Shown: piece by piece, positions 1 to 64,000 of the stretch
How positions within the stretch are numbered: position 1 is the first letter of the stretch
How the letters are laid out: the number at the start of each line of letters is the position of its first letter
Origin: Candidatus Bacteroides merdigallinarum
GTDB lineage: Bacteria; Bacteroidota; Bacteroidia; Bacteroidales; Bacteroidaceae
Reading direction: 5' to 3'
Length of the DNA stretch: 64,000 nt
Assembly: GCA_019116285.1 (NCBI GenBank)
Contig: DXBX01000032.1
Span: 1 to 64,000, forward strand
The notes under the pieces: model-generated
The model's database searches: none
Told to the model about the DNA's origin: nothing
What the model saw: the letters and a program-made list of their open reading frames with translations, nothing else
Program-made: the position numbers and the translations under genes

Positions 1-3
1 ACA

Positions 4-35
4 AAAGGGACGCTGCTCACGCAGTGTCCCTTTTT
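4..35 (+). terminator. Probable intrinsic terminator of a gene upstream of the window
   Basis: AAAGGGAC-gctgctcacgcagt-GTCCCTTTTT hairpin followed by T-run. Confidence 0.7.
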
Positions 36-161
36 ATGTTAGTTTTTTCATAAGATTTTGAGAGAATTGAAACTTCACAGCCTCAATAGTCCTAATAAAG
101 CACACTAACTATATTTTTAAAAGCAAATGAAAATGTTATATGAAACGCAAATGAAAAAGAA

Positions 162-656
162 TCAATGCCGGATGAAAGGTTCCACCGGTTGTTCGACGCC
201 TTTCAAGCTGTCCAGTTTCTGCTTCTCGGCCGTCACATCCGGAACCTCGCCCGACAAGGCCACCGACGGAGCGGAAATCTGACGGCCAATGGTATCGCCC
301 ACAGCCACTTCCGCCACATCAGCAAAGAACGAACGCTGCACCACGCCACCCAAGCCAACCACTACAGCCACCACAGCCACAGCCTTGAACAAGGGCAAGA
401 AACGGGAAGTCAGCGTGACGCGCTTGGCCTTCACCACCGGAGCATCCAGCCGGGACAATATCCGGGCGTCAAAATCTTCGCCCAAACTTTCTCCCTGACA
501 TTCGCCCGTGTAGGCAAACCACGCCTTGTAGCGACACAAGCGGTCAGGAACATCCGCACTGCCGAAGAAAGCACGCAACCGCACCTCTTCTTCCACGGAT
601 GTCTCGCACCGCCAATAACGCTGCAAGAGTTCTTCTATTTGCTTGTCAGAGTCCAT
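162..656 (-). CDS. Membrane protein co-encoded with ECF sigma factor, putative anti-sigma-like protein
   Basis: 164-aa ORF with one central TM segment (FKAVAVVAVVVGLGGVV), overlaps the 3' end of the ECF sigma gene. Confidence 0.65.
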   Translation of the reverse strand: MDSDKQIEELLQRYWRCETSVEEEVRLRAFFGSADVPDRLCRYKAWFAYTGECQGESLGEDFDARILSRLDAPVVKAKRVTLTSRFLPLFKAVAVVAVVVGLGGVVQRSFFADVAEVAVGDTIGRQISAPSVALSGEVPDVTAEKQKLDSLKGVEQPVEPFIRH

Positions 657-1155
657 AATTCTCTATATTCATAAACTGTTGTTTCACTTTCTGCCGCGCC
701 CGGAACAAATTCACCTTGACTTGTTCTTCGGTGATGCCCAAGACTTCGGCAATTTCCTTGTAACTTTTCTCCTCCACGTCCCGCAACTGCAAGATGGTAC
801 GCTGCTTCTCGGGAAGGGCGGCAACCAGACGATGCAACCATTGCATCCGCTCTTTGTCCACCAGCCTTTCGTGGGGACCCGTAACATCGGGTGTCAACTC
901 TGCCTCCGGGGTCAACTCCACCGTCCGTGCATCCATCCGCTCACTACGGTCAATGGCCAGGTTTCGCGCCACCGTCAGACAATAAGCCTCCACGGAAGAG
1001 AACGCAGACCATTCGTCACGCTTGCTCCACACCCGAATCATCGTCTCCTGCACGATATCCTCTGCCTCTGCCCGGTCGAACGTTATCCGTAAGGCCAGCC
1101 GGAAGAGTTTGTCTTTCAGCGGAAGGATGTCACGACGGAAATCGAGTGTTTGCAT
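646..1155 (-). CDS. RNA polymerase sigma-70 factor, ECF subfamily
   Basis: 169 aa; region 2 (AEDIVQETMIRVW) and region 4 (LPEKQRTILQLRDVEEKSYKEIAEVLGITEEQVKVNLFRARQKVK). Confidence 0.93.
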   Translation of the reverse strand: MQTLDFRRDILPLKDKLFRLALRITFDRAEAEDIVQETMIRVWSKRDEWSAFSSVEAYCLTVARNLAIDRSERMDARTVELTPEAELTPDVTGPHERLVDKERMQWLHRLVAALPEKQRTILQLRDVEEKSYKEIAEVLGITEEQVKVNLFRARQKVKQQFMNIENYGL

Positions 1156-1228
1156 TTCTATTAAGAATGACGGTTGAACAAGGGTAAAGTTACAAGCATT
1201 CTTTGCTTTTTTACATTTATTAGGACTA

Positions 1229-2011
1229 TTACAAGGCGCTTCCCAGGATGCGCGTCCCGCCTTCCCGGCCGATAGTTGCCGCCGAAGTGATGATCACCTC
1301 GCCGACTCCCGCCTGCAGTGCTTCGAACGCATTCTCCAGCTTGGGTATCATTCCGCCCTGGATGGTGCCATCAGCCACGTATCGTTGGAAATCGGCGGGG
1401 GTAATGAGAGGGATGACGCTGTCATCATCGTTCTCATCGCGCAAGACGCCTTTCTTCTCGAAGCAGAAGACCAGTGTCACGTCAAAACGCTCCGCCAATC
1501 CCTTAGCCGTCTCGCCGGCGATGGTATCAGCATTGGTATTCAGGATATGCCCCTCGCCGTCGTGCGTCAGCGGTGCCATCACCGGTACGATGCCACGCCC
1601 GATGAGATCACCCAGCAGGCTGCCGTCCACTTGCTTCACATCGCCCACGAAACCATAATCCACGCCGTCTTTCACAGGGCGCTTGGCGGAGCGCATGACG
1701 TTCATGTCGGCACCTGTCAGCCCCAGCGCATTGACGCCGCGAGCTTGCAGGCCAGCCACGATATTCTTGTTCACCAAGCCGCCATACACCATGGTGACCA
1801 CTTGCAGCATGTCGGCATCGGTGATGCGCCTGCCGTTCACCATGCGGCTCTCGATGCCCAGGCGGGTAGCCAGCTTGGTGGCTGAACGTCCGCCACCATG
1901 CACCAATACTTTATATCCGGGGATGGCGGCAAAGTCGTCCAACAACTTGCACAGCGTGGCTTCTTCCTCCACAATCTTGCCGCCTACCTTGATGACTGTC
2001 AGTTTTTCCAT
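1229..2011 (-). CDS. argB: Acetylglutamate kinase family (possibly acting on N-succinylglutamate in Bacteroidetes)
   Basis: MEKLTVIKVGGKIVEE...VHGGGRSATKLATRLGIESRMVNGRRITDADML; start chosen at the internal Met. Confidence 0.92.
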   Translation of the reverse strand: MEKLTVIKVGGKIVEEEATLCKLLDDFAAIPGYKVLVHGGGRSATKLATRLGIESRMVNGRRITDADMLQVVTMVYGGLVNKNIVAGLQARGVNALGLTGADMNVMRSAKRPVKDGVDYGFVGDVKQVDGSLLGDLIGRGIVPVMAPLTHDGEGHILNTNADTIAGETAKGLAERFDVTLVFCFEKKGVLRDENDDDSVIPLITPADFQRYVADGTIQGGMIPKLENAFEALQAGVGEVIITSAATIGREGGTRILGSAL

Positions 2012-2021
2012 CTCTTCAATC

Positions 2022-3914
2022 TTATTCCAAATATGTATAACCATACAATCCCGACCGATAGTTGGTCAGGAATTCCTTGCCTTCCTCCAGCGTGATGCGG
2101 CCCTCCTTGACGGACTGGCTCACCCACGTCTCCAGCTTGCTCACCAGCCGCTTGGCATTATACTGCACATAATCCAACACCTCGGCCACCGTCTCGCCGT
2201 CTATCTGCTGGTCGATGGTGTAGCCCTTGCTGTTGACGGAGATGTGCACGGCATTGGTATCGCCGAAAAGATTGTGCATGTCGCCCAGGATCTCCTGGTA
2301 AGCACCCACGAGGAAGACGGCGAGATAATACGGCTCCTTGTCGCGCAACGAATGCAAAGGCAAGGTGCTGACATCCGGCCGCGAAGTGACAAAATTGGCT
2401 ATCTTGCCGTCCGAGTCGCACGTCATATCCTGGAGGGTAGCCTCGCGGTCGGGCTTCTCGTCCAGGCGCTGGATGGGCATGATGGGGAACAGCTGGTCGA
2501 TGGCCCAAGAGTCGGGCAGCGACTGGAAGAGGGAGAAGTTGCAGAAATACTTGTCAGCCAACAGCTTGCTGAGCTTGCGGAATTCCTCCGGACAATGCTT
2601 CATATTGCTGGCGATGGAGTTAATCTCCCGGCAAATGCTCCAATAGAGCTTCTCTATCTGTGCCCGCGTATTGAGATCCACGATGCCGTGACTGAAGAGG
2701 TCGAGCGCCTCCTCGCGAATCTGCTGCGCGTCGTGCCAAGGCTCCAGCATGCTGCGCTGATTCAGGTTGTCCCATATCTGGTAAAGCTCCTTCACCAGCT
2801 CGTGGGCATTCTCGTCGGGCTCCCAGTTGTCGTCCATCTCGGGCAGGGAAGCCGTCTCCAGCACCTCGATGATGAGCACAGAGTGATGGGCTGTCAGGCT
2901 GCGGCCCGTCTCCGTGATGATGTTGGGGTGCGGGAAGCCATGCTTGTCCGCCGCATCCACAAAGGTAGACACCACGTCGTTGACATACTCCTGGATGGAG
3001 TAGTTCACGGAGCTTTCGCTGCTGCTGGAGCGCGTGCCGTCATAATCCACGCCCATGCCGCCGCCCGTGTCCACGAACTCCAGGTTGAAGCCCATCTTAT
3101 TGAGCTGTACATAGAATTGCGAAGCCTCGCGCAGGGCGTTCTTGATGCGGCGTATCTTGGTGATCTGGCTGCCGATATGGAAGTGGATCAGCTTCAGGCA
3201 ATCCTTCATGTTCTTCTTCTCCAGGAAGGCAAGTGCCTCCAGCAACTCACTGGAAGTCAATCCGAACTTGCTGGCGTCGCCTCCGCTCTCCTCCCACTTG
3301 CCGCTGCCGCTGGAAGCCAGCTTGATGCGGATGCCAATGTTGGGCCGCACGTTCAGCTGCTTGGCGATGCGTGCGATGAGATTCAGCTCGTTCAGCTTCT
3401 CCACCACGAGGAAGATGCGCTTGCCCATCTTCTGCGTCAGCAGGGCCAGTTCGATGAAGTCCTCGTCCTTGTAGCCGTTGCACACCACCAGCGAATCCGG
3501 GTCGGTGTTCAGACCGATCACTGCATGAAGCTCAGGCTTCGAACCGGCCTCCAGCCCCAGGTTGAACTTCTTGCCGTGGGTGATCATCTCCTCCACCACG
3601 GGGCGCATTTGGTTGGCCTTGATGGGATAGATGATGAAATTTTCGCCTTTGTAGCCATATTCCTCGGCCGCCTTCTGAAAACAACAAGAGATTTTCTCGA
3701 TGCGGTTGTCCAGGATGTCGGGGAATCGCAGCAACATGGGTGCCGTCACGTCGCGCAACTGGAGGTCGTCCACCAGCTCCTTCAAATCGACGGCCACGCC
3801 ATCCTTGCGCGGAGTCACGATTGCATGTCCTTTCTCATTAATGCCAAAGTAGGAAGTGCCCCAACCGGTGATGTTGTACAGCTCTTCCGAGTCTTCAATG
3901 CGCCATTTTCTCAT
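2022..3914 (-). CDS. speA: Biosynthetic arginine decarboxylase
   Basis: 630 aa; YPIKANQMRPVVEEMI PLP-Lys region and SpeA-type C-terminal part. Confidence 0.95.
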   Translation of the reverse strand: MRKWRIEDSEELYNITGWGTSYFGINEKGHAIVTPRKDGVAVDLKELVDDLQLRDVTAPMLLRFPDILDNRIEKISCCFQKAAEEYGYKGENFIIYPIKANQMRPVVEEMITHGKKFNLGLEAGSKPELHAVIGLNTDPDSLVVCNGYKDEDFIELALLTQKMGKRIFLVVEKLNELNLIARIAKQLNVRPNIGIRIKLASSGSGKWEESGGDASKFGLTSSELLEALAFLEKKNMKDCLKLIHFHIGSQITKIRRIKNALREASQFYVQLNKMGFNLEFVDTGGGMGVDYDGTRSSSSESSVNYSIQEYVNDVVSTFVDAADKHGFPHPNIITETGRSLTAHHSVLIIEVLETASLPEMDDNWEPDENAHELVKELYQIWDNLNQRSMLEPWHDAQQIREEALDLFSHGIVDLNTRAQIEKLYWSICREINSIASNMKHCPEEFRKLSKLLADKYFCNFSLFQSLPDSWAIDQLFPIMPIQRLDEKPDREATLQDMTCDSDGKIANFVTSRPDVSTLPLHSLRDKEPYYLAVFLVGAYQEILGDMHNLFGDTNAVHISVNSKGYTIDQQIDGETVAEVLDYVQYNAKRLVSKLETWVSQSVKEGRITLEEGKEFLTNYRSGLYGYTYLE

Positions 3915-3956
3915 TTCCTAATACTTTGTCTATTGCTATGTTATACAGTTCGTCGG

Positions 3957-3988
3957 CAAAGGTACGCATTTGCAGGAAGATAGGAAAG
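3957..3988 (-). promoter_or_regulatory. Promoter region of speA with Bacteroides -7 box TACCTTTG; 32-bp sequence repeated upstream of aroK
   Basis: CAAAGGTAcGCATTTGCAGGAAGATAGGAAAG; the complement carries TAnnTTTG. Confidence 0.6.
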
Positions 3989-4171
3989 AGGTCGGGGTTA
4001 TTTTATTGACGGATTTTTGTATGGAGGGAAACTGACAACAACCGTGATGCCTTCACAATATGATGAGTAAGTGTAGGTGTAGGCGTTGAGTAACAGATTG
4101 CCACAGCCTTTCCGCCCACAAGCCCATACCTTGGCAAGGAAATGGCGACAAGCGACAGTTACAGTTTATAA

Positions 4172-4699
4172 TCACGCCCCCAGCGTCTCTCTCAACCTCC
4201 GCACCGACCCGGCAATCTGTTCGCGGCTCTCCAGCCGGCTGCCGTCGAAGCGATAACGCGCCCGGGCATAATAGGGAGTGCGGCCGGCCAAGGCCTCTTC
4301 GATGAAGGTGCGCAGTTCTTCTTCCGACTTGCCCCGCAGGATGGGACGTTGCTGCGTGGCCACGCGCAGGCGGCGGAACAGGGTCTCCACGTCCACATCC
4401 AGAAAGACGGTCTGCCCCTGGGCATTCATGTAGTCCATGTTGTCGAAGAAGCAGGGCGTCCCGCCACCGGTGGAGACCACCACGTCTTCAAATTCGCCCA
4501 CCTCGTGCAGCATGTTCCGCTCCAGTTGGCGGAAACCGTCCTCGCCCCGCTCGGCAAACAACTGGGCAATCGTCTTGTGAAACCTCGACTCGATGTACCA
4601 GTCCAAGTCGATGAACGACAGCCCCATCTCGCGGGCGAAGGCTTTTCCTAAAGTCGTTTTGCCGGCTCCCATGTAGCCAGTCAGAAAGATGCGTACCAT
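4172..4699 (-). CDS. aroK: Shikimate kinase
   Basis: MVRIFLTGYMGAGKTTLGKAFAREMGLSFIDLDWYIE Walker A and substrate motif. Confidence 0.94.
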   Translation of the reverse strand: MVRIFLTGYMGAGKTTLGKAFAREMGLSFIDLDWYIESRFHKTIAQLFAERGEDGFRQLERNMLHEVGEFEDVVVSTGGGTPCFFDNMDYMNAQGQTVFLDVDVETLFRRLRVATQQRPILRGKSEEELRTFIEEALAGRTPYYARARYRFDGSRLESREQIAGSVRRLRETLGA

Positions 4700-4721
4700 A
4701 CTCTGTTTTTGCGTTTGGAGA

Positions 4722-4753
4722 CAAAGGTAGGCATTTGCAGGAAGATAGGAAAG
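4722..4753 (-). promoter_or_regulatory. Promoter region of aroK, near-identical to the speA promoter segment
   Basis: CAAAGGTAgGCATTTGCAGGAAGATAGGAAAG; one mismatch to 3957-3988. Confidence 0.6.
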
Positions 4754-4803
4754 GGATTAAGGCTTTTTCTCTTGCCCACTTGAAAAAAATGAAAGGCGGA
4801 CAT

Positions 4804-4853
4804 AAAAAAAAGGCGCGGATAGCCGGAACTTCTGCCCGAACTGCCCGCGCCTT
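4804..4853 (-). terminator. Probable intrinsic terminator at the end of the tubulin-like operon
   Basis: AAGGCGCGG...CCGCGCCTT hairpin; on the minus strand followed by TTTTTTTT, just after the stop of 4874-5644. Confidence 0.75.
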
Positions 4854-4873
4854 GCCTGCACCGATGGTTAAAA

Positions 4874-5644
4874 TCAAGCCTTTTCGTCTTCTTCCAAATC
4901 TTTCATGAGTTTTTCCCATTCCTCTTCTGAAGGTTCGGGCAACGACTTGCCTGCCTCCTTCGAAGCCAGCAGTTCTTCCTGCACTTCGGCTGCCGGCTTG
5001 CAGATGATCTCGCAATCCTCATAGGCCGACAGATCGGCATTGGCATCCAAGGGGAAGCCTTCGTCGTTGAAGGTTTTCTGATAATCCTCTATTGCTTTCA
5101 AATATCCCCTGCGCAATTTCATCTGCTTCTTGATTTCCTTGATATCGCCCGCCGAAGCCAGCAATCCGGCAGCTGCCCCGATGCCTGCTCCCAGCCAGGC
5201 TTTCTTCTTGGAGCCGCCGGCCGCCTTGGCGGTCAAGGCGCCTGCCGCAGCACCTACGCCCATCTTCAGCAAGATGGCGCCACCCGACTTCAAGGCAGAG
5301 GCCAGATGTTTCTTGGCCGTGTTCGCATCGCACGCTTTGTTGTTTTGGTCATACACCAGATACTTGTACCGGATGGTACCGTCCTCGTTGCGGAGCGTAT
5401 CCCCGTTCTCGCCGGTTTCTATCATCTGCACCACGCGATAACTGGGCAAGTTGGCCAGGAATTCCTTCGTGGAAATACTGTCTTCCGGAGCCGTCGCAGC
5501 GGTGTCTGCCGCTGCTTCCGTCGTACCCGTCACCGTCTCTGCTGCTTTCTTCAGCTTCTTCAAGAATCCTTGCGCCGAAGCACCCGTTACACAAAACGCC
5601 ATCAATGCCAAGGCGCATACACTTTTCAAAATCAGTCTCTTCAT
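4874..5644 (-). CDS. Secreted/envelope protein with glycine-zipper-like segment (tubulin-like operon, gene 8)
   Basis: Signal peptide MKRLILKSVCALALMAFCVTGASA; GAAAGALTAKAAGG...GAGIGAAAGLLASAG. Confidence 0.75.
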   Translation of the reverse strand: MKRLILKSVCALALMAFCVTGASAQGFLKKLKKAAETVTGTTEAAADTAATAPEDSISTKEFLANLPSYRVVQMIETGENGDTLRNEDGTIRYKYLVYDQNNKACDANTAKKHLASALKSGGAILLKMGVGAAAGALTAKAAGGSKKKAWLGAGIGAAAGLLASAGDIKEIKKQMKLRRGYLKAIEDYQKTFNDEGFPLDANADLSAYEDCEIICKPAAEVQEELLASKEAGKSLPEPSEEEWEKLMKDLEEDEKA

Positions 5645-5712
5645 ACGTCTTAAATTTAATAGTTACTATATGGTTTTCTAAAATCGTCCGTTTTTTCCAC
5701 AAGCAGAATCAT

Positions 5713-7293
5713 TTATTTGGTGTACATTTTTACCCTAAACTGTTTCTTCTTATAGGTACCGCGCGCCTGGCGCATCAGTTCCTCCAGGGGCATATAGACA
5801 ATCTTCTGCCCGGAATCCTCTTTGGGGCGGAACAAGATTCCCGTGGGCAGACTCTTACGATCCAACTCAATCTCGGCAATGCCGTCCGCACCGGATTGTC
5901 CGACCTGCTGGAAATTGTAGCCTTCGTTCTTGAGCATACGGCGGAATTTCTTGTCAGACGAAAAGGTGCTGGACGAGATTTGGCCGAACCCGCGATAGGT
6001 CCATATCTCCACACCCGGTATGGGATTGCCCTCGGAGAGGGTGAGCCACTCCACAAAGGTGAACTTCACCTGCAACTTCATGTCATCAAGCAGATTTTTC
6101 AACGATTCTATCCGCTTCAGGTAATAATCGTCCGGATTGAACTGATACAGTTGTTGCAGGTACGCAATACCATACGAGGCATAGTTGGATACCTCAGCCT
6201 GCGTAGCCTTTCCCTGCTTCTTCAGCGCGGCAATCTTCTGGAAACTGCGGAAAGCCAGCAGGTCATACAAGGCGCATGAGTCGCACAGGTTGATGGCCGA
6301 CTGGATGACAGGTTGCATCTCGCTCACCACGCTCTCTCCGGTGTTCAGAGCTTTGTCATACGCCTCGCGGGCAGCCTTATACTTGCGCATCCCGAAGAGG
6401 CGTCCTCCCTCGTCCATCAAGGCGCTGCATTGGGTGGTGAAGACTTCCTTTTCCACCACAATAGGCAACACGATGTAGGTGCGCTTGGCGCGAGGCGACA
6501 AATCCGAGATGTCCACGGACAAATAGTTGGTACCATCGCCATAAAGCAGCACGCTGGACAGATTGGCCAGTTTCCGGTCCGCTTCCTCCCACTGCGATTT
6601 GATGGCATCCATCTCGTCCCACTCCGGGGCATCCTCGGCCAACGTTCCTTCATCTACCATCGCGTCCAGTTCCGCCTTGCGCTTGTCCAGCCGCTCAAAA
6701 GCGTCACGAGCCTCATCAAGCTTGGCCAGCGGAATCACTACAGTGACCACCCACAACGATTTGTCCGACTTGCTGACTCCGCTGGTGACCTGCGCCTGCA
6801 ACTCGGGCGGACACTTCACCTGCAAGCCTTTGAGAGTCGTGGTAAACTCCAACGCAGCCTCCGTAGCATTGAAATGGACATCGTTGGCCTCCGTCTGATC
6901 TTCCAGACGGATAGGATTGGCCACTTCCTTCAAGCGAAAAGCCTGCAAGAAGTCCGGATTCTTCAGCTTTACCAGTTGGGTTGCCTTGTAAGGAACCCCC
7001 ATCCGGCTCACCTCCAGCTTGGGCTGCTTGGTGTCCTTCACGTCAATAATGACATAATAGCGGTAATAGCCGTCCATGCCGCGACCGTTCAGACGTACGG
7101 AAACCGGATACTTGGCATTCGTCACCGAAATGACCAAATCCTTGTGCTCCGACAAGATGAGCACGCCGCGGTTGCCGTCCAGCATCTCAAAGCAATCGGC
7201 CTCCGGCGCAGGATTCAATTCATTGATGCCCGTCTGCGCACTTATTGTCAAAGCCAGACAAAGGAGACAGCTTAGAAAAAGAAATCGTTTCAT
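5713..7293 (-). CDS. Conserved hypothetical secreted protein with TPR-like stretch (tubulin-like operon, gene 7)
   Basis: 526 aa; signal peptide MKRFLFLSCLLCLALTISAQ; beta-rich N-terminus, helical middle (KYKAAREAYDKALNTGE). Confidence 0.75.
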   Translation of the reverse strand: MKRFLFLSCLLCLALTISAQTGINELNPAPEADCFEMLDGNRGVLILSEHKDLVISVTNAKYPVSVRLNGRGMDGYYRYYVIIDVKDTKQPKLEVSRMGVPYKATQLVKLKNPDFLQAFRLKEVANPIRLEDQTEANDVHFNATEAALEFTTTLKGLQVKCPPELQAQVTSGVSKSDKSLWVVTVVIPLAKLDEARDAFERLDKRKAELDAMVDEGTLAEDAPEWDEMDAIKSQWEEADRKLANLSSVLLYGDGTNYLSVDISDLSPRAKRTYIVLPIVVEKEVFTTQCSALMDEGGRLFGMRKYKAAREAYDKALNTGESVVSEMQPVIQSAINLCDSCALYDLLAFRSFQKIAALKKQGKATQAEVSNYASYGIAYLQQLYQFNPDDYYLKRIESLKNLLDDMKLQVKFTFVEWLTLSEGNPIPGVEIWTYRGFGQISSSTFSSDKKFRRMLKNEGYNFQQVGQSGADGIAEIELDRKSLPTGILFRPKEDSGQKIVYMPLEELMRQARGTYKKKQFRVKMYTK

Positions 7294-7311
7294 AATCTTT
7301 CGCGTTAAGGA

Positions 7312-8331
7312 TTACAAATCAAAGGCTCCCAGCGTGGAGATATCATCATCCGGCTGCTGGCGCACGCCACCCACCCACTCAGGTTGCCAGGTGCGCACAT
7401 GGATGATAGGGCTGCCGCCGTCTTCGGGGAACTCCCACAGCAGGAAGAGGTAGCCCTCGTCGCTATAACTGCTGGATTTCCACTCCTGACGCAGGCGCAC
7501 GCCGTACATGGTAGGATTCACCACGGAGCGGGTGATGCCGGCGCAGCCGCCTTCTTCTCCGTTCTCGCCAATCTCGCTGAACTTGACTTCAATCCACTTG
7601 TTGCGCAGGAATGCTTTCTTCAGATTGCGGATATACTCTTCCTTGCTCTGCTTGTTGTAGCGCACCTTCTGTGTCATCACCCCGCGGTCGTCATTGGAGC
7701 GGACGGTAACCACCGTGCCTGTGATAATCAACGCATCATCACTGAAAATCTGGTTGATAAAATCAATATCCTTTTGGTTATAAGCCGTGCGGAAGCGCTC
7801 GATATACTGCATGATGACCATCTGCTTCTCTTTCTCCACCACACTGCCACAATGCTCCAGGCTCTCCGAAAGCTGGGCATCCAGCGCCAGACGGAAATCG
7901 GTCAGACGCCCCCGCGCATCAAACTCCACGATGGCTTCCTGATAAGTTCCCACGCCGAAATCTTCTTCTTGCGGCGTGATGATCAAGGGGATATGACTCA
8001 CCATCATCGTGCCGTCTTCGAACACCCAACAACGCTCCACCACTTCCTCGTCGTCGCAATAGAACGGTGTGACCGCCCACAGGCGCAACAGCGAACGGAG
8101 CGAAAACTCGTCCATGGGCAGGCCGTTGGTCGTCAGGATGCTCTTGGCCTGCTGTGCGCGGTTGATCTCGGTCAACACACGCCCCAGATTGCGTGCGGCA
8201 TTCTCCAGCGCAGCCGGACGGTCTACCCCTTCGTCGATGGTCAGGGTCACTTCCACAGCCTTGCCCTCGTTCACTCCCCACCAAAAACAGGCAGCCAGGA
8301 TGAACATTATTCGTGTCAATCTCATCTTCAT
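7312..8331 (-). CDS. Secreted hypothetical protein with NTF2-like segment (tubulin-like operon, gene 6)
   Basis: 339 aa; signal peptide; RFRTAYNQKDIDFINQIFSDDALIITGTVV resembles SnoaL/NTF2-like domains. Confidence 0.7.
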   Translation of the reverse strand: MKMRLTRIMFILAACFWWGVNEGKAVEVTLTIDEGVDRPAALENAARNLGRVLTEINRAQQAKSILTTNGLPMDEFSLRSLLRLWAVTPFYCDDEEVVERCWVFEDGTMMVSHIPLIITPQEEDFGVGTYQEAIVEFDARGRLTDFRLALDAQLSESLEHCGSVVEKEKQMVIMQYIERFRTAYNQKDIDFINQIFSDDALIITGTVVTVRSNDDRGVMTQKVRYNKQSKEEYIRNLKKAFLRNKWIEVKFSEIGENGEEGGCAGITRSVVNPTMYGVRLRQEWKSSSYSDEGYLFLLWEFPEDGGSPIIHVRTWQPEWVGGVRQQPDDDISTLGAFDL

Positions 8332-8382
8332 TTTGTCTGTATTCTATATAATTAATGCGTGTAATTTTTTTACATTCTTCCC

Positions 8383-9069
8383 TTAATCCACCTTGATGCC
8401 GATGGCGCCACAGCCTCGGTAATTCGCGATGCCATCCGGCTTGCCTGTCTTCACATTCAGGCGCTCAGGTCCCGGTGTCAACACGGCCACCACTTGGGCT
8501 TCTTTGTTGTATATGACCAGGTAACATTCATCCGGGTCGTCCAGCGAAGCATAGCGTGCATACTCCTCTATCTTACCTTCTTCCTTCAGCTGCTTCACCT
8601 TTTCAGCCATTTTGTAATAGTCTGTATAATCCGCTACCACTTGGATGGCCTCCGGCAGAGTCGGCTGCAGTTTCTCTTCCACAGCCGGCAGATTCTCATT
8701 GGCAATGACTACTGCATTCTCCGTAGGCAGGATATCACTTTTCTTGACATAAACAAAGTAGCGGAACATATTGCTTCCCCGAGGCATGGACAGCGTTGTC
8801 CACAACTCCTTACGGTTGTTCACCACCAGGTTGGCACTGCCTTTCAGCTTCTTTTGCGTGGCCACCCATTTGTTGACCTCGTCATACAGCCGCTCCTCGG
8901 CATAAGCACGTGCATCTGCCTCCGTGGGGGCTGTAGACTCCGCATAAATGTATTGCGAACTCTTCTTGATTTGGTTAATCTGTTTCTTCACATCATCCAC
9001 AGGGCCGGCGAACAGGGTCATCGGCACAAGACAACAAAGAACAAACATCCACCACATTATTCTATTCAT
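8383..9069 (-). CDS. Secreted hypothetical protein (tubulin-like operon, gene 5)
   Basis: 228 aa with signal peptide; start overlaps the stop of the next upstream gene. Confidence 0.75.
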   Translation of the reverse strand: MNRIMWWMFVLCCLVPMTLFAGPVDDVKKQINQIKKSSQYIYAESTAPTEADARAYAEERLYDEVNKWVATQKKLKGSANLVVNNRKELWTTLSMPRGSNMFRYFVYVKKSDILPTENAVVIANENLPAVEEKLQPTLPEAIQVVADYTDYYKMAEKVKQLKEEGKIEEYARYASLDDPDECYLVIYNKEAQVVAVLTPGPERLNVKTGKPDGIANYRGCGAIGIKVD

Positions 9070-10187
9070 GATTTCGGGTCTATAGAGTTAGTTATGAAGA
9101 ATTTTTCTGTAATGTTCTGCAAGGGAGTAAAGGCATAGAGTGTACCCACGAGGGTAGCCTCGCCTTGTATCCACCCGTCCGAAACGGACAAACTGAGTGT
9201 ATGGCAGTAAGCCAATCCGAGATGGACAGCAAAAAGGGTCACTTCCTGCCCGCTCTCCTTCGATTCCTTCACTCCCACGTAAAGCCGGCAACCTTCGTTC
9301 TCGCAATAGCGTACCCACTGTTGCAAGGTCAGATCCATTACCTCCTTGGCATGGCCATACTTGTCCAATGTCAGTTTGAGAGGCACAGGCCAAGGTGCGC
9401 AACCCGTCAGCAAGAGATTGTTGAGCGTCTGCCGGGGCCATGCCTCATCCCACAGAAGCCGCCACATCCCTTGTCCGTCTTTGCGCAAGAATACGCGTGA
9501 ACGTATCATCTCACTCAGGAAAGTCCCCGCATCTGCCACGGCCATTGTATCCGCCTGCGACACCGGACATCCATGCCAGGCCGCGGGGAGGGAATCTCCC
9601 ATCAGATCGGCCGACGTACGCAACAGGTCGCGCTCCAATATTGCCTCCTGCTCCAACAGATTGACTCCCCAAATGGTCTGGCAATCAGCTTGAACCACCA
9701 GGCAGACTTTACCATCTCCCTCACCCCAGGTCAACTGATACGCACGTCGTTCCTGCGCTTGTATCTGAACAGGTGTTTCGGGAGTCAACGACTTTAACAT
9801 TGTAGCGTTGCCTTGCAGGAAGGAGACTGCCTTACGGCTGGTGAACTCCGCCTTGTCCTCGGGAGGCAAGACATCCTCTTCGAGGGCATAACGCTCCACG
9901 AAGTCCAGCACCGGACGCTCCGCGGAAGTAGCTGCCCAACGGGTATCGAACAACTTATAACCTATGTGAGACACATCGCCAAAGCTATTCGTGCGTATCC
10001 GCAAGGTCCTACCCCGGAAACTCCACGTGGAGTCATTGTCCACACCGGGGCTCAGCGTATCCGGCAAGGCCAACCCGATGGCACGGGCCAACCTTTCCAG
10101 ACACGAAGTATGGTATGCGGGGGTAGCCATCGCTCCGCAAGCGAAAGCTACCACCACTCCTACCAACAGGCAACGCCGCAGGTTCAT
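9066..10187 (-). CDS. Secreted hypothetical protein (tubulin-like operon, gene 4)
   Basis: 373 aa; signal peptide MNLRRCLLVGVVVAFACGAMA; 4-bp overlaps with both neighbours. Confidence 0.75.
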   Translation of the reverse strand: MNLRRCLLVGVVVAFACGAMATPAYHTSCLERLARAIGLALPDTLSPGVDNDSTWSFRGRTLRIRTNSFGDVSHIGYKLFDTRWAATSAERPVLDFVERYALEEDVLPPEDKAEFTSRKAVSFLQGNATMLKSLTPETPVQIQAQERRAYQLTWGEGDGKVCLVVQADCQTIWGVNLLEQEAILERDLLRTSADLMGDSLPAAWHGCPVSQADTMAVADAGTFLSEMIRSRVFLRKDGQGMWRLLWDEAWPRQTLNNLLLTGCAPWPVPLKLTLDKYGHAKEVMDLTLQQWVRYCENEGCRLYVGVKESKESGQEVTLFAVHLGLAYCHTLSLSVSDGWIQGEATLVGTLYAFTPLQNITEKFFITNSIDPKS

Positions 10188-10819
10188 GGCTTCACGGCTG
10201 TTTGATTGCCATCATGTTTCCAATAACCCAAGCCGCTGATCCGGCCATCCCGGAACTCACCTTCAAAGGTATCGCCGGGACTTGCCACGAAATCTTTCGA
10301 CGATACAATCTTATGGGACTTCTTGTAAGTGATGGTTCCATAGCCGTGGGGCTTTCCGTTCTTCAGGTCACCGGTATAAGTGCCGTAACCCAGATCCACC
10401 GTACCCCGTCCGTTCAGCACTTGGGGTGCAGGAGCTTCCTTCTCGGGTGTTTTTTCTGCCGAAGTTTCAGGCTCCTCGGCCACTACGGGAGCAGCTGTCG
10501 TATCGGCAGGCTCTTCCGTCACAGTCACCGGAGGTTCATTCACTACCTCGGGCTGTTCTTTCGTATCTCCCGACGAGAAGAAATACCATCCACCGCCGGC
10601 CAGTGCCACCACTGCTACTCCAATGAGCACAAATTTAAGCCAATTGGTAGGGGGAGGAGGGGGCGGACACTCACGCAGCGGTTTGCCGCACTCCTCGCAC
10701 ACAAATTCTTTACGCGCGGAAATCTCCTGGACTTCCTTCGCTTTCGCCTTAGAGCACTGATCGTTCAGGCACATTCCATATCGGGCACGTATATGTCCCG
10801 GTTGATTCGGTCTTGTCAT
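10184..10819 (-). CDS. Zinc-ribbon-like / poly-Pro / single-TM / MORN-repeat protein (tubulin-like operon, gene 3)
   Basis: CLNDQC...CEECGKPLREC, PPPPPP, TM FVLIGVAVVALAGGGWYFF, MORN motif GYGTYTGDLKNGKPHGYGTITY. Confidence 0.8.
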   Translation of the reverse strand: MTRPNQPGHIRARYGMCLNDQCSKAKAKEVQEISARKEFVCEECGKPLRECPPPPPPTNWLKFVLIGVAVVALAGGGWYFFSSGDTKEQPEVVNEPPVTVTEEPADTTAAPVVAEEPETSAEKTPEKEAPAPQVLNGRGTVDLGYGTYTGDLKNGKPHGYGTITYKKSHKIVSSKDFVASPGDTFEGEFRDGRISGLGYWKHDGNQTAVKP

Positions 10820-10831
10820 AGTTTGAAATTA

Positions 10832-13800
10832 TTAATTAACGGATTGATTCATGATGGGCGGAGGTACCACGCCGCCTGTCGGGGGCATCGGAGGCATCTG
10901 CGGGGTAACAGGAGGCGCGAACAGCGGTTGCAGCACAGGCACCGTCGAAGCGGGTGCCCATGCCGGCATACCCTCCATCCACACCATGGTCTGCGGAGTC
11001 AATTGCCCGGCAGCGACCATCTGCTTGCAGGAATCGTAATTATACGGGCCGTATTGCTGGGTACCCATGCCTATGTACAACGAAATGACCGGCGTCTGCA
11101 TGGGCGGAGGCACAGGTGCCCCACCACCCAACGGAGGAGGAACCGGAGCGCCCCCGCCAACGGGCGGCATCGTAGCTCCCGGCATCTGCATGCCACTTCC
11201 CGCCATGGGCTGCGGCTGGGCGGCTGCTGCCTGTCTGGCTAACTCCTGTGCCGCGATTTCCTCCGCATTGTCCACGGCAAACAACGGCGGGAACTGGCTG
11301 CCGTCTCCCTCGCTGTGCAACAGGATGGCATTGCCTGCATCCGTAGCCGGATTGCCCGTATGCAGGAATTGATCATAACGCTGCTTGTAGGGCGCCATCC
11401 AGTCAATGGCACGCATGGGGAAGCAATAAGCCACCGTGATAATGGACAACTCGTCTTTGCGCAAACTCTTGCGGTTTACGGTAATGGAGGTACGCGCCGT
11501 GCTTTGATTGAACGAATTCTTGAAGGCGGTTTCCAACTTATCGGCAAACTTCTTCAGCCCCTCATTCTCGTCCGGCGAAGGGATGGACACCAAGATGGCT
11601 TTCTTACAAGTGCTGGCCGGATTGGTCGGACTCAGGTTGCCTTCATTGTTGCGCAAGTGCAACTGAATCTGGTCGTTGTTCAGCTTCAGGTACACGCCAC
11701 TTTGACTGACAATCTTCGAGGCAAACGCCTTGATGTCGTCATCCGTCTTCAGTTTCTGCTGCAACTGGGTCAGAATGTTCAATCCCAATACCTTCTCGTC
11801 GCTATCTGCCTTTTCATCGTGCTTGGCCTTGACAATGGCGGCCAGTTTCACGTCAAACGCATCCTTGATGTCGTCGATGCTGATGTTGTTGGACAAGATA
11901 CCGAAGTTGATAAACTCTTCCTTCGGCAAGATGGCATCGCGCAACTGGCGGGCAATGTTAGGCATATCCACCTTGTCCACCTTGATGTCTACCTCGAATT
12001 CCTGCATCTTCTCGTCTTCGCTCACCTCGATGATAGCCCCCTTCATATCCTCCAAGCCTTTGTTCACCTTGCGCTGGGCAACAATCAGCTTCTCGGTTTC
12101 CTCGATGGCATCGTTGATTTTCTGGCTGAACATCAGGATATCCGCATCCATCTTGCCCAACTCGGCAAAGACTTTGGCAGCCAGTTTCTTGGCAAATTCC
12201 CAAGCCACCAGCATCGTTTTCGCCGTATAGTAGTCCGTCAGGATGTTCTGATGGTCGCCATACAGACGGGCGCCCTTACCTACCATGCGTTGCAGGACTC
12301 CCAGGCGGCTCCACTCGTACACATTCGCATTGCGGTCCTGGTCGCAGGCTTCGTAATTGTTCTTCTCTTCGTTAGCCTTTGCCTCTATCTCTCCACGGAT
12401 TTCGCTCATGCGCTCCAGCAACAGTTTGGATACCTTCTGAAGCTCCACGATGGACACATCGCCCAACTTCCATTTATCAAATAGTTCGCTCTCTATCCGA
12501 TGGCGGATTTCGCGGGCCATTTCGGGGATGGCGCGCTCCTTGCCGGCAAAGAAAGTTTCCACTCCTTCCTCACGGAAATGCTGCACGTAGAACTCGCCCA
12601 TGATGTTATCCAGCTCGTTCAGCGGGCAATCCGCCTTCTTGGCCTCTTCAGCATAGGCGATGGCCTTGTCGTGCCAATAGTCGTTGAACGTGGGATAATC
12701 AGCATCCGACTCCAGCACCTTCACGTTCAGCGTCAGGTGGGAGTCATCCAGCATCCAATGGGTCAGGTTATCTTTGTTCAGATATTCCTTGCGATAGTCC
12801 TTGTTCTTCTCCTCGTTGACAAATCCCTGGTTTTCACGCCAGTTGTTATACTTGAACTGATAGAGGATACTTTCGCCCACCGTATAAGTGATATGCTTCA
12901 GGATACGCAGTTCCGGATACATCACGCGCTTGATGCCGAAAGAATTCAGCTTCTTGGTACGTGCCACCCGGATGCGCCCGTCCGCACCCGGATTGGCCGT
13001 TTCGTCAAACTCCAGCGCAAACTCGTCCATGTTCTCAAACTGGTAGGCGCGGATAATGTCGCCGTTGATCTGATCTTCACTGTTCACGAAGAAGATGCGG
13101 GCAAAGACATAATCGCTGACAATCTTGGGCAGTTCCTGCAAGGAATTGATGGTCAAACCATTGTCATTCACGTTGCTGTAAACGGTCAGCCCGTCGGCCA
13201 CGCCTTTGATACGGTCGTTATACAACTTGATTTCTCCACGCCCTGTCACATCCTGCGGATTCCAACGTCCGGCCTGCAAAGCGTTCAGCTCCACCATGGC
13301 CGCATATCCGTTTTGGTAATAACGGCCCTGATCCATATCGCTCTTGGGCAGGTTCATCTCGGGAATCATGACGTACGCCAGGACCCTGGCATCGGGGAAG
13401 GTCTTGCGCGTCTGCGTAACCACGTCGACAATGGAACCCGAACCGGTGCCGCCACACAAGCCGGCAAAGATATGGATGGTCTTCACATCGGAATTGCCGG
13501 ATACCAACTCGCAACGGGCATAGGCATCGCGCAGGCTGTTGACATAGCCGATGGCGTTCGCCGCGAAGAGCAAACGGCCCGCACGGCGTTTCTGTCCGGC
13601 AGCCTGCCCCAGCGAACCGATGGCCGACTTGACGGCAGACACATTATCCACAATGCCCTTCACCGAAGGATAGTTATTGATATGATCCAGGATATGCTCC
13701 ACATCCACGGCCTTGATATTCAAGAATTCATTGTTGGTGAACGATGCGTCCTGCCCCATCACGCGGAAATCCGGGCGTGCCCGTCCGTCCTTGGGCATCA

Positions 13801-13969
13801 TCTCGTCCGTAGAATCCACGTACAACAGGGCTATGGGCAACTTGGCCCGCTCTTCCTGCGTGGGAAACTCCTCGAACATACGCATTTTGAAGGCGCGCAG
13901 GATTTTACCGCCTGTACCTCCCAACCCAACCAAGATATGGTTGCCGTGGCAAAAATTTGTCTTTGTCAT
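10832..13969 (-). CDS. Large tubulin/FtsZ-superfamily-like protein with C-terminal GYF-like domain
   Basis: 1045 aa; N-terminal HILVGLGGTGGKILRAF, tubulin signature FAGLCGGTGSGSIVD, long helical middle, Pro-rich linker, C-terminal QQYGPYNYDSCKQMVAAGQLTPQTMVWMEGMPAWAPA. Confidence 0.85.
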   Translation of the reverse strand: MTKTNFCHGNHILVGLGGTGGKILRAFKMRMFEEFPTQEERAKLPIALLYVDSTDEMMPKDGRARPDFRVMGQDASFTNNEFLNIKAVDVEHILDHINNYPSVKGIVDNVSAVKSAIGSLGQAAGQKRRAGRLLFAANAIGYVNSLRDAYARCELVSGNSDVKTIHIFAGLCGGTGSGSIVDVVTQTRKTFPDARVLAYVMIPEMNLPKSDMDQGRYYQNGYAAMVELNALQAGRWNPQDVTGRGEIKLYNDRIKGVADGLTVYSNVNDNGLTINSLQELPKIVSDYVFARIFFVNSEDQINGDIIRAYQFENMDEFALEFDETANPGADGRIRVARTKKLNSFGIKRVMYPELRILKHITYTVGESILYQFKYNNWRENQGFVNEEKNKDYRKEYLNKDNLTHWMLDDSHLTLNVKVLESDADYPTFNDYWHDKAIAYAEEAKKADCPLNELDNIMGEFYVQHFREEGVETFFAGKERAIPEMAREIRHRIESELFDKWKLGDVSIVELQKVSKLLLERMSEIRGEIEAKANEEKNNYEACDQDRNANVYEWSRLGVLQRMVGKGARLYGDHQNILTDYYTAKTMLVAWEFAKKLAAKVFAELGKMDADILMFSQKINDAIEETEKLIVAQRKVNKGLEDMKGAIIEVSEDEKMQEFEVDIKVDKVDMPNIARQLRDAILPKEEFINFGILSNNISIDDIKDAFDVKLAAIVKAKHDEKADSDEKVLGLNILTQLQQKLKTDDDIKAFASKIVSQSGVYLKLNNDQIQLHLRNNEGNLSPTNPASTCKKAILVSIPSPDENEGLKKFADKLETAFKNSFNQSTARTSITVNRKSLRKDELSIITVAYCFPMRAIDWMAPYKQRYDQFLHTGNPATDAGNAILLHSEGDGSQFPPLFAVDNAEEIAAQELARQAAAAQPQPMAGSGMQMPGATMPPVGGGAPVPPPLGGGAPVPPPMQTPVISLYIGMGTQQYGPYNYDSCKQMVAAGQLTPQTMVWMEGMPAWAPASTVPVLQPLFAPPVTPQMPPMPPTGGVVPPPIMNQSVN

Positions 13970-14003
13970 GATGTTGTGATTTGATTTATGTTTCTATGAA
14001 ATA

Positions 14004-14627
14004 TTATCTTCTCCGGCTAACTCGGATTCTGTTTTGGCGTTGTGTTGTCCCGCGCGGCCGGTTCATCGGGGCACGCTCCGTCATGCGGCCCGAACTCAGG
14101 CGCTGGCGGTTGTGACTGCGGGTGATGGTCTTGATGACGATGATGGCACCTATCACCACAAAGACCAGCGACCAGCAGACACGGCGCAGGATGAAACGGT
14201 TCATGTAGCTACGCAGCTCATCGGCCATGGCAGCACCTATCGTAGCGGAAGTATGTCCCTGAAAATCGGCCATGTTGACGTAATAGCCCACCAGCGGCCA
14301 TTCTTCGCTGATGCGATCCAAGATTTGCTGACTGTCCTCCGTAGAGAACGGTATATCGTCGGGAACAGCGGCCACCATCCCATTGATGGCCGTCTCCACA
14401 TCGTCGCAATAAGACTTGATGGTGACCGCCCCGCAAAGCAGGACTGCCTGGAAGGCCAGAAAGAAGAACAGGATGCCGCCCACCACGAAACTCATAGGCG
14501 TGAACGTGCTGTCGCGCCACCAGGAACGTATCAGCACGAACATCAGCACGATGCCCACGATTGTCAAGAACACGCCGAGCAGCAAACTGCCCACGGAATA
14601 CATTAGGATATTGACCAATGCTCCCAT
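14004..14627 (-). CDS. Multi-TM membrane protein (tubulin-like operon, gene 1)
   Basis: 207 aa, three hydrophobic segments and a strongly basic C-terminus; 34 bp upstream of the tubulin-like gene. Confidence 0.75.
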   Translation of the reverse strand: MGALVNILMYSVGSLLLGVFLTIVGIVLMFVLIRSWWRDSTFTPMSFVVGGILFFFLAFQAVLLCGAVTIKSYCDDVETAINGMVAAVPDDIPFSTEDSQQILDRISEEWPLVGYYVNMADFQGHTSATIGAAMADELRSYMNRFILRRVCWSLVFVVIGAIIVIKTITRSHNRQRLSSGRMTERAPMNRPRGTTQRQNRIRVSRRR

Positions 14628-14788
14628 ATCTTTTATAAATAGCGCCTATAGAAATCCCCAGATTCGGCATTTTCATTAAAGTATCCAAAGGTGTGAGATT
14701 CTTTACTCCGCCTGCTTACCATCGCAGATGTCCGTACCACCTTCGCTTTGCTATTGAACTCATCCCTTTCCAGGGACATAGCACAGGG

Positions 14789-14796
14789 CAAAGGTA
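14789..14796 (-). promoter_or_regulatory. -7 box (TACCTTTG) of putative promoter for the tubulin-like operon
   Basis: CAAAGGTA on + strand; ATTG about 20 nt further upstream could be the -33 element. Confidence 0.5.
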
Positions 14797-14883
14797 GGAA
14801 TACTTTCTTTAAAAAACAATACCTACCTATAATTATTGTTACTATAAAAGTTATTAATCAAGAATTGACCAAGGTAACCCACA

Positions 14884-14919
14884 CAAAAAAAGGGAGGATA
14901 CCCACCGGGGGCATCCTCC
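14884..14919 (-). terminator. Intrinsic terminator downstream of the fimbrial operon
   Basis: GGAGGATgCCCCCggtGGGtATCCTCC followed by TTTTTTT on the minus strand. Confidence 0.75.
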
Positions 14920-14994
14920 ATAAACAAAACAAACATATATAAGGAGGAACCCTTTCCTCCTTATCAAATCGCGCCTCACGGCGGGAATTTTTTC

Positions 14995-15948
14995 TTAGTT
15001 CATCAGCAACCACGCTTCCAAGTCTGTGGACGACGGGTCTTTCAGTAAGATGGTCTTGTCCGTGTCCAGCTGGTAGAGGATGGGCATGGCGGGCAGGTCA
15101 TACAGATGTCGTTCTACGATGCCCTCTGTGTCCATCGCCACTGTCCACTCCGCAGGCATGTCGCCTCTGGTCCGCTTCCACAGTTCTCGGTCGCCCTCGG
15201 TATAGACAGCCAACACGCTCAGCTTCTTCTCAACCACCAGCCCGTGTAGCACAGGGCTGTCTTGCAGCGTCCGCAGTATTTCCGCGCAATGCCCGCACGC
15301 CGGGTCATAGAACAGCAACAACAGCCGGCTGCCTGCCGCCGTGTCGTGCAACCGCCCACGCCTGCCCTCCCGGGTAAGATAACCGAAATCCGTTGCCATG
15401 CTCCCCGGACGATTCTTCCGAGCAGTTTCCAATTGGTAGGCCGGACGTAGCCGCTCTTCTTCCGGCAAACCACGCAAGCGTAATAGCCCTTCCAAGTAGA
15501 GGATATAATACGTCTCATTGCGCATCGGCGAATTGGGATCATTGAGATAACGCTCCACCACACTGGTAAACAACCGAAAAGCCTCCTTGTCCTTCACGAT
15601 ACGCCCCAAGGCACTGTCCACACAACGGGGCAAGACCGCCTCGTCCGCATGGGGAAACAGAGACAGCCAGTTGACAATGCTCTGCTCCATGAATCCATTG
15701 TTATGACTGCGTAGGGTGTCACGTAAGTCCAACCCCTCCCAGTAGTGCGCCAAGATATAGGCCGCCCGCTCCGAGGGAAGGGTCAAGGAAGACGGGACTT
15801 GCGGCAAGGCCAGTTCCTTTCGTACAGACAATGAGTCTATCGGTGGCTTATTACCCGTCTTTTCCGAAGGAAGCCTATTCGATTGACAGGAACCCATATA
15901 GGCAATAACGGCCAACGTACATATAATATAGTTCCCCCTCATATTCAT
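14995..15948 (-). CDS. Thioredoxin-fold lipoprotein, DUF5106-like
   Basis: Lipobox YMGSCQS; LLLLFYDPACGHCAEIL CxxC motif; start overlaps the preceding stop. Confidence 0.75.
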   Translation of the reverse strand: MNMRGNYIICTLAVIAYMGSCQSNRLPSEKTGNKPPIDSLSVRKELALPQVPSSLTLPSERAAYILAHYWEGLDLRDTLRSHNNGFMEQSIVNWLSLFPHADEAVLPRCVDSALGRIVKDKEAFRLFTSVVERYLNDPNSPMRNETYYILYLEGLLRLRGLPEEERLRPAYQLETARKNRPGSMATDFGYLTREGRRGRLHDTAAGSRLLLLFYDPACGHCAEILRTLQDSPVLHGLVVEKKLSVLAVYTEGDRELWKRTRGDMPAEWTVAMDTEGIVERHLYDLPAMPILYQLDTDKTILLKDPSSTDLEAWLLMN

Positions 15949-18419
15949 TTATGATCTCGTACACATCTGATTGGACCTGCCATTGATTTCACATAATACA
16001 TAGGGAATGAAGTTTCAAAAATGTGGAACAGTCCTGCACTGTTATGAATATGCAAGATGTTTACCCGGAAATTGTCATCGGTGGTAGCGTTATGATAATT
16101 ACCACATCTTCCTACACGCATGACCCCACCATCAGCAACCCTCGTTCCTTGTGCCGGGAAAAAAGAAACAGGACCTTGTTTCCAATCCGTCATAAACATA
16201 TACATGCCTTCCTCGCCAAAAATATTCTTCTGGCTATCCGTGTTTATTTCCTCATATGTTCTAGGATTCTCACCGGTAGACGTAAATCCCAACCAGATAT
16301 CCCCAGGAGGTACACGCCATCCTGAAGGACAAGGATCAAATATCGTCTTTTGCTCGCCATAATTGTCATAAATATGCACACGATTATTAGTAGTATAATA
16401 TTTCATATTTTCAGGATCAGGCTTCAAGCCTCCCCAAAGTCCTTCATCATGCCTCCAGGTCCAGTCTCCATTATTTTGGTAATTAGATAAGTTCTCTACC
16501 GCAGACTCCCCCATTTGGGCATTTTTAGTTCCACACATGAAAACTGTCGGGTTTTTCACTGTAAATCCGATAGGATCCGGCAATGTCTCTTTCGTTATTT
16601 CCATTCCTTGCCGTGAATGAAAGAGCTTGCTCTCGTCCGTCCCAATGGTTTTCTCAACTGCTGTTTGATTGTCATTTCCATAGTGTATGCCTGTTCTTGC
16701 ATCTGTATAATCTGTCCCAGCATCGCCACTATAAGCAGGCGGAAACGGATCCTTTCTTCCCCATTGATACAACATGCCGTAAGTACCAGTCACATCTTTC
16801 CCGTCGGGTTCGTATCGCAATGCTCCCAGATTACAAGGCATAACGTCATAGCCGGGTACCCGGATGTTCGTTTTGATGCCGTCCTCATTCCAAGCATAAG
16901 TGGTATATAAGATGGCACTGCTGACATTGCCGGGTTCATTCTCCGTCACCCAGATATGCCATGACCAGAGGATTTCTCCTTGGTTGTTGAACGCGGCAAT
17001 CAAGGCATTGCCCCGTTGCCCGGCGCGCACATAGATTTTCCGATGGAATTCCTGTTGCCCTTTTTCTTCTGGTGTCAAATCACTGCCTGCCGGAGCCGGA
17101 TCTATCCATACAAGGTTACCATCACTATTATCACCAATGGCATCTTTTGTTTGCCAGATGATGGCCACGTTTTCAGTCATAATAGTACTTGCATTGATTT
17201 TCTTGTCATCATCTGTTCCATAAGCATTGAGATAATCCGTGAAATCATAACCGCTTCCCGTTTCCACCCGGTAATAAGGCAAAAACGACAAAAGTTGCCC
17301 CGGCTTGACCACAAAACAGTTGGACGAGGGGGTATCCTGCTCATACGTATCTGTATATATGTTCAATTGCACCTGATAGATATAATTGCGGCGTATATTG
17401 TAGTCATTGTAATTATTGCCACCCGGATACCAACTGTAGGTCCGTCTGCTTCCCTCATCGTGATCTCCGGTGAAGATATCCACATAAAAGGCCGTGAGCT
17501 GAATACCGAATGCGTGATCTCCTTTCTTGGTTTTCTGCTCGGGATTAGCTTCATTATTATCACTGCATCCTTGCAGGTTTTCCGGGATGTATATCACGAT
17601 TTGACCCGCATACTGATCATTTTCATTTTTATTCCCGGGCTTGAAGGCGCGTGAATTCCAATACTCCCTTCCTGTAGGATAAACGGCTGCATCATTCAGA
17701 TTTTCGTCCTCCAAGGTGCTGACACGACAATAATACGGGATATCCATGGCATTCACGTCCGTCAGTTCTATTGTTTCCGGGATAGCCCCCACGGTGATTA
17801 TCACTTTGGCATACATCCTTGTCAACTGGATGTTTACAGTTCCATCCGTAAAAGTAACATTCGAGGCATTGCCTTCCATTGGGATGTCCAAATTCATAGA
17901 TTCTCCCGTTGTTTGTGTTTCAGTCCCTTCTTCTTTTACACCCAAGGCATCTTCGCCGACAATGATTCTAGGGTCTGGCAATGTAAGGTTCCGTAATTGT
18001 TCCAAAGTACCAGCATTTTCCACGGTAGCCCAATCATCACGGCCGATATTGGCAACCACATAGACAGTTGTATTAGCCACATCAGTTCTCAACAGCACTT
18101 CCACTTCAGCCCCGCCCTCTCCCGGATCTACATCATCAATGTCATAATAACGCGGAGTTATGAGCAAATTGCCGTCTTGCCCATATTGGAATACCCAAAT
18201 ATCATTAATCATCCGCTCCGCCGGAGTATCTTCCGTCTCACTACGTGTCTGCAAGGTTGTTTGCATTTCCGTGACGCCCAGCGAGAGCGACACATCCACT
18301 AACTTGGAATCATCCACGATAGAAGTTGATTCCCGACTCTTTGGCCATTGGTCGGCACAAGACGCAAAGCATGCCAACAACAGCATTCCATATAAATACG
18401 AAATCACATTGTCTTTCAT
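15945..18419 (-). CDS. Large fimbrial-tip-like lipoprotein (DUF4906/FimB-Mfa2-like)
   Basis: 824 aa; lipobox LLACFASCADQ; INDIWVFQYG...VYVVANIG pattern; C-terminal ...YQWGRKDPFPP...IFDPCPSGWRVPPGD. Confidence 0.75.
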   Translation of the reverse strand: MKDNVISYLYGMLLLACFASCADQWPKSRESTSIVDDSKLVDVSLSLGVTEMQTTLQTRSETEDTPAERMINDIWVFQYGQDGNLLITPRYYDIDDVDPGEGGAEVEVLLRTDVANTTVYVVANIGRDDWATVENAGTLEQLRNLTLPDPRIIVGEDALGVKEEGTETQTTGESMNLDIPMEGNASNVTFTDGTVNIQLTRMYAKVIITVGAIPETIELTDVNAMDIPYYCRVSTLEDENLNDAAVYPTGREYWNSRAFKPGNKNENDQYAGQIVIYIPENLQGCSDNNEANPEQKTKKGDHAFGIQLTAFYVDIFTGDHDEGSRRTYSWYPGGNNYNDYNIRRNYIYQVQLNIYTDTYEQDTPSSNCFVVKPGQLLSFLPYYRVETGSGYDFTDYLNAYGTDDDKKINASTIMTENVAIIWQTKDAIGDNSDGNLVWIDPAPAGSDLTPEEKGQQEFHRKIYVRAGQRGNALIAAFNNQGEILWSWHIWVTENEPGNVSSAILYTTYAWNEDGIKTNIRVPGYDVMPCNLGALRYEPDGKDVTGTYGMLYQWGRKDPFPPAYSGDAGTDYTDARTGIHYGNDNQTAVEKTIGTDESKLFHSRQGMEITKETLPDPIGFTVKNPTVFMCGTKNAQMGESAVENLSNYQNNGDWTWRHDEGLWGGLKPDPENMKYYTTNNRVHIYDNYGEQKTIFDPCPSGWRVPPGDIWLGFTSTGENPRTYEEINTDSQKNIFGEEGMYMFMTDWKQGPVSFFPAQGTRVADGGVMRVGRCGNYHNATTDDNFRVNILHIHNSAGLFHIFETSFPMYYVKSMAGPIRCVRDHK

Positions 18420-18426
18420 AATCTCC

Positions 18427-19488
18427 CTAATGAGTGGTTTCTGGCAATTCTCTAATTATCAAATTCACATCGTAGATATGATTCCGTTTGATATTAAAAT
18501 CATTGGCGGCATCAAGACCTGGATATACGGTATAAGTATGTTTTAGATTCTCACCGTAAGATACTTTCAAGTGAATGGTTAGCGCATTTGTAGGAATTTC
18601 TCCCGCTATCTCCTGCTTTGATGTCATGCCTTCCACTTTACCTTGCAAATTCTCCGGGACATAGAGTATGGCTTCGCTGACATTTCCGCAATCGAATGTT
18701 TTCCACTCTATGTCTGTCGGATAATCGCCCTGCTGACTTTCATCTTGCGAAGCCACTGTTCCTACCCGGCAGTAGGCCGGAATATTTGAATAACTGAGGT
18801 TTTCTATATACATACCCTCAGGAATGTAAGACATATCCACCCCAACGTCTACTCTCGCAAACATTCTGTAGAGCGGAACACTGACATAACATTTGGAAGA
18901 GATGGTCATGTCTTTGGAAATGCCAAACATCGGAATGGTTCTGCCATTCTCCGCACTGCTACCTATATCGGCAGACAAGAAAGGTTGGGCAGCTTTGTCC
19001 GGAATGGCTTGCTCTAAAAAACCGGCATAGGTAGTAAAACCAGTCGCAACAGTTCCTTCGGTACCCTCATAAACCCAGTTCTCATCACCAGTATTGGCCA
19101 CAATGCAAATGCGTGACTGCTCTCCTTCGCCATTCTGTGCCAAGTTCACCAATATATCATTGGCATTCAAATTATTGTCTCTATCAATGTATACAGGTTC
19201 ATGCAGGCTTTCGCCTGTAATAGCATTAAACTGAAATACCCAGATATCATTGATCAGGTTTTCGTCATCGGCTCCTGCCACCACCTTTGTTTGTGGACTC
19301 ATTGCAGCAGAAAAGCCCCCGACTTCCAGCAAAAGAGTTGCGGGACAAGAATTGCCCTCATCCGAATGTCCCGGAGCCAAGCAATCATCATCCGCACATG
19401 AAGACATCATATACAGGCTAATGAAAAAGAAAAGCATCTTAAGGCTTTTCCCACAGCTCATTCCAATGCACAATAGCTTCTTCTGCAT
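18427..19488 (-). CDS. FimB/Mfa2-like fimbrial lipoprotein
   Basis: 353 aa; MSSCADDDC lipobox; NLINDIWVFQFNAITGE...ICIVANTG. Confidence 0.75.
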   Translation of the reverse strand: MQKKLLCIGMSCGKSLKMLFFFISLYMMSSCADDDCLAPGHSDEGNSCPATLLLEVGGFSAAMSPQTKVVAGADDENLINDIWVFQFNAITGESLHEPVYIDRDNNLNANDILVNLAQNGEGEQSRICIVANTGDENWVYEGTEGTVATGFTTYAGFLEQAIPDKAAQPFLSADIGSSAENGRTIPMFGISKDMTISSKCYVSVPLYRMFARVDVGVDMSYIPEGMYIENLSYSNIPAYCRVGTVASQDESQQGDYPTDIEWKTFDCGNVSEAILYVPENLQGKVEGMTSKQEIAGEIPTNALTIHLKVSYGENLKHTYTVYPGLDAANDFNIKRNHIYDVNLIIRELPETTH

Positions 19489-19494
19489 AAACTG

Positions 19495-20718
19495 TCAGAA
19501 TTCATAATCGTTATTTATTTCATCATCCCAAGGAGCCACTGGCGAAACAACTTGTCCGTCACCGTATTCGAAGATGTTTTCGTAGGTACCAAACCAATTC
19601 TGTACGGCCAAGGTCAAGGTATAATCATAGCCCGTACATTTCACGCGGAAACGATACAGATTGTTTCGCTCAATGTTCAGCCTGTTTTCATTGTTATTAT
19701 CAGGCTTGCCTCCCGTATATTGGGAGAAATATATCTTATGTGGCACATCGTTGCCCACCTGAATATTAAACTTTGCCTCTACGCACGCATAATCTTCACC
19801 TGTATCCTTGTTCTCGTATTCAGGAAGGTAAGCAATCCATTTTTCTATTATTTTATCGCTATCAGTGGCATCCGCATCCCGACTGACTCTCAAGAAATTG
19901 CAGTTTTCTCCGATTGCACTTCCCTCAACCAAATGCAGCGTTTCCGCGTAATCATTCTCCCAATTGCCATCATGGTCATAATCTTCTTCCGAATAAACTG
20001 CCGGAGCGCAATAGCCTTTCAGATTGTAACGGCTGATTCGCACCCAATCAAAAGATAGATTGAAAAAATTGTCCGTTTCCAGTATCACCTCCACCTTCGC
20101 CATCGCCCGCAACAATGTGATAGACTCAGACAGCAGCGTGGCCTCATTCGCCTTGAAGCTGACATTCTCGTAGGTATGCACTCCGTAGAACGGCATTCGA
20201 TTGTTCTCACTTAGAACGAAACTATTTGGAAAATCAAATTGTGCCCACTCCGCATTGCAGATATTCTCAATGGTAGTGGTTCCCGCAGTCAATGTTTCAT
20301 CTTGATACTCCGGCCAATTCGCCAATATCACAATTTTGAACTTACTGTACCCGACCAAAGCTTCCGGTACTTCACCCAACAAGGTATAATCCACATAGTC
20401 CGTTCCTTCTACAGACATCACGTCCGCCGCCTCAAAACGAGTAATGAACTTGTTGTCCGTATCGAAGAAATATATCCGATACCCATCCTCCGACATGTCA
20501 ATGTAATTCTCGTAAGTGCTACCGGCCTCATACCCTTCGGTGGGAGCATTGGACGGTACCCGCAGAATCATGCCCAACTGTTGCCCATCCGCAGGAACCA
20601 CGGGCAATGCCTCCTCCGGCTGACAAGCAGTCAGCAACGACAGCAGGCACAGCAGAACTACTGGCATGCATCGGACAATATGCGTACTCGTTCCTTTCAT
20701 CTTACAACTCCGCATCAT
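19495..20718 (-). CDS. FimB/Mfa2-like fimbrial lipoprotein
   Basis: 407 aa; lipobox LLSLLTACQPEE; IYFFDTDNKFITRFEA...KIVILANWP. Confidence 0.75.
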   Translation of the reverse strand: MMRSCKMKGTSTHIVRCMPVVLLCLLSLLTACQPEEALPVVPADGQQLGMILRVPSNAPTEGYEAGSTYENYIDMSEDGYRIYFFDTDNKFITRFEAADVMSVEGTDYVDYTLLGEVPEALVGYSKFKIVILANWPEYQDETLTAGTTTIENICNAEWAQFDFPNSFVLSENNRMPFYGVHTYENVSFKANEATLLSESITLLRAMAKVEVILETDNFFNLSFDWVRISRYNLKGYCAPAVYSEEDYDHDGNWENDYAETLHLVEGSAIGENCNFLRVSRDADATDSDKIIEKWIAYLPEYENKDTGEDYACVEAKFNIQVGNDVPHKIYFSQYTGGKPDNNNENRLNIERNNLYRFRVKCTGYDYTLTLAVQNWFGTYENIFEYGDGQVVSPVAPWDDEINNDYEF

Positions 20719-20740
20719 GCAGCACCACCTTCCAAGAATT

Positions 20741-21778
20741 AATATAACGTGAGTTCGACGAATTCAGAACAATGCAAGCTGTGTGTCAACTGTTCGTGAA
20801 ACATTGATACACGGCTTCTTTGGAAAGCAACAATATGCAGCAATACCAGAAAGAAGGTTGACGATAAAGTTATCAAAGGCTCTATGCCTTGAATGTTCCA
20901 CTTGTGCTATATTTTTGAGTTCATCATTGACGGTTTCGATAATGGCTCGTTTCCTGAGGAGTAGTTTGTCTGAAAGTGGCATCAATGATCCTTTCATATT
21001 GCTTTTCAGTTTGGTTATAAGTTGTATGCCGTCAACGAATAGTCTTTCAAATAGGTTCTTGCCGATGTATCCTTTATCACCAACAAGCTTCCCATAGATA
21101 AATTCCACAAAAGACTTGTATTCAAGAGATTTACGGTCATCCACATCTCCGGGAGTAATCATGAAGTTCAGAAGTTCTCCACGCTCGTTGCATATCAGAT
21201 GCAGTTTGAATCCGAAGAACCAGCCCATGGAACATTTTCCTCTTTGTGCTATTCCCTTGAACGTTTTATGGATATGGATTCTCTGGTTCTTGCATACTCG
21301 TAAGGGGGTACTGTCAACGAAACTGATGCCTGTGCACTTGCCCAAAAGCACCTTCTTGATAAACAGAGCCAGTGGGATAGCCACCTCTTTTTCCAGCTCA
21401 ACAAAACGGTTATAAGAAACAACCTTTGGAAAAAGATGCCGCATATGCTTGCAGACCTTTTCCAGATAGAAATGCTTCAGACAACGGTATCCCGAATCAT
21501 GAAAAAGAATCAAGATGAGCATGATTTCTGCCTTGGACATGGTGGAATCACGATGATATTTGCGTTTTTTTGCCGGCTTAAGCGTATATTTTGTCATCAT
21601 GGCATCAAAAAACTTGCAGAATTCATCTGCCATACAAAATAATTCTATAACTTTGCTTTCGGTGATCATAGCGACTATTGTTTGTAAATCTTTGTAATTC
21701 AGCACTATAAAGATACAACAATTTTCGCTAATCACCAATTTTACAAGTACTTATAATTCATCGAACTCACGTTATATT
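20741..21778 (-). mobile_element. IS982-family insertion sequence
   Basis: Transposase ORF bounded by imperfect inverted repeats AATATAACGTGAGTTCGACGAATT (left) and AATTCATCGAACTCACGTTATATT (right); exact ends and TSD not resolved. Confidence 0.85.
20764..21738 (-). CDS. IS982-family transposase
   Basis: 324 aa; FVDSTPLRVCKNQRIHIHKTFKGIAQRGKCSMGWFFGFKLHLICNERGE and VGDKGYIGKNLFE DDE-type motifs. Confidence 0.9.
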   Translation of the reverse strand: MVISENCCIFIVLNYKDLQTIVAMITESKVIELFCMADEFCKFFDAMMTKYTLKPAKKRKYHRDSTMSKAEIMLILILFHDSGYRCLKHFYLEKVCKHMRHLFPKVVSYNRFVELEKEVAIPLALFIKKVLLGKCTGISFVDSTPLRVCKNQRIHIHKTFKGIAQRGKCSMGWFFGFKLHLICNERGELLNFMITPGDVDDRKSLEYKSFVEFIYGKLVGDKGYIGKNLFERLFVDGIQLITKLKSNMKGSLMPLSDKLLLRKRAIIETVNDELKNIAQVEHSRHRAFDNFIVNLLSGIAAYCCFPKKPCINVSRTVDTQLALF

Positions 21779-21812
21779 ATACTATTATATACCTTAGTGC
21801 GCAAATATAGCA

Positions 21813-21851
21813 AAGAATCCCCATAACCACGAAGTGATTACAGAGATTCTT
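21813..21851 (-). terminator. Hairpin downstream of the tyrosine recombinase (possible terminator)
   Basis: AAGAATC...GTAATCACttcGTGgTTAT...GATTCTT. Confidence 0.45.
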
Positions 21852-21871
21852 ATCAATATCCCTTCTGGAGC

Positions 21872-23152
21872 CTAAAAAGCAGTTCTACTGCCAAACACAA
21901 ACTCAATCACTTTCCTGTTGGCTTCATTTTCCAGTCTGAAGTCCCTTTCAATATAAATGTCCGTCACTTTCATGGATTCATCTATATGGTTGAGGGCTGC
22001 ATGGACTGTGTACTTGTCTATTCCTACCTTGTTCAAAGCAATGGTAGCCCATGAATGCCTTGCAGCATAATATTCCAAATCATCTACTTTTAGCAACTTG
22101 CCAATCTCTTTCAGACCTGCGTTAATAGCCCTGTTGAAGTTATTGGCGGTAGAATAGTTATGATAGAAGTTGAAGATTCTTTTTCTTGTGAAATCCCTGT
22201 ATTTATGGATAATAGGCATGAGCATGGTTGGGATGATGACTTGCATCTTGGCTTTATCCAATCTTCTTCCCTTGGTCTTAGTCCTGTAATAGGTGATAAC
22301 TCCATCTTCCAATTCCGAACAATTGTACAAATCTACGGAATTCATGCCTATCAGACAGAAAGACAAGATGAAGCAATCCTTTGCCAGATTATAGGGGCAT
22401 ATTCTTTCTCTGCCATTGGTGCTGTTCAGGATATAAGGTAGTTTCCAAATTTTCTTTATCACTTCTGGAGATAGTGCCCTTTTTCTGGTAGCCTCCTGTT
22501 TGGGTAGTTCAATACCTTCAAAAGGGGAATTGTGAATGAGGATAATCCCCCTGTCATGGTCATTATACTTTTTCTTGGCTTCATTGAACAAGTGCCTGAT
22601 GCTTCCTAAATAGAGTGATACGGCTCTATTGGAAGGTATCCTTTTACCTTGCCTTTCAAGTTCTGCCGTTCTTATAGCCCTTTTCTCTAAGAGGTATTCC
22701 ATGAACCCCTTAATAAGGTCTTTGGTAAGTTGGTTTGTCGGCAAACTATCCTTGCCAATATAGGTGATAAAAGAGTTTAGGGCGGTCTTGTAGTTTTTCT
22801 TTCCCCTTATTCTTGTCTGTTCCAACCATTCTTTGCAGAACTGGATGAAGTCAATGTTTTTATTCTTTTCTTGTGCAACTTTGATAAACTCAAGGATTTC
22901 GTCAATGCTGTAGTTGGATGCTTCCATGGGAAGGGTGGCACATATCTCTTGATACTTCCTTACTAGAGCATCTGCTTCCTTGATGAACTGAGGATTCTTT
23001 AATTTGAGTGACTTGGTGAGGTCGCAGGGTCTTACAAAGATATTAGTGGACAGCCTTTTGACTTCTCTGTTATGGGTCATTCTTATCTTTACATTGTAAG
23101 TTCCGTCAGCTTTTTGTTTGTTCTTTAGAATTTCCACTTTGAATGTCAGCAT
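21872..23152 (-). CDS. Tyrosine-type site-specific recombinase/integrase
   Basis: 426 aa; catalytic RHSWAT box (YYAARHSWATIALNKVG) and C-terminal Tyr region. Confidence 0.92.
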   Translation of the reverse strand: MLTFKVEILKNKQKADGTYNVKIRMTHNREVKRLSTNIFVRPCDLTKSLKLKNPQFIKEADALVRKYQEICATLPMEASNYSIDEILEFIKVAQEKNKNIDFIQFCKEWLEQTRIRGKKNYKTALNSFITYIGKDSLPTNQLTKDLIKGFMEYLLEKRAIRTAELERQGKRIPSNRAVSLYLGSIRHLFNEAKKKYNDHDRGIILIHNSPFEGIELPKQEATRKRALSPEVIKKIWKLPYILNSTNGRERICPYNLAKDCFILSFCLIGMNSVDLYNCSELEDGVITYYRTKTKGRRLDKAKMQVIIPTMLMPIIHKYRDFTRKRIFNFYHNYSTANNFNRAINAGLKEIGKLLKVDDLEYYAARHSWATIALNKVGIDKYTVHAALNHIDESMKVTDIYIERDFRLENEANRKVIEFVFGSRTAF

Positions 23153-23251
23153 GTTATCTCAAATAATTTGGGAACAACAATAGACCAACAATCATAAATA
23201 TATCTCTCTAAAAAGGCTTCTCCTGTCCTGTTTTAGGGACATTATGAAAAG

Positions 23252-23289
23252 AAAAAATCCTTAATAATCTATTGATTATCAAGGATTTC
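23252..23289 (-). terminator. Intrinsic terminator after tRNA-His
   Basis: AAATCCTTGATAATC-aata-GATTATTAAGGATTTTTTCTTTT on the minus strand. Confidence 0.75.
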
Positions 23290-23293
23290 TTGC

Positions 23294-23369
23294 GGGTGGC
23301 AGATGGGACTCGAACCCACGACATTCAGAACCACAATCTGACGCTCTAACCAACTGAACTACAGCCACC
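23294..23369 (-). tRNA. tRNA-His (anticodon GTG)
   Basis: GGTGGCTGTAGTTCAGTTGGTTAGAGCGTCAGATTGTGGTTCTGAATGTCGTGGGTTCGAGTCCCATCTGCCACC; extra 5' G typical of tRNA-His. Confidence 0.93.
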
Positions 23370-23570
23370 ATATTGTGCATTTCTCAAATGCGGTGCAAAG
23401 ATAGAGGTTATTTTTGAAATGGCAAAGGATTCGGTCTTTTTTTTCGATAAATCCCGCAATTTTCTTGTTGGGAAGGGGGAAATGGATGAAAAATGGATGA
23501 AATGGATGGGAAAAGACATAAAAAAGAGATGTGCTTGGATGATGCACACCTCTTTTTCTTCTCCTTTATC

Positions 23571-24452
23571 TTATTTGTAGATGGCCTTTTTGCCTGCCAG
23601 CAAGGTATTCTTCATCAATGAAACGATGGTCATAGGACCTACGCCGCCGGGGACGGGAGTGATGTAGGAACATTTGGTGGCCACGTCATCGAACTTGACG
23701 TCACCGGTCAGCTTGAAGCCCGACTTCCGGGTGGCATCAGGGACGCGGGTGGTACCCACGTCGATTACCACGGCACCTTCCTTGACCATCTCCGAGCGGA
23801 CAAAGTTGGGCTGGCCCATGGCGGCGATGATGATGTCGGCCTCCTGGCATTCTTTCACCAGGTCGCGGCTGCGGCTGTGGCATACGGTCACTGTGGCATC
23901 GCCCGGATAGGCTTTCTGCATCATCAGCATGGCCATGGGCTTTCCGACGATGTTGCTGCGGCCCAGGATAACGCATTTCTTGCCTTGCGTCTCAATGTGG
24001 TAGCGTTTCAGCAGTTCCAGGATGCCGTTGGGTGTGGCCGAGATGTAGCAGGGCAGTCCGATGGACATACGGCCCACGTTGATGGGGTGGAAGCCGTCCA
24101 CGTCTTTGCGGTAGTCGATGGTTTCGATTACTTTCTGCTCCGAGATGTGCTTGGGCAAGGGGAGCTGCACGATGAAACCGTCCACATCGTCATCGGCGTT
24201 GAGTTCGCGCACCTTGGCCAGCAGCTCTTCTTCGGTCACATCCAGTTCGTAGCGGATCAGGGTGGACTTGAAGCCGCACTCTTCGCAGGCTTTCACTTTA
24301 TTGGCCACATAGGTTTCGCTGCCTCCGTCGTGTCCTACGAGGATGGCGGCGAGGTGGGGGCGCTTGCCTCCGTTGGCAACAATCTGCGCCACTTCTTCTG
24401 CTATCTCTTGCTTGATTTGTGCCGAGATGGCTTTTCCGTCAATCAATGTCAT
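23571..24452 (-). CDS. folD: Bifunctional methylenetetrahydrofolate dehydrogenase/cyclohydrolase
   Basis: [14 protein letters not shown] and [20 protein letters not shown] motifs. Confidence 0.96.
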
Positions 24453-24478
24453 AGTATCTTGCTTTTTTGTAGGTTTGT

Positions 24479-25804
24479 TTATCGTTTCATCTTCGGCATC
24501 ATCATCTTGCCCATCTTGCTGCCGGTCACCATCTTCATCATCTTGCGCGTCTGGTCGAACTGCTTCAGCAGGCGGTTCACCTCTTGCAGGTTGGTGCCGC
24601 TACCCTTGGCAATACGTTGGCGGCGTGAGCCGTTGAGGATGGCGGGGTTGGTGCGTTCCTCGGGGGTCATGGAGTAGATGATGGCCTCGATGCTCTTGAA
24701 GGCGTTGTCGTCGATGTCGATGTCTTTGATGGCCTTGCCCACGCCGGGAATCATGCTGGCCAGTTCCTTCAGGTTGCCCATCTTCTTGATTTGCTGGATT
24801 TGGTTCAGGAAATCGTTGAAGTCGAACTGATTCTTCTGTATCTTGCGTTGCAGGCGCTTGGCTTCTTCTTCGTCGTATTGCTCTTGAGCGCGCTCTACCA
24901 GCGATACGATGTCGCCCATGCCCAGGATACGGTCGGCCATGCGCGAGGGGTGGAACTGGTCGATGGCGTCCAGCTTCTCGCCCGTACCGATGAACTTGAT
25001 GGGCTTGGTCACCACCGAGCGGATGGAGAGGGCTGCACCGCCGCGGGTATCGCCGTCCAGCTTGGTCAGTACCACGCCGCTGAAGTCCAGGCGGTCGTTG
25101 AACTCCTTGGCGGTGTTCACGGCATCCTGACCGGTCATGGCATCCACCACGAAGAGGATTTCGTTGGGTTGTATTCCATTCTTAATGGCTTCGATCTCGT
25201 CCATCATCTCCTCGTCCACGGCCAGGCGACCGGCGGTATCGACAATGACGGTGTCCAATCCCTTGGCCTTGGCTTCTTGAATAGCATTCTTTGCAATGGC
25301 AACGGGATCTTTCGAGTCAAGCTCGCAGTACATAGGTACCCCGATTTGCTCGGCCAGTACGCGCAACTGCTCGATGGCAGCCGGGCGGTAGACGTCGCAG
25401 GCCACCAAGAGCGGCCGGCGGTTTTTCTTTGCTTTGAGCATCCGCGCCAGTTTGCCGCTGAAGGTGGTCTTACCGGAGCCTTGAAGGCCGGACATCAGGA
25501 TGACGGCAGGCTTGCCTTCCAGGTTGATCTCGGCGGTCTCGCCACCCATCAGGGAGGCCAGTTCGTCGTGTACGATCTTCACCATCAGCTGGCTGGGTTT
25601 CACGGCGGTCAGTACGTTCTGACCCAGGGCCTTTTCTTTCACGGTATCGGTGAAGTTCTTGGCCACTTTATAGTTGACGTCGGCGTCCAGCAGGGCCTTG
25701 CGGACGTCTTTCAGCGTTTCCGCTACGTTGATTTCGGTGATTTTGCCTTCACCCTTCAATATCTTGAACGACCGTTCGAGGCGTTCACTCAGATTGTCAA
25801 ACAT
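24479..25804 (-). CDS. ffh: Signal recognition particle protein (Ffh/SRP54)
   Basis: [30 protein letters not shown]-terminal Met-rich M domain. Confidence 0.97.
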
Positions 25805-25815
25805 AGTCTTTGGTA

Positions 25816-25917
25816 AATTGAGAATTGAGAATTAAAAATTAAGAAATACGAAGATTGATTCTTTTCACTACTTTATTTCCTATTTCTTAATTCTCAATTT
25901 TTAATTCTTAATTAATA
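25816..25917. repeat. AT-rich imperfect inverted repeat between ffh and rho
   Basis: Arm AATTGAGAATTGAGAATTAAAAATTAAGAAATA vs TATTTCTTAATTCTCAATTTTTAATTCTTAATTAAT. Confidence 0.7.
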
Positions 25918-25918
25918 G

Positions 25919-27853
25919 TTATCCGTTCATGCTAAGCAGGAATTCGTCGTTGTCCTTGGTCTTCTCCAGTTTGTCCTTGACGAAGTCCATGGCTTCCACG
26001 GCAGTCATGTCGGCCAGGTACTTGCGCAAGATCCACATACGATCCAAGGTCTGCTTGTCCTGCAGCAGGTCGTCGCGGCGAGTGCTGGAGGCCATGATAT
26101 TGACGGCCGGGAAGATGCGCTTGTTCGAGAGGTTACGGTCGAGCTGCAACTCCATGTTGCCCGTGCCCTTGAATTCCTCGAAGATGACTTCGTCCATCTT
26201 GGAGCCGGTGTCGATCAGGGCCGTGGCCAGGATGGTGAGCGAACCGCCTCCCTCGATGTTACGCGCAGCACCGAAGAAGCGCTTGGGCTTGTGTAGGGCG
26301 TTGGCATCCACACCACCGGAGAGCACCTTGCCCGATGCAGGCGATACCGTATTGTAGGCACGTGCCAGGCGGGTAATGGAGTCCAGGAAGATGACTACAT
26401 CGTGGCCGCATTCTACCAGACGTTTGGCTTTCTCCAAGACGATGCCGGCAATCTTGACGTGGCGCTCGGCGGGTTCGTCGAAGGTGGAGGCGATGACCTC
26501 GGCATTGACCGTGCGGGCCATGTCCGTCACTTCCTCCGGACGCTCGTCGATGAGCAACATAATCATATATACCTCCGGATGGTTGGCTGCGATGGCGTTG
26601 GCGATGTCCTTCATCAAGATGGTCTTACCCGTCTTGGGTTGTGCAACGATAAGGGCGCGCTGACCCTTGCCGATGGGAGCGAAGAGATCTACCACGCGGG
26701 CGGAGAGGGAGTCGCTGTAGCCTCCCTTGCAGAGCTTGAACTTCTCGTCGGGGAAAAGCGGAGTGAGGTGCTCGAAGGGCACGCGGTCGCGGATGAAGGC
26801 CGGGTCGCGTCCGTTGATTTTCGATACCTTCACCAGCGGGAAATATTTCTCGCCTTCCTTGGGCGGACGGATGATGCCTTCCACTACGTCGCCGGTCTTC
26901 AGGCCGAAGAGCTTGATTTGCGATTGCGATACGTAGATGTCATCCGGCGAGGACAGGTAGTTGTAGTCCGAGGAGCGGAGGAAGCCATAGCCGTCCTGCA
27001 TGATCTCCAATACGCCGGTGCCGGCCAGGATATCGTCAAATTCGTAAGCTTTTTCCGTCTCGGCGGGTTTCCGTTCGGAGGCAGCTTCTGTATTCGAAGC
27101 CTGAGGCTGGCGTTGGTTGCGTGGCTGGTTGTATCCGTTGTTGGGGCGGTTCGCATTGTCATGTGGGCGTGCAATGCGGGGACGCGGCTCCTTGGGTGTC
27201 TCGGCCGGAAGATTAGGCGTATTGTTTTTGGTTGCTTCAAATTTGCCGATCAGTTCGCTGGGGAGAGCGACTTCTTCGGTCGGCAAATCTTCGATGGGAA
27301 TGAAATCGTCTGTATTTTCGGCGAAGGGGAGGAGAGTATCTTGGGTAGCCTTTTCATTTTCCGGCTGCTTGTCTGCGGAAGCTGCTTCGGCAGGTTGGGG
27401 AGCTTCGGCCGTGGGCGAAGGATTTTCTTCAGAGGCGTCGGCTTGGGGCTCCGATTTTGCCTTGCGCGGACGTCCCGGCTTCCGTTTCTGAGGGGTTGTG
27501 GCCGCAGCGGCTGCCTGTGCCTCATTGGTTTCTGTGGCAGTCTGTTCCTGCGAGGCTGTATTATTGTTGGCGGCTTCGGCTTTTACGGCTTCATCCGTAG
27601 CGGTTGCCGGGGCATTGTTGTTGGCTGCGTTTTTTTTGGTGGTGCGTGTGCGTTTTTGTTTTTCCACCTTTCGTTCTTCTTTCAGCTTGTCGGCGGCCAC
27701 TTTTTTCGTGGCTCCTGCAATGGCTTGTTCATCCAGTATTTTATAAACAAGTTCTTCTTTCTTCATGGCATCGGTTTTCTTGATGCCAAGTTCTTGCGCA
27801 ATGGCTTGCAGTTCCGGCAAACTTTTGTCGTTCAGTTGAATGATGTTATACAT
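25919..27853 (-). CDS. rho: Transcription termination factor Rho with long low-complexity insertion
   Basis: Rho ATPase core ([45 protein letters not shown]) with about 200-residue K/A/N/Q/P/E-rich insert after the N-terminal Rho_N domain. Confidence 0.97.
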
Positions 27854-28032
27854 ATAAATATATGTGTGAATGGTTTAATATTTCTGTTGGATAGGCAAGG
27901 TTGCCTGCGGTCTTGTGTACGACCGGAAACCTTGTCTTTTTTGAAATTATGATTTTTGGGATAAATGCTTGTTTGGTTGTAAAATCGGGGGACAATTCCT
28001 GCCTCGGCAGGATGTCGTTGATTTCAACGGCG

Positions 28033-28040
28033 CAAAGGTA
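28033..28040 (-). promoter_or_regulatory. -7 box (TACCTTTG) of putative rho promoter
   Basis: CAAAGGTA on + strand about 180 bp upstream of rho start. Confidence 0.45.
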
Positions 28041-28085
28041 GCAATTTTTTTTGAATATGCGTTATGAATCGGAGATTATTTGGAT

Positions 28086-29369
28086 TTATTCTGTGGGAGA
28101 TTTCACCCGGATGACGGTGATTCTCCGGGTATGGTCGTCTACGCGGAAACGGTTGTCGCTCCGTTCACCCACCAGCCAGGCGATGTCATCGCCACAGCAG
28201 AGCACCCATTGCCGTTCTTTCTGCAAGATGGAGAATTTGCGGTCGGTCAGGTAGTCGCTGACCTTCTTTTTCCCTTTCATGCCGAAAGGTACAAACATAT
28301 CGCCTGTCTTCCAAGGGCGGAGTGAGAGCGGGCGTGAAAGTTTGTCTGCATCGAAACAGGCCGTTTGCCGGTCTTTGGGGATGGCAAAGTCCGGAGTATA
28401 AGGATAGGTGTGCAGGGATAGGGCAGGCGGTACATTTTCCGTATCCTGCTCTATCAATAACCGCTCCCGGTCTTTTACGACGCGCCATTGCCCTGCCTGG
28501 AAGCATTTGCCGGATTGTCCGCGGAGGGCTTGACAGATGTCCTGAGTCTGACTTTCGTTGAATCCCAAAGGATGCAGGATTTCAAACAGCAGGGTGGCCG
28601 GTGCAGGTTCTTTCAGCAGGGCGGCAATATCCAATGCTTTGCCGTTGTCAATGCAGACCTTTGTGCGGCCTTCGTCAATACATTGGCGATAGAGCAGGGC
28701 TGCATCGGCCAGGTGGGCAGCGGTTTTCAGGATATTTTCTTTGGCTGCCGGTGAAATCTCTTGCATCAAGGGGAGCAGATGCAGGCGTATCTTGTTTCGC
28801 AGATAGTCGTCCTCCAGGTTGGTGCTGTCCGTGACGTAAGATTGGCCGATACTCGTCAGATAATCTGTGATTTCCCGGCGATCCAGGCAAAGGAGCGGGC
28901 GGATGATGTATCCGTTGCGTGGGCGGATGCCTTGCAGGCCGTTGATGCCCGTACCCCGAAGGAGATTGAGCAGGAAGGTCTCGGCGCTGTCATCCCGATG
29001 ATGGGCCACGGCAATAGCGTTGGCGCCGCACGCTTGTCGGATATCCTCAAACCAACTGTAGCGCAGTTCGCGGGCGGCCATCTCTATGGAGATATGTCTT
29101 TGGGCGGCTTCTTTCGCAGTATCGAAATGGGTGACGTGCAGGGGGGTATCGCGCTCCTCGCAAAGCCGGCGGACAAAGGCCTCGTCGCGATCCGACTCCT
29201 CTCCGCGGAGGTGGAAGTTGCAATGGGCGGCTTCGCAAGTATATCCCAGGGATTGCAGCAGACATAACAAGGCCACTGAATCCGCTCCCCCGCTCAGAGC
29301 CACCAGGACTTTATCCTGTGCGGACAGGAGATGCTTTTCTGCGATATATTTTGCGACTTTTTGTTTCAT
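28086..29369 (-). CDS. tilS: tRNA(Ile)-lysidine synthetase
   Basis: [24 protein letters not shown]-loop; [20 protein letters not shown]. Confidence 0.95.
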
Positions 29370-29509
29370 AAGGGCTTGGACGGATTACCGTTTAATTTTG
29401 CAAAAGTAGGGAAAATCCATGGAATATCCGCCGGATGATGACAGATGATTTATGCTTTTTCTACGTCTATTGAACAAAGGATGATCCTCCGTTTGCCAAA
29501 GAGACTAAA

Positions 29510-29553
29510 AACGGAGTTATAACGGAGGTGAAACGGAGGTAAAACGGAGGTGA
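29510..29553. repeat. 11-bp tandem array (4 units, AACGGAGGTGA)
   Basis: AACGGAGTTAT / AACGGAGGTGA / AACGGAGGTAA / AACGGAGGTGA. Confidence 0.85.
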
Positions 29554-29584
29554 AGCTGTGCATTTACGTGAAGATTTATATATA

Positions 29585-29630
29585 AAGAGGGCATACCGAA
29601 ACGTCGGATGGTATTCCGGTATGCCCTCTT
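29585..29630 (-). terminator. Strong hairpin downstream of second fimbrial operon, probable terminator
   Basis: AAGAGGGCATACCG...CGGTATGCCCTCTT; T-run weak. Confidence 0.55.
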
Positions 29631-29665
29631 GGGGGACATGATGTCTGTTTTGCAAAAGCAGTGCC

Positions 29666-32500
29666 TCAGTCGCTGCTGGCTATCGGGAAGATGGCGAGAC
29701 AGTTTGTGATATGTCCCGATTGGGTATTACTACGGTGTTCGCCCCAAATATCTGTTTGCATATTGTAACGATTAATCTGCCCCGTACCAGGAATCCTTGC
29801 CTGTTCCAAATCAAAACTTAGGTTATTGGCTTTAGTTTCAGCATATTTGCCTGTTGTCCAAAAGAAACCGTATGTTCCATAATAGTCTGCTCTGAAATTG
29901 TAACCGGAACCGGCAATACGTATGCCAGACAAAGGAAAGAATAGGTAGCCTAATTCTGAGTCGAAATGAACTCCGATTTCATTACCGGTAAGAATAGGAT
30001 TTCCATCGCGAAGTTCACCTGTTACTGTAGCATAATATCTTCCATCTCTGAGCAAGTCCTCATCCAATAATTGACCAAATGTTTGTTTAGGCGGCACCTT
30101 GAATCCGTAAGGGCAAGGATCATAGATGCTTTTGGTTACATCTGCTCTACTGCTTGTCCGGGTGCTTAATGATTCGGCAGCATTCCATAAGTAAGCGCTT
30201 TGTACTCTTCCGTTATCATCAAAATCATCATTTGTATTATATCTGTGTGGATTTTGTATCCAAGTATTGACGCCCTCCCAGCCTTGGCTCATGGGGTTGG
30301 ATGTACTCACCAAATACTGTCTTTGGGGGTCGTAAGAGAAAAGTTCTGCATCTACTGTAGTGCCACCGGAGATAGTAACGGGTCCCATGGGGTCTTTGCG
30401 TCCCCACTGGTACAAAGTATAGCTGCCACTGGTTGCGAGAGTGTGTCCGTTTTGTGTAACGTTAAACACACGTTCGTTAGTACTCTCATTAAGCAGGCGA
30501 AAGCGCAATTGAAGATTACGAGGAGCCCATGTCTTTGTGCCTCCTTCAACCCAGCCAAGTGGCTTTTTCAATACTCGGCGGGATTTGTTGTCCGTCCCTA
30601 TGAGAGAAGCCGTAGGCATGTTGAGCTGTTCACCGCCGCACGTCACCCAGATGTGCCAGCTCCACATGATGCGATTTTGACTGTCGAATGCGGCAATTAC
30701 AGCATTGCCCTCGGTGATGGTACCTTTGTACACTCGGAAGTGGATGTAATACTTCCCTTGTCTATCGTTGGTTTCTTTGGTAGCCATGTGTACCTCGGAC
30801 ACCAGTCCGTTCACGTCCTGCCACAATAATTCTGCTCGGACGGGGCGTTCGCCTGTTTGACCTGCATAGTAGTTGTTTGCTGTAATTTCTTTTCCTAAAT
30901 AGTCCACGTAACCTTTGCTCAGCACACTGTTATTGAAATTGCCGCCACTTAAGGCGTTGCCATATACCATCGGAATCTCGTGGAAACCGGCGCGGTGTAC
31001 CACATAACAATTGGCCGTACTACCGCCGTTATCTTCATTTACGATATTGCTAGGATGTGTATCAGTACCCCAGCCCAGTGTGTTGGCAAGGACACGCCGT
31101 GCCTCACCATTTATGTAGTATGATGCCTCAGATAAGTGGATTTTTTGTGTATGCTGTTCAGTCTGGTTGCCACTGGTGGTTATATTGGAAAATGCGGCAC
31201 TGGCTGTAAGTCCATCATTTGAACTCCAAAGTCTGGTCCATTCAGTCGGGCCGGGTGCAGGTTCACCCGAGGCTACGACGTGTCTGTATTCTATAACGTA
31301 TGGCAATGCCGTGCCGTCTTGTCGGGAGGTCACGTTAAAAGAAAGATCTGTGCCTTGATAGGAAAGATGTTCTGTGTTGCCGGTTACTGTCACATTGAAT
31401 TCAGGTGCACTTTCCATCTGGAAGGAGAGTGTATAAGTGTAAGTGAATCCTGCTTCCCATTGCCGGGCTGCACCGCCGCTGGATCCGCCGATAACTGCAC
31501 TGAATGTCTTTTTTTCACTATTGTCCTTTTTCTCGAAGTCTATTTCCAGCGTGGCATTGTGTAGTAGTTCCTGTGGTAGCATTAGAAAAGCTTCCCCTGC
31601 TGGGGTAAGATTGACCTTGCTGCCATTGCCTACGTCAATTTTATCAAGAGATAAAGTAAAATTTTGTTTTACAGCAGCATCTGATTCGTCAACAATTAAT
31701 TCCCGAACACTTCCATCCCCATTCAGTGTCGCCTTATTCTTTATATTCATTAGTCGTACCTCAGACACTGTGCCCGGGGTGACATCGCCTGCCACTACTA
31801 TGCGGACAGCCGCCAAGGCATGTTTGAAATCGAGGCTTACTGTACCATTGCTAGTGCTTGCCTCGGCAGTGGCAAAGCAGAGGTCTTGCTGAGCGGCGAA
31901 ATCGGTGGGCACCGTGTAGGTATAGATCGGCTCATCGGTGGAAGTGGTTGCGGGCAGTATCAGTCCGTTTGCGTTGTAGGGGGCGTAAGCATAGAAGCCT
32001 ACCTTCTGTCCGAGGCCGGGCAGATAATACGTCTGGTTATCGGCGGGGCTGTAGTTGTTCGATGTGCCGCTGCGTTTTACCTGGAGGTTGTACAGGAAAT
32101 CCGGATTCCCCGTGGAGTTCAGTCCTCCCAGGTAGCCGAAGAGGCCGAAGTTGTTGTGAAAATCATTGATATCGTTTGTTGGGATTCCACGCGTTTGCGG
32201 GGCAGATTGTTTTTTCTTGTTGTGTGCCACATCGGTGGTTGGTATGCCGAAGGAGCGCAGGTAGAGGGGTTTCCCGTCCAGTTGCCCCGCTTCGAACACA
32301 TGCTTCGTGGCAGCGGGGCTTGTCTGCGAAGCATCGGCCCATTGTGCTTCGGGGGTTGATACGTTGAAAAGCAACCGTCCGTTGCCCGCTTGCCCATCCA
32401 TCAAGGAATCGTCTTGGCAGGCGGCCAGACATAAGGTTGACAGTAGGACGGTCAGGCCTTTGCGGACAGATAGGCGATGTGATTGTTCGTTTGGTCTCAT
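29666..32500 (-). CDS. Fimbrillin-family / fimbrial-tip-like lipoprotein
   Basis: 944 aa; lipobox TLCLAACQDD; N-terminal fimbrillin-like part and C-terminal YQWGRKDPMGP...IYDPCPYGFKVPPKQTF shared with the 824-aa protein. Confidence 0.78.
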   Translation of the reverse strand: MRPNEQSHRLSVRKGLTVLLSTLCLAACQDDSLMDGQAGNGRLLFNVSTPEAQWADASQTSPAATKHVFEAGQLDGKPLYLRSFGIPTTDVAHNKKKQSAPQTRGIPTNDINDFHNNFGLFGYLGGLNSTGNPDFLYNLQVKRSGTSNNYSPADNQTYYLPGLGQKVGFYAYAPYNANGLILPATTSTDEPIYTYTVPTDFAAQQDLCFATAEASTSNGTVSLDFKHALAAVRIVVAGDVTPGTVSEVRLMNIKNKATLNGDGSVRELIVDESDAAVKQNFTLSLDKIDVGNGSKVNLTPAGEAFLMLPQELLHNATLEIDFEKKDNSEKKTFSAVIGGSSGGAARQWEAGFTYTYTLSFQMESAPEFNVTVTGNTEHLSYQGTDLSFNVTSRQDGTALPYVIEYRHVVASGEPAPGPTEWTRLWSSNDGLTASAAFSNITTSGNQTEQHTQKIHLSEASYYINGEARRVLANTLGWGTDTHPSNIVNEDNGGSTANCYVVHRAGFHEIPMVYGNALSGGNFNNSVLSKGYVDYLGKEITANNYYAGQTGERPVRAELLWQDVNGLVSEVHMATKETNDRQGKYYIHFRVYKGTITEGNAVIAAFDSQNRIMWSWHIWVTCGGEQLNMPTASLIGTDNKSRRVLKKPLGWVEGGTKTWAPRNLQLRFRLLNESTNERVFNVTQNGHTLATSGSYTLYQWGRKDPMGPVTISGGTTVDAELFSYDPQRQYLVSTSNPMSQGWEGVNTWIQNPHRYNTNDDFDDNGRVQSAYLWNAAESLSTRTSSRADVTKSIYDPCPYGFKVPPKQTFGQLLDEDLLRDGRYYATVTGELRDGNPILTGNEIGVHFDSELGYLFFPLSGIRIAGSGYNFRADYYGTYGFFWTTGKYAETKANNLSFDLEQARIPGTGQINRYNMQTDIWGEHRSNTQSGHITNCLAIFPIASSD

Positions 32501-32607
32501 TGTTTGTTTCGTTCAAATTACAAAAAATAGATGGCTTCCCGCTGATGGCACTAATGCCTGTGCGGGGAGCCATCTGAGATTTACTAGATACCTATTAAAA
32601 ACTGAAA

Positions 32608-33834
32608 TTACATGCTGGTATTGCCATCAAACCCGGGTTTTTGTGCATCATTCCATTTAGACACGGTTACGGAAAGTTTAATAGCATCACCCAATACCGG
32701 TTTATTCGGATCTACAGGAACTTCGGGGTCTGTAGGTTTCGTTGGTTGATCAGGGTCTGTAGTACCGGCACCGTTGCTGAAGTCCAGCGTATAGGTGTAG
32801 CAAGTGCCGGGTTGCCAGTTCTCATCAATGGGCACTGCGGTCCAAGCATATTTGCCTTTATTCTTCTCGTTGCCGGTACCAAGTACGGGAGGGAACATTT
32901 GCGTCCAGCCACTGTTTCCATCAGATTGTGAAATACGGCAAAGTACAGAGATATAGGCTCCGTTGACATCGGTCGAACCTGCATTACCAGGAGTTAATTT
33001 GGTAAGCTGTTGCGGCAGTACCATGAATGCATTGTTGTACTTGTTTGATTTGTCGTCCGCCGTTACATCCATAAGCGATTGGGCGGTACCATTCAATACT
33101 ACAGGAGTTAAAGATGTGCTTAGTCCCTTTGAAGGCAAAGCTTTGTAATCTCCATCCTTATTGGTCGTATTGTTTGTAACACTCCAAATGCTTTGAGCTA
33201 ACGATGTACTTGCATCTGTGTTGGTTGATGTGGTGGGTAAAGTAAGGTCTGCAGTACTATTTACACCGTTAAGACGTACACCGAGTACTTCCACTTTAAG
33301 ACTGGTGGATTTGTCATTCTTACCTTGGATTACCACTTTTGTGAAGGCGTGCTTGAAATTAACAGTCACGCCGCTAGTACCATTGGTCTTTTGATTCCCT
33401 GTTGCATAAGCTACCACCAAGTCTTTTTGAGCATTGGCTGTTGTCGCAGGCTTTACGCCGGTAATAGTTTGCGTGGTACCATTTATAGTTACTGTACTGT
33501 TGGAAAGTGCATCATTGTAAGCGAAGAAATGCAAGGGCGTATTGTCACCCGGCCAAAAGTGCGTGGCAGCGCCATTGAAACTAGTTCCGCCATCCTTAGT
33601 CGTATAAGTGTCTTTCCATACAGGCGAAGCACCTTTAACAGTTTCTCCTTGCAGAGTCTCTACCTTGAACGACCCAAGGCTCTTAATGTCCACATCTGCC
33701 GCACGTGTCATGCTGTTGGTCAGCACATTGAAGCGGATGTCTTTCCCTTGATTGATTTCGATGGTTTCATCCTGTGCGCAGGATACGAATGCCATTGTTG
33801 CAACGGCAGACAGATAAAAAATACTTTTTCTCAT
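32608..33834 (-). CDS. Fimbrillin family (Mfa1-like) lipoprotein
   Basis: 408 aa; MAFVSCAQDETIEINQGKDIRFNVLTNSMTRA; WKDTYTTKDGGTSFNGAATHFWPGDNTPLHFFAY. Confidence 0.82.
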   Translation of the reverse strand: MRKSIFYLSAVATMAFVSCAQDETIEINQGKDIRFNVLTNSMTRAADVDIKSLGSFKVETLQGETVKGASPVWKDTYTTKDGGTSFNGAATHFWPGDNTPLHFFAYNDALSNSTVTINGTTQTITGVKPATTANAQKDLVVAYATGNQKTNGTSGVTVNFKHAFTKVVIQGKNDKSTSLKVEVLGVRLNGVNSTADLTLPTTSTNTDASTSLAQSIWSVTNNTTNKDGDYKALPSKGLSTSLTPVVLNGTAQSLMDVTADDKSNKYNNAFMVLPQQLTKLTPGNAGSTDVNGAYISVLCRISQSDGNSGWTQMFPPVLGTGNEKNKGKYAWTAVPIDENWQPGTCYTYTLDFSNGAGTTDPDQPTKPTDPEVPVDPNKPVLGDAIKLSVTVSKWNDAQKPGFDGNTSM

Positions 33835-33879
33835 AAATCTAGATATTAATTGTTGGGTTAATAAAAAATAGTGATTTGC

Positions 33880-34817
33880 TTACATGGGTAAATCTACTTC
33901 CACATTGTCCCAGCCGTCCACACCGGCGTTCATGCCTCCTTCGTCGGTGACGGGAGCAGGCAGGGGGAGACCGTCAAGTTCCAGATGGATGTTCCGAGGG
34001 TCGGGGGCATGGTTCACCTGGTCGGTCACGTCGTAGGTGTAATACCAGGAGCTGCCATCGTCCAACAGGATGTAGATGACAAATTTGTGGGGAAGGCCGG
34101 AGGCTGTCCTGTCGGGACAAAAGCCCCGGAAGCTACCGGTAACTTCTGATGAATTGTCGTGGCGGGCGGCAAACGGTACACAAACAGTCTCTTCGTTATA
34201 GGTTTCCGTTCCCACAAAGTATCCCCGGCTGAGTCCTGACAAGGAGCCGCTAATGGCCTTCACGTGCGTCAGGTTTTCGGCACCGGTGATGCGGAAGGTG
34301 AAGTTCGTATGTACCTGCCGGGGAGTGAAAACGAGGGTTTGTTTCCCGGCCGACACATCCACGGTCAACTCTTCCCGGCATGCTGTCCACAGGGAGTCCG
34401 GTTCCAGTCCGCCACTTTGCCCTTCTGTTCCTGAAGGCCGTGGAGGCTCTGCCGTCACCAGCACGTCCATGCCTTCCAAGAGGGAAGCATCGCGGGTGTA
34501 CACTTCGAAGGTGCTCCAGGTGTCTGTTCCCCGGTAGCGGTTGGCCGAGCCACCCGTGTTGAGGCAGAGTGCGTCATATGTGCCGGGCAACAAGTCTACT
34601 TCACCACCTGTGTGATGGAAAGCAAAGCGTTGGGGTTGTCCGCCGCTTTGGGGAAAGAAGTACACCTCCATGAGCGAAGGTGTGGCATCGGGTGCCTGCT
34701 GCCAGTCGAACTCCACGTGCAGTGTCGCCGTATAGGGATGATCGTAGCACAGTTCCTTGTGTTCGCAAGCCGTGGCAGACAGCAAACTATCCATTGTATG
34801 ATCTTGTGGACGTTCAT
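33880..34817 (-). pseudogene. DUF5119-like fimbrial anchor protein, apparently frameshifted in the signal peptide
   Basis: Main frame encodes CEHKELCYDHPYTATLHVEFDW...; its only local Met (34794) gives a too-short signal. The start overlapping the DUF3575 stop (ATGA at 34814-34817, MNVHKIIQWIVCC) is in another frame. Confidence 0.6.
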
Positions 34818-36103
34818 CGTTGGCCTCCTTTCTCTTTAGCCCGATTATTATTGTTGCGTCCCAGCAGCCACACCAGCGATACTTCCGCCTTGGTGGGGCC
34901 GAACCAGCGTCGTTGCTTGGTGGCTTGCCACACATAGTGGCCGTCTTTGGGCAGATATTCTTGGTATTCGCCTCCCAGATAGCCCAGTCCGATGGAGAAA
35001 TCAATGTTGAGCCTGCGTGCCACCGGCAGTGAATAGCCATATTCCAGGCCGACTCCCCAGCTCCAGCGGTTGCCGAGATAGCCGCGGCCGCCCCGTTAAA
35101 TGTCATAGGTGAGCAGTTGGCCGTACACGCCGAGGTAATGGCCCTGAAGGGGCTTTATGGCCGCTTGGTGTCCGAAATACTTGCGTACATTCAGTTCTCC
35201 GCCTTGGATACGCCAGTAGCGGTGGCGGTGGTCATTGCTCCACCAGGCATGCAGGTAGCTGCCGCCCAGCGTCCATCCCTTGCCCAGGGAAAACTCGATT
35301 CCCAAGTTGGGCACGAGTAGTGCATCATAGAGCATATTGGTCTTCAAGGCCCAGTAAGCGGAACGCTTCTGCCTGTCTGGGCAATCATTCTTGGCGGCGT
35401 TGTACGTCATCAAGGTCTCTCGGCCGGCAATGGTATCATGCGGAAGAACCGTATCTTGTCGCACGGGTTGGGGTACGGGTTCGACCGGTATAGGGCGAGT
35501 CACGACGCATTGTATCTCCAGGGCAGAAGAGCGTAGTTCGGGGAAGAAATGTTCGGCCATGTAGTGCCAGACCCGTCCGCCTTGCAGCATGCCCAACTGA
35601 CGCTTGCGCCCGTCGACGATGCGTCCGTCGCGCCGGATCCATTCAGGCGTGTTGCGCAGAATCTCTAGTGCCGCGTCCCGATGGGGCATGTCACTCTCTT
35701 CCACCAGTTTCTCCAGGCCTTTCCAGTCCACACCCACGGATTGCACCTCATACCGCAGCCCGGACAATGCCGCCTGGCGGCTCATCCATCCGATGAGGCT
35801 CTCGGCACGCTTGCGCGCCAGGCGTTTGTTCATCACAGTCATGCCTTCCGGCGAGGCTGCCCCCACAATGCGCACCGGATGTACACGTTGCAGGGAGTCA
35901 CCCGCCACTTGCCGCAGCTGTCCGGCGAATGCCTCCAGCTTACGTGCATTGTCGCGAAAAGAGGGGTCGAACGTGGAGTATCCTCGTTGGAAATACACCT
36001 TCAGACTCAGGGTGTCGGTATGCACGGCTTCTTGCGCCGAGACTTGCGACACCTGCACCAAAGCCGCCAGGGCGACCCATAGCAATTGGACGTTTCGTTT
36101 CAT
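34814..36103 (-). pseudogene. DUF3575-type outer-membrane protein with in-frame TAA
   Basis: 36103-35096 ends ...GQLLTYDI*; same frame continues RGGRGYLGNRWSWGVGLEYGYSLPVARRLNIDFSIGLGYLGGEYQEYLP...KGGQR to 34814. Confidence 0.75.
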
Positions 36104-36147
36104 ACGCTTCAAAGTTATGCGAGTCCGGCCTAAGGGGAAAAGAAGCG

Positions 36148-36300
36148 GAAGGGGGCGGAAAAAGTTTCCAATTCCACGGGAAAAGTTCTCAATGCGCCTT
36201 GAATTCTTCATTTCCAGCCTGGAAATGTATATTTCCAGCCTAGAAATGTATATTTTCAGCCTAGAAATGTACATTTCCAGCCTGGAAATAGACTTTTCTC
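36148..36300 (-). repeat. 21-bp palindromic tandem array, copy A (4 well-conserved plus about 3 degenerate units)
   Basis: Units TTTCCAGCCTGGAAATGTATA at 36211, 36232, 36253, 36274; degenerate units at 36148-36210. Confidence 0.85.
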
Positions 36301-36416
36301 CGTGTGTTGGCCGGTTTTTCCCGGTGATTTCCCGGTTTTTTCCCGCCTGACAGACATTTTTTGTCCGCAGCTTAAACCAGAACTCAGTAAAGTAGATGAA
36401 TTTTTAGTTTATCGTT

Positions 36417-37304
36417 TCACAAGTGGCCTGTCGCCTGGAGAATCCTGCCTGCCTTGACCGCCTTCGTACCCCGTATCTCCGAGGGTGTCATGCCGAAATA
36501 ATTCTTGCAGAACGAAGTGAAGTAAGACATGGATGAGAAACCATATTCGGTGGCGATGGTCATCAGGTCCTTGTTGGTGGCGCGCAGTTCTTGGCGTACC
36601 GATTCTGCCCGGCGTGCAATGAGCCACTCGCGGGCGGAGCATGAGAATTCCGCCTTGAAGCGCCGCTGGAAGTTGCGCAGCGACATGTTTGCCTGCGAGG
36701 CAAATTCGTTGACATCATTCACGTGCCGGTAATTCTCGAACACAAACTGCTTGAAGGCATTGTTCTGATGCAGGATGGCGGCAAAGAGTCCGTGCAGTTC
36801 TTCGGCCTTGTGGTAGAGCCTTAACAGCAAGAGCAGTTCCTGCCGCTTCAGTTCCTGATAGTGGATGCAGTACAGCTCTTCGTCCAGTGCATCCAGCACG
36901 GAGGAAAATACCCGTTTGATAGCCGGATAGGCGGACAACTGGGCCTTACGGGGGTGATGTAGCTCCGGCTGTTTATCCGCCATCTCCCGCCTCAGATCCT
37001 GCAGGTCGTAGATGTGGCATAGCTTGACGTGAAAAGGCAGGTTGCACGTGAGCATCACGGCGGAGGTCGTGGCATGCCCCCAGAACGATTCATTTTGCGA
37101 CAGGAATATGATATTTCCCTGCGGGATGTGCCTGGACGAATCTCATTCTTCCACTTCAAGCAAGCCTTCCGCCACATAGAGCAAGATGCCGGCTTTCTGA
37201 TTAATATAGGGTAATACTTCCCCTTCGTTCAACTGCAAGCGGTGGAATATGGAAGATTCTTCGTTGGCATAATGTAAACAATGAAGATTCTTATATTGCA
37301 GCAT
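36417..37304 (-). pseudogene. AraC-family regulator interrupted by in-frame TGA
   Basis: MLQYKNLHCLHYANEES...LLYVAEGLLEVEE*(37143-37145) continues in frame DSSRHIPQGNIIFLSQNESFWGHATTSAVMLTCNL... to AraC HTH (NEFASQANMSLRNFQRRFKAEFS). Confidence 0.75.
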
Positions 37305-37410
37305 TGTTTGTTTTGTTTTGTTTTTGTTTTCCGGCTGCAAAATTACAGATTATCCGCAAAGGAGAATTTCATTGATGCGCCAACAAATTTCTATTGTGCG
37401 CCAATTTTAA

Positions 37411-38541
37411 TTATTCGACAAACATCAGGTCGCTGAGGATGTCGTCCGAGACGAAAATGCCTTGTTCGGTCAGGCGGAGGATGCCCTCTTGCTCTGTGAG
37501 TTTTCCGCTTCTCAGATGGGGGGCGGCCATGTCCCGCAGGTAGTGCAGGCGGTCGGTGCCGAAGTCGTGCAGGATTTTGTCCGTCGAGATGCCCCACATG
37601 GTGCGCAATCCGGTCATGACATATTCATTGTAGCGGGTGTCGGAAGACAGCACCTCTTTCTCATAGGGGCGTTGGCCGTTTTCCAGGCCGGTGATGTACG
37701 CATCCAGCGAAGCGAGGTTCCACTCGCGGCTTTGGGTGTCGAAGGAGTGGGCAGAGGGGCCGCATCCCAGGTAGGGGACGCCTTGCCAATAGGAGGTGTT
37801 ATGGCGGGCATGGTATCCGGGCAGGCAGAAGTTGGAAATCTCATAGTGTACGTATCCTGCCTGTCGGAGCGTGTGGGTAAGCCGGGTGAAGAAGCGCAGG
37901 CTGAGGTCCTCGTCCACCTCGTGCACCCGATGGACTTGCAGCAATCGGTGGAGGGGAGTTCCTTCTTCGTAGGTCAGGTGGTAGGCGGAGATGTGTTCGG
38001 GGCGGAGTCGGAGGGCTTCTTCCAGGTCGCGTTGCCATTTCTCTTCCGTCTCGCCTGGCAGGCCGTAGATGAGGTCGATGCTGAGATTGCGGAAGCCGGC
38101 TTGGCGGCATCGCTCTACGGCTTCGATAGCTTGGCGGGCGGAGTGCCGGCGATGGAGCAGGCGCAGCGTCTCATCGTTGAAGGTCTGTATGCCCATGCTG
38201 ATGCGGTTGAAGGGCAGGCGGCGCAGGGTGTCTACATAGGCTTCGGTGAGGTCATCGGGATTGGCTTCGAGCGTGATTTCCACGGCATTCTCCAGTCCGT
38301 ACACCTCTTGCAGGGTTTGGAAGATTTCGGCAAAGTCCTTTTCCTCCAGTTGCGAGGGGGTGCCCCCTCCGAAATAGACGGTATCTATCTGCGCTCCCTG
38401 CAGGTAGTCGCGGCGCATCCGCAGCTCCTTGCACAGGGCTTGGACATAGCGTCGCTTCAAGTCCTCGCGGGTGGTGGAGTAGAAGTCGCAATAGATGCAG
38501 CGGGTCTTGCAGAATGGGATGTGCAGATAGATACCGGCCAT
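37411..38541 (-). CDS. hemW: HemW-like radical SAM protein
   Basis: AGIYLHIPFCKTRCIYCDFYS radical SAM motif; TVYFGGGTPSQLE. Confidence 0.93.
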   Translation of the reverse strand: MAGIYLHIPFCKTRCIYCDFYSTTREDLKRRYVQALCKELRMRRDYLQGAQIDTVYFGGGTPSQLEEKDFAEIFQTLQEVYGLENAVEITLEANPDDLTEAYVDTLRRLPFNRISMGIQTFNDETLRLLHRRHSARQAIEAVERCRQAGFRNLSIDLIYGLPGETEEKWQRDLEEALRLRPEHISAYHLTYEEGTPLHRLLQVHRVHEVDEDLSLRFFTRLTHTLRQAGYVHYEISNFCLPGYHARHNTSYWQGVPYLGCGPSAHSFDTQSREWNLASLDAYITGLENGQRPYEKEVLSSDTRYNEYVMTGLRTMWGISTDKILHDFGTDRLHYLRDMAAPHLRSGKLTEQEGILRLTEQGIFVSDDILSDLMFVE

Positions 38542-38573
38542 GTTATACTTATATACAAACGTTCTTATTGTTT

Positions 38574-40124
38574 TTATTGGAGAGTCAGGGTCACGATGGC
38601 CTTGGCCGGGAGGGTGACGTACAACTTGCCCCGGCTGATGCGTGCCTTGTCGAACGCTTTCAGCCGGATCTTGTCGGGTTGTTCGAAGGTGTTGTGGTCG
38701 TCTATCCGGTCGGCGGTCAGGATTTCACCCTGTACGCTCTTCGCTTTCTGTTCGTCGAGAGGAATCTCCACTTCGCACGGTTGCGCCAGGTCGATGTTGG
38801 CCAGCGAGATGTGTACCGTCCCTTCGGCATTGCGCGAGGCCGTGGCGCTGAGCGTCGGTACGATGCGGTCATCGCGGACGACACGGCGCGTGCATTGGAT
38901 ATCCATCGGGATGAAGGTGGCATCCTGGTGTACCTTGTACATCTTGAAGACGTAATAGGTGGGCGTCAGCACCATCTTGTCTTCCCGGGTGAGTATCATG
39001 GATTGCAAGACGTTGGCTATCTGTGCGATATTGGCCATGCGGATGCGGTCGGTGTATTTGTGGAAGACGTTGAGCGTCAGGGCGGCCACAAACGCATCGC
39101 GCAGGGTGTTCTGCTGGAAGAGGTGTCCGGGGATGGTGCCGGGCTCCTGATCCCACCAGGTGCCCCATTCGTCTACCATCAGCCCCACATGCTTGGCCGG
39201 GTCATAGCGATCCATGATGCTGATATGGCGTTGTATCACGTCTTCTATTTCCAGGCACTTGCCCAATGTCCAATAGTAGTCTTCGTCCGTGAATTGCGTG
39301 GCCGACCCCTTGCTGCCTTCCCATCCTGCCACGGTGTAGTAGTGCAGGGAGAGGCCGTTCATGCGGGTGCCTACGTTTTTCATCAGGACTTCCGTCCAGT
39401 TGTAGTCATAGTCGCTGGCGCCGCTGGCTATCTTGAAGAGGTTGTTGCCGTTGTAGTTGCGGCAATAGGTGGAGTAGCGCCGGTAGAGGTCGGCGTAATA
39501 CTCCGGGCGCATGCTGCCGCCACATCCCCAGCTCTCGTTGCCTACGCCGAAGAAGTGGACTTTCCAGGGCTTCTCGCGTCCGTTTTGTTTACGGAGTTTG
39601 GCCATCGGCCCGTCTGCTGCGGTCATGTATTCCACCCATTTGGCCATCTCTTCCACCGAGCCGCTTCCCACGTTTCCACTGACGTAGGGTTCGCATCCCA
39701 GCAATTCACACAGGTTCAGGAATTCATGGGTGCCGAAGCTGTTGTCTTCCACGGTGCCTCCCCAGTTGTTGTTCACCATGCGCGGGCGTTGGCTCCGCGG
39801 GCCGATGCCGTCCATCCAATGATATTCGTCGGCAAAGCAACCGCCCGGCCAGCGCAGGTTGGGGATGGACAAATCCTTCAATGCGCCCAATACGTCGTTG
39901 CGATAGCCTTGCGTGTGGGGGATGGAGGAGTCTTCGCCTACCCAGAGGCCTCCGTAGATGCACGTGCCCAGGTGTTCGGCAAACTGGCCGTAGATGTGTC
40001 GGCTGATGAGGTTTTTCCCTTCGTCGGGATGCAGGGTGAGGGTTGCTTTCTCTTGCGCCTGCAAGGTCAGCGGCCCCATTGCGAGGGCGATGAGTGCCCA
40101 AATCTTAATGCTTTTCAGTTTCAT
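38574..40124 (-). CDS. Alpha-L-arabinofuranosidase, GH51-like
   Basis: Signal peptide [76 protein letters not shown]. Confidence 0.92.
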
Positions 40125-40155
40125 CGTAAAAATCGGTATTTGAAGTTTGTCGGTG

Positions 40156-40163
40156 CAAAGGTA
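40156..40163 (-). promoter_or_regulatory. -7 box (TACCTTTG) of putative arabinofuranosidase promoter
   Basis: CAAAGGTA on + strand about 30 bp upstream of the start. Confidence 0.5.
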
Positions 40164-40180
40164 AGGGAAATCGAAACATT

Positions 40181-40268
40181 GGGCAAGTCTTTGCGCAACC
40201 TTGCCCGCATCTTTGCGCAACTTTGTGCGTATCTTTGCGCACTTTTGTGCACACCTTTGCAGCCGATG
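40181..40268. repeat. 22-bp tandem array (4 units)
   Basis: gggcaagtctttgcgcaacctt / gcccgcatctttgcgcaacttt / gtgcgtatctttgcgcactttt / gtgcacacctttgcagccgatg. Confidence 0.8.
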
Positions 40269-40392
40269 TCGGATAGCCTGTTTATCCGACGAATAATCCC
40301 ATATGGTGCATTATAGGAATAAAATTTGAAAGTGGTTTGATGGTCTTAAACACATTTTATATCTTTGTGGGCAGAAACGAACTCAAATATGA

Positions 40393-41955
40393 ATGAATAT
40401 GAGAAAACTGCTTTGTTTGTTAAGCACGGCATTGCTACTATTTTCTTGCAATGACGTGGATGAATTCGGGCGGATGCTGCCCGACAATGTTACATTGGGC
40501 GAGGTTCTTTCAGTGTCGGATTTGACCTATGCTGAACTGGAAACGCTCGTATCGGATGAATATATACGGGAAGAGATGCGCCGCAACGGCGGATTGCTGG
40601 TTCAGACGCAGATAGGAACGAGCACGGACTATCAGACCTATGATTATATGGAGGTTTTTTATTCGGATGATCAGTCTTTACTGCCCGATGGAAACGGGGA
40701 TTGGACGGCTTTGACCGGAAGCGCGGGAAGCTATGATGGTACGGGCAAGGCATATATCTCTTGGTATGAGGATGCACTGATGCAGTTGCCCGGCAAGACC
40801 ATTTACTGCCAGGCTTACATCTCTTTGTATGGCCAGCAAATGCCCGGATTCGTGGGACATATCCAAAGCGACGATTATGGATCTAGCCATTTGTATTCGG
40901 ACGTGCGCTCTTATGAATATCCCGATGCACCGCTGATCAGGGACTTTTATGTGGAAGGCGGCGATGTCATCCGAGCCGAATTCCGCACGATGGTGGATGA
41001 ATATACGGTGAGTGAGATGCCCGAGCGGGGTATCTGCTACAGCACTACCAACGAGTTGCCCACCATATCGGATGGAGCAACCTATGTATCTGCCAACGAA
41101 CAGTCTTCCTATGCTTCGGTAACGGCCCAGGTGCCTAGCGGAGCGTACTATGTCCGTGCCTTTACGGTGGGCGCGAGCGGCGACGTTTATTATTCGCCGG
41201 TGCAGCGTGTGTCGAGCGAGGGGCTGATGGCTTCCGTGCAGATAGATTCGCTGGTCTATGTGGCAGATATTCCTTATAATGCCTTGGCAGACTACTTGCC
41301 TACGGATGCTGCCTTTTATCTGGATGACCTGCGTGTGCGTGGTGGTGCGCTCATCTATTTGTCGGCTTCGGCGGAAGGAAGTGTTAATTTTTGGGATTTG
41401 GGGCTTTCCGTTTCCGCAACAGGCGCAAATAATCTTCCGACCGATGGCTATGACAATGGGTATGGTGCCGAGGGTATTTGGAAGAATGAAGATGGTAACA
41501 ACAATTATTGGACGCTCTACTGGCAACCGGCTTCCTATTTCTCGTATGACCGGGAGCGCAATGACTTCCATTACCAGGCCGCTATGGGCGTTTCCGGCAC
41601 TTCCGGTAATATAGTTTGGAGCTATTCGGATACATTGGCTACAGTATGGGATGAAGAGCCGGTGATAGAATCTGTAGAATATAGTGAGGATCCATTGGCT
41701 TACAATATGACATTGACCACGTGGGGACATACTACTAACGTGGGTGTCTGCTACAGCACGACGAACGACCTTCCCACGCTGGAGCAAAACGACGGAGTGG
41801 TGCGGTGTCCGGATACATCCTTGGGGTATAGCGTAAATTCGTATTATGAATTCTCTTTGCCCGCAGGTACTTATTATGTGCGTGCTTATGCCCAATCGGA
41901 AGGCGGGCTGACTTATTCCCCCGTACAGCAGATTACAATTTCAACGACACGTTAA
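40393..41955 (+). CDS. Lipoprotein with duplicated beta-rich segment
   Basis: 520 aa; lipobox TALLLFSCNDVD; GICYSTTNELPTISD...YYVRAFTVG...YYSPVQ repeated as GVCYSTTNDLPTLEQ...YYVRAYAQS...TYSPVQ. Confidence 0.75.
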   Translation: MNMRKLLCLLSTALLLFSCNDVDEFGRMLPDNVTLGEVLSVSDLTYAELETLVSDEYIREEMRRNGGLLVQTQIGTSTDYQTYDYMEVFYSDDQSLLPDGNGDWTALTGSAGSYDGTGKAYISWYEDALMQLPGKTIYCQAYISLYGQQMPGFVGHIQSDDYGSSHLYSDVRSYEYPDAPLIRDFYVEGGDVIRAEFRTMVDEYTVSEMPERGICYSTTNELPTISDGATYVSANEQSSYASVTAQVPSGAYYVRAFTVGASGDVYYSPVQRVSSEGLMASVQIDSLVYVADIPYNALADYLPTDAAFYLDDLRVRGGALIYLSASAEGSVNFWDLGLSVSATGANNLPTDGYDNGYGAEGIWKNEDGNNNYWTLYWQPASYFSYDRERNDFHYQAAMGVSGTSGNIVWSYSDTLATVWDEEPVIESVEYSEDPLAYNMTLTTWGHTTNVGVCYSTTNDLPTLEQNDGVVRCPDTSLGYSVNSYYEFSLPAGTYYVRAYAQSEGGLTYSPVQQITISTTR

Positions 41956-41974
41956 TTAAATAAGAAGGAAAACA

Positions 41975-42895
41975 ATGAAACACTTACTTATGATATGTCT
42001 TGCCGCCTGGCTGGGAACCGCTTCCCTGATGGCGCAAGAGGTCGAGACCGATACGGTGGCGACCCATGTAGAGAACAATGAAGTGACGACCCACGACATC
42101 AAGGGTATCGTGAAGGACCGCCAGGGACGCCCCATCGTGGGAGCCTTGGTACGGGTGGTGCGCACGGACATCAGCGTGGTGACCGACATCGACGGCCGCT
42201 TCCTGCTGGAGGATGTGCCGGTGACAGCCCGCGGCATTGTGGTGGAATCTGTCGGCATGGAGTCTGAGGAGTGGGACATCCGCGAACCGATGCGTATGCC
42301 TGCCCGTCGCAAGAAGGTGACCTTCGTGGCGCAGGCCGGTTTGTCGATGAGCCGCTATACCTATTATGGAGGTAGCTTCAAGCTGGGATATGAAGTCGGC
42401 CTGGGTATTGAAGTGCGCACGTCCAAGAAGTGGGCATTCCGCCCCATGCTGCAACTGAGCCAGCGCGGCACGGAGTACAAAATGGAGCAGGACGGCATGA
42501 GCTACAAGGAGACGTGGAGCCCGTTGTTCCTCGACTTGCCTCTGTACTTTGTCAACCGTCATCAGGTAGCGCCGAAGTGGAACATCGTCTTCTCCTTCGG
42601 CCCCGTCTTCTCCTACGGCTTCGGAGGCAACGTGAAGACGGACTTCAACGGCAAGCAGGAAGAAATCGGCGCCTTCGACAAGGTGAACGAAATGGACTAT
42701 GGGTACGGACATTACCGTCTGCTCTATCCTTTCAACTGCGGCGTGGCCTACAGCCTCGGTGTGGAGTGGAAACAGCTGACCGTGGGCGTATGGGGCAAGA
42801 ACATGTGGTTGCCCTCCGGACAGTATGATGAGATTACCGCGGATCCCTGCGAGCACAATTGGGTATTGACCTTCGGTGCCGCCTATCGTTTCTAA
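41975..42895 (+). CDS. Outer-membrane beta-barrel protein with N-terminal carboxypeptidase-regulatory-like domain
   Basis: IKGIVKDRQGRPIVGALVRVVRTDISVVTDIDGRFLLEDVPV then beta-barrel ending AAYRF. Confidence 0.8.
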   Translation: MKHLLMICLAAWLGTASLMAQEVETDTVATHVENNEVTTHDIKGIVKDRQGRPIVGALVRVVRTDISVVTDIDGRFLLEDVPVTARGIVVESVGMESEEWDIREPMRMPARRKKVTFVAQAGLSMSRYTYYGGSFKLGYEVGLGIEVRTSKKWAFRPMLQLSQRGTEYKMEQDGMSYKETWSPLFLDLPLYFVNRHQVAPKWNIVFSFGPVFSYGFGGNVKTDFNGKQEEIGAFDKVNEMDYGYGHYRLLYPFNCGVAYSLGVEWKQLTVGVWGKNMWLPSGQYDEITADPCEHNWVLTFGAAYRF

Positions 42896-42925
42896 TCAGA
42901 ACCATCTAATATAAGGAGATACATT

Positions 42926-43732
42926 ATGAAAAGACTATATATCATGTTGCTGGCCACCCTCTGCACGGCCGGCGTGATGGCCCAGGGCCAGAGACTGAAA
43001 CAACGCATCATCGACCGGGATTATTACCCCATGGACAGTGCGACGGTGACCGTGAAAGGTACGAATATCAGCACCGTGACCGACCGTAAGGGAAACTTCG
43101 TCCTGGAGGATGTCCCCGTGATACTGGACTCCATCGAGGTGACCAAGAACGGCAAGTCCAAGACATTGCCCATCCCCATTGAGATTACCATGACCGAGGC
43201 GCTCAACGACCGCTACGTGGCGTGGTATGTGAAGGCCGCCGGCGGCTTCACTTCCGTATATGGCGAAGGGGTAGGCGGCAGTACCTTCTATGCCGGTGGA
43301 GGCATGGACGTACGCCTGGGCCGCCACGGAGCTTACCAGATGGGATTGTATTACAATTACAGGAAACTGGGGGATGTGTACACTTATTATTATGATGACT
43401 ATAACTATTATGGTATGGATTTCGATTTCCATAGCGTGGAGATCCCCATCCTGTTTGCCAACAAGTTCCGTATGGCCAACCGGGTTATCATGCAGATAGG
43501 ACTGGGCGCATTTGTGAACTATACATTCAATGCCAAGGCTACGATGGACGGTGTCAGTGAGAGTGCCAATCCCAATGCCTTCGGCGGTGGTCCGCTGGTG
43601 GACTTTGGGTGGGAGATCCGTCGGCATTGGCTGGTGAACTTCACCGGGCGTTTCGGCTGGATAGAGTCCAATGATTACTTTGATGGTATCTCCTATATGG
43701 ACTGGTCCCTCAGCTTCGGCTATAAGTTCTAG
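42926..43732 (+). CDS. Outer-membrane beta-barrel protein, paralog of the preceding gene
   Basis: DSATVTVKGTNISTVTDRKGNFVLEDVPVILDSIEV then barrel ending LSFGYKF. Confidence 0.8.
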   Translation: MKRLYIMLLATLCTAGVMAQGQRLKQRIIDRDYYPMDSATVTVKGTNISTVTDRKGNFVLEDVPVILDSIEVTKNGKSKTLPIPIEITMTEALNDRYVAWYVKAAGGFTSVYGEGVGGSTFYAGGGMDVRLGRHGAYQMGLYYNYRKLGDVYTYYYDDYNYYGMDFDFHSVEIPILFANKFRMANRVIMQIGLGAFVNYTFNAKATMDGVSESANPNAFGGGPLVDFGWEIRRHWLVNFTGRFGWIESNDYFDGISYMDWSLSFGYKF

Positions 43733-44548
43733 TCACAACACCCCCGCCAGGAACTTCCGCATCACCCCGACCGGAAGTCCCCGGCGGCGGGCATAATCAC
43801 ATAGTTGGTCCTCGCCAATGTGCCCCACGGAGAAATACCGTGCGGCAGGATGGGCCAACATCAGTCCGGAGACGGAGCTGTGTGGATGCATGGCTCCGTT
43901 TTCTGTTAGGGTGATGCCGATGCGGCGCAGGTCCAGCAGGTTGTCCAGCAGGAAGTTGACGGACTGGTCGGGCAGGGAGGGATAGCCCACGGCGGGGCGG
44001 ATGCCTTGGAAGCGCTCTGCCAGCAGGTCGGGGATGGGGAGGGCTTCATCGGGTGCATAGCCCCAGGCCTCGCGGCGGATGTAGAGGTGCATCCGTTCGA
44101 CGGCAGCCTCGGACAGGCGGTCGCAGAGGGTCTGGAGGAGCAGTTGGCGGTAGGGGTCGCGGGGGAAGTCCAGGTCGGTGTGTACCGTGGCGGCGAAGAG
44201 ACCCACCGTGTCCGGGATGCCGCCGGAGAGCGGGCGCACGAAGTCGCTGAGGCAGAGCAGGGGAGCGCCGTCGGCGTGAGGGGTCTGTTGCCGCAGGAGG
44301 GGGAAGGCGGTGCCGTCCAGCAGGATATTGTCCCCGTCGGCATTGGCCCGGCAGAGGCGGTAGAGGCACCGGATGTGCAGCCGTACCTCCTGCAACTCCA
44401 GTATCCGCAGGGCATCGGCCCGAAGCTGTGCGGCCTCGGGCGAGCAAAGTGTATCCCCCCGGAATCCCCAGGCATGGAAGAAGTACCCCCAACTGATGTA
44501 GGGGGTTACCTCGGGGATGGCGTATGTCAGCAAGTGGCTGTCAGGCAT
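43733..44548 (-). CDS. Stand-alone vitamin-B12-dependent methionine synthase activation-domain protein
   Basis: YPSLPDQS...ITLTENGAMHPHSSVSGLMLAHPAARYFSVGHIGEDQLCDYARRRG matches MetH activation-domain pattern. Confidence 0.85.
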   Translation of the reverse strand: MPDSHLLTYAIPEVTPYISWGYFFHAWGFRGDTLCSPEAAQLRADALRILELQEVRLHIRCLYRLCRANADGDNILLDGTAFPLLRQQTPHADGAPLLCLSDFVRPLSGGIPDTVGLFAATVHTDLDFPRDPYRQLLLQTLCDRLSEAAVERMHLYIRREAWGYAPDEALPIPDLLAERFQGIRPAVGYPSLPDQSVNFLLDNLLDLRRIGITLTENGAMHPHSSVSGLMLAHPAARYFSVGHIGEDQLCDYARRRGLPVGVMRKFLAGVL

Positions 44549-45890
44549 GGAAACGCAGTGCTTCGCCCCGGCGGGTGTCGTCCACGCCGGTGGCATGGTC
44601 ATAGACCGAGTGGCCGTTGACAAAGGTCTTCTCTACGCGCCAGTCGAAGGCACGGCCCTCCAGCGGGCTCCAGCCGCACTTGCTGAGGATGCGGTCGCGC
44701 GTCAGCTGCCAGCGTTCGGGGCGGACGAGGACTAGGTCGGCCCGGTAGCCTTCGCGGATGAAGCCGCGGCCCTCGATGCGGAACAGGCGGGCGGGGTTGT
44801 GGCACATCTTCTCCACCAATGTTTCCAGGGACAGGATACCCTCCTGCATCAGTTGCAGCATGCTCACCAGCGAGAACTGCACCATCGGCATGCCCGAGGC
44901 GGCCCGCAGGGCACCGCCGGCCTTCTCCGTCAGCAGATGGGGGGCATGGTCGGTGGCGATGACATCGATGCGCGGCGTGCTGAGGGCCCGGCGCAGGGCG
45001 TCGCGGTCGCTCTGCCGCTTGATGGCGGGGTTGCACTTGATGCAGGCGGCCAGCATCTTGTAGTCCTTCATCTCGAACAGCAGGTGCGCCACGCAGGCCT
45101 CGGCCGTGATCCGTTTATGCTCGTCCAGGGGCGCGTCGCTGAAGAGGGGCAGTTCCTTGGCGGTGGAGATGTGCATCACGTGCAGGCGTGCCCCGGCCTC
45201 CGTGGCCAGTTGCACGGCCAGCTGCGAGGAGGCATAGCAGGCCTGCACGGTGCGGATGTAGGGGTGCTTGTTGACCGGTATCTGGGCGCCCTCCAGGAAT
45301 TGGGCCTTATACTTCTCCGTATTCTTCCGGATAATCTCCTGGTCCTCGCAGTGGGCGGCGATGAGCATGTCCGTGCCCCCGAAGATGCGGCGCAGGCTGT
45401 CCATGCGGTCCACCAGCATGTTGCCCGTGCTGGAGCCCATGAAGAGCTTGATGCCGCAGATGCGCGTCCGGTCCAGACGGGGGAAGAGCGTGTAGTTGTC
45501 ATTGGTCGCCCCGAAGTAGCACGAGTGGTTCACCACGCACTTCTCCGCCAGCAACTGTTGCTTCTGCTCCAGGGCTTCGAGGGTGGTGGTGGCGGGATTG
45601 GTGTTGGGCATGTCCATGATGGAGGTCACGCCCCCCGCGGCGGCGGCGCGGCTCTCGCTGAGGATGTCGGCCTTGTGCGTCAGGCCGGGGTCACGGAAGT
45701 GTACGTGGTCGTCGATGACGCCCGGCAGCAGGCAGCAGCCCGTGGCGTCGATGGTCTCGTCGCACGGGGCGGAGAGGGGGCGCCCGTCGGTCAGTATCTC
45801 GGCGATGCGGCCGTCTTCGATGACGAGGGAGCCTTGCTTGCGCGTGCCCTCGTTGATAATCTCTGCGTTATGTATCAGGGTTCGTTTCAT
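44541..45890 (-). CDS. pyrC: Dihydroorotase
   Basis: LLPGVIDDHVHFRDPGLTHKADI metal-binding motif; VIATDHAPHLLTEK. Confidence 0.94.
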   Translation of the reverse strand: MKRTLIHNAEIINEGTRKQGSLVIEDGRIAEILTDGRPLSAPCDETIDATGCCLLPGVIDDHVHFRDPGLTHKADILSESRAAAAGGVTSIMDMPNTNPATTTLEALEQKQQLLAEKCVVNHSCYFGATNDNYTLFPRLDRTRICGIKLFMGSSTGNMLVDRMDSLRRIFGGTDMLIAAHCEDQEIIRKNTEKYKAQFLEGAQIPVNKHPYIRTVQACYASSQLAVQLATEAGARLHVMHISTAKELPLFSDAPLDEHKRITAEACVAHLLFEMKDYKMLAACIKCNPAIKRQSDRDALRRALSTPRIDVIATDHAPHLLTEKAGGALRAASGMPMVQFSLVSMLQLMQEGILSLETLVEKMCHNPARLFRIEGRGFIREGYRADLVLVRPERWQLTRDRILSKCGWSPLEGRAFDWRVEKTFVNGHSVYDHATGVDDTRRGEALRFHA

Positions 45891-45949
45891 ATGCTATATT
45901 CTTATAAGTAGCTGTTAATGATTGGTTTATACTATGGAGGCCCGCACGC

Positions 45950-46085
45950 TTATGCCCCGGTGTACCCTCCGGGTTATGCTCCGGTGTACCCTCCGGGTTA
46001 TGCCCCGGTGTACCCACCGCGTTTGCAGGCTTGCACGTACCCGCGTTTGCAGGCAAACGCACCCCCGCGTTTTCAGGCAGGGGCC
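45950..46085. repeat. 24-bp tandem array (5 units plus partial)
   Basis: ttatgccccggtgtaccctccggg x3 then diverged tttgcaggc...cccgcg x2 and a partial unit overlapping the next stop codon. Confidence 0.85.
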
Positions 46086-46822
46086 TTTTCGTACTTCTTC
46101 CACAGGCTGTCCCACTTCAGGCGGATGACCCCGAAGACGGCTTCGCCGAAGATGCTGCTGTTCATCTTGGACGTGCCCAGCTCGCGGTTGATGAAGATGA
46201 CGGGCACCTCCTGGATGCGGAAGCCGTACTTGTAGGCGGTGAACTTCATCTCTATCTGGAAGGCATAGCCCTTGAAGCGGATGCGGTCGAGGGGGATGGT
46301 CTGCAGCACGCGGCGGCGGTAGCAGACGAAGCCCGCCGTGGTGTCGTGGATGGGCAGGCCGGTGATGAGGCGCACATATTTCGAGGCGAAGTAGGACATC
46401 AGCACGCGCCCCATGGGCCAGTTGACCACGTTGACGCCGCTGACGTAGCGTGAGCCGATGGACACGTCCGCCCCCTCGTCCTTGCAGGCGGCCAGGAGGC
46501 GCGGCAGGTCGGCGGGGTTGTGGCTGAAGTCCGCGTCCATCTCGAAGACGTATTCATAGTCGTGCTCCAGTGCCCAGCGGAAGCCGGCGATGTAGGCCGT
46601 GCCCAGTCCCTGCTTGCCTGCGCGTTGCAGCATGAAGAGGCGGTCGGCGAACTCCTCGCGTTGCAGGCGCTTGACGATGTCCGCCGTGCCGTCGGGCGAG
46701 TTGTCCTCCACCACGAGGATGTGGAAACCGTGCTCCAGTCCGAGGACGGCGCGGATGATGTTCTCTATGTTTTCCCGCTCGTTGTAGGTCGGGATGATGA
46801 CGATGCTGTCCGAAGTGTTCAT
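46073..46822 (-). CDS. Polyprenol monophosphomannose synthase-like glycosyltransferase family 2
   Basis: IVIIPTYNERENIENIIRAVL, ILVVEDNSPDGTADIV, EMDADFSHNPADLP. Confidence 0.92.
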   Translation of the reverse strand: MNTSDSIVIIPTYNERENIENIIRAVLGLEHGFHILVVEDNSPDGTADIVKRLQREEFADRLFMLQRAGKQGLGTAYIAGFRWALEHDYEYVFEMDADFSHNPADLPRLLAACKDEGADVSIGSRYVSGVNVVNWPMGRVLMSYFASKYVRLITGLPIHDTTAGFVCYRRRVLQTIPLDRIRFKGYAFQIEMKFTAYKYGFRIQEVPVIFINRELGTSKMNSSIFGEAVFGVIRLKWDSLWKKYEKAPA

Positions 46823-46840
46823 ACCATGTGATGTTTCCTG

Positions 46841-46900
46841 CAAAAGTACGGCTTTTCCTCCACATACGGGTGTGAGTTGGTGGATTATTTTGTACTTTTG
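46841..46900. promoter_or_regulatory. Divergent promoter pair for glycosyltransferase (-) and mfd (+) with mirrored -7 boxes
   Basis: GCAAAAGTAC (46840) and GTACTTTTGC (46892) are exact reverse complements. Confidence 0.5.
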
Positions 46901-46920
46901 CGGCGATAAACCGAAAGAGT

Positions 46921-49900
46921 ATGACCCTAAGCGAACTGCAACAACGCTATGCCGCCCATCCCAACGTGGCGGCCATCGACCGTTTACTGGATAACCCGTC
47001 CGTTCATCACGTCTATTGCGGGGGACTGTGTGCCTCGTCCGCCTCGCTCTTCTCCTCCGTGCTGGTGGGGCAGGGGCGCAGGCCCTACGTCTTCATCCTG
47101 GGCGACCTGGAGGAAGCGGGCTATTTCTACCACGACCTGGTGCAGGTGTTGGGCGATGAGGAAGTTCTGTTCTTCCCCTCCTCCTTCCGGCGTGCCATCA
47201 AGTACGGGCAGAAGGATGCCGCCAACGAGATACTCCGCACCGAGGTACTGAGCCGCCTGCAGAAGTCCGACCGCGCCCTGAGCATCGTGACCTATCCCGA
47301 TGCGCTGGCCGAGAAGGTGGTGTCGCGCGGCGAGCTGGACGAGAAGACCCTCAAGCTCCACGCCGGCGAGAAGGTGGACATGACTTTCATCACCGAGGTG
47401 CTGCACAGCTATGGATTCGAGCGGGTGGATTACGTCTACGAGCCGGGGCAGTACGCCTTGCGTGGCAGCATCATCGACGTGTTCTCCTTCTCCTCCGAAT
47501 ACCCCTACCGCATCGACTTCTTCGGCGACGAGGTGGAGAGCATCCGCACCTTCGAGGTGGAGACCCAGCTCTCCAAGGAGCCGAAGGACAGCATCGTCAT
47601 CGTGCCCGACCTCAGCCACGACCTCGAGCGGAAAGGGACGGGCGGGATGGTGTCCTTCCTCGACTTCCTGCCGGTGGATACGGTGCTGGCGATGCGCGAT
47701 TTCCTCTGGTTGCGCGAACGTATCCAGCAAGTCCACGACGAGGCGTTGACTCCGCAAGCCATTGCCGCCCGCGAGGCAGAAGAAAACGGGGCCATCTCCC
47801 TGGACGGCAAACTCATCGACGGAGGCGAGTTCACCGTCCGCGCCCTCGACTTCCGGCGGATGGAGTTCGGCACCAAGCCCACAGGCACTCCCGATGCCAC
47901 CATCTCCTTCCAGACTTCCGCCCAACCCATCTTCCACAAGAACTTCGATCTCGTGGCGCAGAGCTTCACCGAATACCTTGCCAAGGGATACACCTTATAT
48001 ATATGTAGCGACAGCAAGAAGCAGACCGACCGCATCCGTGCCATCTTCGAGGACCGCGGCGACCAGATAGCCTTCACCGCCGTGGAGAAGACCTTGCACG
48101 AAGGATTTGCCGACGACAGCCTTCGCCTCTGCATCTTCACCGACCACCAGCTCTTCGACCGCTTCCACAAGTACAACCTCAAGAGCGACAAGGCCCGCAG
48201 CGGCAAGGTGGCCCTCTCGCTGAAAGAGCTGAACCAGTTCACCCCCGGCGACTATGTGGTGCATACCGACCACGGCGTGGGCCGCTTTGCCGGATTGGTG
48301 CGCATCCCCAACGGCAACACTACGCAGGAGGTGATGAAGCTGGTGTATCAGAATGACGACGTGGTGTTCGTCTCCATCCACTCCCTGCACAAGGTGTCCA
48401 AGTACAAGGGCAAGGAGGGCGAGCCTCCCCGCCTCAACAAGCTGGGTACCGGTGCGTGGGAGAAGCTGAAGGACCGCACCAAGAAGAAGATTAAGGACAT
48501 TGCCCGCGACCTCATCAAGCTCTATTCGCAGCGTCGCGAGGAGAAAGGCTTCCAATTCAGCCCCGACAGCTTCCTGCAACGCGAGCTGGAGGCATCCTTC
48601 CTCTATGAAGACACGCCCGACCAGAGCAAGGCCACGGCCGATGTGAAGGCCGACATGGAGAGTGCCCGTCCGATGGATCGTCTGGTGTGTGGTGATGTGG
48701 GCTTCGGCAAGACCGAGGTGGCCATCCGCGCCGCTTTCAAGGCCGTGACGGACAACAAGCAGGTGGCCGTCCTGGTGCCCACCACCGTCCTGGCCTACCA
48801 GCACTTCCAGACCTTCAAGGAGCGGTTGAAGGATATGCCTTGCCGGGTGGAATACTTGAGCCGTGCCCGTACCTCGGCGCAGGCCCGTGTCGTCATCAAG
48901 GGGCTGGCTGCGGGCGAGGTCAACATCCTCATCGGCACGCACCGCATCCTGGGCAAGGACGTCAAGTTCAAGGACCTGGGCCTGCTTATTATCGACGAGG
49001 AGCAGAAGTTCGGTGTCTCGGTCAAGGAGAAGCTCCGCCAGATGAAGGTCAATGTCGATACCCTGACGATGACCGCCACGCCCATCCCCCGTACCCTCCA
49101 GTTCTCGTTGATGGGAGCCCGCGACCTGAGCGTCATCCAGACACCGCCCCCCAACCGCTATCCCATCCAGACGGAGGTACACACCTTCAATCCCGATGTC
49201 ATCATCGATGCCATCAACTTCGAGATGAGCCGCAACGGGCAGGTGTTCTTCGTCAACAACCGCATCGCCAACCTGCCGGAGTTGAAGTACTTCATCGAGC
49301 GCAACATCCCCGATTGCCGTGTCTGCATCGGTCACGGGCAGATGCCTCCCGAGGAACTGGAGCAGGTTATCCTGGGCTTTGCCAACTACGACTACGATGT
49401 CCTGCTGGCAACCACCATCGTGGAGAGCGGCATCGACATCCCCAATGCCAATACCATCATCATCAACGAGGCGCAGAACTTCGGCCTCAGCGACTTGCAT
49501 CAGATGCGTGGACGTGTGGGCCGCAGCAACAAGAAGGCATTCTGCTACCTGTTGGCACCCCCTCTGTCCAATCTCACGCCCGAAGCCCGGCGTCGCCTGC
49601 AGGCCATCGAGAACTTCAGCGACCTGGGCAGTGGCATACACATCGCCATGCAGGACCTGGACATCCGTGGGGCGGGCAATATGCTGGGAGCCGAGCAGAG
49701 CGGCTTCATTGCCGACCTGGGCTATGAGACCTACCAGAAGATATTGAGCGAGGCTGTCCGCGAACTGAAGACGGACGAATTTGCCGACCTCTATGCCGAA
49801 GAGCAGCAGGCCGCCGACGGCTCGGGCAAGATTAGTGGCGAACAATTTGTGGACGAGTGCCAGGTGGAGAGCGATCTCGAACTGCTCCTCCCTGCAGAGT

Positions 49901-50316
49901 ATGTCACGGGCAGTGCCGAGCGTATGCTGCTCTATCGCGAGTTGGACGGCCTGACCCTGGACAAGGATGTGGAAGCCTTCCGCGAACGGCTCATCGACCG
50001 CTTCGGCCCCGTGCCGCACGAGACGGAAGAATTGCTCCGCATTGTTCCCCTGCGTCGCATCGCTGCACGACTGGGTGCCGAGAAGGTCTTCTTGAAAGGC
50101 GGCCGTATGGCACTCTATCTGGTGCACAACCTGGAGAGCCCTTACTATCAGAGCCAGTCTTTCGGCAAACTCATCGCCTATATGATGAAGTACACCCGCC
50201 GTTGCGACCTCCGCGAGCAGAACGGCAAGCGTTCGATGGTGGTGAAGGATGTCACCACCGTGGAAGAAGCATTGGCCGTCCTGCAGGAGATGCTGGCGAT
50301 GGAGGCGGCGGAGTGA
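46921..50316 (+). CDS. mfd: Transcription-repair coupling factor
   Basis: 1131 aa; DRLVCGDVGFGKTEVAIRAAFKA, LIIDEEQKFGVSVKEKL, TMTATPIPRTLQFSLMGARDLSVIQTPP. Confidence 0.97.
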   Translation: MTLSELQQRYAAHPNVAAIDRLLDNPSVHHVYCGGLCASSASLFSSVLVGQGRRPYVFILGDLEEAGYFYHDLVQVLGDEEVLFFPSSFRRAIKYGQKDAANEILRTEVLSRLQKSDRALSIVTYPDALAEKVVSRGELDEKTLKLHAGEKVDMTFITEVLHSYGFERVDYVYEPGQYALRGSIIDVFSFSSEYPYRIDFFGDEVESIRTFEVETQLSKEPKDSIVIVPDLSHDLERKGTGGMVSFLDFLPVDTVLAMRDFLWLRERIQQVHDEALTPQAIAAREAEENGAISLDGKLIDGGEFTVRALDFRRMEFGTKPTGTPDATISFQTSAQPIFHKNFDLVAQSFTEYLAKGYTLYICSDSKKQTDRIRAIFEDRGDQIAFTAVEKTLHEGFADDSLRLCIFTDHQLFDRFHKYNLKSDKARSGKVALSLKELNQFTPGDYVVHTDHGVGRFAGLVRIPNGNTTQEVMKLVYQNDDVVFVSIHSLHKVSKYKGKEGEPPRLNKLGTGAWEKLKDRTKKKIKDIARDLIKLYSQRREEKGFQFSPDSFLQRELEASFLYEDTPDQSKATADVKADMESARPMDRLVCGDVGFGKTEVAIRAAFKAVTDNKQVAVLVPTTVLAYQHFQTFKERLKDMPCRVEYLSRARTSAQARVVIKGLAAGEVNILIGTHRILGKDVKFKDLGLLIIDEEQKFGVSVKEKLRQMKVNVDTLTMTATPIPRTLQFSLMGARDLSVIQTPPPNRYPIQTEVHTFNPDVIIDAINFEMSRNGQVFFVNNRIANLPELKYFIERNIPDCRVCIGHGQMPPEELEQVILGFANYDYDVLLATTIVESGIDIPNANTIIINEAQNFGLSDLHQMRGRVGRSNKKAFCYLLAPPLSNLTPEARRRLQAIENFSDLGSGIHIAMQDLDIRGAGNMLGAEQSGFIADLGYETYQKILSEAVRELKTDEFADLYAEEQQAADGSGKISGEQFVDECQVESDLELLLPAEYVTGSAERMLLYRELDGLTLDKDVEAFRERLIDRFGPVPHETEELLRIVPLRRIAARLGAEKVFLKGGRMALYLVHNLESPYYQSQSFGKLIAYMMKYTRRCDLREQNGKRSMVVKDVTTVEEALAVLQEMLAMEAAE

Positions 50317-50320
50317 GCAT

Positions 50321-51253
50321 TTACGCGTGCCGCGGTCGGATGCGCTTCATCACCGTGTCCACGCCTTCCTTGATGCGGTTTGTCAAGATGACCAATACCA
50401 CGGCCACGAGAATCAGTGCGATGCCCACTGCCTCCGTGGCCGTGAACGCTTCACCAAAGACGCACGCCCCGATGACTACGGCCGTCACCGGCTCCATCGC
50501 TCCGAGGATGGACGTCAGCGTACCGCCAATGTGGCGCACGGCCAGCAGCAGCGTGATGTTGGAGATGACCGTAGGAGCCACGGCCAGGAGAATGATGAGG
50601 CCCACGCTCTCCCAGTCCGGCAGCGGCTGGAGACTGCCTTGGACACCGTTCTTCACCGTGAAGGTCAGCGCCGTGAACAGGAAGACGTAGAAGGCCAGCT
50701 TGCGGCTGTGCAGATCCTTCAGACGGGACTTGTTGACCGACACGATGTAGCTGGCATAGCCCACGGCGGAGAGCAGTACGATGAACACACCCCAAGGATC
50801 CAGTTTCAGCTCCGTGCCTTGCAGCGACAGCCGTGCCACGCCTCCCACGGCCAGCACGATGGCCAGCCACGTCACCCACGAGGCCCGTTCGCGGAACAGC
50901 GTGAGCATCAGCAGCGTGGTGAAGATGGGATAGGTGAAGTGCAGTGTCGTGGCCACGCCTGCCCCCATCACCTCGTAGCCATAGAGCAGGAACATCGACG
51001 AGGCGGTATAAAACAGAGCCATCACGATGAGCAGCGGCACATCCTTCCAATGGATGCGGAATGATTCGCCCTTGACGAGCATCATCGTGCCCAGGGCCAG
51101 GGTGGCCGCCACGAAGCGGTAGAAGAGGATGGAGTCCGACTCCAGCTCTTTCTGCATCAGCGGGAGGGTAAACAACGGGATGAGGCCGAACGTCACCGAC
51201 GTCAGCAGGCCGTAGAAAAAGCCTTTCAGTTTCGAAGATTGCATACCTATCAA
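50321..51253 (-). CDS. EamA/DMT-family transporter
   Basis: 310 aa, about 10 TM helices; duplicated EamA pattern. Confidence 0.9.
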   Translation of the reverse strand: MIGMQSSKLKGFFYGLLTSVTFGLIPLFTLPLMQKELESDSILFYRFVAATLALGTMMLVKGESFRIHWKDVPLLIVMALFYTASSMFLLYGYEVMGAGVATTLHFTYPIFTTLLMLTLFRERASWVTWLAIVLAVGGVARLSLQGTELKLDPWGVFIVLLSAVGYASYIVSVNKSRLKDLHSRKLAFYVFLFTALTFTVKNGVQGSLQPLPDWESVGLIILLAVAPTVISNITLLLAVRHIGGTLTSILGAMEPVTAVVIGACVFGEAFTATEAVGIALILVAVVLVILTNRIKEGVDTVMKRIRPRHA

Positions 51254-51279
51254 ATGTCTTTATGTTCAAAAAAAGCGTG

Positions 51280-51287
51280 CAAAGGTA
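51280..51287 (-). promoter_or_regulatory. -7 box of putative EamA transporter promoter
   Basis: CAAAGGTA on + strand. Confidence 0.45.
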
Positions 51288-51372
51288 CGTAACTCCCGCC
51301 AAAAGTCCAAGAAATAGGTGGAGTAGAACACTTTTTCTCTGTCAAGGTGCTTGCCGGGCGGATTATTATGGC

Positions 51373-51380
51373 TACCTTTG
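51373..51380 (+). promoter_or_regulatory. -7 box TACCTTTG, putative promoter for the 51620 lipoprotein gene
   Basis: TACCTTTG about 240 bp upstream of start. Confidence 0.4.
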
Positions 51381-51619
51381 CACCCGCAAATCGGGAATAT
51401 CTCTTTTTTCCCGATGGGGAGATTACATTACCTCGGCAATTCTGCCTCCGAAATTCCGGAGACGGAAAGTAATGGGACGGCTCTTCTCTCCTTGAATCGT
51501 AGGACATACTCTGCGTCCCGTCTGGCAGAACTTTTTTTAAAAACAGGACAGCCAGACGTATGCGAATGCGAATTCAAACATATCATTTATTTATTGTTTC
51601 ACTAAATCATTATTGTAAC

Positions 51620-53200
51620 ATGAAGAAAATGAATTTCTTTATGGTGGCCATGCTGTGCCTGTGTACATTGGCCACCGGATTCACTGCATGCAGTGACGAT
51701 GACAATCCTGTAACCCCTCCCGACCTGGGCACCCCGCCCTTCGAGACCGTCAGTGGCAAGTATGACGTTACCTCCACCGACTCGCCTTACGAGAGCATCG
51801 AACTGACAGCCAGCGGCAATTACATTGTCACCCTCAGCGGTGCATCGTCTCCTGTTGCTTCAGCTGCTCCGCGTGCCGGACGCTCGGAAGTTAAGTTATT
51901 CAAGAGAAATGTGGCCCAGACCCGCGCCACGGAGTCCGACAATTATATCTATGGTACTTTCACCGACCTGGGCAACGGACGCTACCAATTGGAAGACTTC
52001 GGTACTATCACGCTGACTACCGATGTCGGCGGCCAGGTGACGGGCATTGAGGTGGAGTCCAACCGCTACGGCGATGCTTCGCTGGAGGTAGAGAAGGAGC
52101 CGGTGATGTCCGATGACGCTCTGACCAATGCTCTCTGCCGCACATGGTGCATCCAGTCCGTCCGCGAAGTCTATACTGACCTGGAAACGGGTGAGAAGTA
52201 CGAGGAGACCGTGGACCCCACGCAGGATCCCGACTATGGCTATGAGGCCATGTTCTCCAAGGCTGGCACTTACCTGGTGAAGTACATCGACGGCACGCTG
52301 GATATGGCCCGGTGGAAGTGGCGCAGCCAGACCGATGCCTCTTTCTATTACACGTGGGAAGATGAGTGGTACGAAGAGGACTATGCCTCCATCAGCTTCT
52401 CCGGCAATACTGCCATCGTTTATGAGGCATGGGAGGAGGACGGCTATCGCGAGGAGTCTTGGTACACCATGACCACCGATGTAGCCATCCCCGACGATCC
52501 CACCGACGAACCGCAAGAGCCCGAACAGCCCACCGTAGAATCCCCCGTAGCCAGAGTCTTCGGCGACAAGTGGATCAAGACCGTGAGCGATGATACTTAT
52601 ATCTACGATGAGAACGGCTTCCTGGTGCAGATTGCCGACGAGGATGACCTGGAGGGCGAAGGCACCTTCTTCCACTACAACTACGTGACCGGCGCCGAAG
52701 GTCCCGATGTCTATACGCTGGACGGCACGGAGTTGGAGCAGACCGCCACGCTCGGCGAGAACGGCTTCGTGGCCAGCGTTCACCACGAGGAGTATGACTG
52801 TGTCACCACCTTCGAGTATGATGAAGAAGGCCACATCATCCGCATCGACGATGGCCGCGAGGAGCGTCATCACGTGCTGACGTGGGAGAACGGCGACCTG
52901 GTGCGCGTGGAATATTGGTATTACGATGAGACACCCGAAGAGGCTCGCGTCTACACTTACACCTACTCCGACCAACCCTCCAATGGCATCATGCGTTTCT
53001 ATAATAACTACAACATCGACCTGGATGTGGTGGAGGAGTTTTACTATGCCGGACTGATGGGTATTCCCACCAAGCACCTCATCGAGACCGAAACAAACTA
53101 CGACGGCGAGGTGACCCGTTACGAATGGACGGACACCACGTTGACCAAGTATAATCCCAGCGGGACTACCAGCGATCTGACCTTCTCCTTCTATGAATAA
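51620..53200 (+). CDS. Hypothetical lipoprotein
   Basis: Lipobox ATGFTACSDDDNPVTPP; acidic beta-rich repeats (EYDEEGHIIRIDDG). Confidence 0.75.
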   Translation: MKKMNFFMVAMLCLCTLATGFTACSDDDNPVTPPDLGTPPFETVSGKYDVTSTDSPYESIELTASGNYIVTLSGASSPVASAAPRAGRSEVKLFKRNVAQTRATESDNYIYGTFTDLGNGRYQLEDFGTITLTTDVGGQVTGIEVESNRYGDASLEVEKEPVMSDDALTNALCRTWCIQSVREVYTDLETGEKYEETVDPTQDPDYGYEAMFSKAGTYLVKYIDGTLDMARWKWRSQTDASFYYTWEDEWYEEDYASISFSGNTAIVYEAWEEDGYREESWYTMTTDVAIPDDPTDEPQEPEQPTVESPVARVFGDKWIKTVSDDTYIYDENGFLVQIADEDDLEGEGTFFHYNYVTGAEGPDVYTLDGTELEQTATLGENGFVASVHHEEYDCVTTFEYDEEGHIIRIDDGREERHHVLTWENGDLVRVEYWYYDETPEEARVYTYTYSDQPSNGIMRFYNNYNIDLDVVEEFYYAGLMGIPTKHLIETETNYDGEVTRYEWTDTTLTKYNPSGTTSDLTFSFYE

Positions 53201-53239
53201 TCCACGCAAACAAGTCAATTCTTCTCTATAAATTGCCGT

Positions 53240-53288
53240 GTGCCCCGTGCGTCCGTTGTCTTGCGGACAGTGCGGGGCACTTTTTTTG
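53240..53288 (+). terminator. Intrinsic terminator downstream of the 51620-53200 gene
   Basis: GTGCCCCGTGCGTCCG-ttgtctt-gCGGACAGTGCGGGGCAC + TTTTTTT. Confidence 0.9.
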
Positions 53289-53321
53289 TCCCTGCCTCTT
53301 GCCGGATTGCGCAAGTTGTCT

Positions 53322-53329
53322 TACCTTTG
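53322..53329 (+). promoter_or_regulatory. -7 box TACCTTTG for the queuosine cluster
   Basis: TACCTTTG between the terminator and the riboswitch-like leader. Confidence 0.55.
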
Positions 53330-53375
53330 CGCCCGATTTTATGGGATGAGGGCATCCGGCTTCGTGTCGCGCCCT

Positions 53376-53412
53376 CCGTGTATTCCAGCTTAACCACGTA
53401 AAAAACAGGAAA
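53376..53412 (+). ncRNA. Probable preQ1-I riboswitch
   Basis: CCGUG-UA-UUCCAGCUUAAC-CACGUAAAAAACAGGAAA: short stem, UUC(C/U)AGC-type loop, A-rich tail UAAAAAAC; loop UUCC can pair with tail GGAA; sits directly before the ATG of a queuosine precursor transporter. Confidence 0.75.
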
Positions 53413-54093
53413 ATGAAACAAACTGTATCCGTACCCTTCATGCTGCTGGGCATCCTCTTCAACGTATGCCTCATCGCAGCCAATCTCCTTGAGACAAAAG
53501 TCATCACCCTCTGCGGGCTGACGGTCACTGCCGGCCTGCTGGTCTTCCCCGTGTCCTACATCATCAACGACTGCATTGCCGAGGTGTGGGGCTTCCGCAA
53601 GGCACGGCTCATCATCTGGACGGGCTTCGTGATGAATTTCTTTGTCGTCGCCCTCGGATTGGTGGCCGTGGCCCTGCCGCCCGCGCCCTTCTGGACGGGA
53701 GGCGAGCACTTCAACTTCGTCTTCGGCATGGCGCCCCGCATCGTGGCGGCCAGCCTGGCGGCCTTCCTCGTGGGTTCTTTCCTCAATGCCTACGTGATGA
53801 GCCGGATGAAGCTGCGCAGTGGCGGGCGTCACTTCTCCGTGCGGGCCATCGCCTCCACCGTGGTGGGCGAGACGGCGGACTCGCTGCTGTTCTTCCCCAT
53901 CGCCTTTGGCGGGGTCATCGCGTGGCAGGAGCTGGCCGCAATGATGGCACTGCAAATCATGTTGAAATCCCTGTACGAGGTCATCATCCTGCCCGTCACC
54001 GTGCGGGTGGTGCGCTATGTGAAGCGCATCGACGGCAGCGACGTGTACGACAAGGGCATCTCCTACAAGATTTGGAAAATCAGAGAACTTTAA
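53413..54093 (+). CDS. Queuosine precursor transporter, YhhQ/COG1738-like
   Basis: 226 aa, multiple TM; VSYIINDCIAEVWGFRKARLIIWTGF, GETADSLLFFPIAFGG; next to queC and queF. Confidence 0.88.
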   Translation: MKQTVSVPFMLLGILFNVCLIAANLLETKVITLCGLTVTAGLLVFPVSYIINDCIAEVWGFRKARLIIWTGFVMNFFVVALGLVAVALPPAPFWTGGEHFNFVFGMAPRIVAASLAAFLVGSFLNAYVMSRMKLRSGGRHFSVRAIASTVVGETADSLLFFPIAFGGVIAWQELAAMMALQIMLKSLYEVIILPVTVRVVRYVKRIDGSDVYDKGISYKIWKIREL

Positions 54094-54096
54094 GCA

Positions 54097-54250
54097 AAAG
54101 CCGCTTGAAAAAGTTTTCAATGTCATTAGAAAACTTTCCGATGCCGCTAGAAAAGTCTATTTCCAGGCTGGAAATGTGTATTTCTAGGTTGGAAATGTAC
54201 ATTTCTAGGCTGGAAATGTATATTTCTAGGCTGGAAATAGAGTTTTCTCC
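54097..54250 (+). repeat. 21-bp palindromic tandem array, copy B (4 well-conserved plus about 3 degenerate units)
   Basis: Units TTTCYAGGCTGGAAATGTATA at 54160, 54181, 54202, 54223; degenerate units 54097-54159. Confidence 0.85.
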
Positions 54251-54312
54251 TTACTTTGGAAACTTTTTCTATGGTCTTCGATAAGTTTCAAAAGCGGGTA
54301 ATAAGTGAATTT

Positions 54313-54993
54313 ATGAATAATAGTATGACGAACGAAACAGCTTTGGTCGTGTTCAGCGGTGGGCAGGACTCGACTACTTGCCTATTCTGGGCAAAACGTG
54401 AGTTTAAAGATGTGTGCGCTCTGAGCTTCCGCTACGGGCAAAAGCACGAGAAGGAAGTGGAACTGGCAAAGAATATTGCCGACGGGGCAGGGATTCCCTT
54501 CACCGTGATGGATCTTCCCCTCATCGGGACGTTGGGGCATAACGCACTGACAGACACAACGATGCCGATGGACGAGCAGATACCCGACGGACAGGTATGC
54601 CCCAACACCTTCGTCCCCGGGCGCAACCTCTTCTTCCTCAGTGTGGCAGCCGTATGGGCCAGGGAGCGTGGCATCCGGCACATCGTCACGGGCGTATCTC
54701 AGACAGACTACAGCGGCTATCCGGACTGCCGGGACAACTTCATCAAGTCGCTGAACGTGACGCTGAACCTGGCGATGGATACGCAGTTCGTACTGCATAC
54801 GCCGCTGATGTGGCTGGACAAGGCACAGACGTGGGCCTTGGCGGACGAACTGGGCGTGCTGGACTTGGTGCGCCACCGGACTTTGACCTGCTACAACGGC
54901 ATCCCCGGTGATGGCTGCGGCCATTGTCCGGCTTGCAAGTTGAGGCGTGAGGGACTGGAGAAATATCTTAATCAATTGACAATTAATAAATAA
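54313..54993 (+). CDS. queC: 7-cyano-7-deazaguanine synthase
   Basis: [39 protein letters not shown] zinc site. Confidence 0.95.
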
Positions 54994-55026
54994 CCATTAA
55001 TCATTTATCATTAACCATTGATTAGC

Positions 55027-55488
55027 ATGTCAGAAGAATTGCGTGCCCGGCTCCATGCCTTGGGCCACACGACGGAATACCGTCAGGATTATGCGCCGGA
55101 GGTGCTGGAGGCCTTCGACAACAAACACCCGGAGCGTGACTACTGGGTGAAGTTCAATTGTCCGGAGTTCACATCCCTGTGTCCCATCACGGGTCAGCCG
55201 GACTTTGCGGAGATACGTATCTGCTACATTCCCGACGTGCGGATGGTGGAGAGCAAGAGTCTGAAGCTCTACCTCTTCAGTTTCCGCAGCCACGGTGCCT
55301 TCCACGAGGATTGCGTCAATATCATCCTGAATGATCTGATAAAGCTGATGGACCCGAAGTACATTGAGGTGACGGGACTCTTTACCCCGCGCGGCGGCAT
55401 CTCCATCCATCCGTATGCCAACTACGGACGGCCGGGTACGAAATACGAAAGACTAGCGGAGGAGCGGTTGTTTTCACGCGACCGCTGA
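55027..55488 (+). CDS. queF: NADPH-dependent 7-cyano-7-deazaguanine reductase
   Basis: [50 protein letters not shown]. Confidence 0.96.
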
Positions 55489-55540
55489 CATGGCCTTTGG
55501 GGCAGGGGTGTACAAAAATCCGATACCTGACAGGGAATAA

Positions 55541-56443
55541 TTACGAATTCACCTGCGTTCGATATTCGTTTGGCGTACACCCCGTCTGCTTCTTGAACCA
55601 TCTGCTGAAATGTTGTGGATATTGGAATCCCAGCTCGTAGGCAATCTCGCTGACGGTCTTCGAAGGGTTGAACACGTGTTCCTTGGCCGTTTCCAAGGTC
55701 TTCTGCTGGATGTGCTTCAAGGCAGACAGGCCCGTTTCCTTCTTCAACAAGTCACTTAGGTAGTTGGGGGACAGGCAGAGCTTGTCGGCGCAATACTGCA
55801 CAGTGGGCAGTCCTTCCACGGCAGGCTGTCCGGAGTGGAAATAATCATCCAGCAAGGTCTCGAAGCGGGCAAGGAGGTCGCTGTTCAGGTTCTCGCGGGT
55901 GATGAACTGGCGGTCGTAGAAGCGTTCGCAGTAATCCAGCAGCAGCTTGATGTTGTCGGCGATGAGGGACTTGCTGTGCTTGTCCACCGGATATTGCAGC
56001 TCTTCCTTAATCTTGGTCAGGCAGTCGATAACCGTCCGCCGCTCCTGCTCCGAGAGGTGGAGGGCTTCGTTGGCGTTGTACGAGAAATAGGAATACTCCT
56101 TCATCAGTCCTGCGAGCGGAGTCTTGCGCAGGAATTCCGGATGAAAGCAGAGCGCCCAACCTTCCGGCTGGTGCAGCTTGCCGTCATCTTCCGACCCCAT
56201 TACCTGACCGGGAGCGATAAAGAGCATTGTGCCCCGTTGATAGTCGTACATACTGCGGCCATACTTCAAGTTTCCGCAATCCGCATCTTTTAATAATACA
56301 GTGTAAATGCCGTATAACTTCCGCCCGAAGCGCAAAGGTTTTGCCTCGTGCCCGTCTATTACGCTGACCAACGGATGGCGCGTCTCCACGCCGAAGTAAT
56401 CGTTGTAGGCCTGCACGGAGTCTATGTTCAACAGTTCGCTCAT
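55541..56443 (-). CDS. AraC-family transcriptional regulator
   Basis: C-terminal HTH: VSEIAYELGFQYPQHFSRWFKKQTGCTPNEYR. Confidence 0.92.
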   Translation of the reverse strand: MSELLNIDSVQAYNDYFGVETRHPLVSVIDGHEAKPLRFGRKLYGIYTVLLKDADCGNLKYGRSMYDYQRGTMLFIAPGQVMGSEDDGKLHQPEGWALCFHPEFLRKTPLAGLMKEYSYFSYNANEALHLSEQERRTVIDCLTKIKEELQYPVDKHSKSLIADNIKLLLDYCERFYDRQFITRENLNSDLLARFETLLDDYFHSGQPAVEGLPTVQYCADKLCLSPNYLSDLLKKETGLSALKHIQQKTLETAKEHVFNPSKTVSEIAYELGFQYPQHFSRWFKKQTGCTPNEYRTQVNS

Positions 56444-56550
56444 CGTTATTCCTCCTCTATTTATTTGACCTTACAAAAATAGACAGATCTCCTCGTCCTC
56501 CAAGTACAAAAACCTACGATTATACTACCCATATCACTGCAAATGTTGCC

Positions 56551-57516
56551 TTATTTCGCAAGATGCCTCAGATGTCCGCATTCCTTTTGCAAATAGTTCA
56601 ACGCTGCGGCTCTTTCTTTCGGACTCATATCATCCGATTGCATTTGCTCCATAAATTCCCAAATATCTTCCAGGATACGTTTCTCCTGATAGAAGCGAAG
56701 GAGGGTTTGATGGATGGTGAAATCTACGTGTTTTTCTTTGTATCTGCCATAAAACAAATGGAACCAAGGCTTGTCGGCGAGGAAAAACAAATCGGCTTCG
56801 GGCGGAGCAAGCCTTAATCCCTCCCAATCTATCAAACTAAGGCGGTTTGCACATTGAAGCAGATTGCCCTCGTGGATATCCGTATGACATAGGACATACC
56901 TTAAAGGCATATCCTTCAATTGGTCAGCCAATGAGGTCAGTTGTTTCAAATGGCCGAGTATAGTCCCCATATAGGGCGCTATCTGCTTACGCAAATCCTC
57001 TTTCAAGCAACTATCGGCAGCAGCTAATATATCAAGCAAGGGCTTGCTAAAGCGGATATTGAAATCCTCTTTGATGTTGCCCGTAGGCAAGGGTATTTCC
57101 TCTCCATAAGCGTGTAGTTCGGCTACTATGTCGGCAAGTTGAAGTATCTGTTCTATGGAGAATCCGGAATGAAGCAGGTTGTTTCCTTCGATGTAATCGC
57201 CCACCAGATAGATATGGTGCTCGTCTTCGCGGCTATATTCCCCTTTCTCGGTTGTCAAAGGATGTACGATTTTGCCGGATAAAGCCGTATGGGCATTCAG
57301 CCAACAGACGATAGGCATATAATCTTTTATCCTTGCGGTCAATTGGGCGGTAGATGTCCTCGACTTGTCATAGACTTTCACCAAGAACTTCCGGTTCTCA
57401 ACGTCCGTCGCCCTATAAGCCAATGCAGACCAACCTCCTTCCATCGGGACAACCGACTCCGTTTCAATAAGATAGTGCTCTTCCAATACACTTTTGATGA
57501 TTTGCTCTAAGTCCAT
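56551..57516 (-). CDS. Aminoglycoside phosphotransferase-family kinase-like protein
   Basis: YVLCHTDIHEGNLL and LIDWEGLRLAPPEADLFFL. Confidence 0.85.
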   Translation of the reverse strand: MDLEQIIKSVLEEHYLIETESVVPMEGGWSALAYRATDVENRKFLVKVYDKSRTSTAQLTARIKDYMPIVCWLNAHTALSGKIVHPLTTEKGEYSREDEHHIYLVGDYIEGNNLLHSGFSIEQILQLADIVAELHAYGEEIPLPTGNIKEDFNIRFSKPLLDILAAADSCLKEDLRKQIAPYMGTILGHLKQLTSLADQLKDMPLRYVLCHTDIHEGNLLQCANRLSLIDWEGLRLAPPEADLFFLADKPWFHLFYGRYKEKHVDFTIHQTLLRFYQEKRILEDIWEFMEQMQSDDMSPKERAAALNYLQKECGHLRHLAK

Positions 57517-57607
57517 ATATGATGCGAAACAAGAATTATTCTTTAGATACAGTGAAATGATTCCGTAAAGATAACGATATTTCCTATAAGATCGTCCCAA
57601 AAGCCAC

Positions 57608-57615
57608 TATCTTTG
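57608..57615 (+). promoter_or_regulatory. -7 box TATCTTTG for GNAT gene
   Basis: TATCTTTG 45 bp upstream of start. Confidence 0.5.
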
Positions 57616-57659
57616 CACCCATTATTAGGATTTCAGACAATAATCAAAACAAGATAACT

Positions 57660-58199
57660 ATGGAATTGATAACCGAACGATTGCTGCTGCGTCCCTGGAA
57701 GGAATCCGACGCAGAGAGTTTGTATCAGTATGCGAAAGACGAGCGGGTAGGTCCGATAGCAGGATGGCCGGCACACCGGAGCGTGGAGGAAAGCCGGGAA
57801 GTCATCCGGACCGTCTTTTCGCAGGAAGGCGTGTTTGCCGTGACCTTGAAGGGAGACGATACGGCAATAGGGTGCATCGGCGTGATACGCGGGGCGAAAA
57901 GCAACTTCCCCATCAGCGAGGACGAGGGGGAAGTGTCCTACTGGATTGGTGTCCCGTTTTGGGGCCAGGGACTGATACCCGAAGCCATGCGCGAGATTAT
58001 CCGCTACAGCTTCGAGGAGTTGGGGCTGAAAACCTTGTGGTGCGGCTATTTCGACGGGAACGAACAATCGCGGCGGGCGCAGGAGAAATGCGGGTTCAGG
58101 TATTTCAAGACCAACGAGAACCTGTATTGTCCGCTGACTGATGAGGTCCGCACGGAGCATGTCAGCAGGCTGGAGAGGGAAGAGTATTTCGCAAAGTGA
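57660..58199 (+). CDS. GNAT-family (RimJ/RimL-like) N-acetyltransferase
   Basis: MELITERLLLRPWKESDAESLYQYA; YWIGVPFWGQGLIPEAMREIIRY. Confidence 0.93.
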   Translation: MELITERLLLRPWKESDAESLYQYAKDERVGPIAGWPAHRSVEESREVIRTVFSQEGVFAVTLKGDDTAIGCIGVIRGAKSNFPISEDEGEVSYWIGVPFWGQGLIPEAMREIIRYSFEELGLKTLWCGYFDGNEQSRRAQEKCGFRYFKTNENLYCPLTDEVRTEHVSRLEREEYFAK

Positions 58200-58207
58200 T
58201 TGCCTTT

Positions 58208-58370
58208 TGTACCCCACGCGTGGGGTATCGCAAGGGGTCACGCGTGGGGTACTTTCAAGGGTATCTGATACTGTTGACGATGGGTATCTGATACTGTTGA
58301 CGATGGGTATCTGATACTGTTGATGAAGGGTATCTGATACCCTTGACGAAGGGTCACCGTGACTGTTCAT
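58208..58370. repeat. Palindrome cluster with 23-bp tandem array (4 units)
   Basis: TACCCCACGCGTGGGGTA palindrome, then GGGTATCTGATACTGTTGACGAT at 58259, 58282, 58305, 58328; fourth unit contains perfect GGGTATCTGATACCC. Confidence 0.85.
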
Positions 58371-58399
58371 CCATCCTTATAACTAGAACTGACAACGAT

Positions 58400-58606
58400 A
58401 TGAAAACTCTACTACTAGCCTGCCTTGTCCTCCTGATGGCCGGATGCGGCGGGCGCAACGACAGCCATGCACTAATCATTGCCGAGCAAGGCAGCTTCGC
58501 CGTGGGTGGCACAGTGCTGAAAGATTCCTTGGAACATACCTACCACGGCGACCACGTTGCCGTGATTGACCGTTCCCTTGCGTTTACGCATAGGATGTAT
58601 ATATAA
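58400..58606 (+). pseudogene. Truncated lipoprotein, possible 5' remnant of an alpha/beta-hydrolase-like gene
   Basis: MKTLLLACLVLLMAGCGG...IIAEQGSFAVGGTVLKDSLEHTYHGDHVAVIDRSLAF; stops abruptly after 68 aa. Confidence 0.5.
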
Positions 58607-58735
58607 TAGGTATGCGCTTTTAGTGTTTTTTAGGGATTATCCCCACAGCTAGGTATTGTAGGATGACTCTGTGCCGAAGAGAGGGGAGGGCAGATTACCG
58701 ATTTTTGGTGATTGCAGGATAGGGCAGGCCGGTTG

Positions 58736-58743
58736 TATCTTTG
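58736..58743 (+). promoter_or_regulatory. -7 box TATCTTTG of putative promoter for the TonB receptor locus
   Basis: TATCTTTG with ATTG about 21 nt upstream, 30 bp before the start codon. Confidence 0.5.
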
Positions 58744-58773
58744 CAGTGCGAAATTTAAACCACTGACAGATAT

Positions 58774-61197
58774 ATGAATACAAAGACCACCCTGATTCTT
58801 TTCCTCCTGTTTATAGTCGTCACTGCGGCGCAGGCACAACATCACCGTGGCCGTCGCCATCATCGTCCCCACGGCATCGAACTGAGCGGACACATCACCT
58901 CTTCGGAGGGCGGTATCATCGACTTTGCGGCCGTCCAGCTGAAAGATACTCCGCATGGGGCTTACGTCGACACCGAAGGCCGTTACCGTTTCCACGCTCC
59001 GGCAGGTACCTATACTTTGGTTGTCTCTGCCATCGGTTACGAGACCGTGGAGAAGGAAATCACCCTGCGCCGTGGCGAGGACCGCACGTTGGACTTCACC
59101 CTTCGCCCCGAACACCGTCAATTGGAAGAAGTGGTGGTCACCGCTTCCGGCGTAGGCCGCGTGAAGCGTTCCGCCTACAATGCCGTGGCCGTGGATGCCA
59201 CCGAGTTGCACAACTCCGCCAAGACCTTGGGCGATGCCTTGGCCAAGGCTCCCGGCGTGAAGCTGCGCGAGAGTGGGGGCGTAGGCTCGGATACCCAGTT
59301 GATGTTGGACGGTTTCAGCGGCCGCCACGTCAAGATCTTTATCGACGGTGTGCCGCAGGAAGGGGCAGGAAAGGCTTTGGACCTGAACAACCTGCCGGTG
59401 AACTATGCCGAGCGCATCGAGGTCTACAAGGGAGTGGTGCCCGTGGGCTTCGGCACGGACGCGCTGGGTGGAGTGGTCAACATCGTCACTGCCAAACAGC
59501 GCGAGGGCTGGCACCTGGATGCCTCTTATTCGTATGGCTCGTTCAACACGCATAAGTCCTACGCCCGTTTCGGACAGACGCTGCGCAACGGCTTCACTTA
59601 CGAGGTCAACGCCTTCCAGAACCTGTCGGATAATGACTACTACATTGACAATTACATCACCGAGTTTGGCGATGACGGCATCACGGAGAATACCGATCCC
59701 AGCAAGATCTATCACGTGAAGCGCTTCAACGACCGTTTCCACAACGAGGCAGTGATAGGCAAGCTGGGCGTGACGGGCAAGTCCTGGGCCGACCGTCTGA
59801 TGCTGGGCTTCACCTGGTCCAATTATTACAAGGAGATACAGAACGGCGTGTACCAATACATCGTCTTCGGACAGAAGCACCGCAAGGGCCACTCCTTCGT
59901 CCCCTCGCTGGAGTACAGCAAGCGCGACCTCTTCACCAAAGGCCTTGACGTTGTCTTGGCTGCGAATTACAACCACAATCTGACGCAGAACATCGACACC
60001 GCTTCGTGGAAGTACAACTGGCTGGGACAGCGCAAGCCCCTGACCAGCCCCGGCGAGCAATCCTACCAGGACAACGAATCGACCAACAAGAATTGGAATG
60101 CCACGCTGACCGTGAACTACCGCATCGGGCGTGTCCATGCCTTTACGTTGAACCACGTGCTCAGCACCTTCGAACGCACCACCGTCTCCTACAGTGGCGG
60201 CGCCTCGAAGATAACCAGCTTCGACATCCCCAAGGTGACGCGCAAGAACATCACCGGCCTGTCCTACCGCCTGATGCCTTCCGAGCGTTGGAACCTTTCC
60301 GCCTTCGGCAAATACTATAACCAATACAACCGGGGACCTGTCTCCCAGAGTGCGGACGGCGTGGGCAGCTACGTCAATATGTCCAAGCAGGTCAGCTCCT
60401 TCGGCTATGGCGCGGCGGGTACGTGGTTCATCCTCGACGGCTTGCAGGCCAAGCTGTCCTACGAGAAGGCCTACCGACTGCCCACGACCGATGAGCTGTT
60501 CGGTGATGAAGACTTGGAAGCCGGCCGTGCGGACCTCCGTCCCGAGAACAGCCACAACATCAACCTCAACCTGAGCTATACCCGCCAGTTCGGGCGTCAC
60601 GGGCTCTATGTGGAAGGCAGCTACATCTACCGCGACACGAAGGACTACATCAAGCGCAGCCTGGATGCGGTGGGCGGCACCAGCTTCGGCATCTACGAGA
60701 ACCACGGGCGTGTCAAGACCAAGGGTTTCAACGTCTCTGCCCGTTATAGCTACGGGCGTTGGCTCAGTCTGGGCGGCACGTTCAACAATCTCAACGCCCG
60801 CGATGCCGAGCGTTACCTGGCCGGGAATACCCAGCAGGAGAGTATGACGTACAACCAGCGCATCCCCAACCAGCCCTACACGTATGCCAACTTCGATGCC
60901 TCCTTCACGTGGCACGACCTCTTTGCCGAGGGCAATGTCCTGACGCTGACCTACGACGGGTTCTACCAGCACGAGTTTCCTCTCTATTGGGAGCATCTGG
61001 GTGACCCCACCACCAAGAGCCGTGTGCCCGACCAGCTTTCGCACAGTTTAATCCTGGGCTACTTCCTGAAGAACGGCCGCTACAACCTCTCCCTGGAGTG
61101 CCGCAACCTGACGGACGAGAAGCTGTATGACAACTTCAGCCTCCAGAAGGCAGGCCGTGCGTTCTATGGCAAGGTGCGGGTGTACTTCGGCAAATGA
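58774..61197 (+). CDS. xusA: TonB-dependent siderophore-type receptor with N-terminal carboxypeptidase-regulatory-like domain; XusA-like
   Basis: 807 aa; GGIIDFAAVQLKDTPHGAYVDTEGRYRFHAPAGTYTLVVSAIGYE; plug LDGFSGRHVKIFIDGVPQ; followed by DUF4374 and PepSY genes. Confidence 0.82.
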   Translation: MNTKTTLILFLLFIVVTAAQAQHHRGRRHHRPHGIELSGHITSSEGGIIDFAAVQLKDTPHGAYVDTEGRYRFHAPAGTYTLVVSAIGYETVEKEITLRRGEDRTLDFTLRPEHRQLEEVVVTASGVGRVKRSAYNAVAVDATELHNSAKTLGDALAKAPGVKLRESGGVGSDTQLMLDGFSGRHVKIFIDGVPQEGAGKALDLNNLPVNYAERIEVYKGVVPVGFGTDALGGVVNIVTAKQREGWHLDASYSYGSFNTHKSYARFGQTLRNGFTYEVNAFQNLSDNDYYIDNYITEFGDDGITENTDPSKIYHVKRFNDRFHNEAVIGKLGVTGKSWADRLMLGFTWSNYYKEIQNGVYQYIVFGQKHRKGHSFVPSLEYSKRDLFTKGLDVVLAANYNHNLTQNIDTASWKYNWLGQRKPLTSPGEQSYQDNESTNKNWNATLTVNYRIGRVHAFTLNHVLSTFERTTVSYSGGASKITSFDIPKVTRKNITGLSYRLMPSERWNLSAFGKYYNQYNRGPVSQSADGVGSYVNMSKQVSSFGYGAAGTWFILDGLQAKLSYEKAYRLPTTDELFGDEDLEAGRADLRPENSHNINLNLSYTRQFGRHGLYVEGSYIYRDTKDYIKRSLDAVGGTSFGIYENHGRVKTKGFNVSARYSYGRWLSLGGTFNNLNARDAERYLAGNTQQESMTYNQRIPNQPYTYANFDASFTWHDLFAEGNVLTLTYDGFYQHEFPLYWEHLGDPTTKSRVPDQLSHSLILGYFLKNGRYNLSLECRNLTDEKLYDNFSLQKAGRAFYGKVRVYFGK

Positions 61198-61213
61198 CGC
61201 TTTCACAGTACGG

Positions 61214-61318
61214 CTGTGACGTTGTAACACTCTTACTGTGATGATGTAACATCCGTACTGTGACGATGTAACATCCGTACTGTGATGATGTAACATCCGT
61301 ACTGTGACATACTGTGAA
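61214..61318. repeat. 22-bp tandem array (4 units plus partial)
   Basis: CTGTGAyGATGTAACATCCGTA at 61214 (diverged), 61236, 61258, 61280, partial 61302; contains odd palindrome GATGTAACATC. Confidence 0.85.
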
Positions 61319-61339
61319 GTGTGCAAGTGTGAAATGATG

Positions 61340-61559
61340 ATTTAGATGAAACGTCAATGGTAACTGATTTCCCCTCCTCCGGGGAGGAGGGGTGGCCAAC
61401 GGCCGGGGTGGTAGCGGCAGCAACAAATGCCCTTAACTAAAACACAATATTGTAGAGCGTTTTTGCCGCTACCACCTCCCCCTTCGGGTACTCCTCCTCC
61501 CCGGAGGAGGAGAAATGAGTTACTACCGTTTCAATCAGCCCGCTAAATTTCCATTTATC
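61340..61559. repeat. 220-bp dispersed hairpin-forming repeat, copy 1
   Basis: Ungapped alignment to 63080-63299 at constant offset 1740; internal inverted arms GGTGGTAGCGGCA...TGCCGCTACCACC and CTCCTCCGGGGAGGAG...CTCCTCCCCGGAGGAG. Confidence 0.9.
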
Positions 61560-61590
61560 GTAACTAATGATATTACATATAACAAATTAA

Positions 61591-63057
<1,467 letters not shown>

Positions 63058-63079
63058 AGAACTTGTGAATCGAATAGGA

Positions 63080-63299
63080 ATTTAGATGGAACGTAAATGG
63101 TAACTTATTTCCCCTCCTCCGGGGAGGAGGGGTGGCCAACGGCCGGGGTGGTAGCGGCAGCAACAAATGCCCTTAACTTAAGCACAACATTGCAGGGCGT
63201 TTTTGCCGCTACCACCTCCCCCTTCGGGTACTCCTCCTCCCCGGAGGAGGAGAAATCAGTTACCAACTTTTCAATCAACCCGATAAATTATCATTTACC
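63080..63299. repeat. 220-bp dispersed hairpin-forming repeat, copy 2
   Basis: Second copy; see 61340-61559. Confidence 0.9.
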
Positions 63300-63306
63300 C
63301 CAACTT

Positions 63307-64000
63307 ATGACAAAGAAACTTTTCCGTCAACTGCATCTTTGGCTTTCGGTCCCCTTTGGCATCCTGCTCACGCTGATATGTTTCTCCGGCGCGATGCTGG
63401 TGTTTGAGGATGAAGTGACGCAGTGGGCCAAGCCGCATCTCTACCGTGTGCCGGATACGTCCGGTACACGGATTTCCACCGAAGAGGCCGCAGCCTTGGT
63501 GGCCGCCACCTTGCCTGAAGGGGTGAAGGTGCGTGGTGTCAAGACATTCCCCGATACCGACCGCACCTACCAGGTCCGCCTCTCCAAGCCCAAGCACGCT
63601 TCGGTATTTGTCAATCCCTATACGGGGGAAATCATCGGCAAGTACGAGCGTCTGCCTTTCTTCCAGACGATGTTCCGCCTGCATCGCTGGTTGCTGGGCA
63701 GCCGTCCGGCAGACGGAGGCATCTATTGGGGCAAGCTGTTGGTAGGCATCAGTACGTTGCTGTTCGTGTTCGTGCTGCTGTCCGGAGTCGTCATCTGGTG
63801 GCCTCGGACAAAGAAAGGATTGCGCAACAGCCTGAAGATTGTCACCCGCCGGGGCTGGCCCCGCTTCTGGTATGGCCTGCACGTAGCGGGTGGGATGTAT
63901 GCCTTGCTCCTGCTGTTGCTGATGGCGTTGACCGGGTTGAGCTGGTCCTTTGGCTGGTACAGGGAGTGGGTGTATGGCTTGTTGGGAGCGGATGCCCGCC
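63307..64000 (+). CDS. xusC: PepSY-domain membrane protein, XusC-like; partial, runs off window
   Basis: Open frame MTKKLFRQLHLWLSVPFGILLTLICFSGAMLVFEDEVTQWAKPHLYRV...VLLSGVVIWWPRTKKGLR...; not in the ORF track because no stop in window. Confidence 0.85.
   Translation, partial: MTKKLFRQLHLWLSVPFGILLTLICFSGAMLVFEDEVTQWAKPHLYRVPDTSGTRISTEEAAALVAATLPEGVKVRGVKTFPDTDRTYQVRLSKPKHASVFVNPYTGEIIGKYERLPFFQTMFRLHRWLLGSRPADGGIYWGKLLVGISTLLFVFVLLSGVVIWWPRTKKGLRNSLKIVTRRGWPRFWYGLHVAGGMYALLLLLLMALTGLSWSFGWYREWVYGLLGADAR

Follow-up and report, generated by a model that had tools for sequence, protein, structure and literature searches.

A conserved FtsZl1 tubulin operon of Bacteroidales with apparently independently exchanged cytosolic and periplasmic modules

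The window, a 64,000-nucleotide stretch of DNA from the gut bacterium Candidatus Bacteroides merdigallinarum, contains eight co-directional open reading frames on the reverse strand (genes A–H, 14627–4874; Table 1), exactly where the earlier note on this DNA had placed them. The genes are separated by gaps of 34 (A–B), 12 (B–C), 51 (E–F), 18 (F–G), and 68 bp (G–H), with 4-bp overlaps at the C–D and D–E junctions; this close spacing, together with the overlaps, suggests that A–H are co-transcribed. The TAnnTTTG box reported upstream of the operon at 14789 was found (TACCTTTG, 14796–14789), preceded by a TTG 20 nt away (14819–14789). Five TTG-N20-TACCTTTG pairs occur in the window where 0.36 would be expected, and in 67 of 86 loci (about 16 after shuffling) a TAnnTTTG box lies within the 350 nt that precede gene A. 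Farther upstream, the preceding gene ends in a strong terminator of its own (14919–14893). The strong terminator claimed downstream of the operon stands in part: the hairpin is present with its eight T and folds at −28.1 kcal/mol, but its z of −1.8 is modest by energy alone, and it is absent from the list of terminators from a pattern scan. The next gene downstream encodes shikimate kinase and has its own TACCTTTG box at 4729–4722. A conserved RNA leader was rejected, as the 5' leader is common only to the window and its nearest relative (L058); a comparison of the leader with Rfam gave nothing above the gathering score.

Table 1. Genes and predicted transcription signals of the operon.
Feature	Position	Strand	Description	Basis
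Promoter	14789..14819	-	Bacteroides-type, TTG-N20-TACCTTTG	Box pattern; TAnnTTTG box upstream of gene A in other loci
Gene A	14004..14627	-	207-aa inner-membrane protein that co-varies with B	TM prediction, co-variation
Gene B	10832..13969	-	1045-aa FtsZl1/Tubulin_2 protein	Pfam, AlphaFold, Foldseek
Gene C	10184..10819	-	Putative bridge protein with zinc ribbon, TM helix, and MORN domain	Domain scans, alignment, co-variation
Gene D	9066..10187	-	Exported 373-aa protein of no known family	Confident model without significant PDB match
Gene E	8383..9069	-	Exported 228-aa protein, N-terminal part related to LPP20 via remote homologues	
Gene F	7312..8331	-	Exported 339-aa protein, weak DUF4440/SnoaL (NTF2-like) match	
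Gene G	5713..7293	-	Exported 526-aa protein with TPR-like region; accessory	
Gene H	4874..5644	-	Exported 256-aa protein with glycine-zipper-like stretch; accessory	
Terminator-like hairpin	4802..4853	-	GC-rich hairpin (4853–4810) followed by eight T, 3' of gene H	Folding

The product of gene B, previously described as tubulin-like, matches the Pfam family Tubulin_2 at 5.6e-47 (161 bits against a curated cut-off of 27). Structure prediction, which the earlier note had proposed as a check, gave an AlphaFold model (37 homologues; mean pLDDT 87.3) with a tubulin fold and conserved guanine-nucleotide loops, and Foldseek matches this model to BtubAB, CetZ, microtubule tubulins, and FtsZ at probability 1.00. 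The GTPase fold (residues ~1–370) is followed by a large C-terminal extension with a helical region (~430–720), a beta-alpha domain (~785–885), a Pro-rich linker, and a GYF_2 domain (965–1012; Pfam, 4.5e-15) that the earlier note had overlooked. The GGTGSGS loop is present, and conserved positions of the nucleotide site comprise the region G15–G21, G173–G178, N266, and D286. Because of the Tubulin_2 match, the tubulin fold, the nucleotide loops, and the C-terminal beta-alpha domain after a long helical region, B is a tubulin-superfamily protein of FtsZl1, not a new family; the original account of FtsZl1 from 2010 includes a Bacteroides caccae protein in its alignment (Makarova & Koonin, PMC2875224), and later work set the family aside as divergent (PMC9871819). 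B shares its fold and guanine-nucleotide loops with FtsZ, CetZ, BtubAB, and TubZ, but differs from them in the long helical region before its C-terminal domain, in a setting that is neither that of cell division nor that of plasmid partition, and in the T7 catalytic acid, which is not conserved. In the alignment columns after helix H7 (295–311), judged by sequence only, the highest acidic fraction is 0.67 (column 304); E312 is acidic at 0.88, yet is located towards the end of the following helix. The poor conservation of the T7 acid makes polymer-coupled GTP hydrolysis by B doubtful, and the term cytoskeletal, used for B in the earlier note, is not supported in its strict sense. None of 104 B homologues has a signal peptide by a simple hydrophobic-core rule, and a phage collection contained no full-length relative.

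Genes A and C encode the two membrane proteins that had been recognized before, A with three TM helices, an acidic 78-residue loop, and an Arg-rich cytoplasmic tail, and C with a single TM helix. The reading of C as a zinc-ribbon/TM/MORN protein held up, with invariant cysteines and MORN repeats in addition to the TM helix; its layout is a zinc ribbon (residues 1–50), the Pro motif ECPPPPPP, the TM helix (63–81), a linker, and a MORN domain (134–211). GYF domains bind Pro-rich peptides, and PPP directly after the zinc ribbon of C is usual in the clade whose tubulins bear a GYF domain. With both features called by pattern and not by profile, 59 loci have GYF and PPP, 14 have neither, 11 have GYF only, and 2 have PPP only (Fisher 9e-8); on the tree, the association represents one gain, with exceptions. 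Docking of the GYF domain of B on the Pro motif of C is plausible in this clade but remains a hint, because the GYF domain arose once on the tree. The Pro-rich linker of B itself is an alternative ligand. The GYF region of B and the TM helix and linker of C also give weak scores (23.8 and 17.2 bits against a curated cut-off of 450) with GltJ of Myxococcus gliding motility, a protein that has a GYF domain and a zinc ribbon; the resemblance is one of domains only.

The five signal-peptide proteins of the earlier note, D–H, keep this feature in nearly all homologues (D, 77/78; E, 85/86; F, 87/89; G, 51/51; H, 56/56; simple hydrophobic-core rule), and F is the best conserved of them. Alignments of D, E, and G gave only weak TPR and CarboxypepD_reg matches when compared with Pfam and PDB sequences; a CarboxypepD_reg-like domain is present in some members of G. 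Foldseek searches of the D model against PDB and BFVD returned nothing below 0.001, and many top matches were spurious, with an rmsd near 20 Å; over a stretch of about 100 residues, the model weakly resembles NTF2-like proteins. Assignment of E to the NCBIfam "non-heme ferritin-like" family was rejected (19 bits against a cut-off of 154), and matches to Rhabdo_M2 and SLATT/PycC were put down to chance or composition.

Seventy-five loci came from a scan across named genomes, and whole-genome searches added more. By profiles made for the individual proteins, all of A–F are present in 80 loci (69 once near duplicates are removed), always in the order A-B-C-D-E-F and on the same strand, even though the identity of the tubulin to that of the window falls to about 22%; G and H occur in about two thirds. 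Nearly every complete locus with the window's type of tubulin holds A–F. The conservation of gene order, another check put forward in the earlier note, is thus strict among the 69 non-redundant loci and far beyond chance. Bacteroidales also possess a second, vWA-like type of FtsZl1 operon (L053, L054, and L056; vWA judged by eye from sequence).

The distribution of the system is patchy. Counted by tubulin-domain matches, it is present in 23 of 201 genomes of the family; 30 genomes matched, but seven of these did so only in the GYF or tail region and are not counted as tubulins. Any Tubulin_2 match was found in 13 of 293 genomes of the order. In the window's genus, two of 13 listed genomes have the system, and their tubulins are only about 27–30% identical. 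None of the genes immediately flanking the operon was found near any other locus, the nearest (L058) included. Congeners generally keep the aroK-speA pair that lies downstream, the DNA upstream of aroK varies from genome to genome, and the operon is absent from that position in the congener stretches read. Horizontal movement or repeated loss would account for this most simply.

The genes of the operon fall into two modules when their pairwise identities are correlated gene by gene over the 69 loci, a pattern that the earlier note had not seen. The first module comprises A, B, and the zinc ribbon of C (rho 0.5–0.88; B vs zinc ribbon, 0.84; A vs B, 0.56), the second the MORN domain of C and D–G (rho 0.45–0.84; MORN vs F, 0.68; F vs G, 0.84), which H follows more loosely. 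Correlations between modules are mostly 0–0.25 and highest for A vs E (0.31); for B and the MORN domain of C, rho is 0.03 (Mantel p 0.26). Sliding windows in C show that residues 1–62 track B (0.74–0.88) and residues 133–211 track D–F (0.45–0.61), whereas the TM helix and linker track neither module well. By these co-variation patterns, the switch in history lies at the TM helix and linker of C.

Individual loci are natural chimaeras. The window and L045 share 84% identity in F and an almost letter-for-letter MORN domain in C, but only 25% in the tubulin; conversely, the tubulins of L114 and L065 are 82% identical, but their F proteins only 41%. The first module is not entirely coherent: A does not always follow B, because in L045 A is 53% identical to that of the window and B only 25%. 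AU tests rejected groups of the F tree with the B data (p 2.5e-11 and 6.4e-5) and a group of the B tree with the F data (p 6e-49), where the p values are descriptive because the sets were chosen after the identities had been seen. The likelihood differences of 111–571 units leave little doubt that B and F do not have a common tree. The F-tree group of the window, L058, L060, and L045 has moderate support (65), and the placement of long-branch loci such as L047 is less secure. No more than a few pairs of loci exceed 80% DNA identity in part of the operon, so that recent exchange provides no clean, fresh breakpoint. Within the main clade, change is slow on the tubulin side (mostly >70% identity to the window), while on the periplasmic side of the same loci identity falls to 20–40% for D. 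A fast, exchanged periplasmic side is what one would predict for a module confronting a variable target. The cytosolic and periplasmic halves have each been exchanged independently of the other in evolution, and their join lies inside C.

Each half also exists without the other. Homologues of F accompanied by E, and in some cases by D, are found in other Bacteroidota with no tubulin in the stretch fetched, and there is a Paraburkholderia replicon in which a zinc-ribbon/TM protein (C profile 1.7e-11) comes after B (profile E 5e-191), with no D–G detectable by profile search. LPP20, PKD, PEGA, and WG domains are found in some proteins that neighbour, or are homologous to, members of the tubulin-free clusters. 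In L186, the product of the C-like gene is exported and lipoprotein-like; it terminates in MORN and has no zinc ribbon. The separate existence of both halves, with the two ends of C each staying with its own side, is the main reason for placing the MORN domain in the periplasm and for regarding C as a bridge; its zinc ribbon would then be cytosolic. The split co-variation of C supports the cytosol-to-periplasm part of the envelope-spanning assembly envisaged in the earlier note, but its outer-membrane contact finds no counterpart among the eight proteins, which have almost no lipobox-like sites and no beta-barrel family.

We consider it probable that the operon encodes a two-module inner-membrane assembly in which a tubulin scaffold is coupled through C to exchangeable periplasmic proteins. 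In the cytosolic module, two partners would hold B, a predicted guanine-nucleotide-binding protein, at the inner membrane: A, through its three TM helices and Arg-rich tail, and C, through its zinc-ribbon end. In the GYF-bearing clade, the GYF domain of B may dock on the Pro motif beside the zinc ribbon. The TM helix of C would link this module to the MORN domain on the periplasmic side, the site at which D–F would assemble, joined by G and H in the loci that have them. Via C, periplasmic proteins that carry a variable, target-facing specificity could be coupled to the nucleotide or assembly state of B; the tubulin module would be the conserved part, serving as driver or as sensor readout, with the periplasmic module swapped by recombination. 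That a process spanning the inner membrane is driven or read out by the tubulin, with the specificity module swapped at the bridge protein, is put forward more tentatively, as a possibility somewhat short of even. Physical contact between the modules is the claim most open to doubt, because linkage blocks in recombination would give equal co-variation without contact. We infer the physical assembly, the GYF docking, the direction of signalling, and an accessory role in the envelope or in conflict, and lean towards such an accessory function for the operon. We know of no bacterial tubulin that is coupled to a periplasmic complex of exchangeable type via a bridge protein in the membrane.

Patchy distribution without a fixed genomic site and a fast, exchangeable exposed half are also consistent with an envelope conflict or anti-phage system, whose periplasmic module would sense an invader or a neighbour's weapon and whose tubulin module would execute or amplify the response. 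Tubulin-containing GTPase-centric systems of the GAP1-N2/DO type, which likewise combine a tubulin-family protein bearing a helical or coiled-coil extension with membrane and extracytoplasmic links, have been proposed as conflict systems (Kaur et al. 2020, PMC7159879). However, the GTPase and vWA parts of those systems are missing here (no TRAFAC GTPase, HSP70, vWA, or FNIII among the eight by Pfam), no nuclease, pore, or other effector domain was recognizable when the eight products were scanned with Pfam and NCBIfam, and the only PADLOC family match was a weak one of H to PycC (0.0015, 16 bits). We regard a conflict or anti-phage system of this kind as rather unlikely.

Membrane remodelling was proposed for FtsZl1 in 2010 from gene neighbourhoods with vWA, GTPase, kinase, and OmpA proteins (PMC2875224). 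Applied to this operon, filaments of B would bend or partition the inner membrane, possibly in vesicle formation, with A and C as anchors and D–H shaping the envelope from the other side. The operon resembles FtsZl1 systems in the Tubulin_2 domain, GGTGSGS loop, and large C-terminal extension of B and in having membrane and exported partners, and the reviewers and authors of the 2010 paper had remarked on periplasmic partners (PMC2875224). Its partners are nevertheless different, namely A, C, and the exported D–H; the vWA, P-loop GTPase, protein kinase, and OmpA domains behind the proposal were not found in the eight proteins (Pfam and NCBIfam, E up to 1). As these partners are typical but not obligatory, FtsZl1 membership of B itself is not excluded by their absence. 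Since B also lacks a conserved T7 acid and the exchange of the periplasmic half is left unexplained, we regard remodelling as unlikely. It is quite improbable that two unrelated adjacent operons are merely transcribed together, with C a chance fusion: although linkage alone can produce the blocks, and tubulin-free D/E/F clusters and a B–C pair without detectable D–G exist, C joins the modules in a single reading frame in nearly every locus with unchanged order, and A–F are kept in almost every complete locus despite great divergence and repeated exchange of either half.

In the open-access literature searched, we found no paper that assigns a function to FtsZl1 and no description of this operon type or of its two-module evolution, both of which appear to be new; two-module recombination is not described in the 2010 paper on FtsZl1. 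The operon gives FtsZl1 a defined, strictly conserved set of partners in Bacteroidales, together with an anatomically placed bridge protein, and its natural chimaeras reveal which parts belong together. If the proposed coupling through C is true, a tubulin-family protein would act across the membrane on periplasmic proteins, and the swapping of modules points to a target of the exposed half that changes over time.

A type of FtsZl1 operon distinct from that of the window is present in the Bacteroidales loci L053, L054, and L056. It encodes a vWA-like exported protein, a small transmembrane protein, the tubulin, and another transmembrane protein, which matches the make-up of the FtsZl1 operons described in 2010 (Makarova & Koonin; PMC2875224). 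At two other loci (L149 of genome G438 and L150 of genome G449), tubulin genes of different size (about 775–790 and 1036 amino acids) are paired in tandem, both located 5' of gene C, which encodes the zinc ribbon/TM/MORN bridge protein. The shorter copy shares ~28% identity with the tubulin-family protein B of the window; the pair may form a heterodimer or include a dedicated second subunit.

B has a full-length relative on a replicon of Paraburkholderia sp. PREW-6R (L194), where it is accompanied by a zinc-ribbon/TM protein and adjoined by exported proteins, including a glycine-rich one. Clusters of homologs of the exported proteins E and F, with or without D, occur tubulin-free in other Bacteroidota (L174, L186, L187, and L189); PKD, PEGA, WG, and LPP20 domains are found in adjoining proteins or fused versions.

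The Bacteroidales operon of the window's type is present also on MAG contigs labelled Clostridium and Lachnospiraceae (L109 and L120). Both labels are probably wrong, because L109 and G435, the latter a genome placed in the family of the window, have identical tubulin domains.

Within the window, the TACCTTTG box is strongly enriched (11 observed vs. 1.3 expected).

Coordinates of individual features in the window and in L194
Feature	Location	Context
B relative + zinc-ribbon/TM protein	L194:11869-15713	Paraburkholderia replicon
TACCTTTG box	window 4722-4729	5' of shikimate kinase
TACCTTTG box	window 3957-3964	5' of arginine decarboxylase

Other proteins match B in its GYF/tail region only (L037–L043, from genomes G362, G416, G440, G461, G334, G487, and G371), and these partial sequence matches suggest that the GYF domain is a movable docking unit widespread in these bacteria.

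Follow-up and report, generated by a model that had tools for sequence, protein, structure and literature searches.

A GYF-fused Tubulin_2 protein and its conserved envelope-associated operon in Bacteroidales

The FtsZl1 family, which corresponds to Pfam Tubulin_2, was described in 2010 by Makarova and Koonin and spans diverse bacteria and archaea, including one Bacteroides member (PMC2875224). A mostly helical C-terminal domain is typical of its layout, though not obligatory, and the family was tied to vWA, GTPase and OmpA-like partners, the vWA protein and P-loop GTPase being found in the majority of its operons, not in all (PMC2875224). A study from 2023 regarded Tubulin_2 members as FtsZ-like but divergent (PMC9871819), and our literature searches gave no functional study of the family. 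The 2010 description makes no mention of GYF domains (PMC2875224), and no publication on a Tubulin_2-GYF fusion was found in literature searches of incomplete coverage. Here, we describe a locus of Candidatus Bacteroides merdigallinarum (assembly GCA_019116285.1) for which sequence comparison demonstrates the family, intact nucleotide loops, a GYF domain, a conserved operon and, at both ends of an adaptor, domain swaps. The window, that is, the whole stretch of DNA analysed, comprises 64,000 nucleotides of contig DXBX01000032.1. The Tubulin_2 family was already known; new, as far as checked, are its GYF-bearing clade, the operon and the adaptor with its swappable ends.

The first-pass annotation of the window had proposed a tubulin-like GTPase with a fused GYF-like domain at 10832-13969; these coordinates are right, but the minus strand of the ORF had been overlooked. 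Both motifs it pointed out, VGLGGTGGK and CGGTGSGSIVD (residues 172-182), are present in the translation, together with the Pro-rich linker and the C-terminal GYF block, and its several hundred residues of charged helices appear in the AlphaFold model as helices 470-501, 507-554 and 565-631. The proposed fusion is borne out by Pfam profiles, both far above chance, with 161 bits for Tubulin_2 (PF13809; cut-off 27) and 55.6 bits for GYF_2 (PF14237; cut-off 25.8), while the classical Tubulin/FtsZ model gives a match below its cut-off. They are the sole Tubulin_2 and GYF_2 matches found in the assembly (genome about 81% complete). What the annotation had missed is the description of FtsZl1 in 2010, Bacteroides member included (PMC2875224); the operon is a larger novelty than the fusion.

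With FtsZl1 the 1045-aa protein shares the Tubulin_2 domain, the T1 and T4 loops, a length of about 1000 aa, membrane-protein neighbours and a long coiled coil after the GTPase domain, which is predicted here as helices 507-554 and 565-631. The mostly helical C-terminal domain, in contrast, is absent, and the Pro-rich linker and GYF domain stand in its place. The T1 and T4 glycines are invariant among 98-99 aligned relatives, bar a few gapped (incomplete) rows, and little or no variation is seen in T1 GGTGG, T4 GGTGSG, N220, N268, D286, E312 and N313 across relatives, the closest named one being Candidatus Bacteroides pullicola (92% in the best segment). The first-pass annotation had made its proposal depend on a structural match to tubulin, and in an AlphaFold model built with 46 relatives as alignment (mean pLDDT 87.1, pTM 0.74) the best match among solved structures is CetZ (E 1.2e-6, TM-score 0.50 by target), followed by bacterial tubulin BtubAB(C) and eukaryotic tubulins, with E-values of 1e-6 to 1e-5 for the top PDB matches. 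A PDB sequence search by the tubulin profile returned a designed helical protein and nothing else, and the tubulin assignment therefore stands on Pfam and fold. Residues 789-848 run strand, helix, strand, strand in the model and resemble the FtsZ C-terminal domain, from which we infer a possibly split tubulin/FtsZ C-terminal domain; because of this order of elements, the coiled coil is suggested to be an insertion in an FtsZ-type C-terminal domain. Profile comparison with and without the insert recovered the T4 loop only and was discarded as sequence proof of such a split.

FtsZ with its tethers FtsA and ZipA offers a second comparison: FtsZ too is a cytosolic tubulin homologue, and for the present protein a membrane tether is proposed by analogy. 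As the first-pass annotation had held, the protein is distinct from FtsZ: it has no Pfam match to FtsZ_C, the genome has a separate canonical FtsZ on another contig (G000:C47), and no division genes were seen alongside the tubulin gene. Judged by its sequence, it is a divergent member of the tubulin superfamily, belonging to FtsZl1/Tubulin_2, fused to GYF_2, a domain of the peptide-binding type, and apart from FtsZ.

The gene lies in an operon (14627-4874) of short gaps, all on the minus strand, that runs from a three-TM protein through tubulin and adaptor to S3-S7 (Table 1), the export (signal peptides) of S3-S7 being judged by eye and hydropathy. The order of tubulin, adaptor and exported genes is kept in all 101 fetched loci, among the genes present, and all six first (core) genes occur in 77 of the 101, most others being cut by contig ends or ORF calling; the gap between tubulin and adaptor genes has a median of 36 bp across loci. 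These partners are missing from other Tubulin_2 loci in the genus (L013, L015, L019). Unlike the described FtsZl1 operons, this one has no kinase gene, and no vWA protein, P-loop GTPase or OmpA was found in it by Pfam.

The Bacteroides -7 family of elements has the consensus TAnnTTTG. The sequence TACCTTTG 5' of the operon, which we take to be a Bacteroides-type -7 element of this kind, recurs 5' of the shikimate kinase gene that comes next after S7, and the transcription unit would therefore extend from about 14780 to 4874. Genome-wide, the -7-type motif is about 3-fold enriched over its own reversed control, and 11 were found within the window against 1.3 expected. Between the promoter-like element and the first gene lies an untranslated leader of about 150 bases (14628-14788), which gave no Rfam match. 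The Arg-rich tail of the three-TM protein is conserved and may be a second contact to tubulin.

Table 1. Features of the tubulin operon, in positions of the window.
Feature	Position	Strand	Basis or remark
TACCTTTG, -7-type element 5' of operon	14789..14796	minus	motif enrichment
First operon gene: 207 aa, three predicted TM helices, Arg-rich C-terminal tail	14004..14627	minus	
Tubulin_2 (FtsZl1)-coiled coil-Pro-rich linker-GYF_2 protein	10832..13969	minus	1045 aa ORF
Tubulin_2 GTPase-type domain, residues 12-368	12866..13936	minus	Pfam 5.6e-47; CetZ/tubulin fold match
T1 loop VGLGGTGGK, residues 14-22	13904..13930	minus	glycines invariant except gapped rows
T4 signature loop GLCGGTGSGS	13433..13462	minus	GGTGSG invariant except one gapped row
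Coiled-coil region, long helices, residues 507-631	12077..12451	minus	AlphaFold secondary structure
Beta-alpha-beta-beta unit, residues 789-848	11426..11605	minus	element order in AlphaFold model
Pro-rich disordered linker, residues 918-963	11081..11218	minus	sequence; pLDDT <50 over most
GYF_2 domain, residues 965-1012	10934..11077	minus	Pfam 4.5e-15
Pro-rich C-terminal tail 3' of GYF	10835..10933	minus	sequences of relatives
Adaptor: zinc ribbon-CPPPPPP-TM-MORN-like domain, 211 aa	10184..10819	minus	
Zinc ribbon of adaptor, C17, C22, C41, C44	10688..10771	minus	invariant 39/39
Polyproline immediately 5' of TM helix in adaptor	10649..10666	minus	sequence
S3 exported protein, 373 aa, no known domain	9066..10187	minus	
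S4 exported protein, 228 aa, no known domain	8383..9069	minus	
S5 exported protein, 339 aa, C-terminal NTF2-like domain	7312..8331	minus	Csd6 C-terminal-related
S6 exported protein, 526 aa, locus-variable	5713..7293	minus	
S7 exported glycine-zipper protein, 256 aa, last operon gene	4874..5644	minus	

Members of the adaptor family have a single TM helix, usually preceded by a CPPP motif; the stalk varies, with Big_2 in some cases, and leads to a MORN-like domain. Zn-ribbon Pfam matches occur in some members. The zinc ribbon accompanies tubulin and the MORN stalk accompanies S3-S5, a pattern that an adaptor would show. When 393 Bacteroidales genomes were searched with the adaptor (E <= 1e-7), 13 were positive: the eight zinc-ribbon adaptors belong to exactly the eight genomes with tubulin, whereas four of the 12 adaptor-type proteins with S3/S5 partners carry kinase (L203) or TIR heads (L197, L208, L209) on the same MORN stalk, in genomes without a tubulin match. 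The thirteenth (L220) combines a kinase with multiple MORN repeats; its contig is short and contains no S5, and it may not be related to the others. Zinc-ribbon heads are thus distributed 8:0 against 0:5 by tubulin presence (Fisher p = 0.0008, or by hand p = 0.002 minus L220, both uncorrected for kinship). At the other end, a Paraburkholderia tubulin of 28% identity is followed by a zinc-ribbon-TM protein with a non-MORN periplasmic part. The membrane protein resembles an adaptor of swappable parts, its two ends exchanging separately; the head swaps come from few loci. The TIR-TM-MORN genes lie at L197:9979-10953, L208:6629-7435 and L209:7710-8864, the kinase-TM-MORN gene at L203:3987-5537, each immediately next to S3/S5 genes.

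Among the exported proteins aligned, S5 shows the strongest conservation. An NTF2-like C-terminal domain appears in its model, with Bd1075, a wall carboxypeptidase, as second fold match, and the Csd6 C-terminal NTF2 model matches 19 of 38 S5 members, weakly in single sequences (best 2.5e-6); the window's own S5 matches DUF4440 only, below cut-off. The likeness to the wall enzymes Csd6, Pgp2 and Bd1075 lies in this domain, whereas a catalytic carboxypeptidase domain was not found in S5. The Csd6-type NTF2-like domain of Pgp2 binds peptidoglycan (PMC8038945). Fold and partner searches with S3 and S4 gave no usable match, and relatives of S6 have weak TPR and carboxypeptidase-regulatory matches. 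The module also occurs elsewhere: S3-S5-S6 are found without tubulin alongside Sel1/TPR proteins (L193-L195), S3/S5 beside a caspase-like gene (L196) and S3-S5 beside a TIR-Sel1 gene (L207). The caspase-like (Peptidase_C14) protein near S3-S5 in L196 (L196:5016-6749) is itself exported and has Sel1 repeats. An S5-like NTF2 domain ends longer proteins in Bacteroides-type genomes (L198:9463-11319 and L199:9705-11588), with WG repeats in L198.

The locus is patchily distributed, with 24 of 160 species of the genus and eight of the 393 sampled genomes of the order carrying it, and cultured carriers include Xylanibacter brevis ATCC 19188, Phocaeicola faecium Sa1YUN3 and Caecibacteroides pullorum AN421. 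Phage records held no match to the locus, and phage or plasmid cargo was rejected, with zero phage matches and a single match to a Paraburkholderia megaplasmid. A PADLOC-type defence system was likewise discarded, the matches being marginal (best 0.0015).

The presence of GYF was scored in 104 aligned relatives, of which 101 were scorable, on a tree built from the core minus the C-terminus. GYF is present in 61 and absent from 40, and its label changes once on the tree, with 99% support, so that the fusion is old, single and clade-specific in Bacteroidales. Same-operon relatives without GYF have at its place a helical extension, as judged from sequence. The adaptor has PPP in 52 of 60 loci with GYF against nine of 39 without, so that it is missing from eight GYF-bearing loci and present in nine that lack GYF. 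This raw association is strong, but coevolution of GYF and polyproline was rejected: GYF arose once, the independent-pairs test has one pair, and the association of a single evolutionary event is therefore no evidence of partnership.

In the Myxococcus gliding machinery, GltJ joins a cytosolic zinc finger and a GYF domain to a TM helix. It is reported, in work of Attia and colleagues from 2024 that PMC12288465 cites, to recruit the cytoskeleton. The GltJ model NF033761 of NCBIfam matches the GYF region at E 2.1e-5 but scores 23.8 where the cut-off is 450, so that the protein is no equivalog. GltJ is the nearest working analogy for the mechanism proposed below, although the two parts that it unites are divided here, GYF belonging to the tubulin and the zinc ribbon to a membrane protein of its own.

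Taken with the kinase and TIR heads that the same outer parts carry in related bacteria, the gene set of this gut-type bacterium suggests a signalling or scaffolding machine of a kind not described before. Our preferred reading, which we hold tentatively and at slightly less than even confidence, is a GTPase scaffold that is tethered to the membrane and coupled to an envelope module in the periplasm, which may read the wall. The tubulin protein would be the cytosolic part of an envelope-spanning apparatus tethered to the inner membrane, binding GTP and self-assembling via its tubulin domain and coiled coil. This assembly would be fixed to the membrane by the adaptor's zinc ribbon and connected by the MORN-like domain to the exported S3-S5, where the part of S5 may be to read peptidoglycan or to hold it; in its own clade, GYF possibly helps by binding a Pro-rich stretch, either the adaptor CPPP or its own tail. 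Because the tether would link the assembly with the exported proteins, we propose that the GTP state is coupled to the state of the envelope. The apparatus would be a wall-anchored scaffold, or else a sensor with assembly as its output. Were the coupling true, it would provide a second route, besides FtsA/ZipA, for a tubulin homologue to meet the bacterial envelope, and would link cytoskeletal modules with TIR/kinase signalling modules. For the Tubulin_2 family, the locus supplies a small and conserved group of partners along with a named adaptor in the membrane, cultured hosts and simple binding tests. A broader version, in which the tubulin GTPase is one interchangeable output, with kinase and TIR, of a common transmembrane adaptor with a wall-reading periplasmic module and the wall state controls filament assembly, seems to us rather unlikely.

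The step ascribed to GYF has its own alternative, compatible with the tethered scaffold: GYF may bind the Pro-rich tail or linker of the protein itself, head to tail, and serve assembly only, not the adaptor. The Pro-rich tail that follows GYF in its clade (typically PPxPPxGGxxPPP) and the variable occurrence of PPP in the adaptors of that clade speak for this, but the tail motifs fit the classical PPG-hydrophobic ligand poorly and the adaptor CPPP adjoins the membrane in most members; we regard self-binding as a real possibility somewhat short of probable. The main rival to the tethered scaffold as a whole is a modular conflict or signalling system, in which the exported module serves as the sensor of damage or of an invader and tubulin is an interchangeable output replacing kinase or TIR. 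The MORN stalk with S3/S5 under kinase and TIR heads, the caspase-like and TIR-Sel1 neighbours of S3-S5 and the patchy presence are as such a system would have them, but PADLOC gave no meaningful match for the eight operon proteins, the phage records held no match, there is no sign of clustering with defence genes, and kinase and TIR heads equally fit ordinary signalling, so that we consider a conflict role improbable.

In the proposal of Makarova and Koonin, FtsZl1 belongs to a machine for membrane remodelling or vesicles (PMC2875224), which could apply here if the vWA and GTPase partners had been swapped for other envelope proteins. The protein is of the same family and its operon is rich in envelope proteins, but the partners on which their evidence rested (vWA, P-loop GTPase, OmpA) were not found in the operon, and other Tubulin_2 loci of the genus occur without it; we think remodelling distinctly doubtful.

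Some loci have further tubulin genes. L013, L136 and L139 each contain two Tubulin_2 genes, which lie side by side in L136 and L139 and might form a heteropolymer pair, and in L044 a complete operon is followed by another tubulin ORF, partial and GYF-bearing. Upstream of the operon in the window are a DUF5106/thioredoxin-like gene and FimA/DUF4906-type fimbrial genes (14995-20718), which are not conserved beside the operon in relatives, followed by a DDE transposase and a phage-integrase-type gene (20764-23152).
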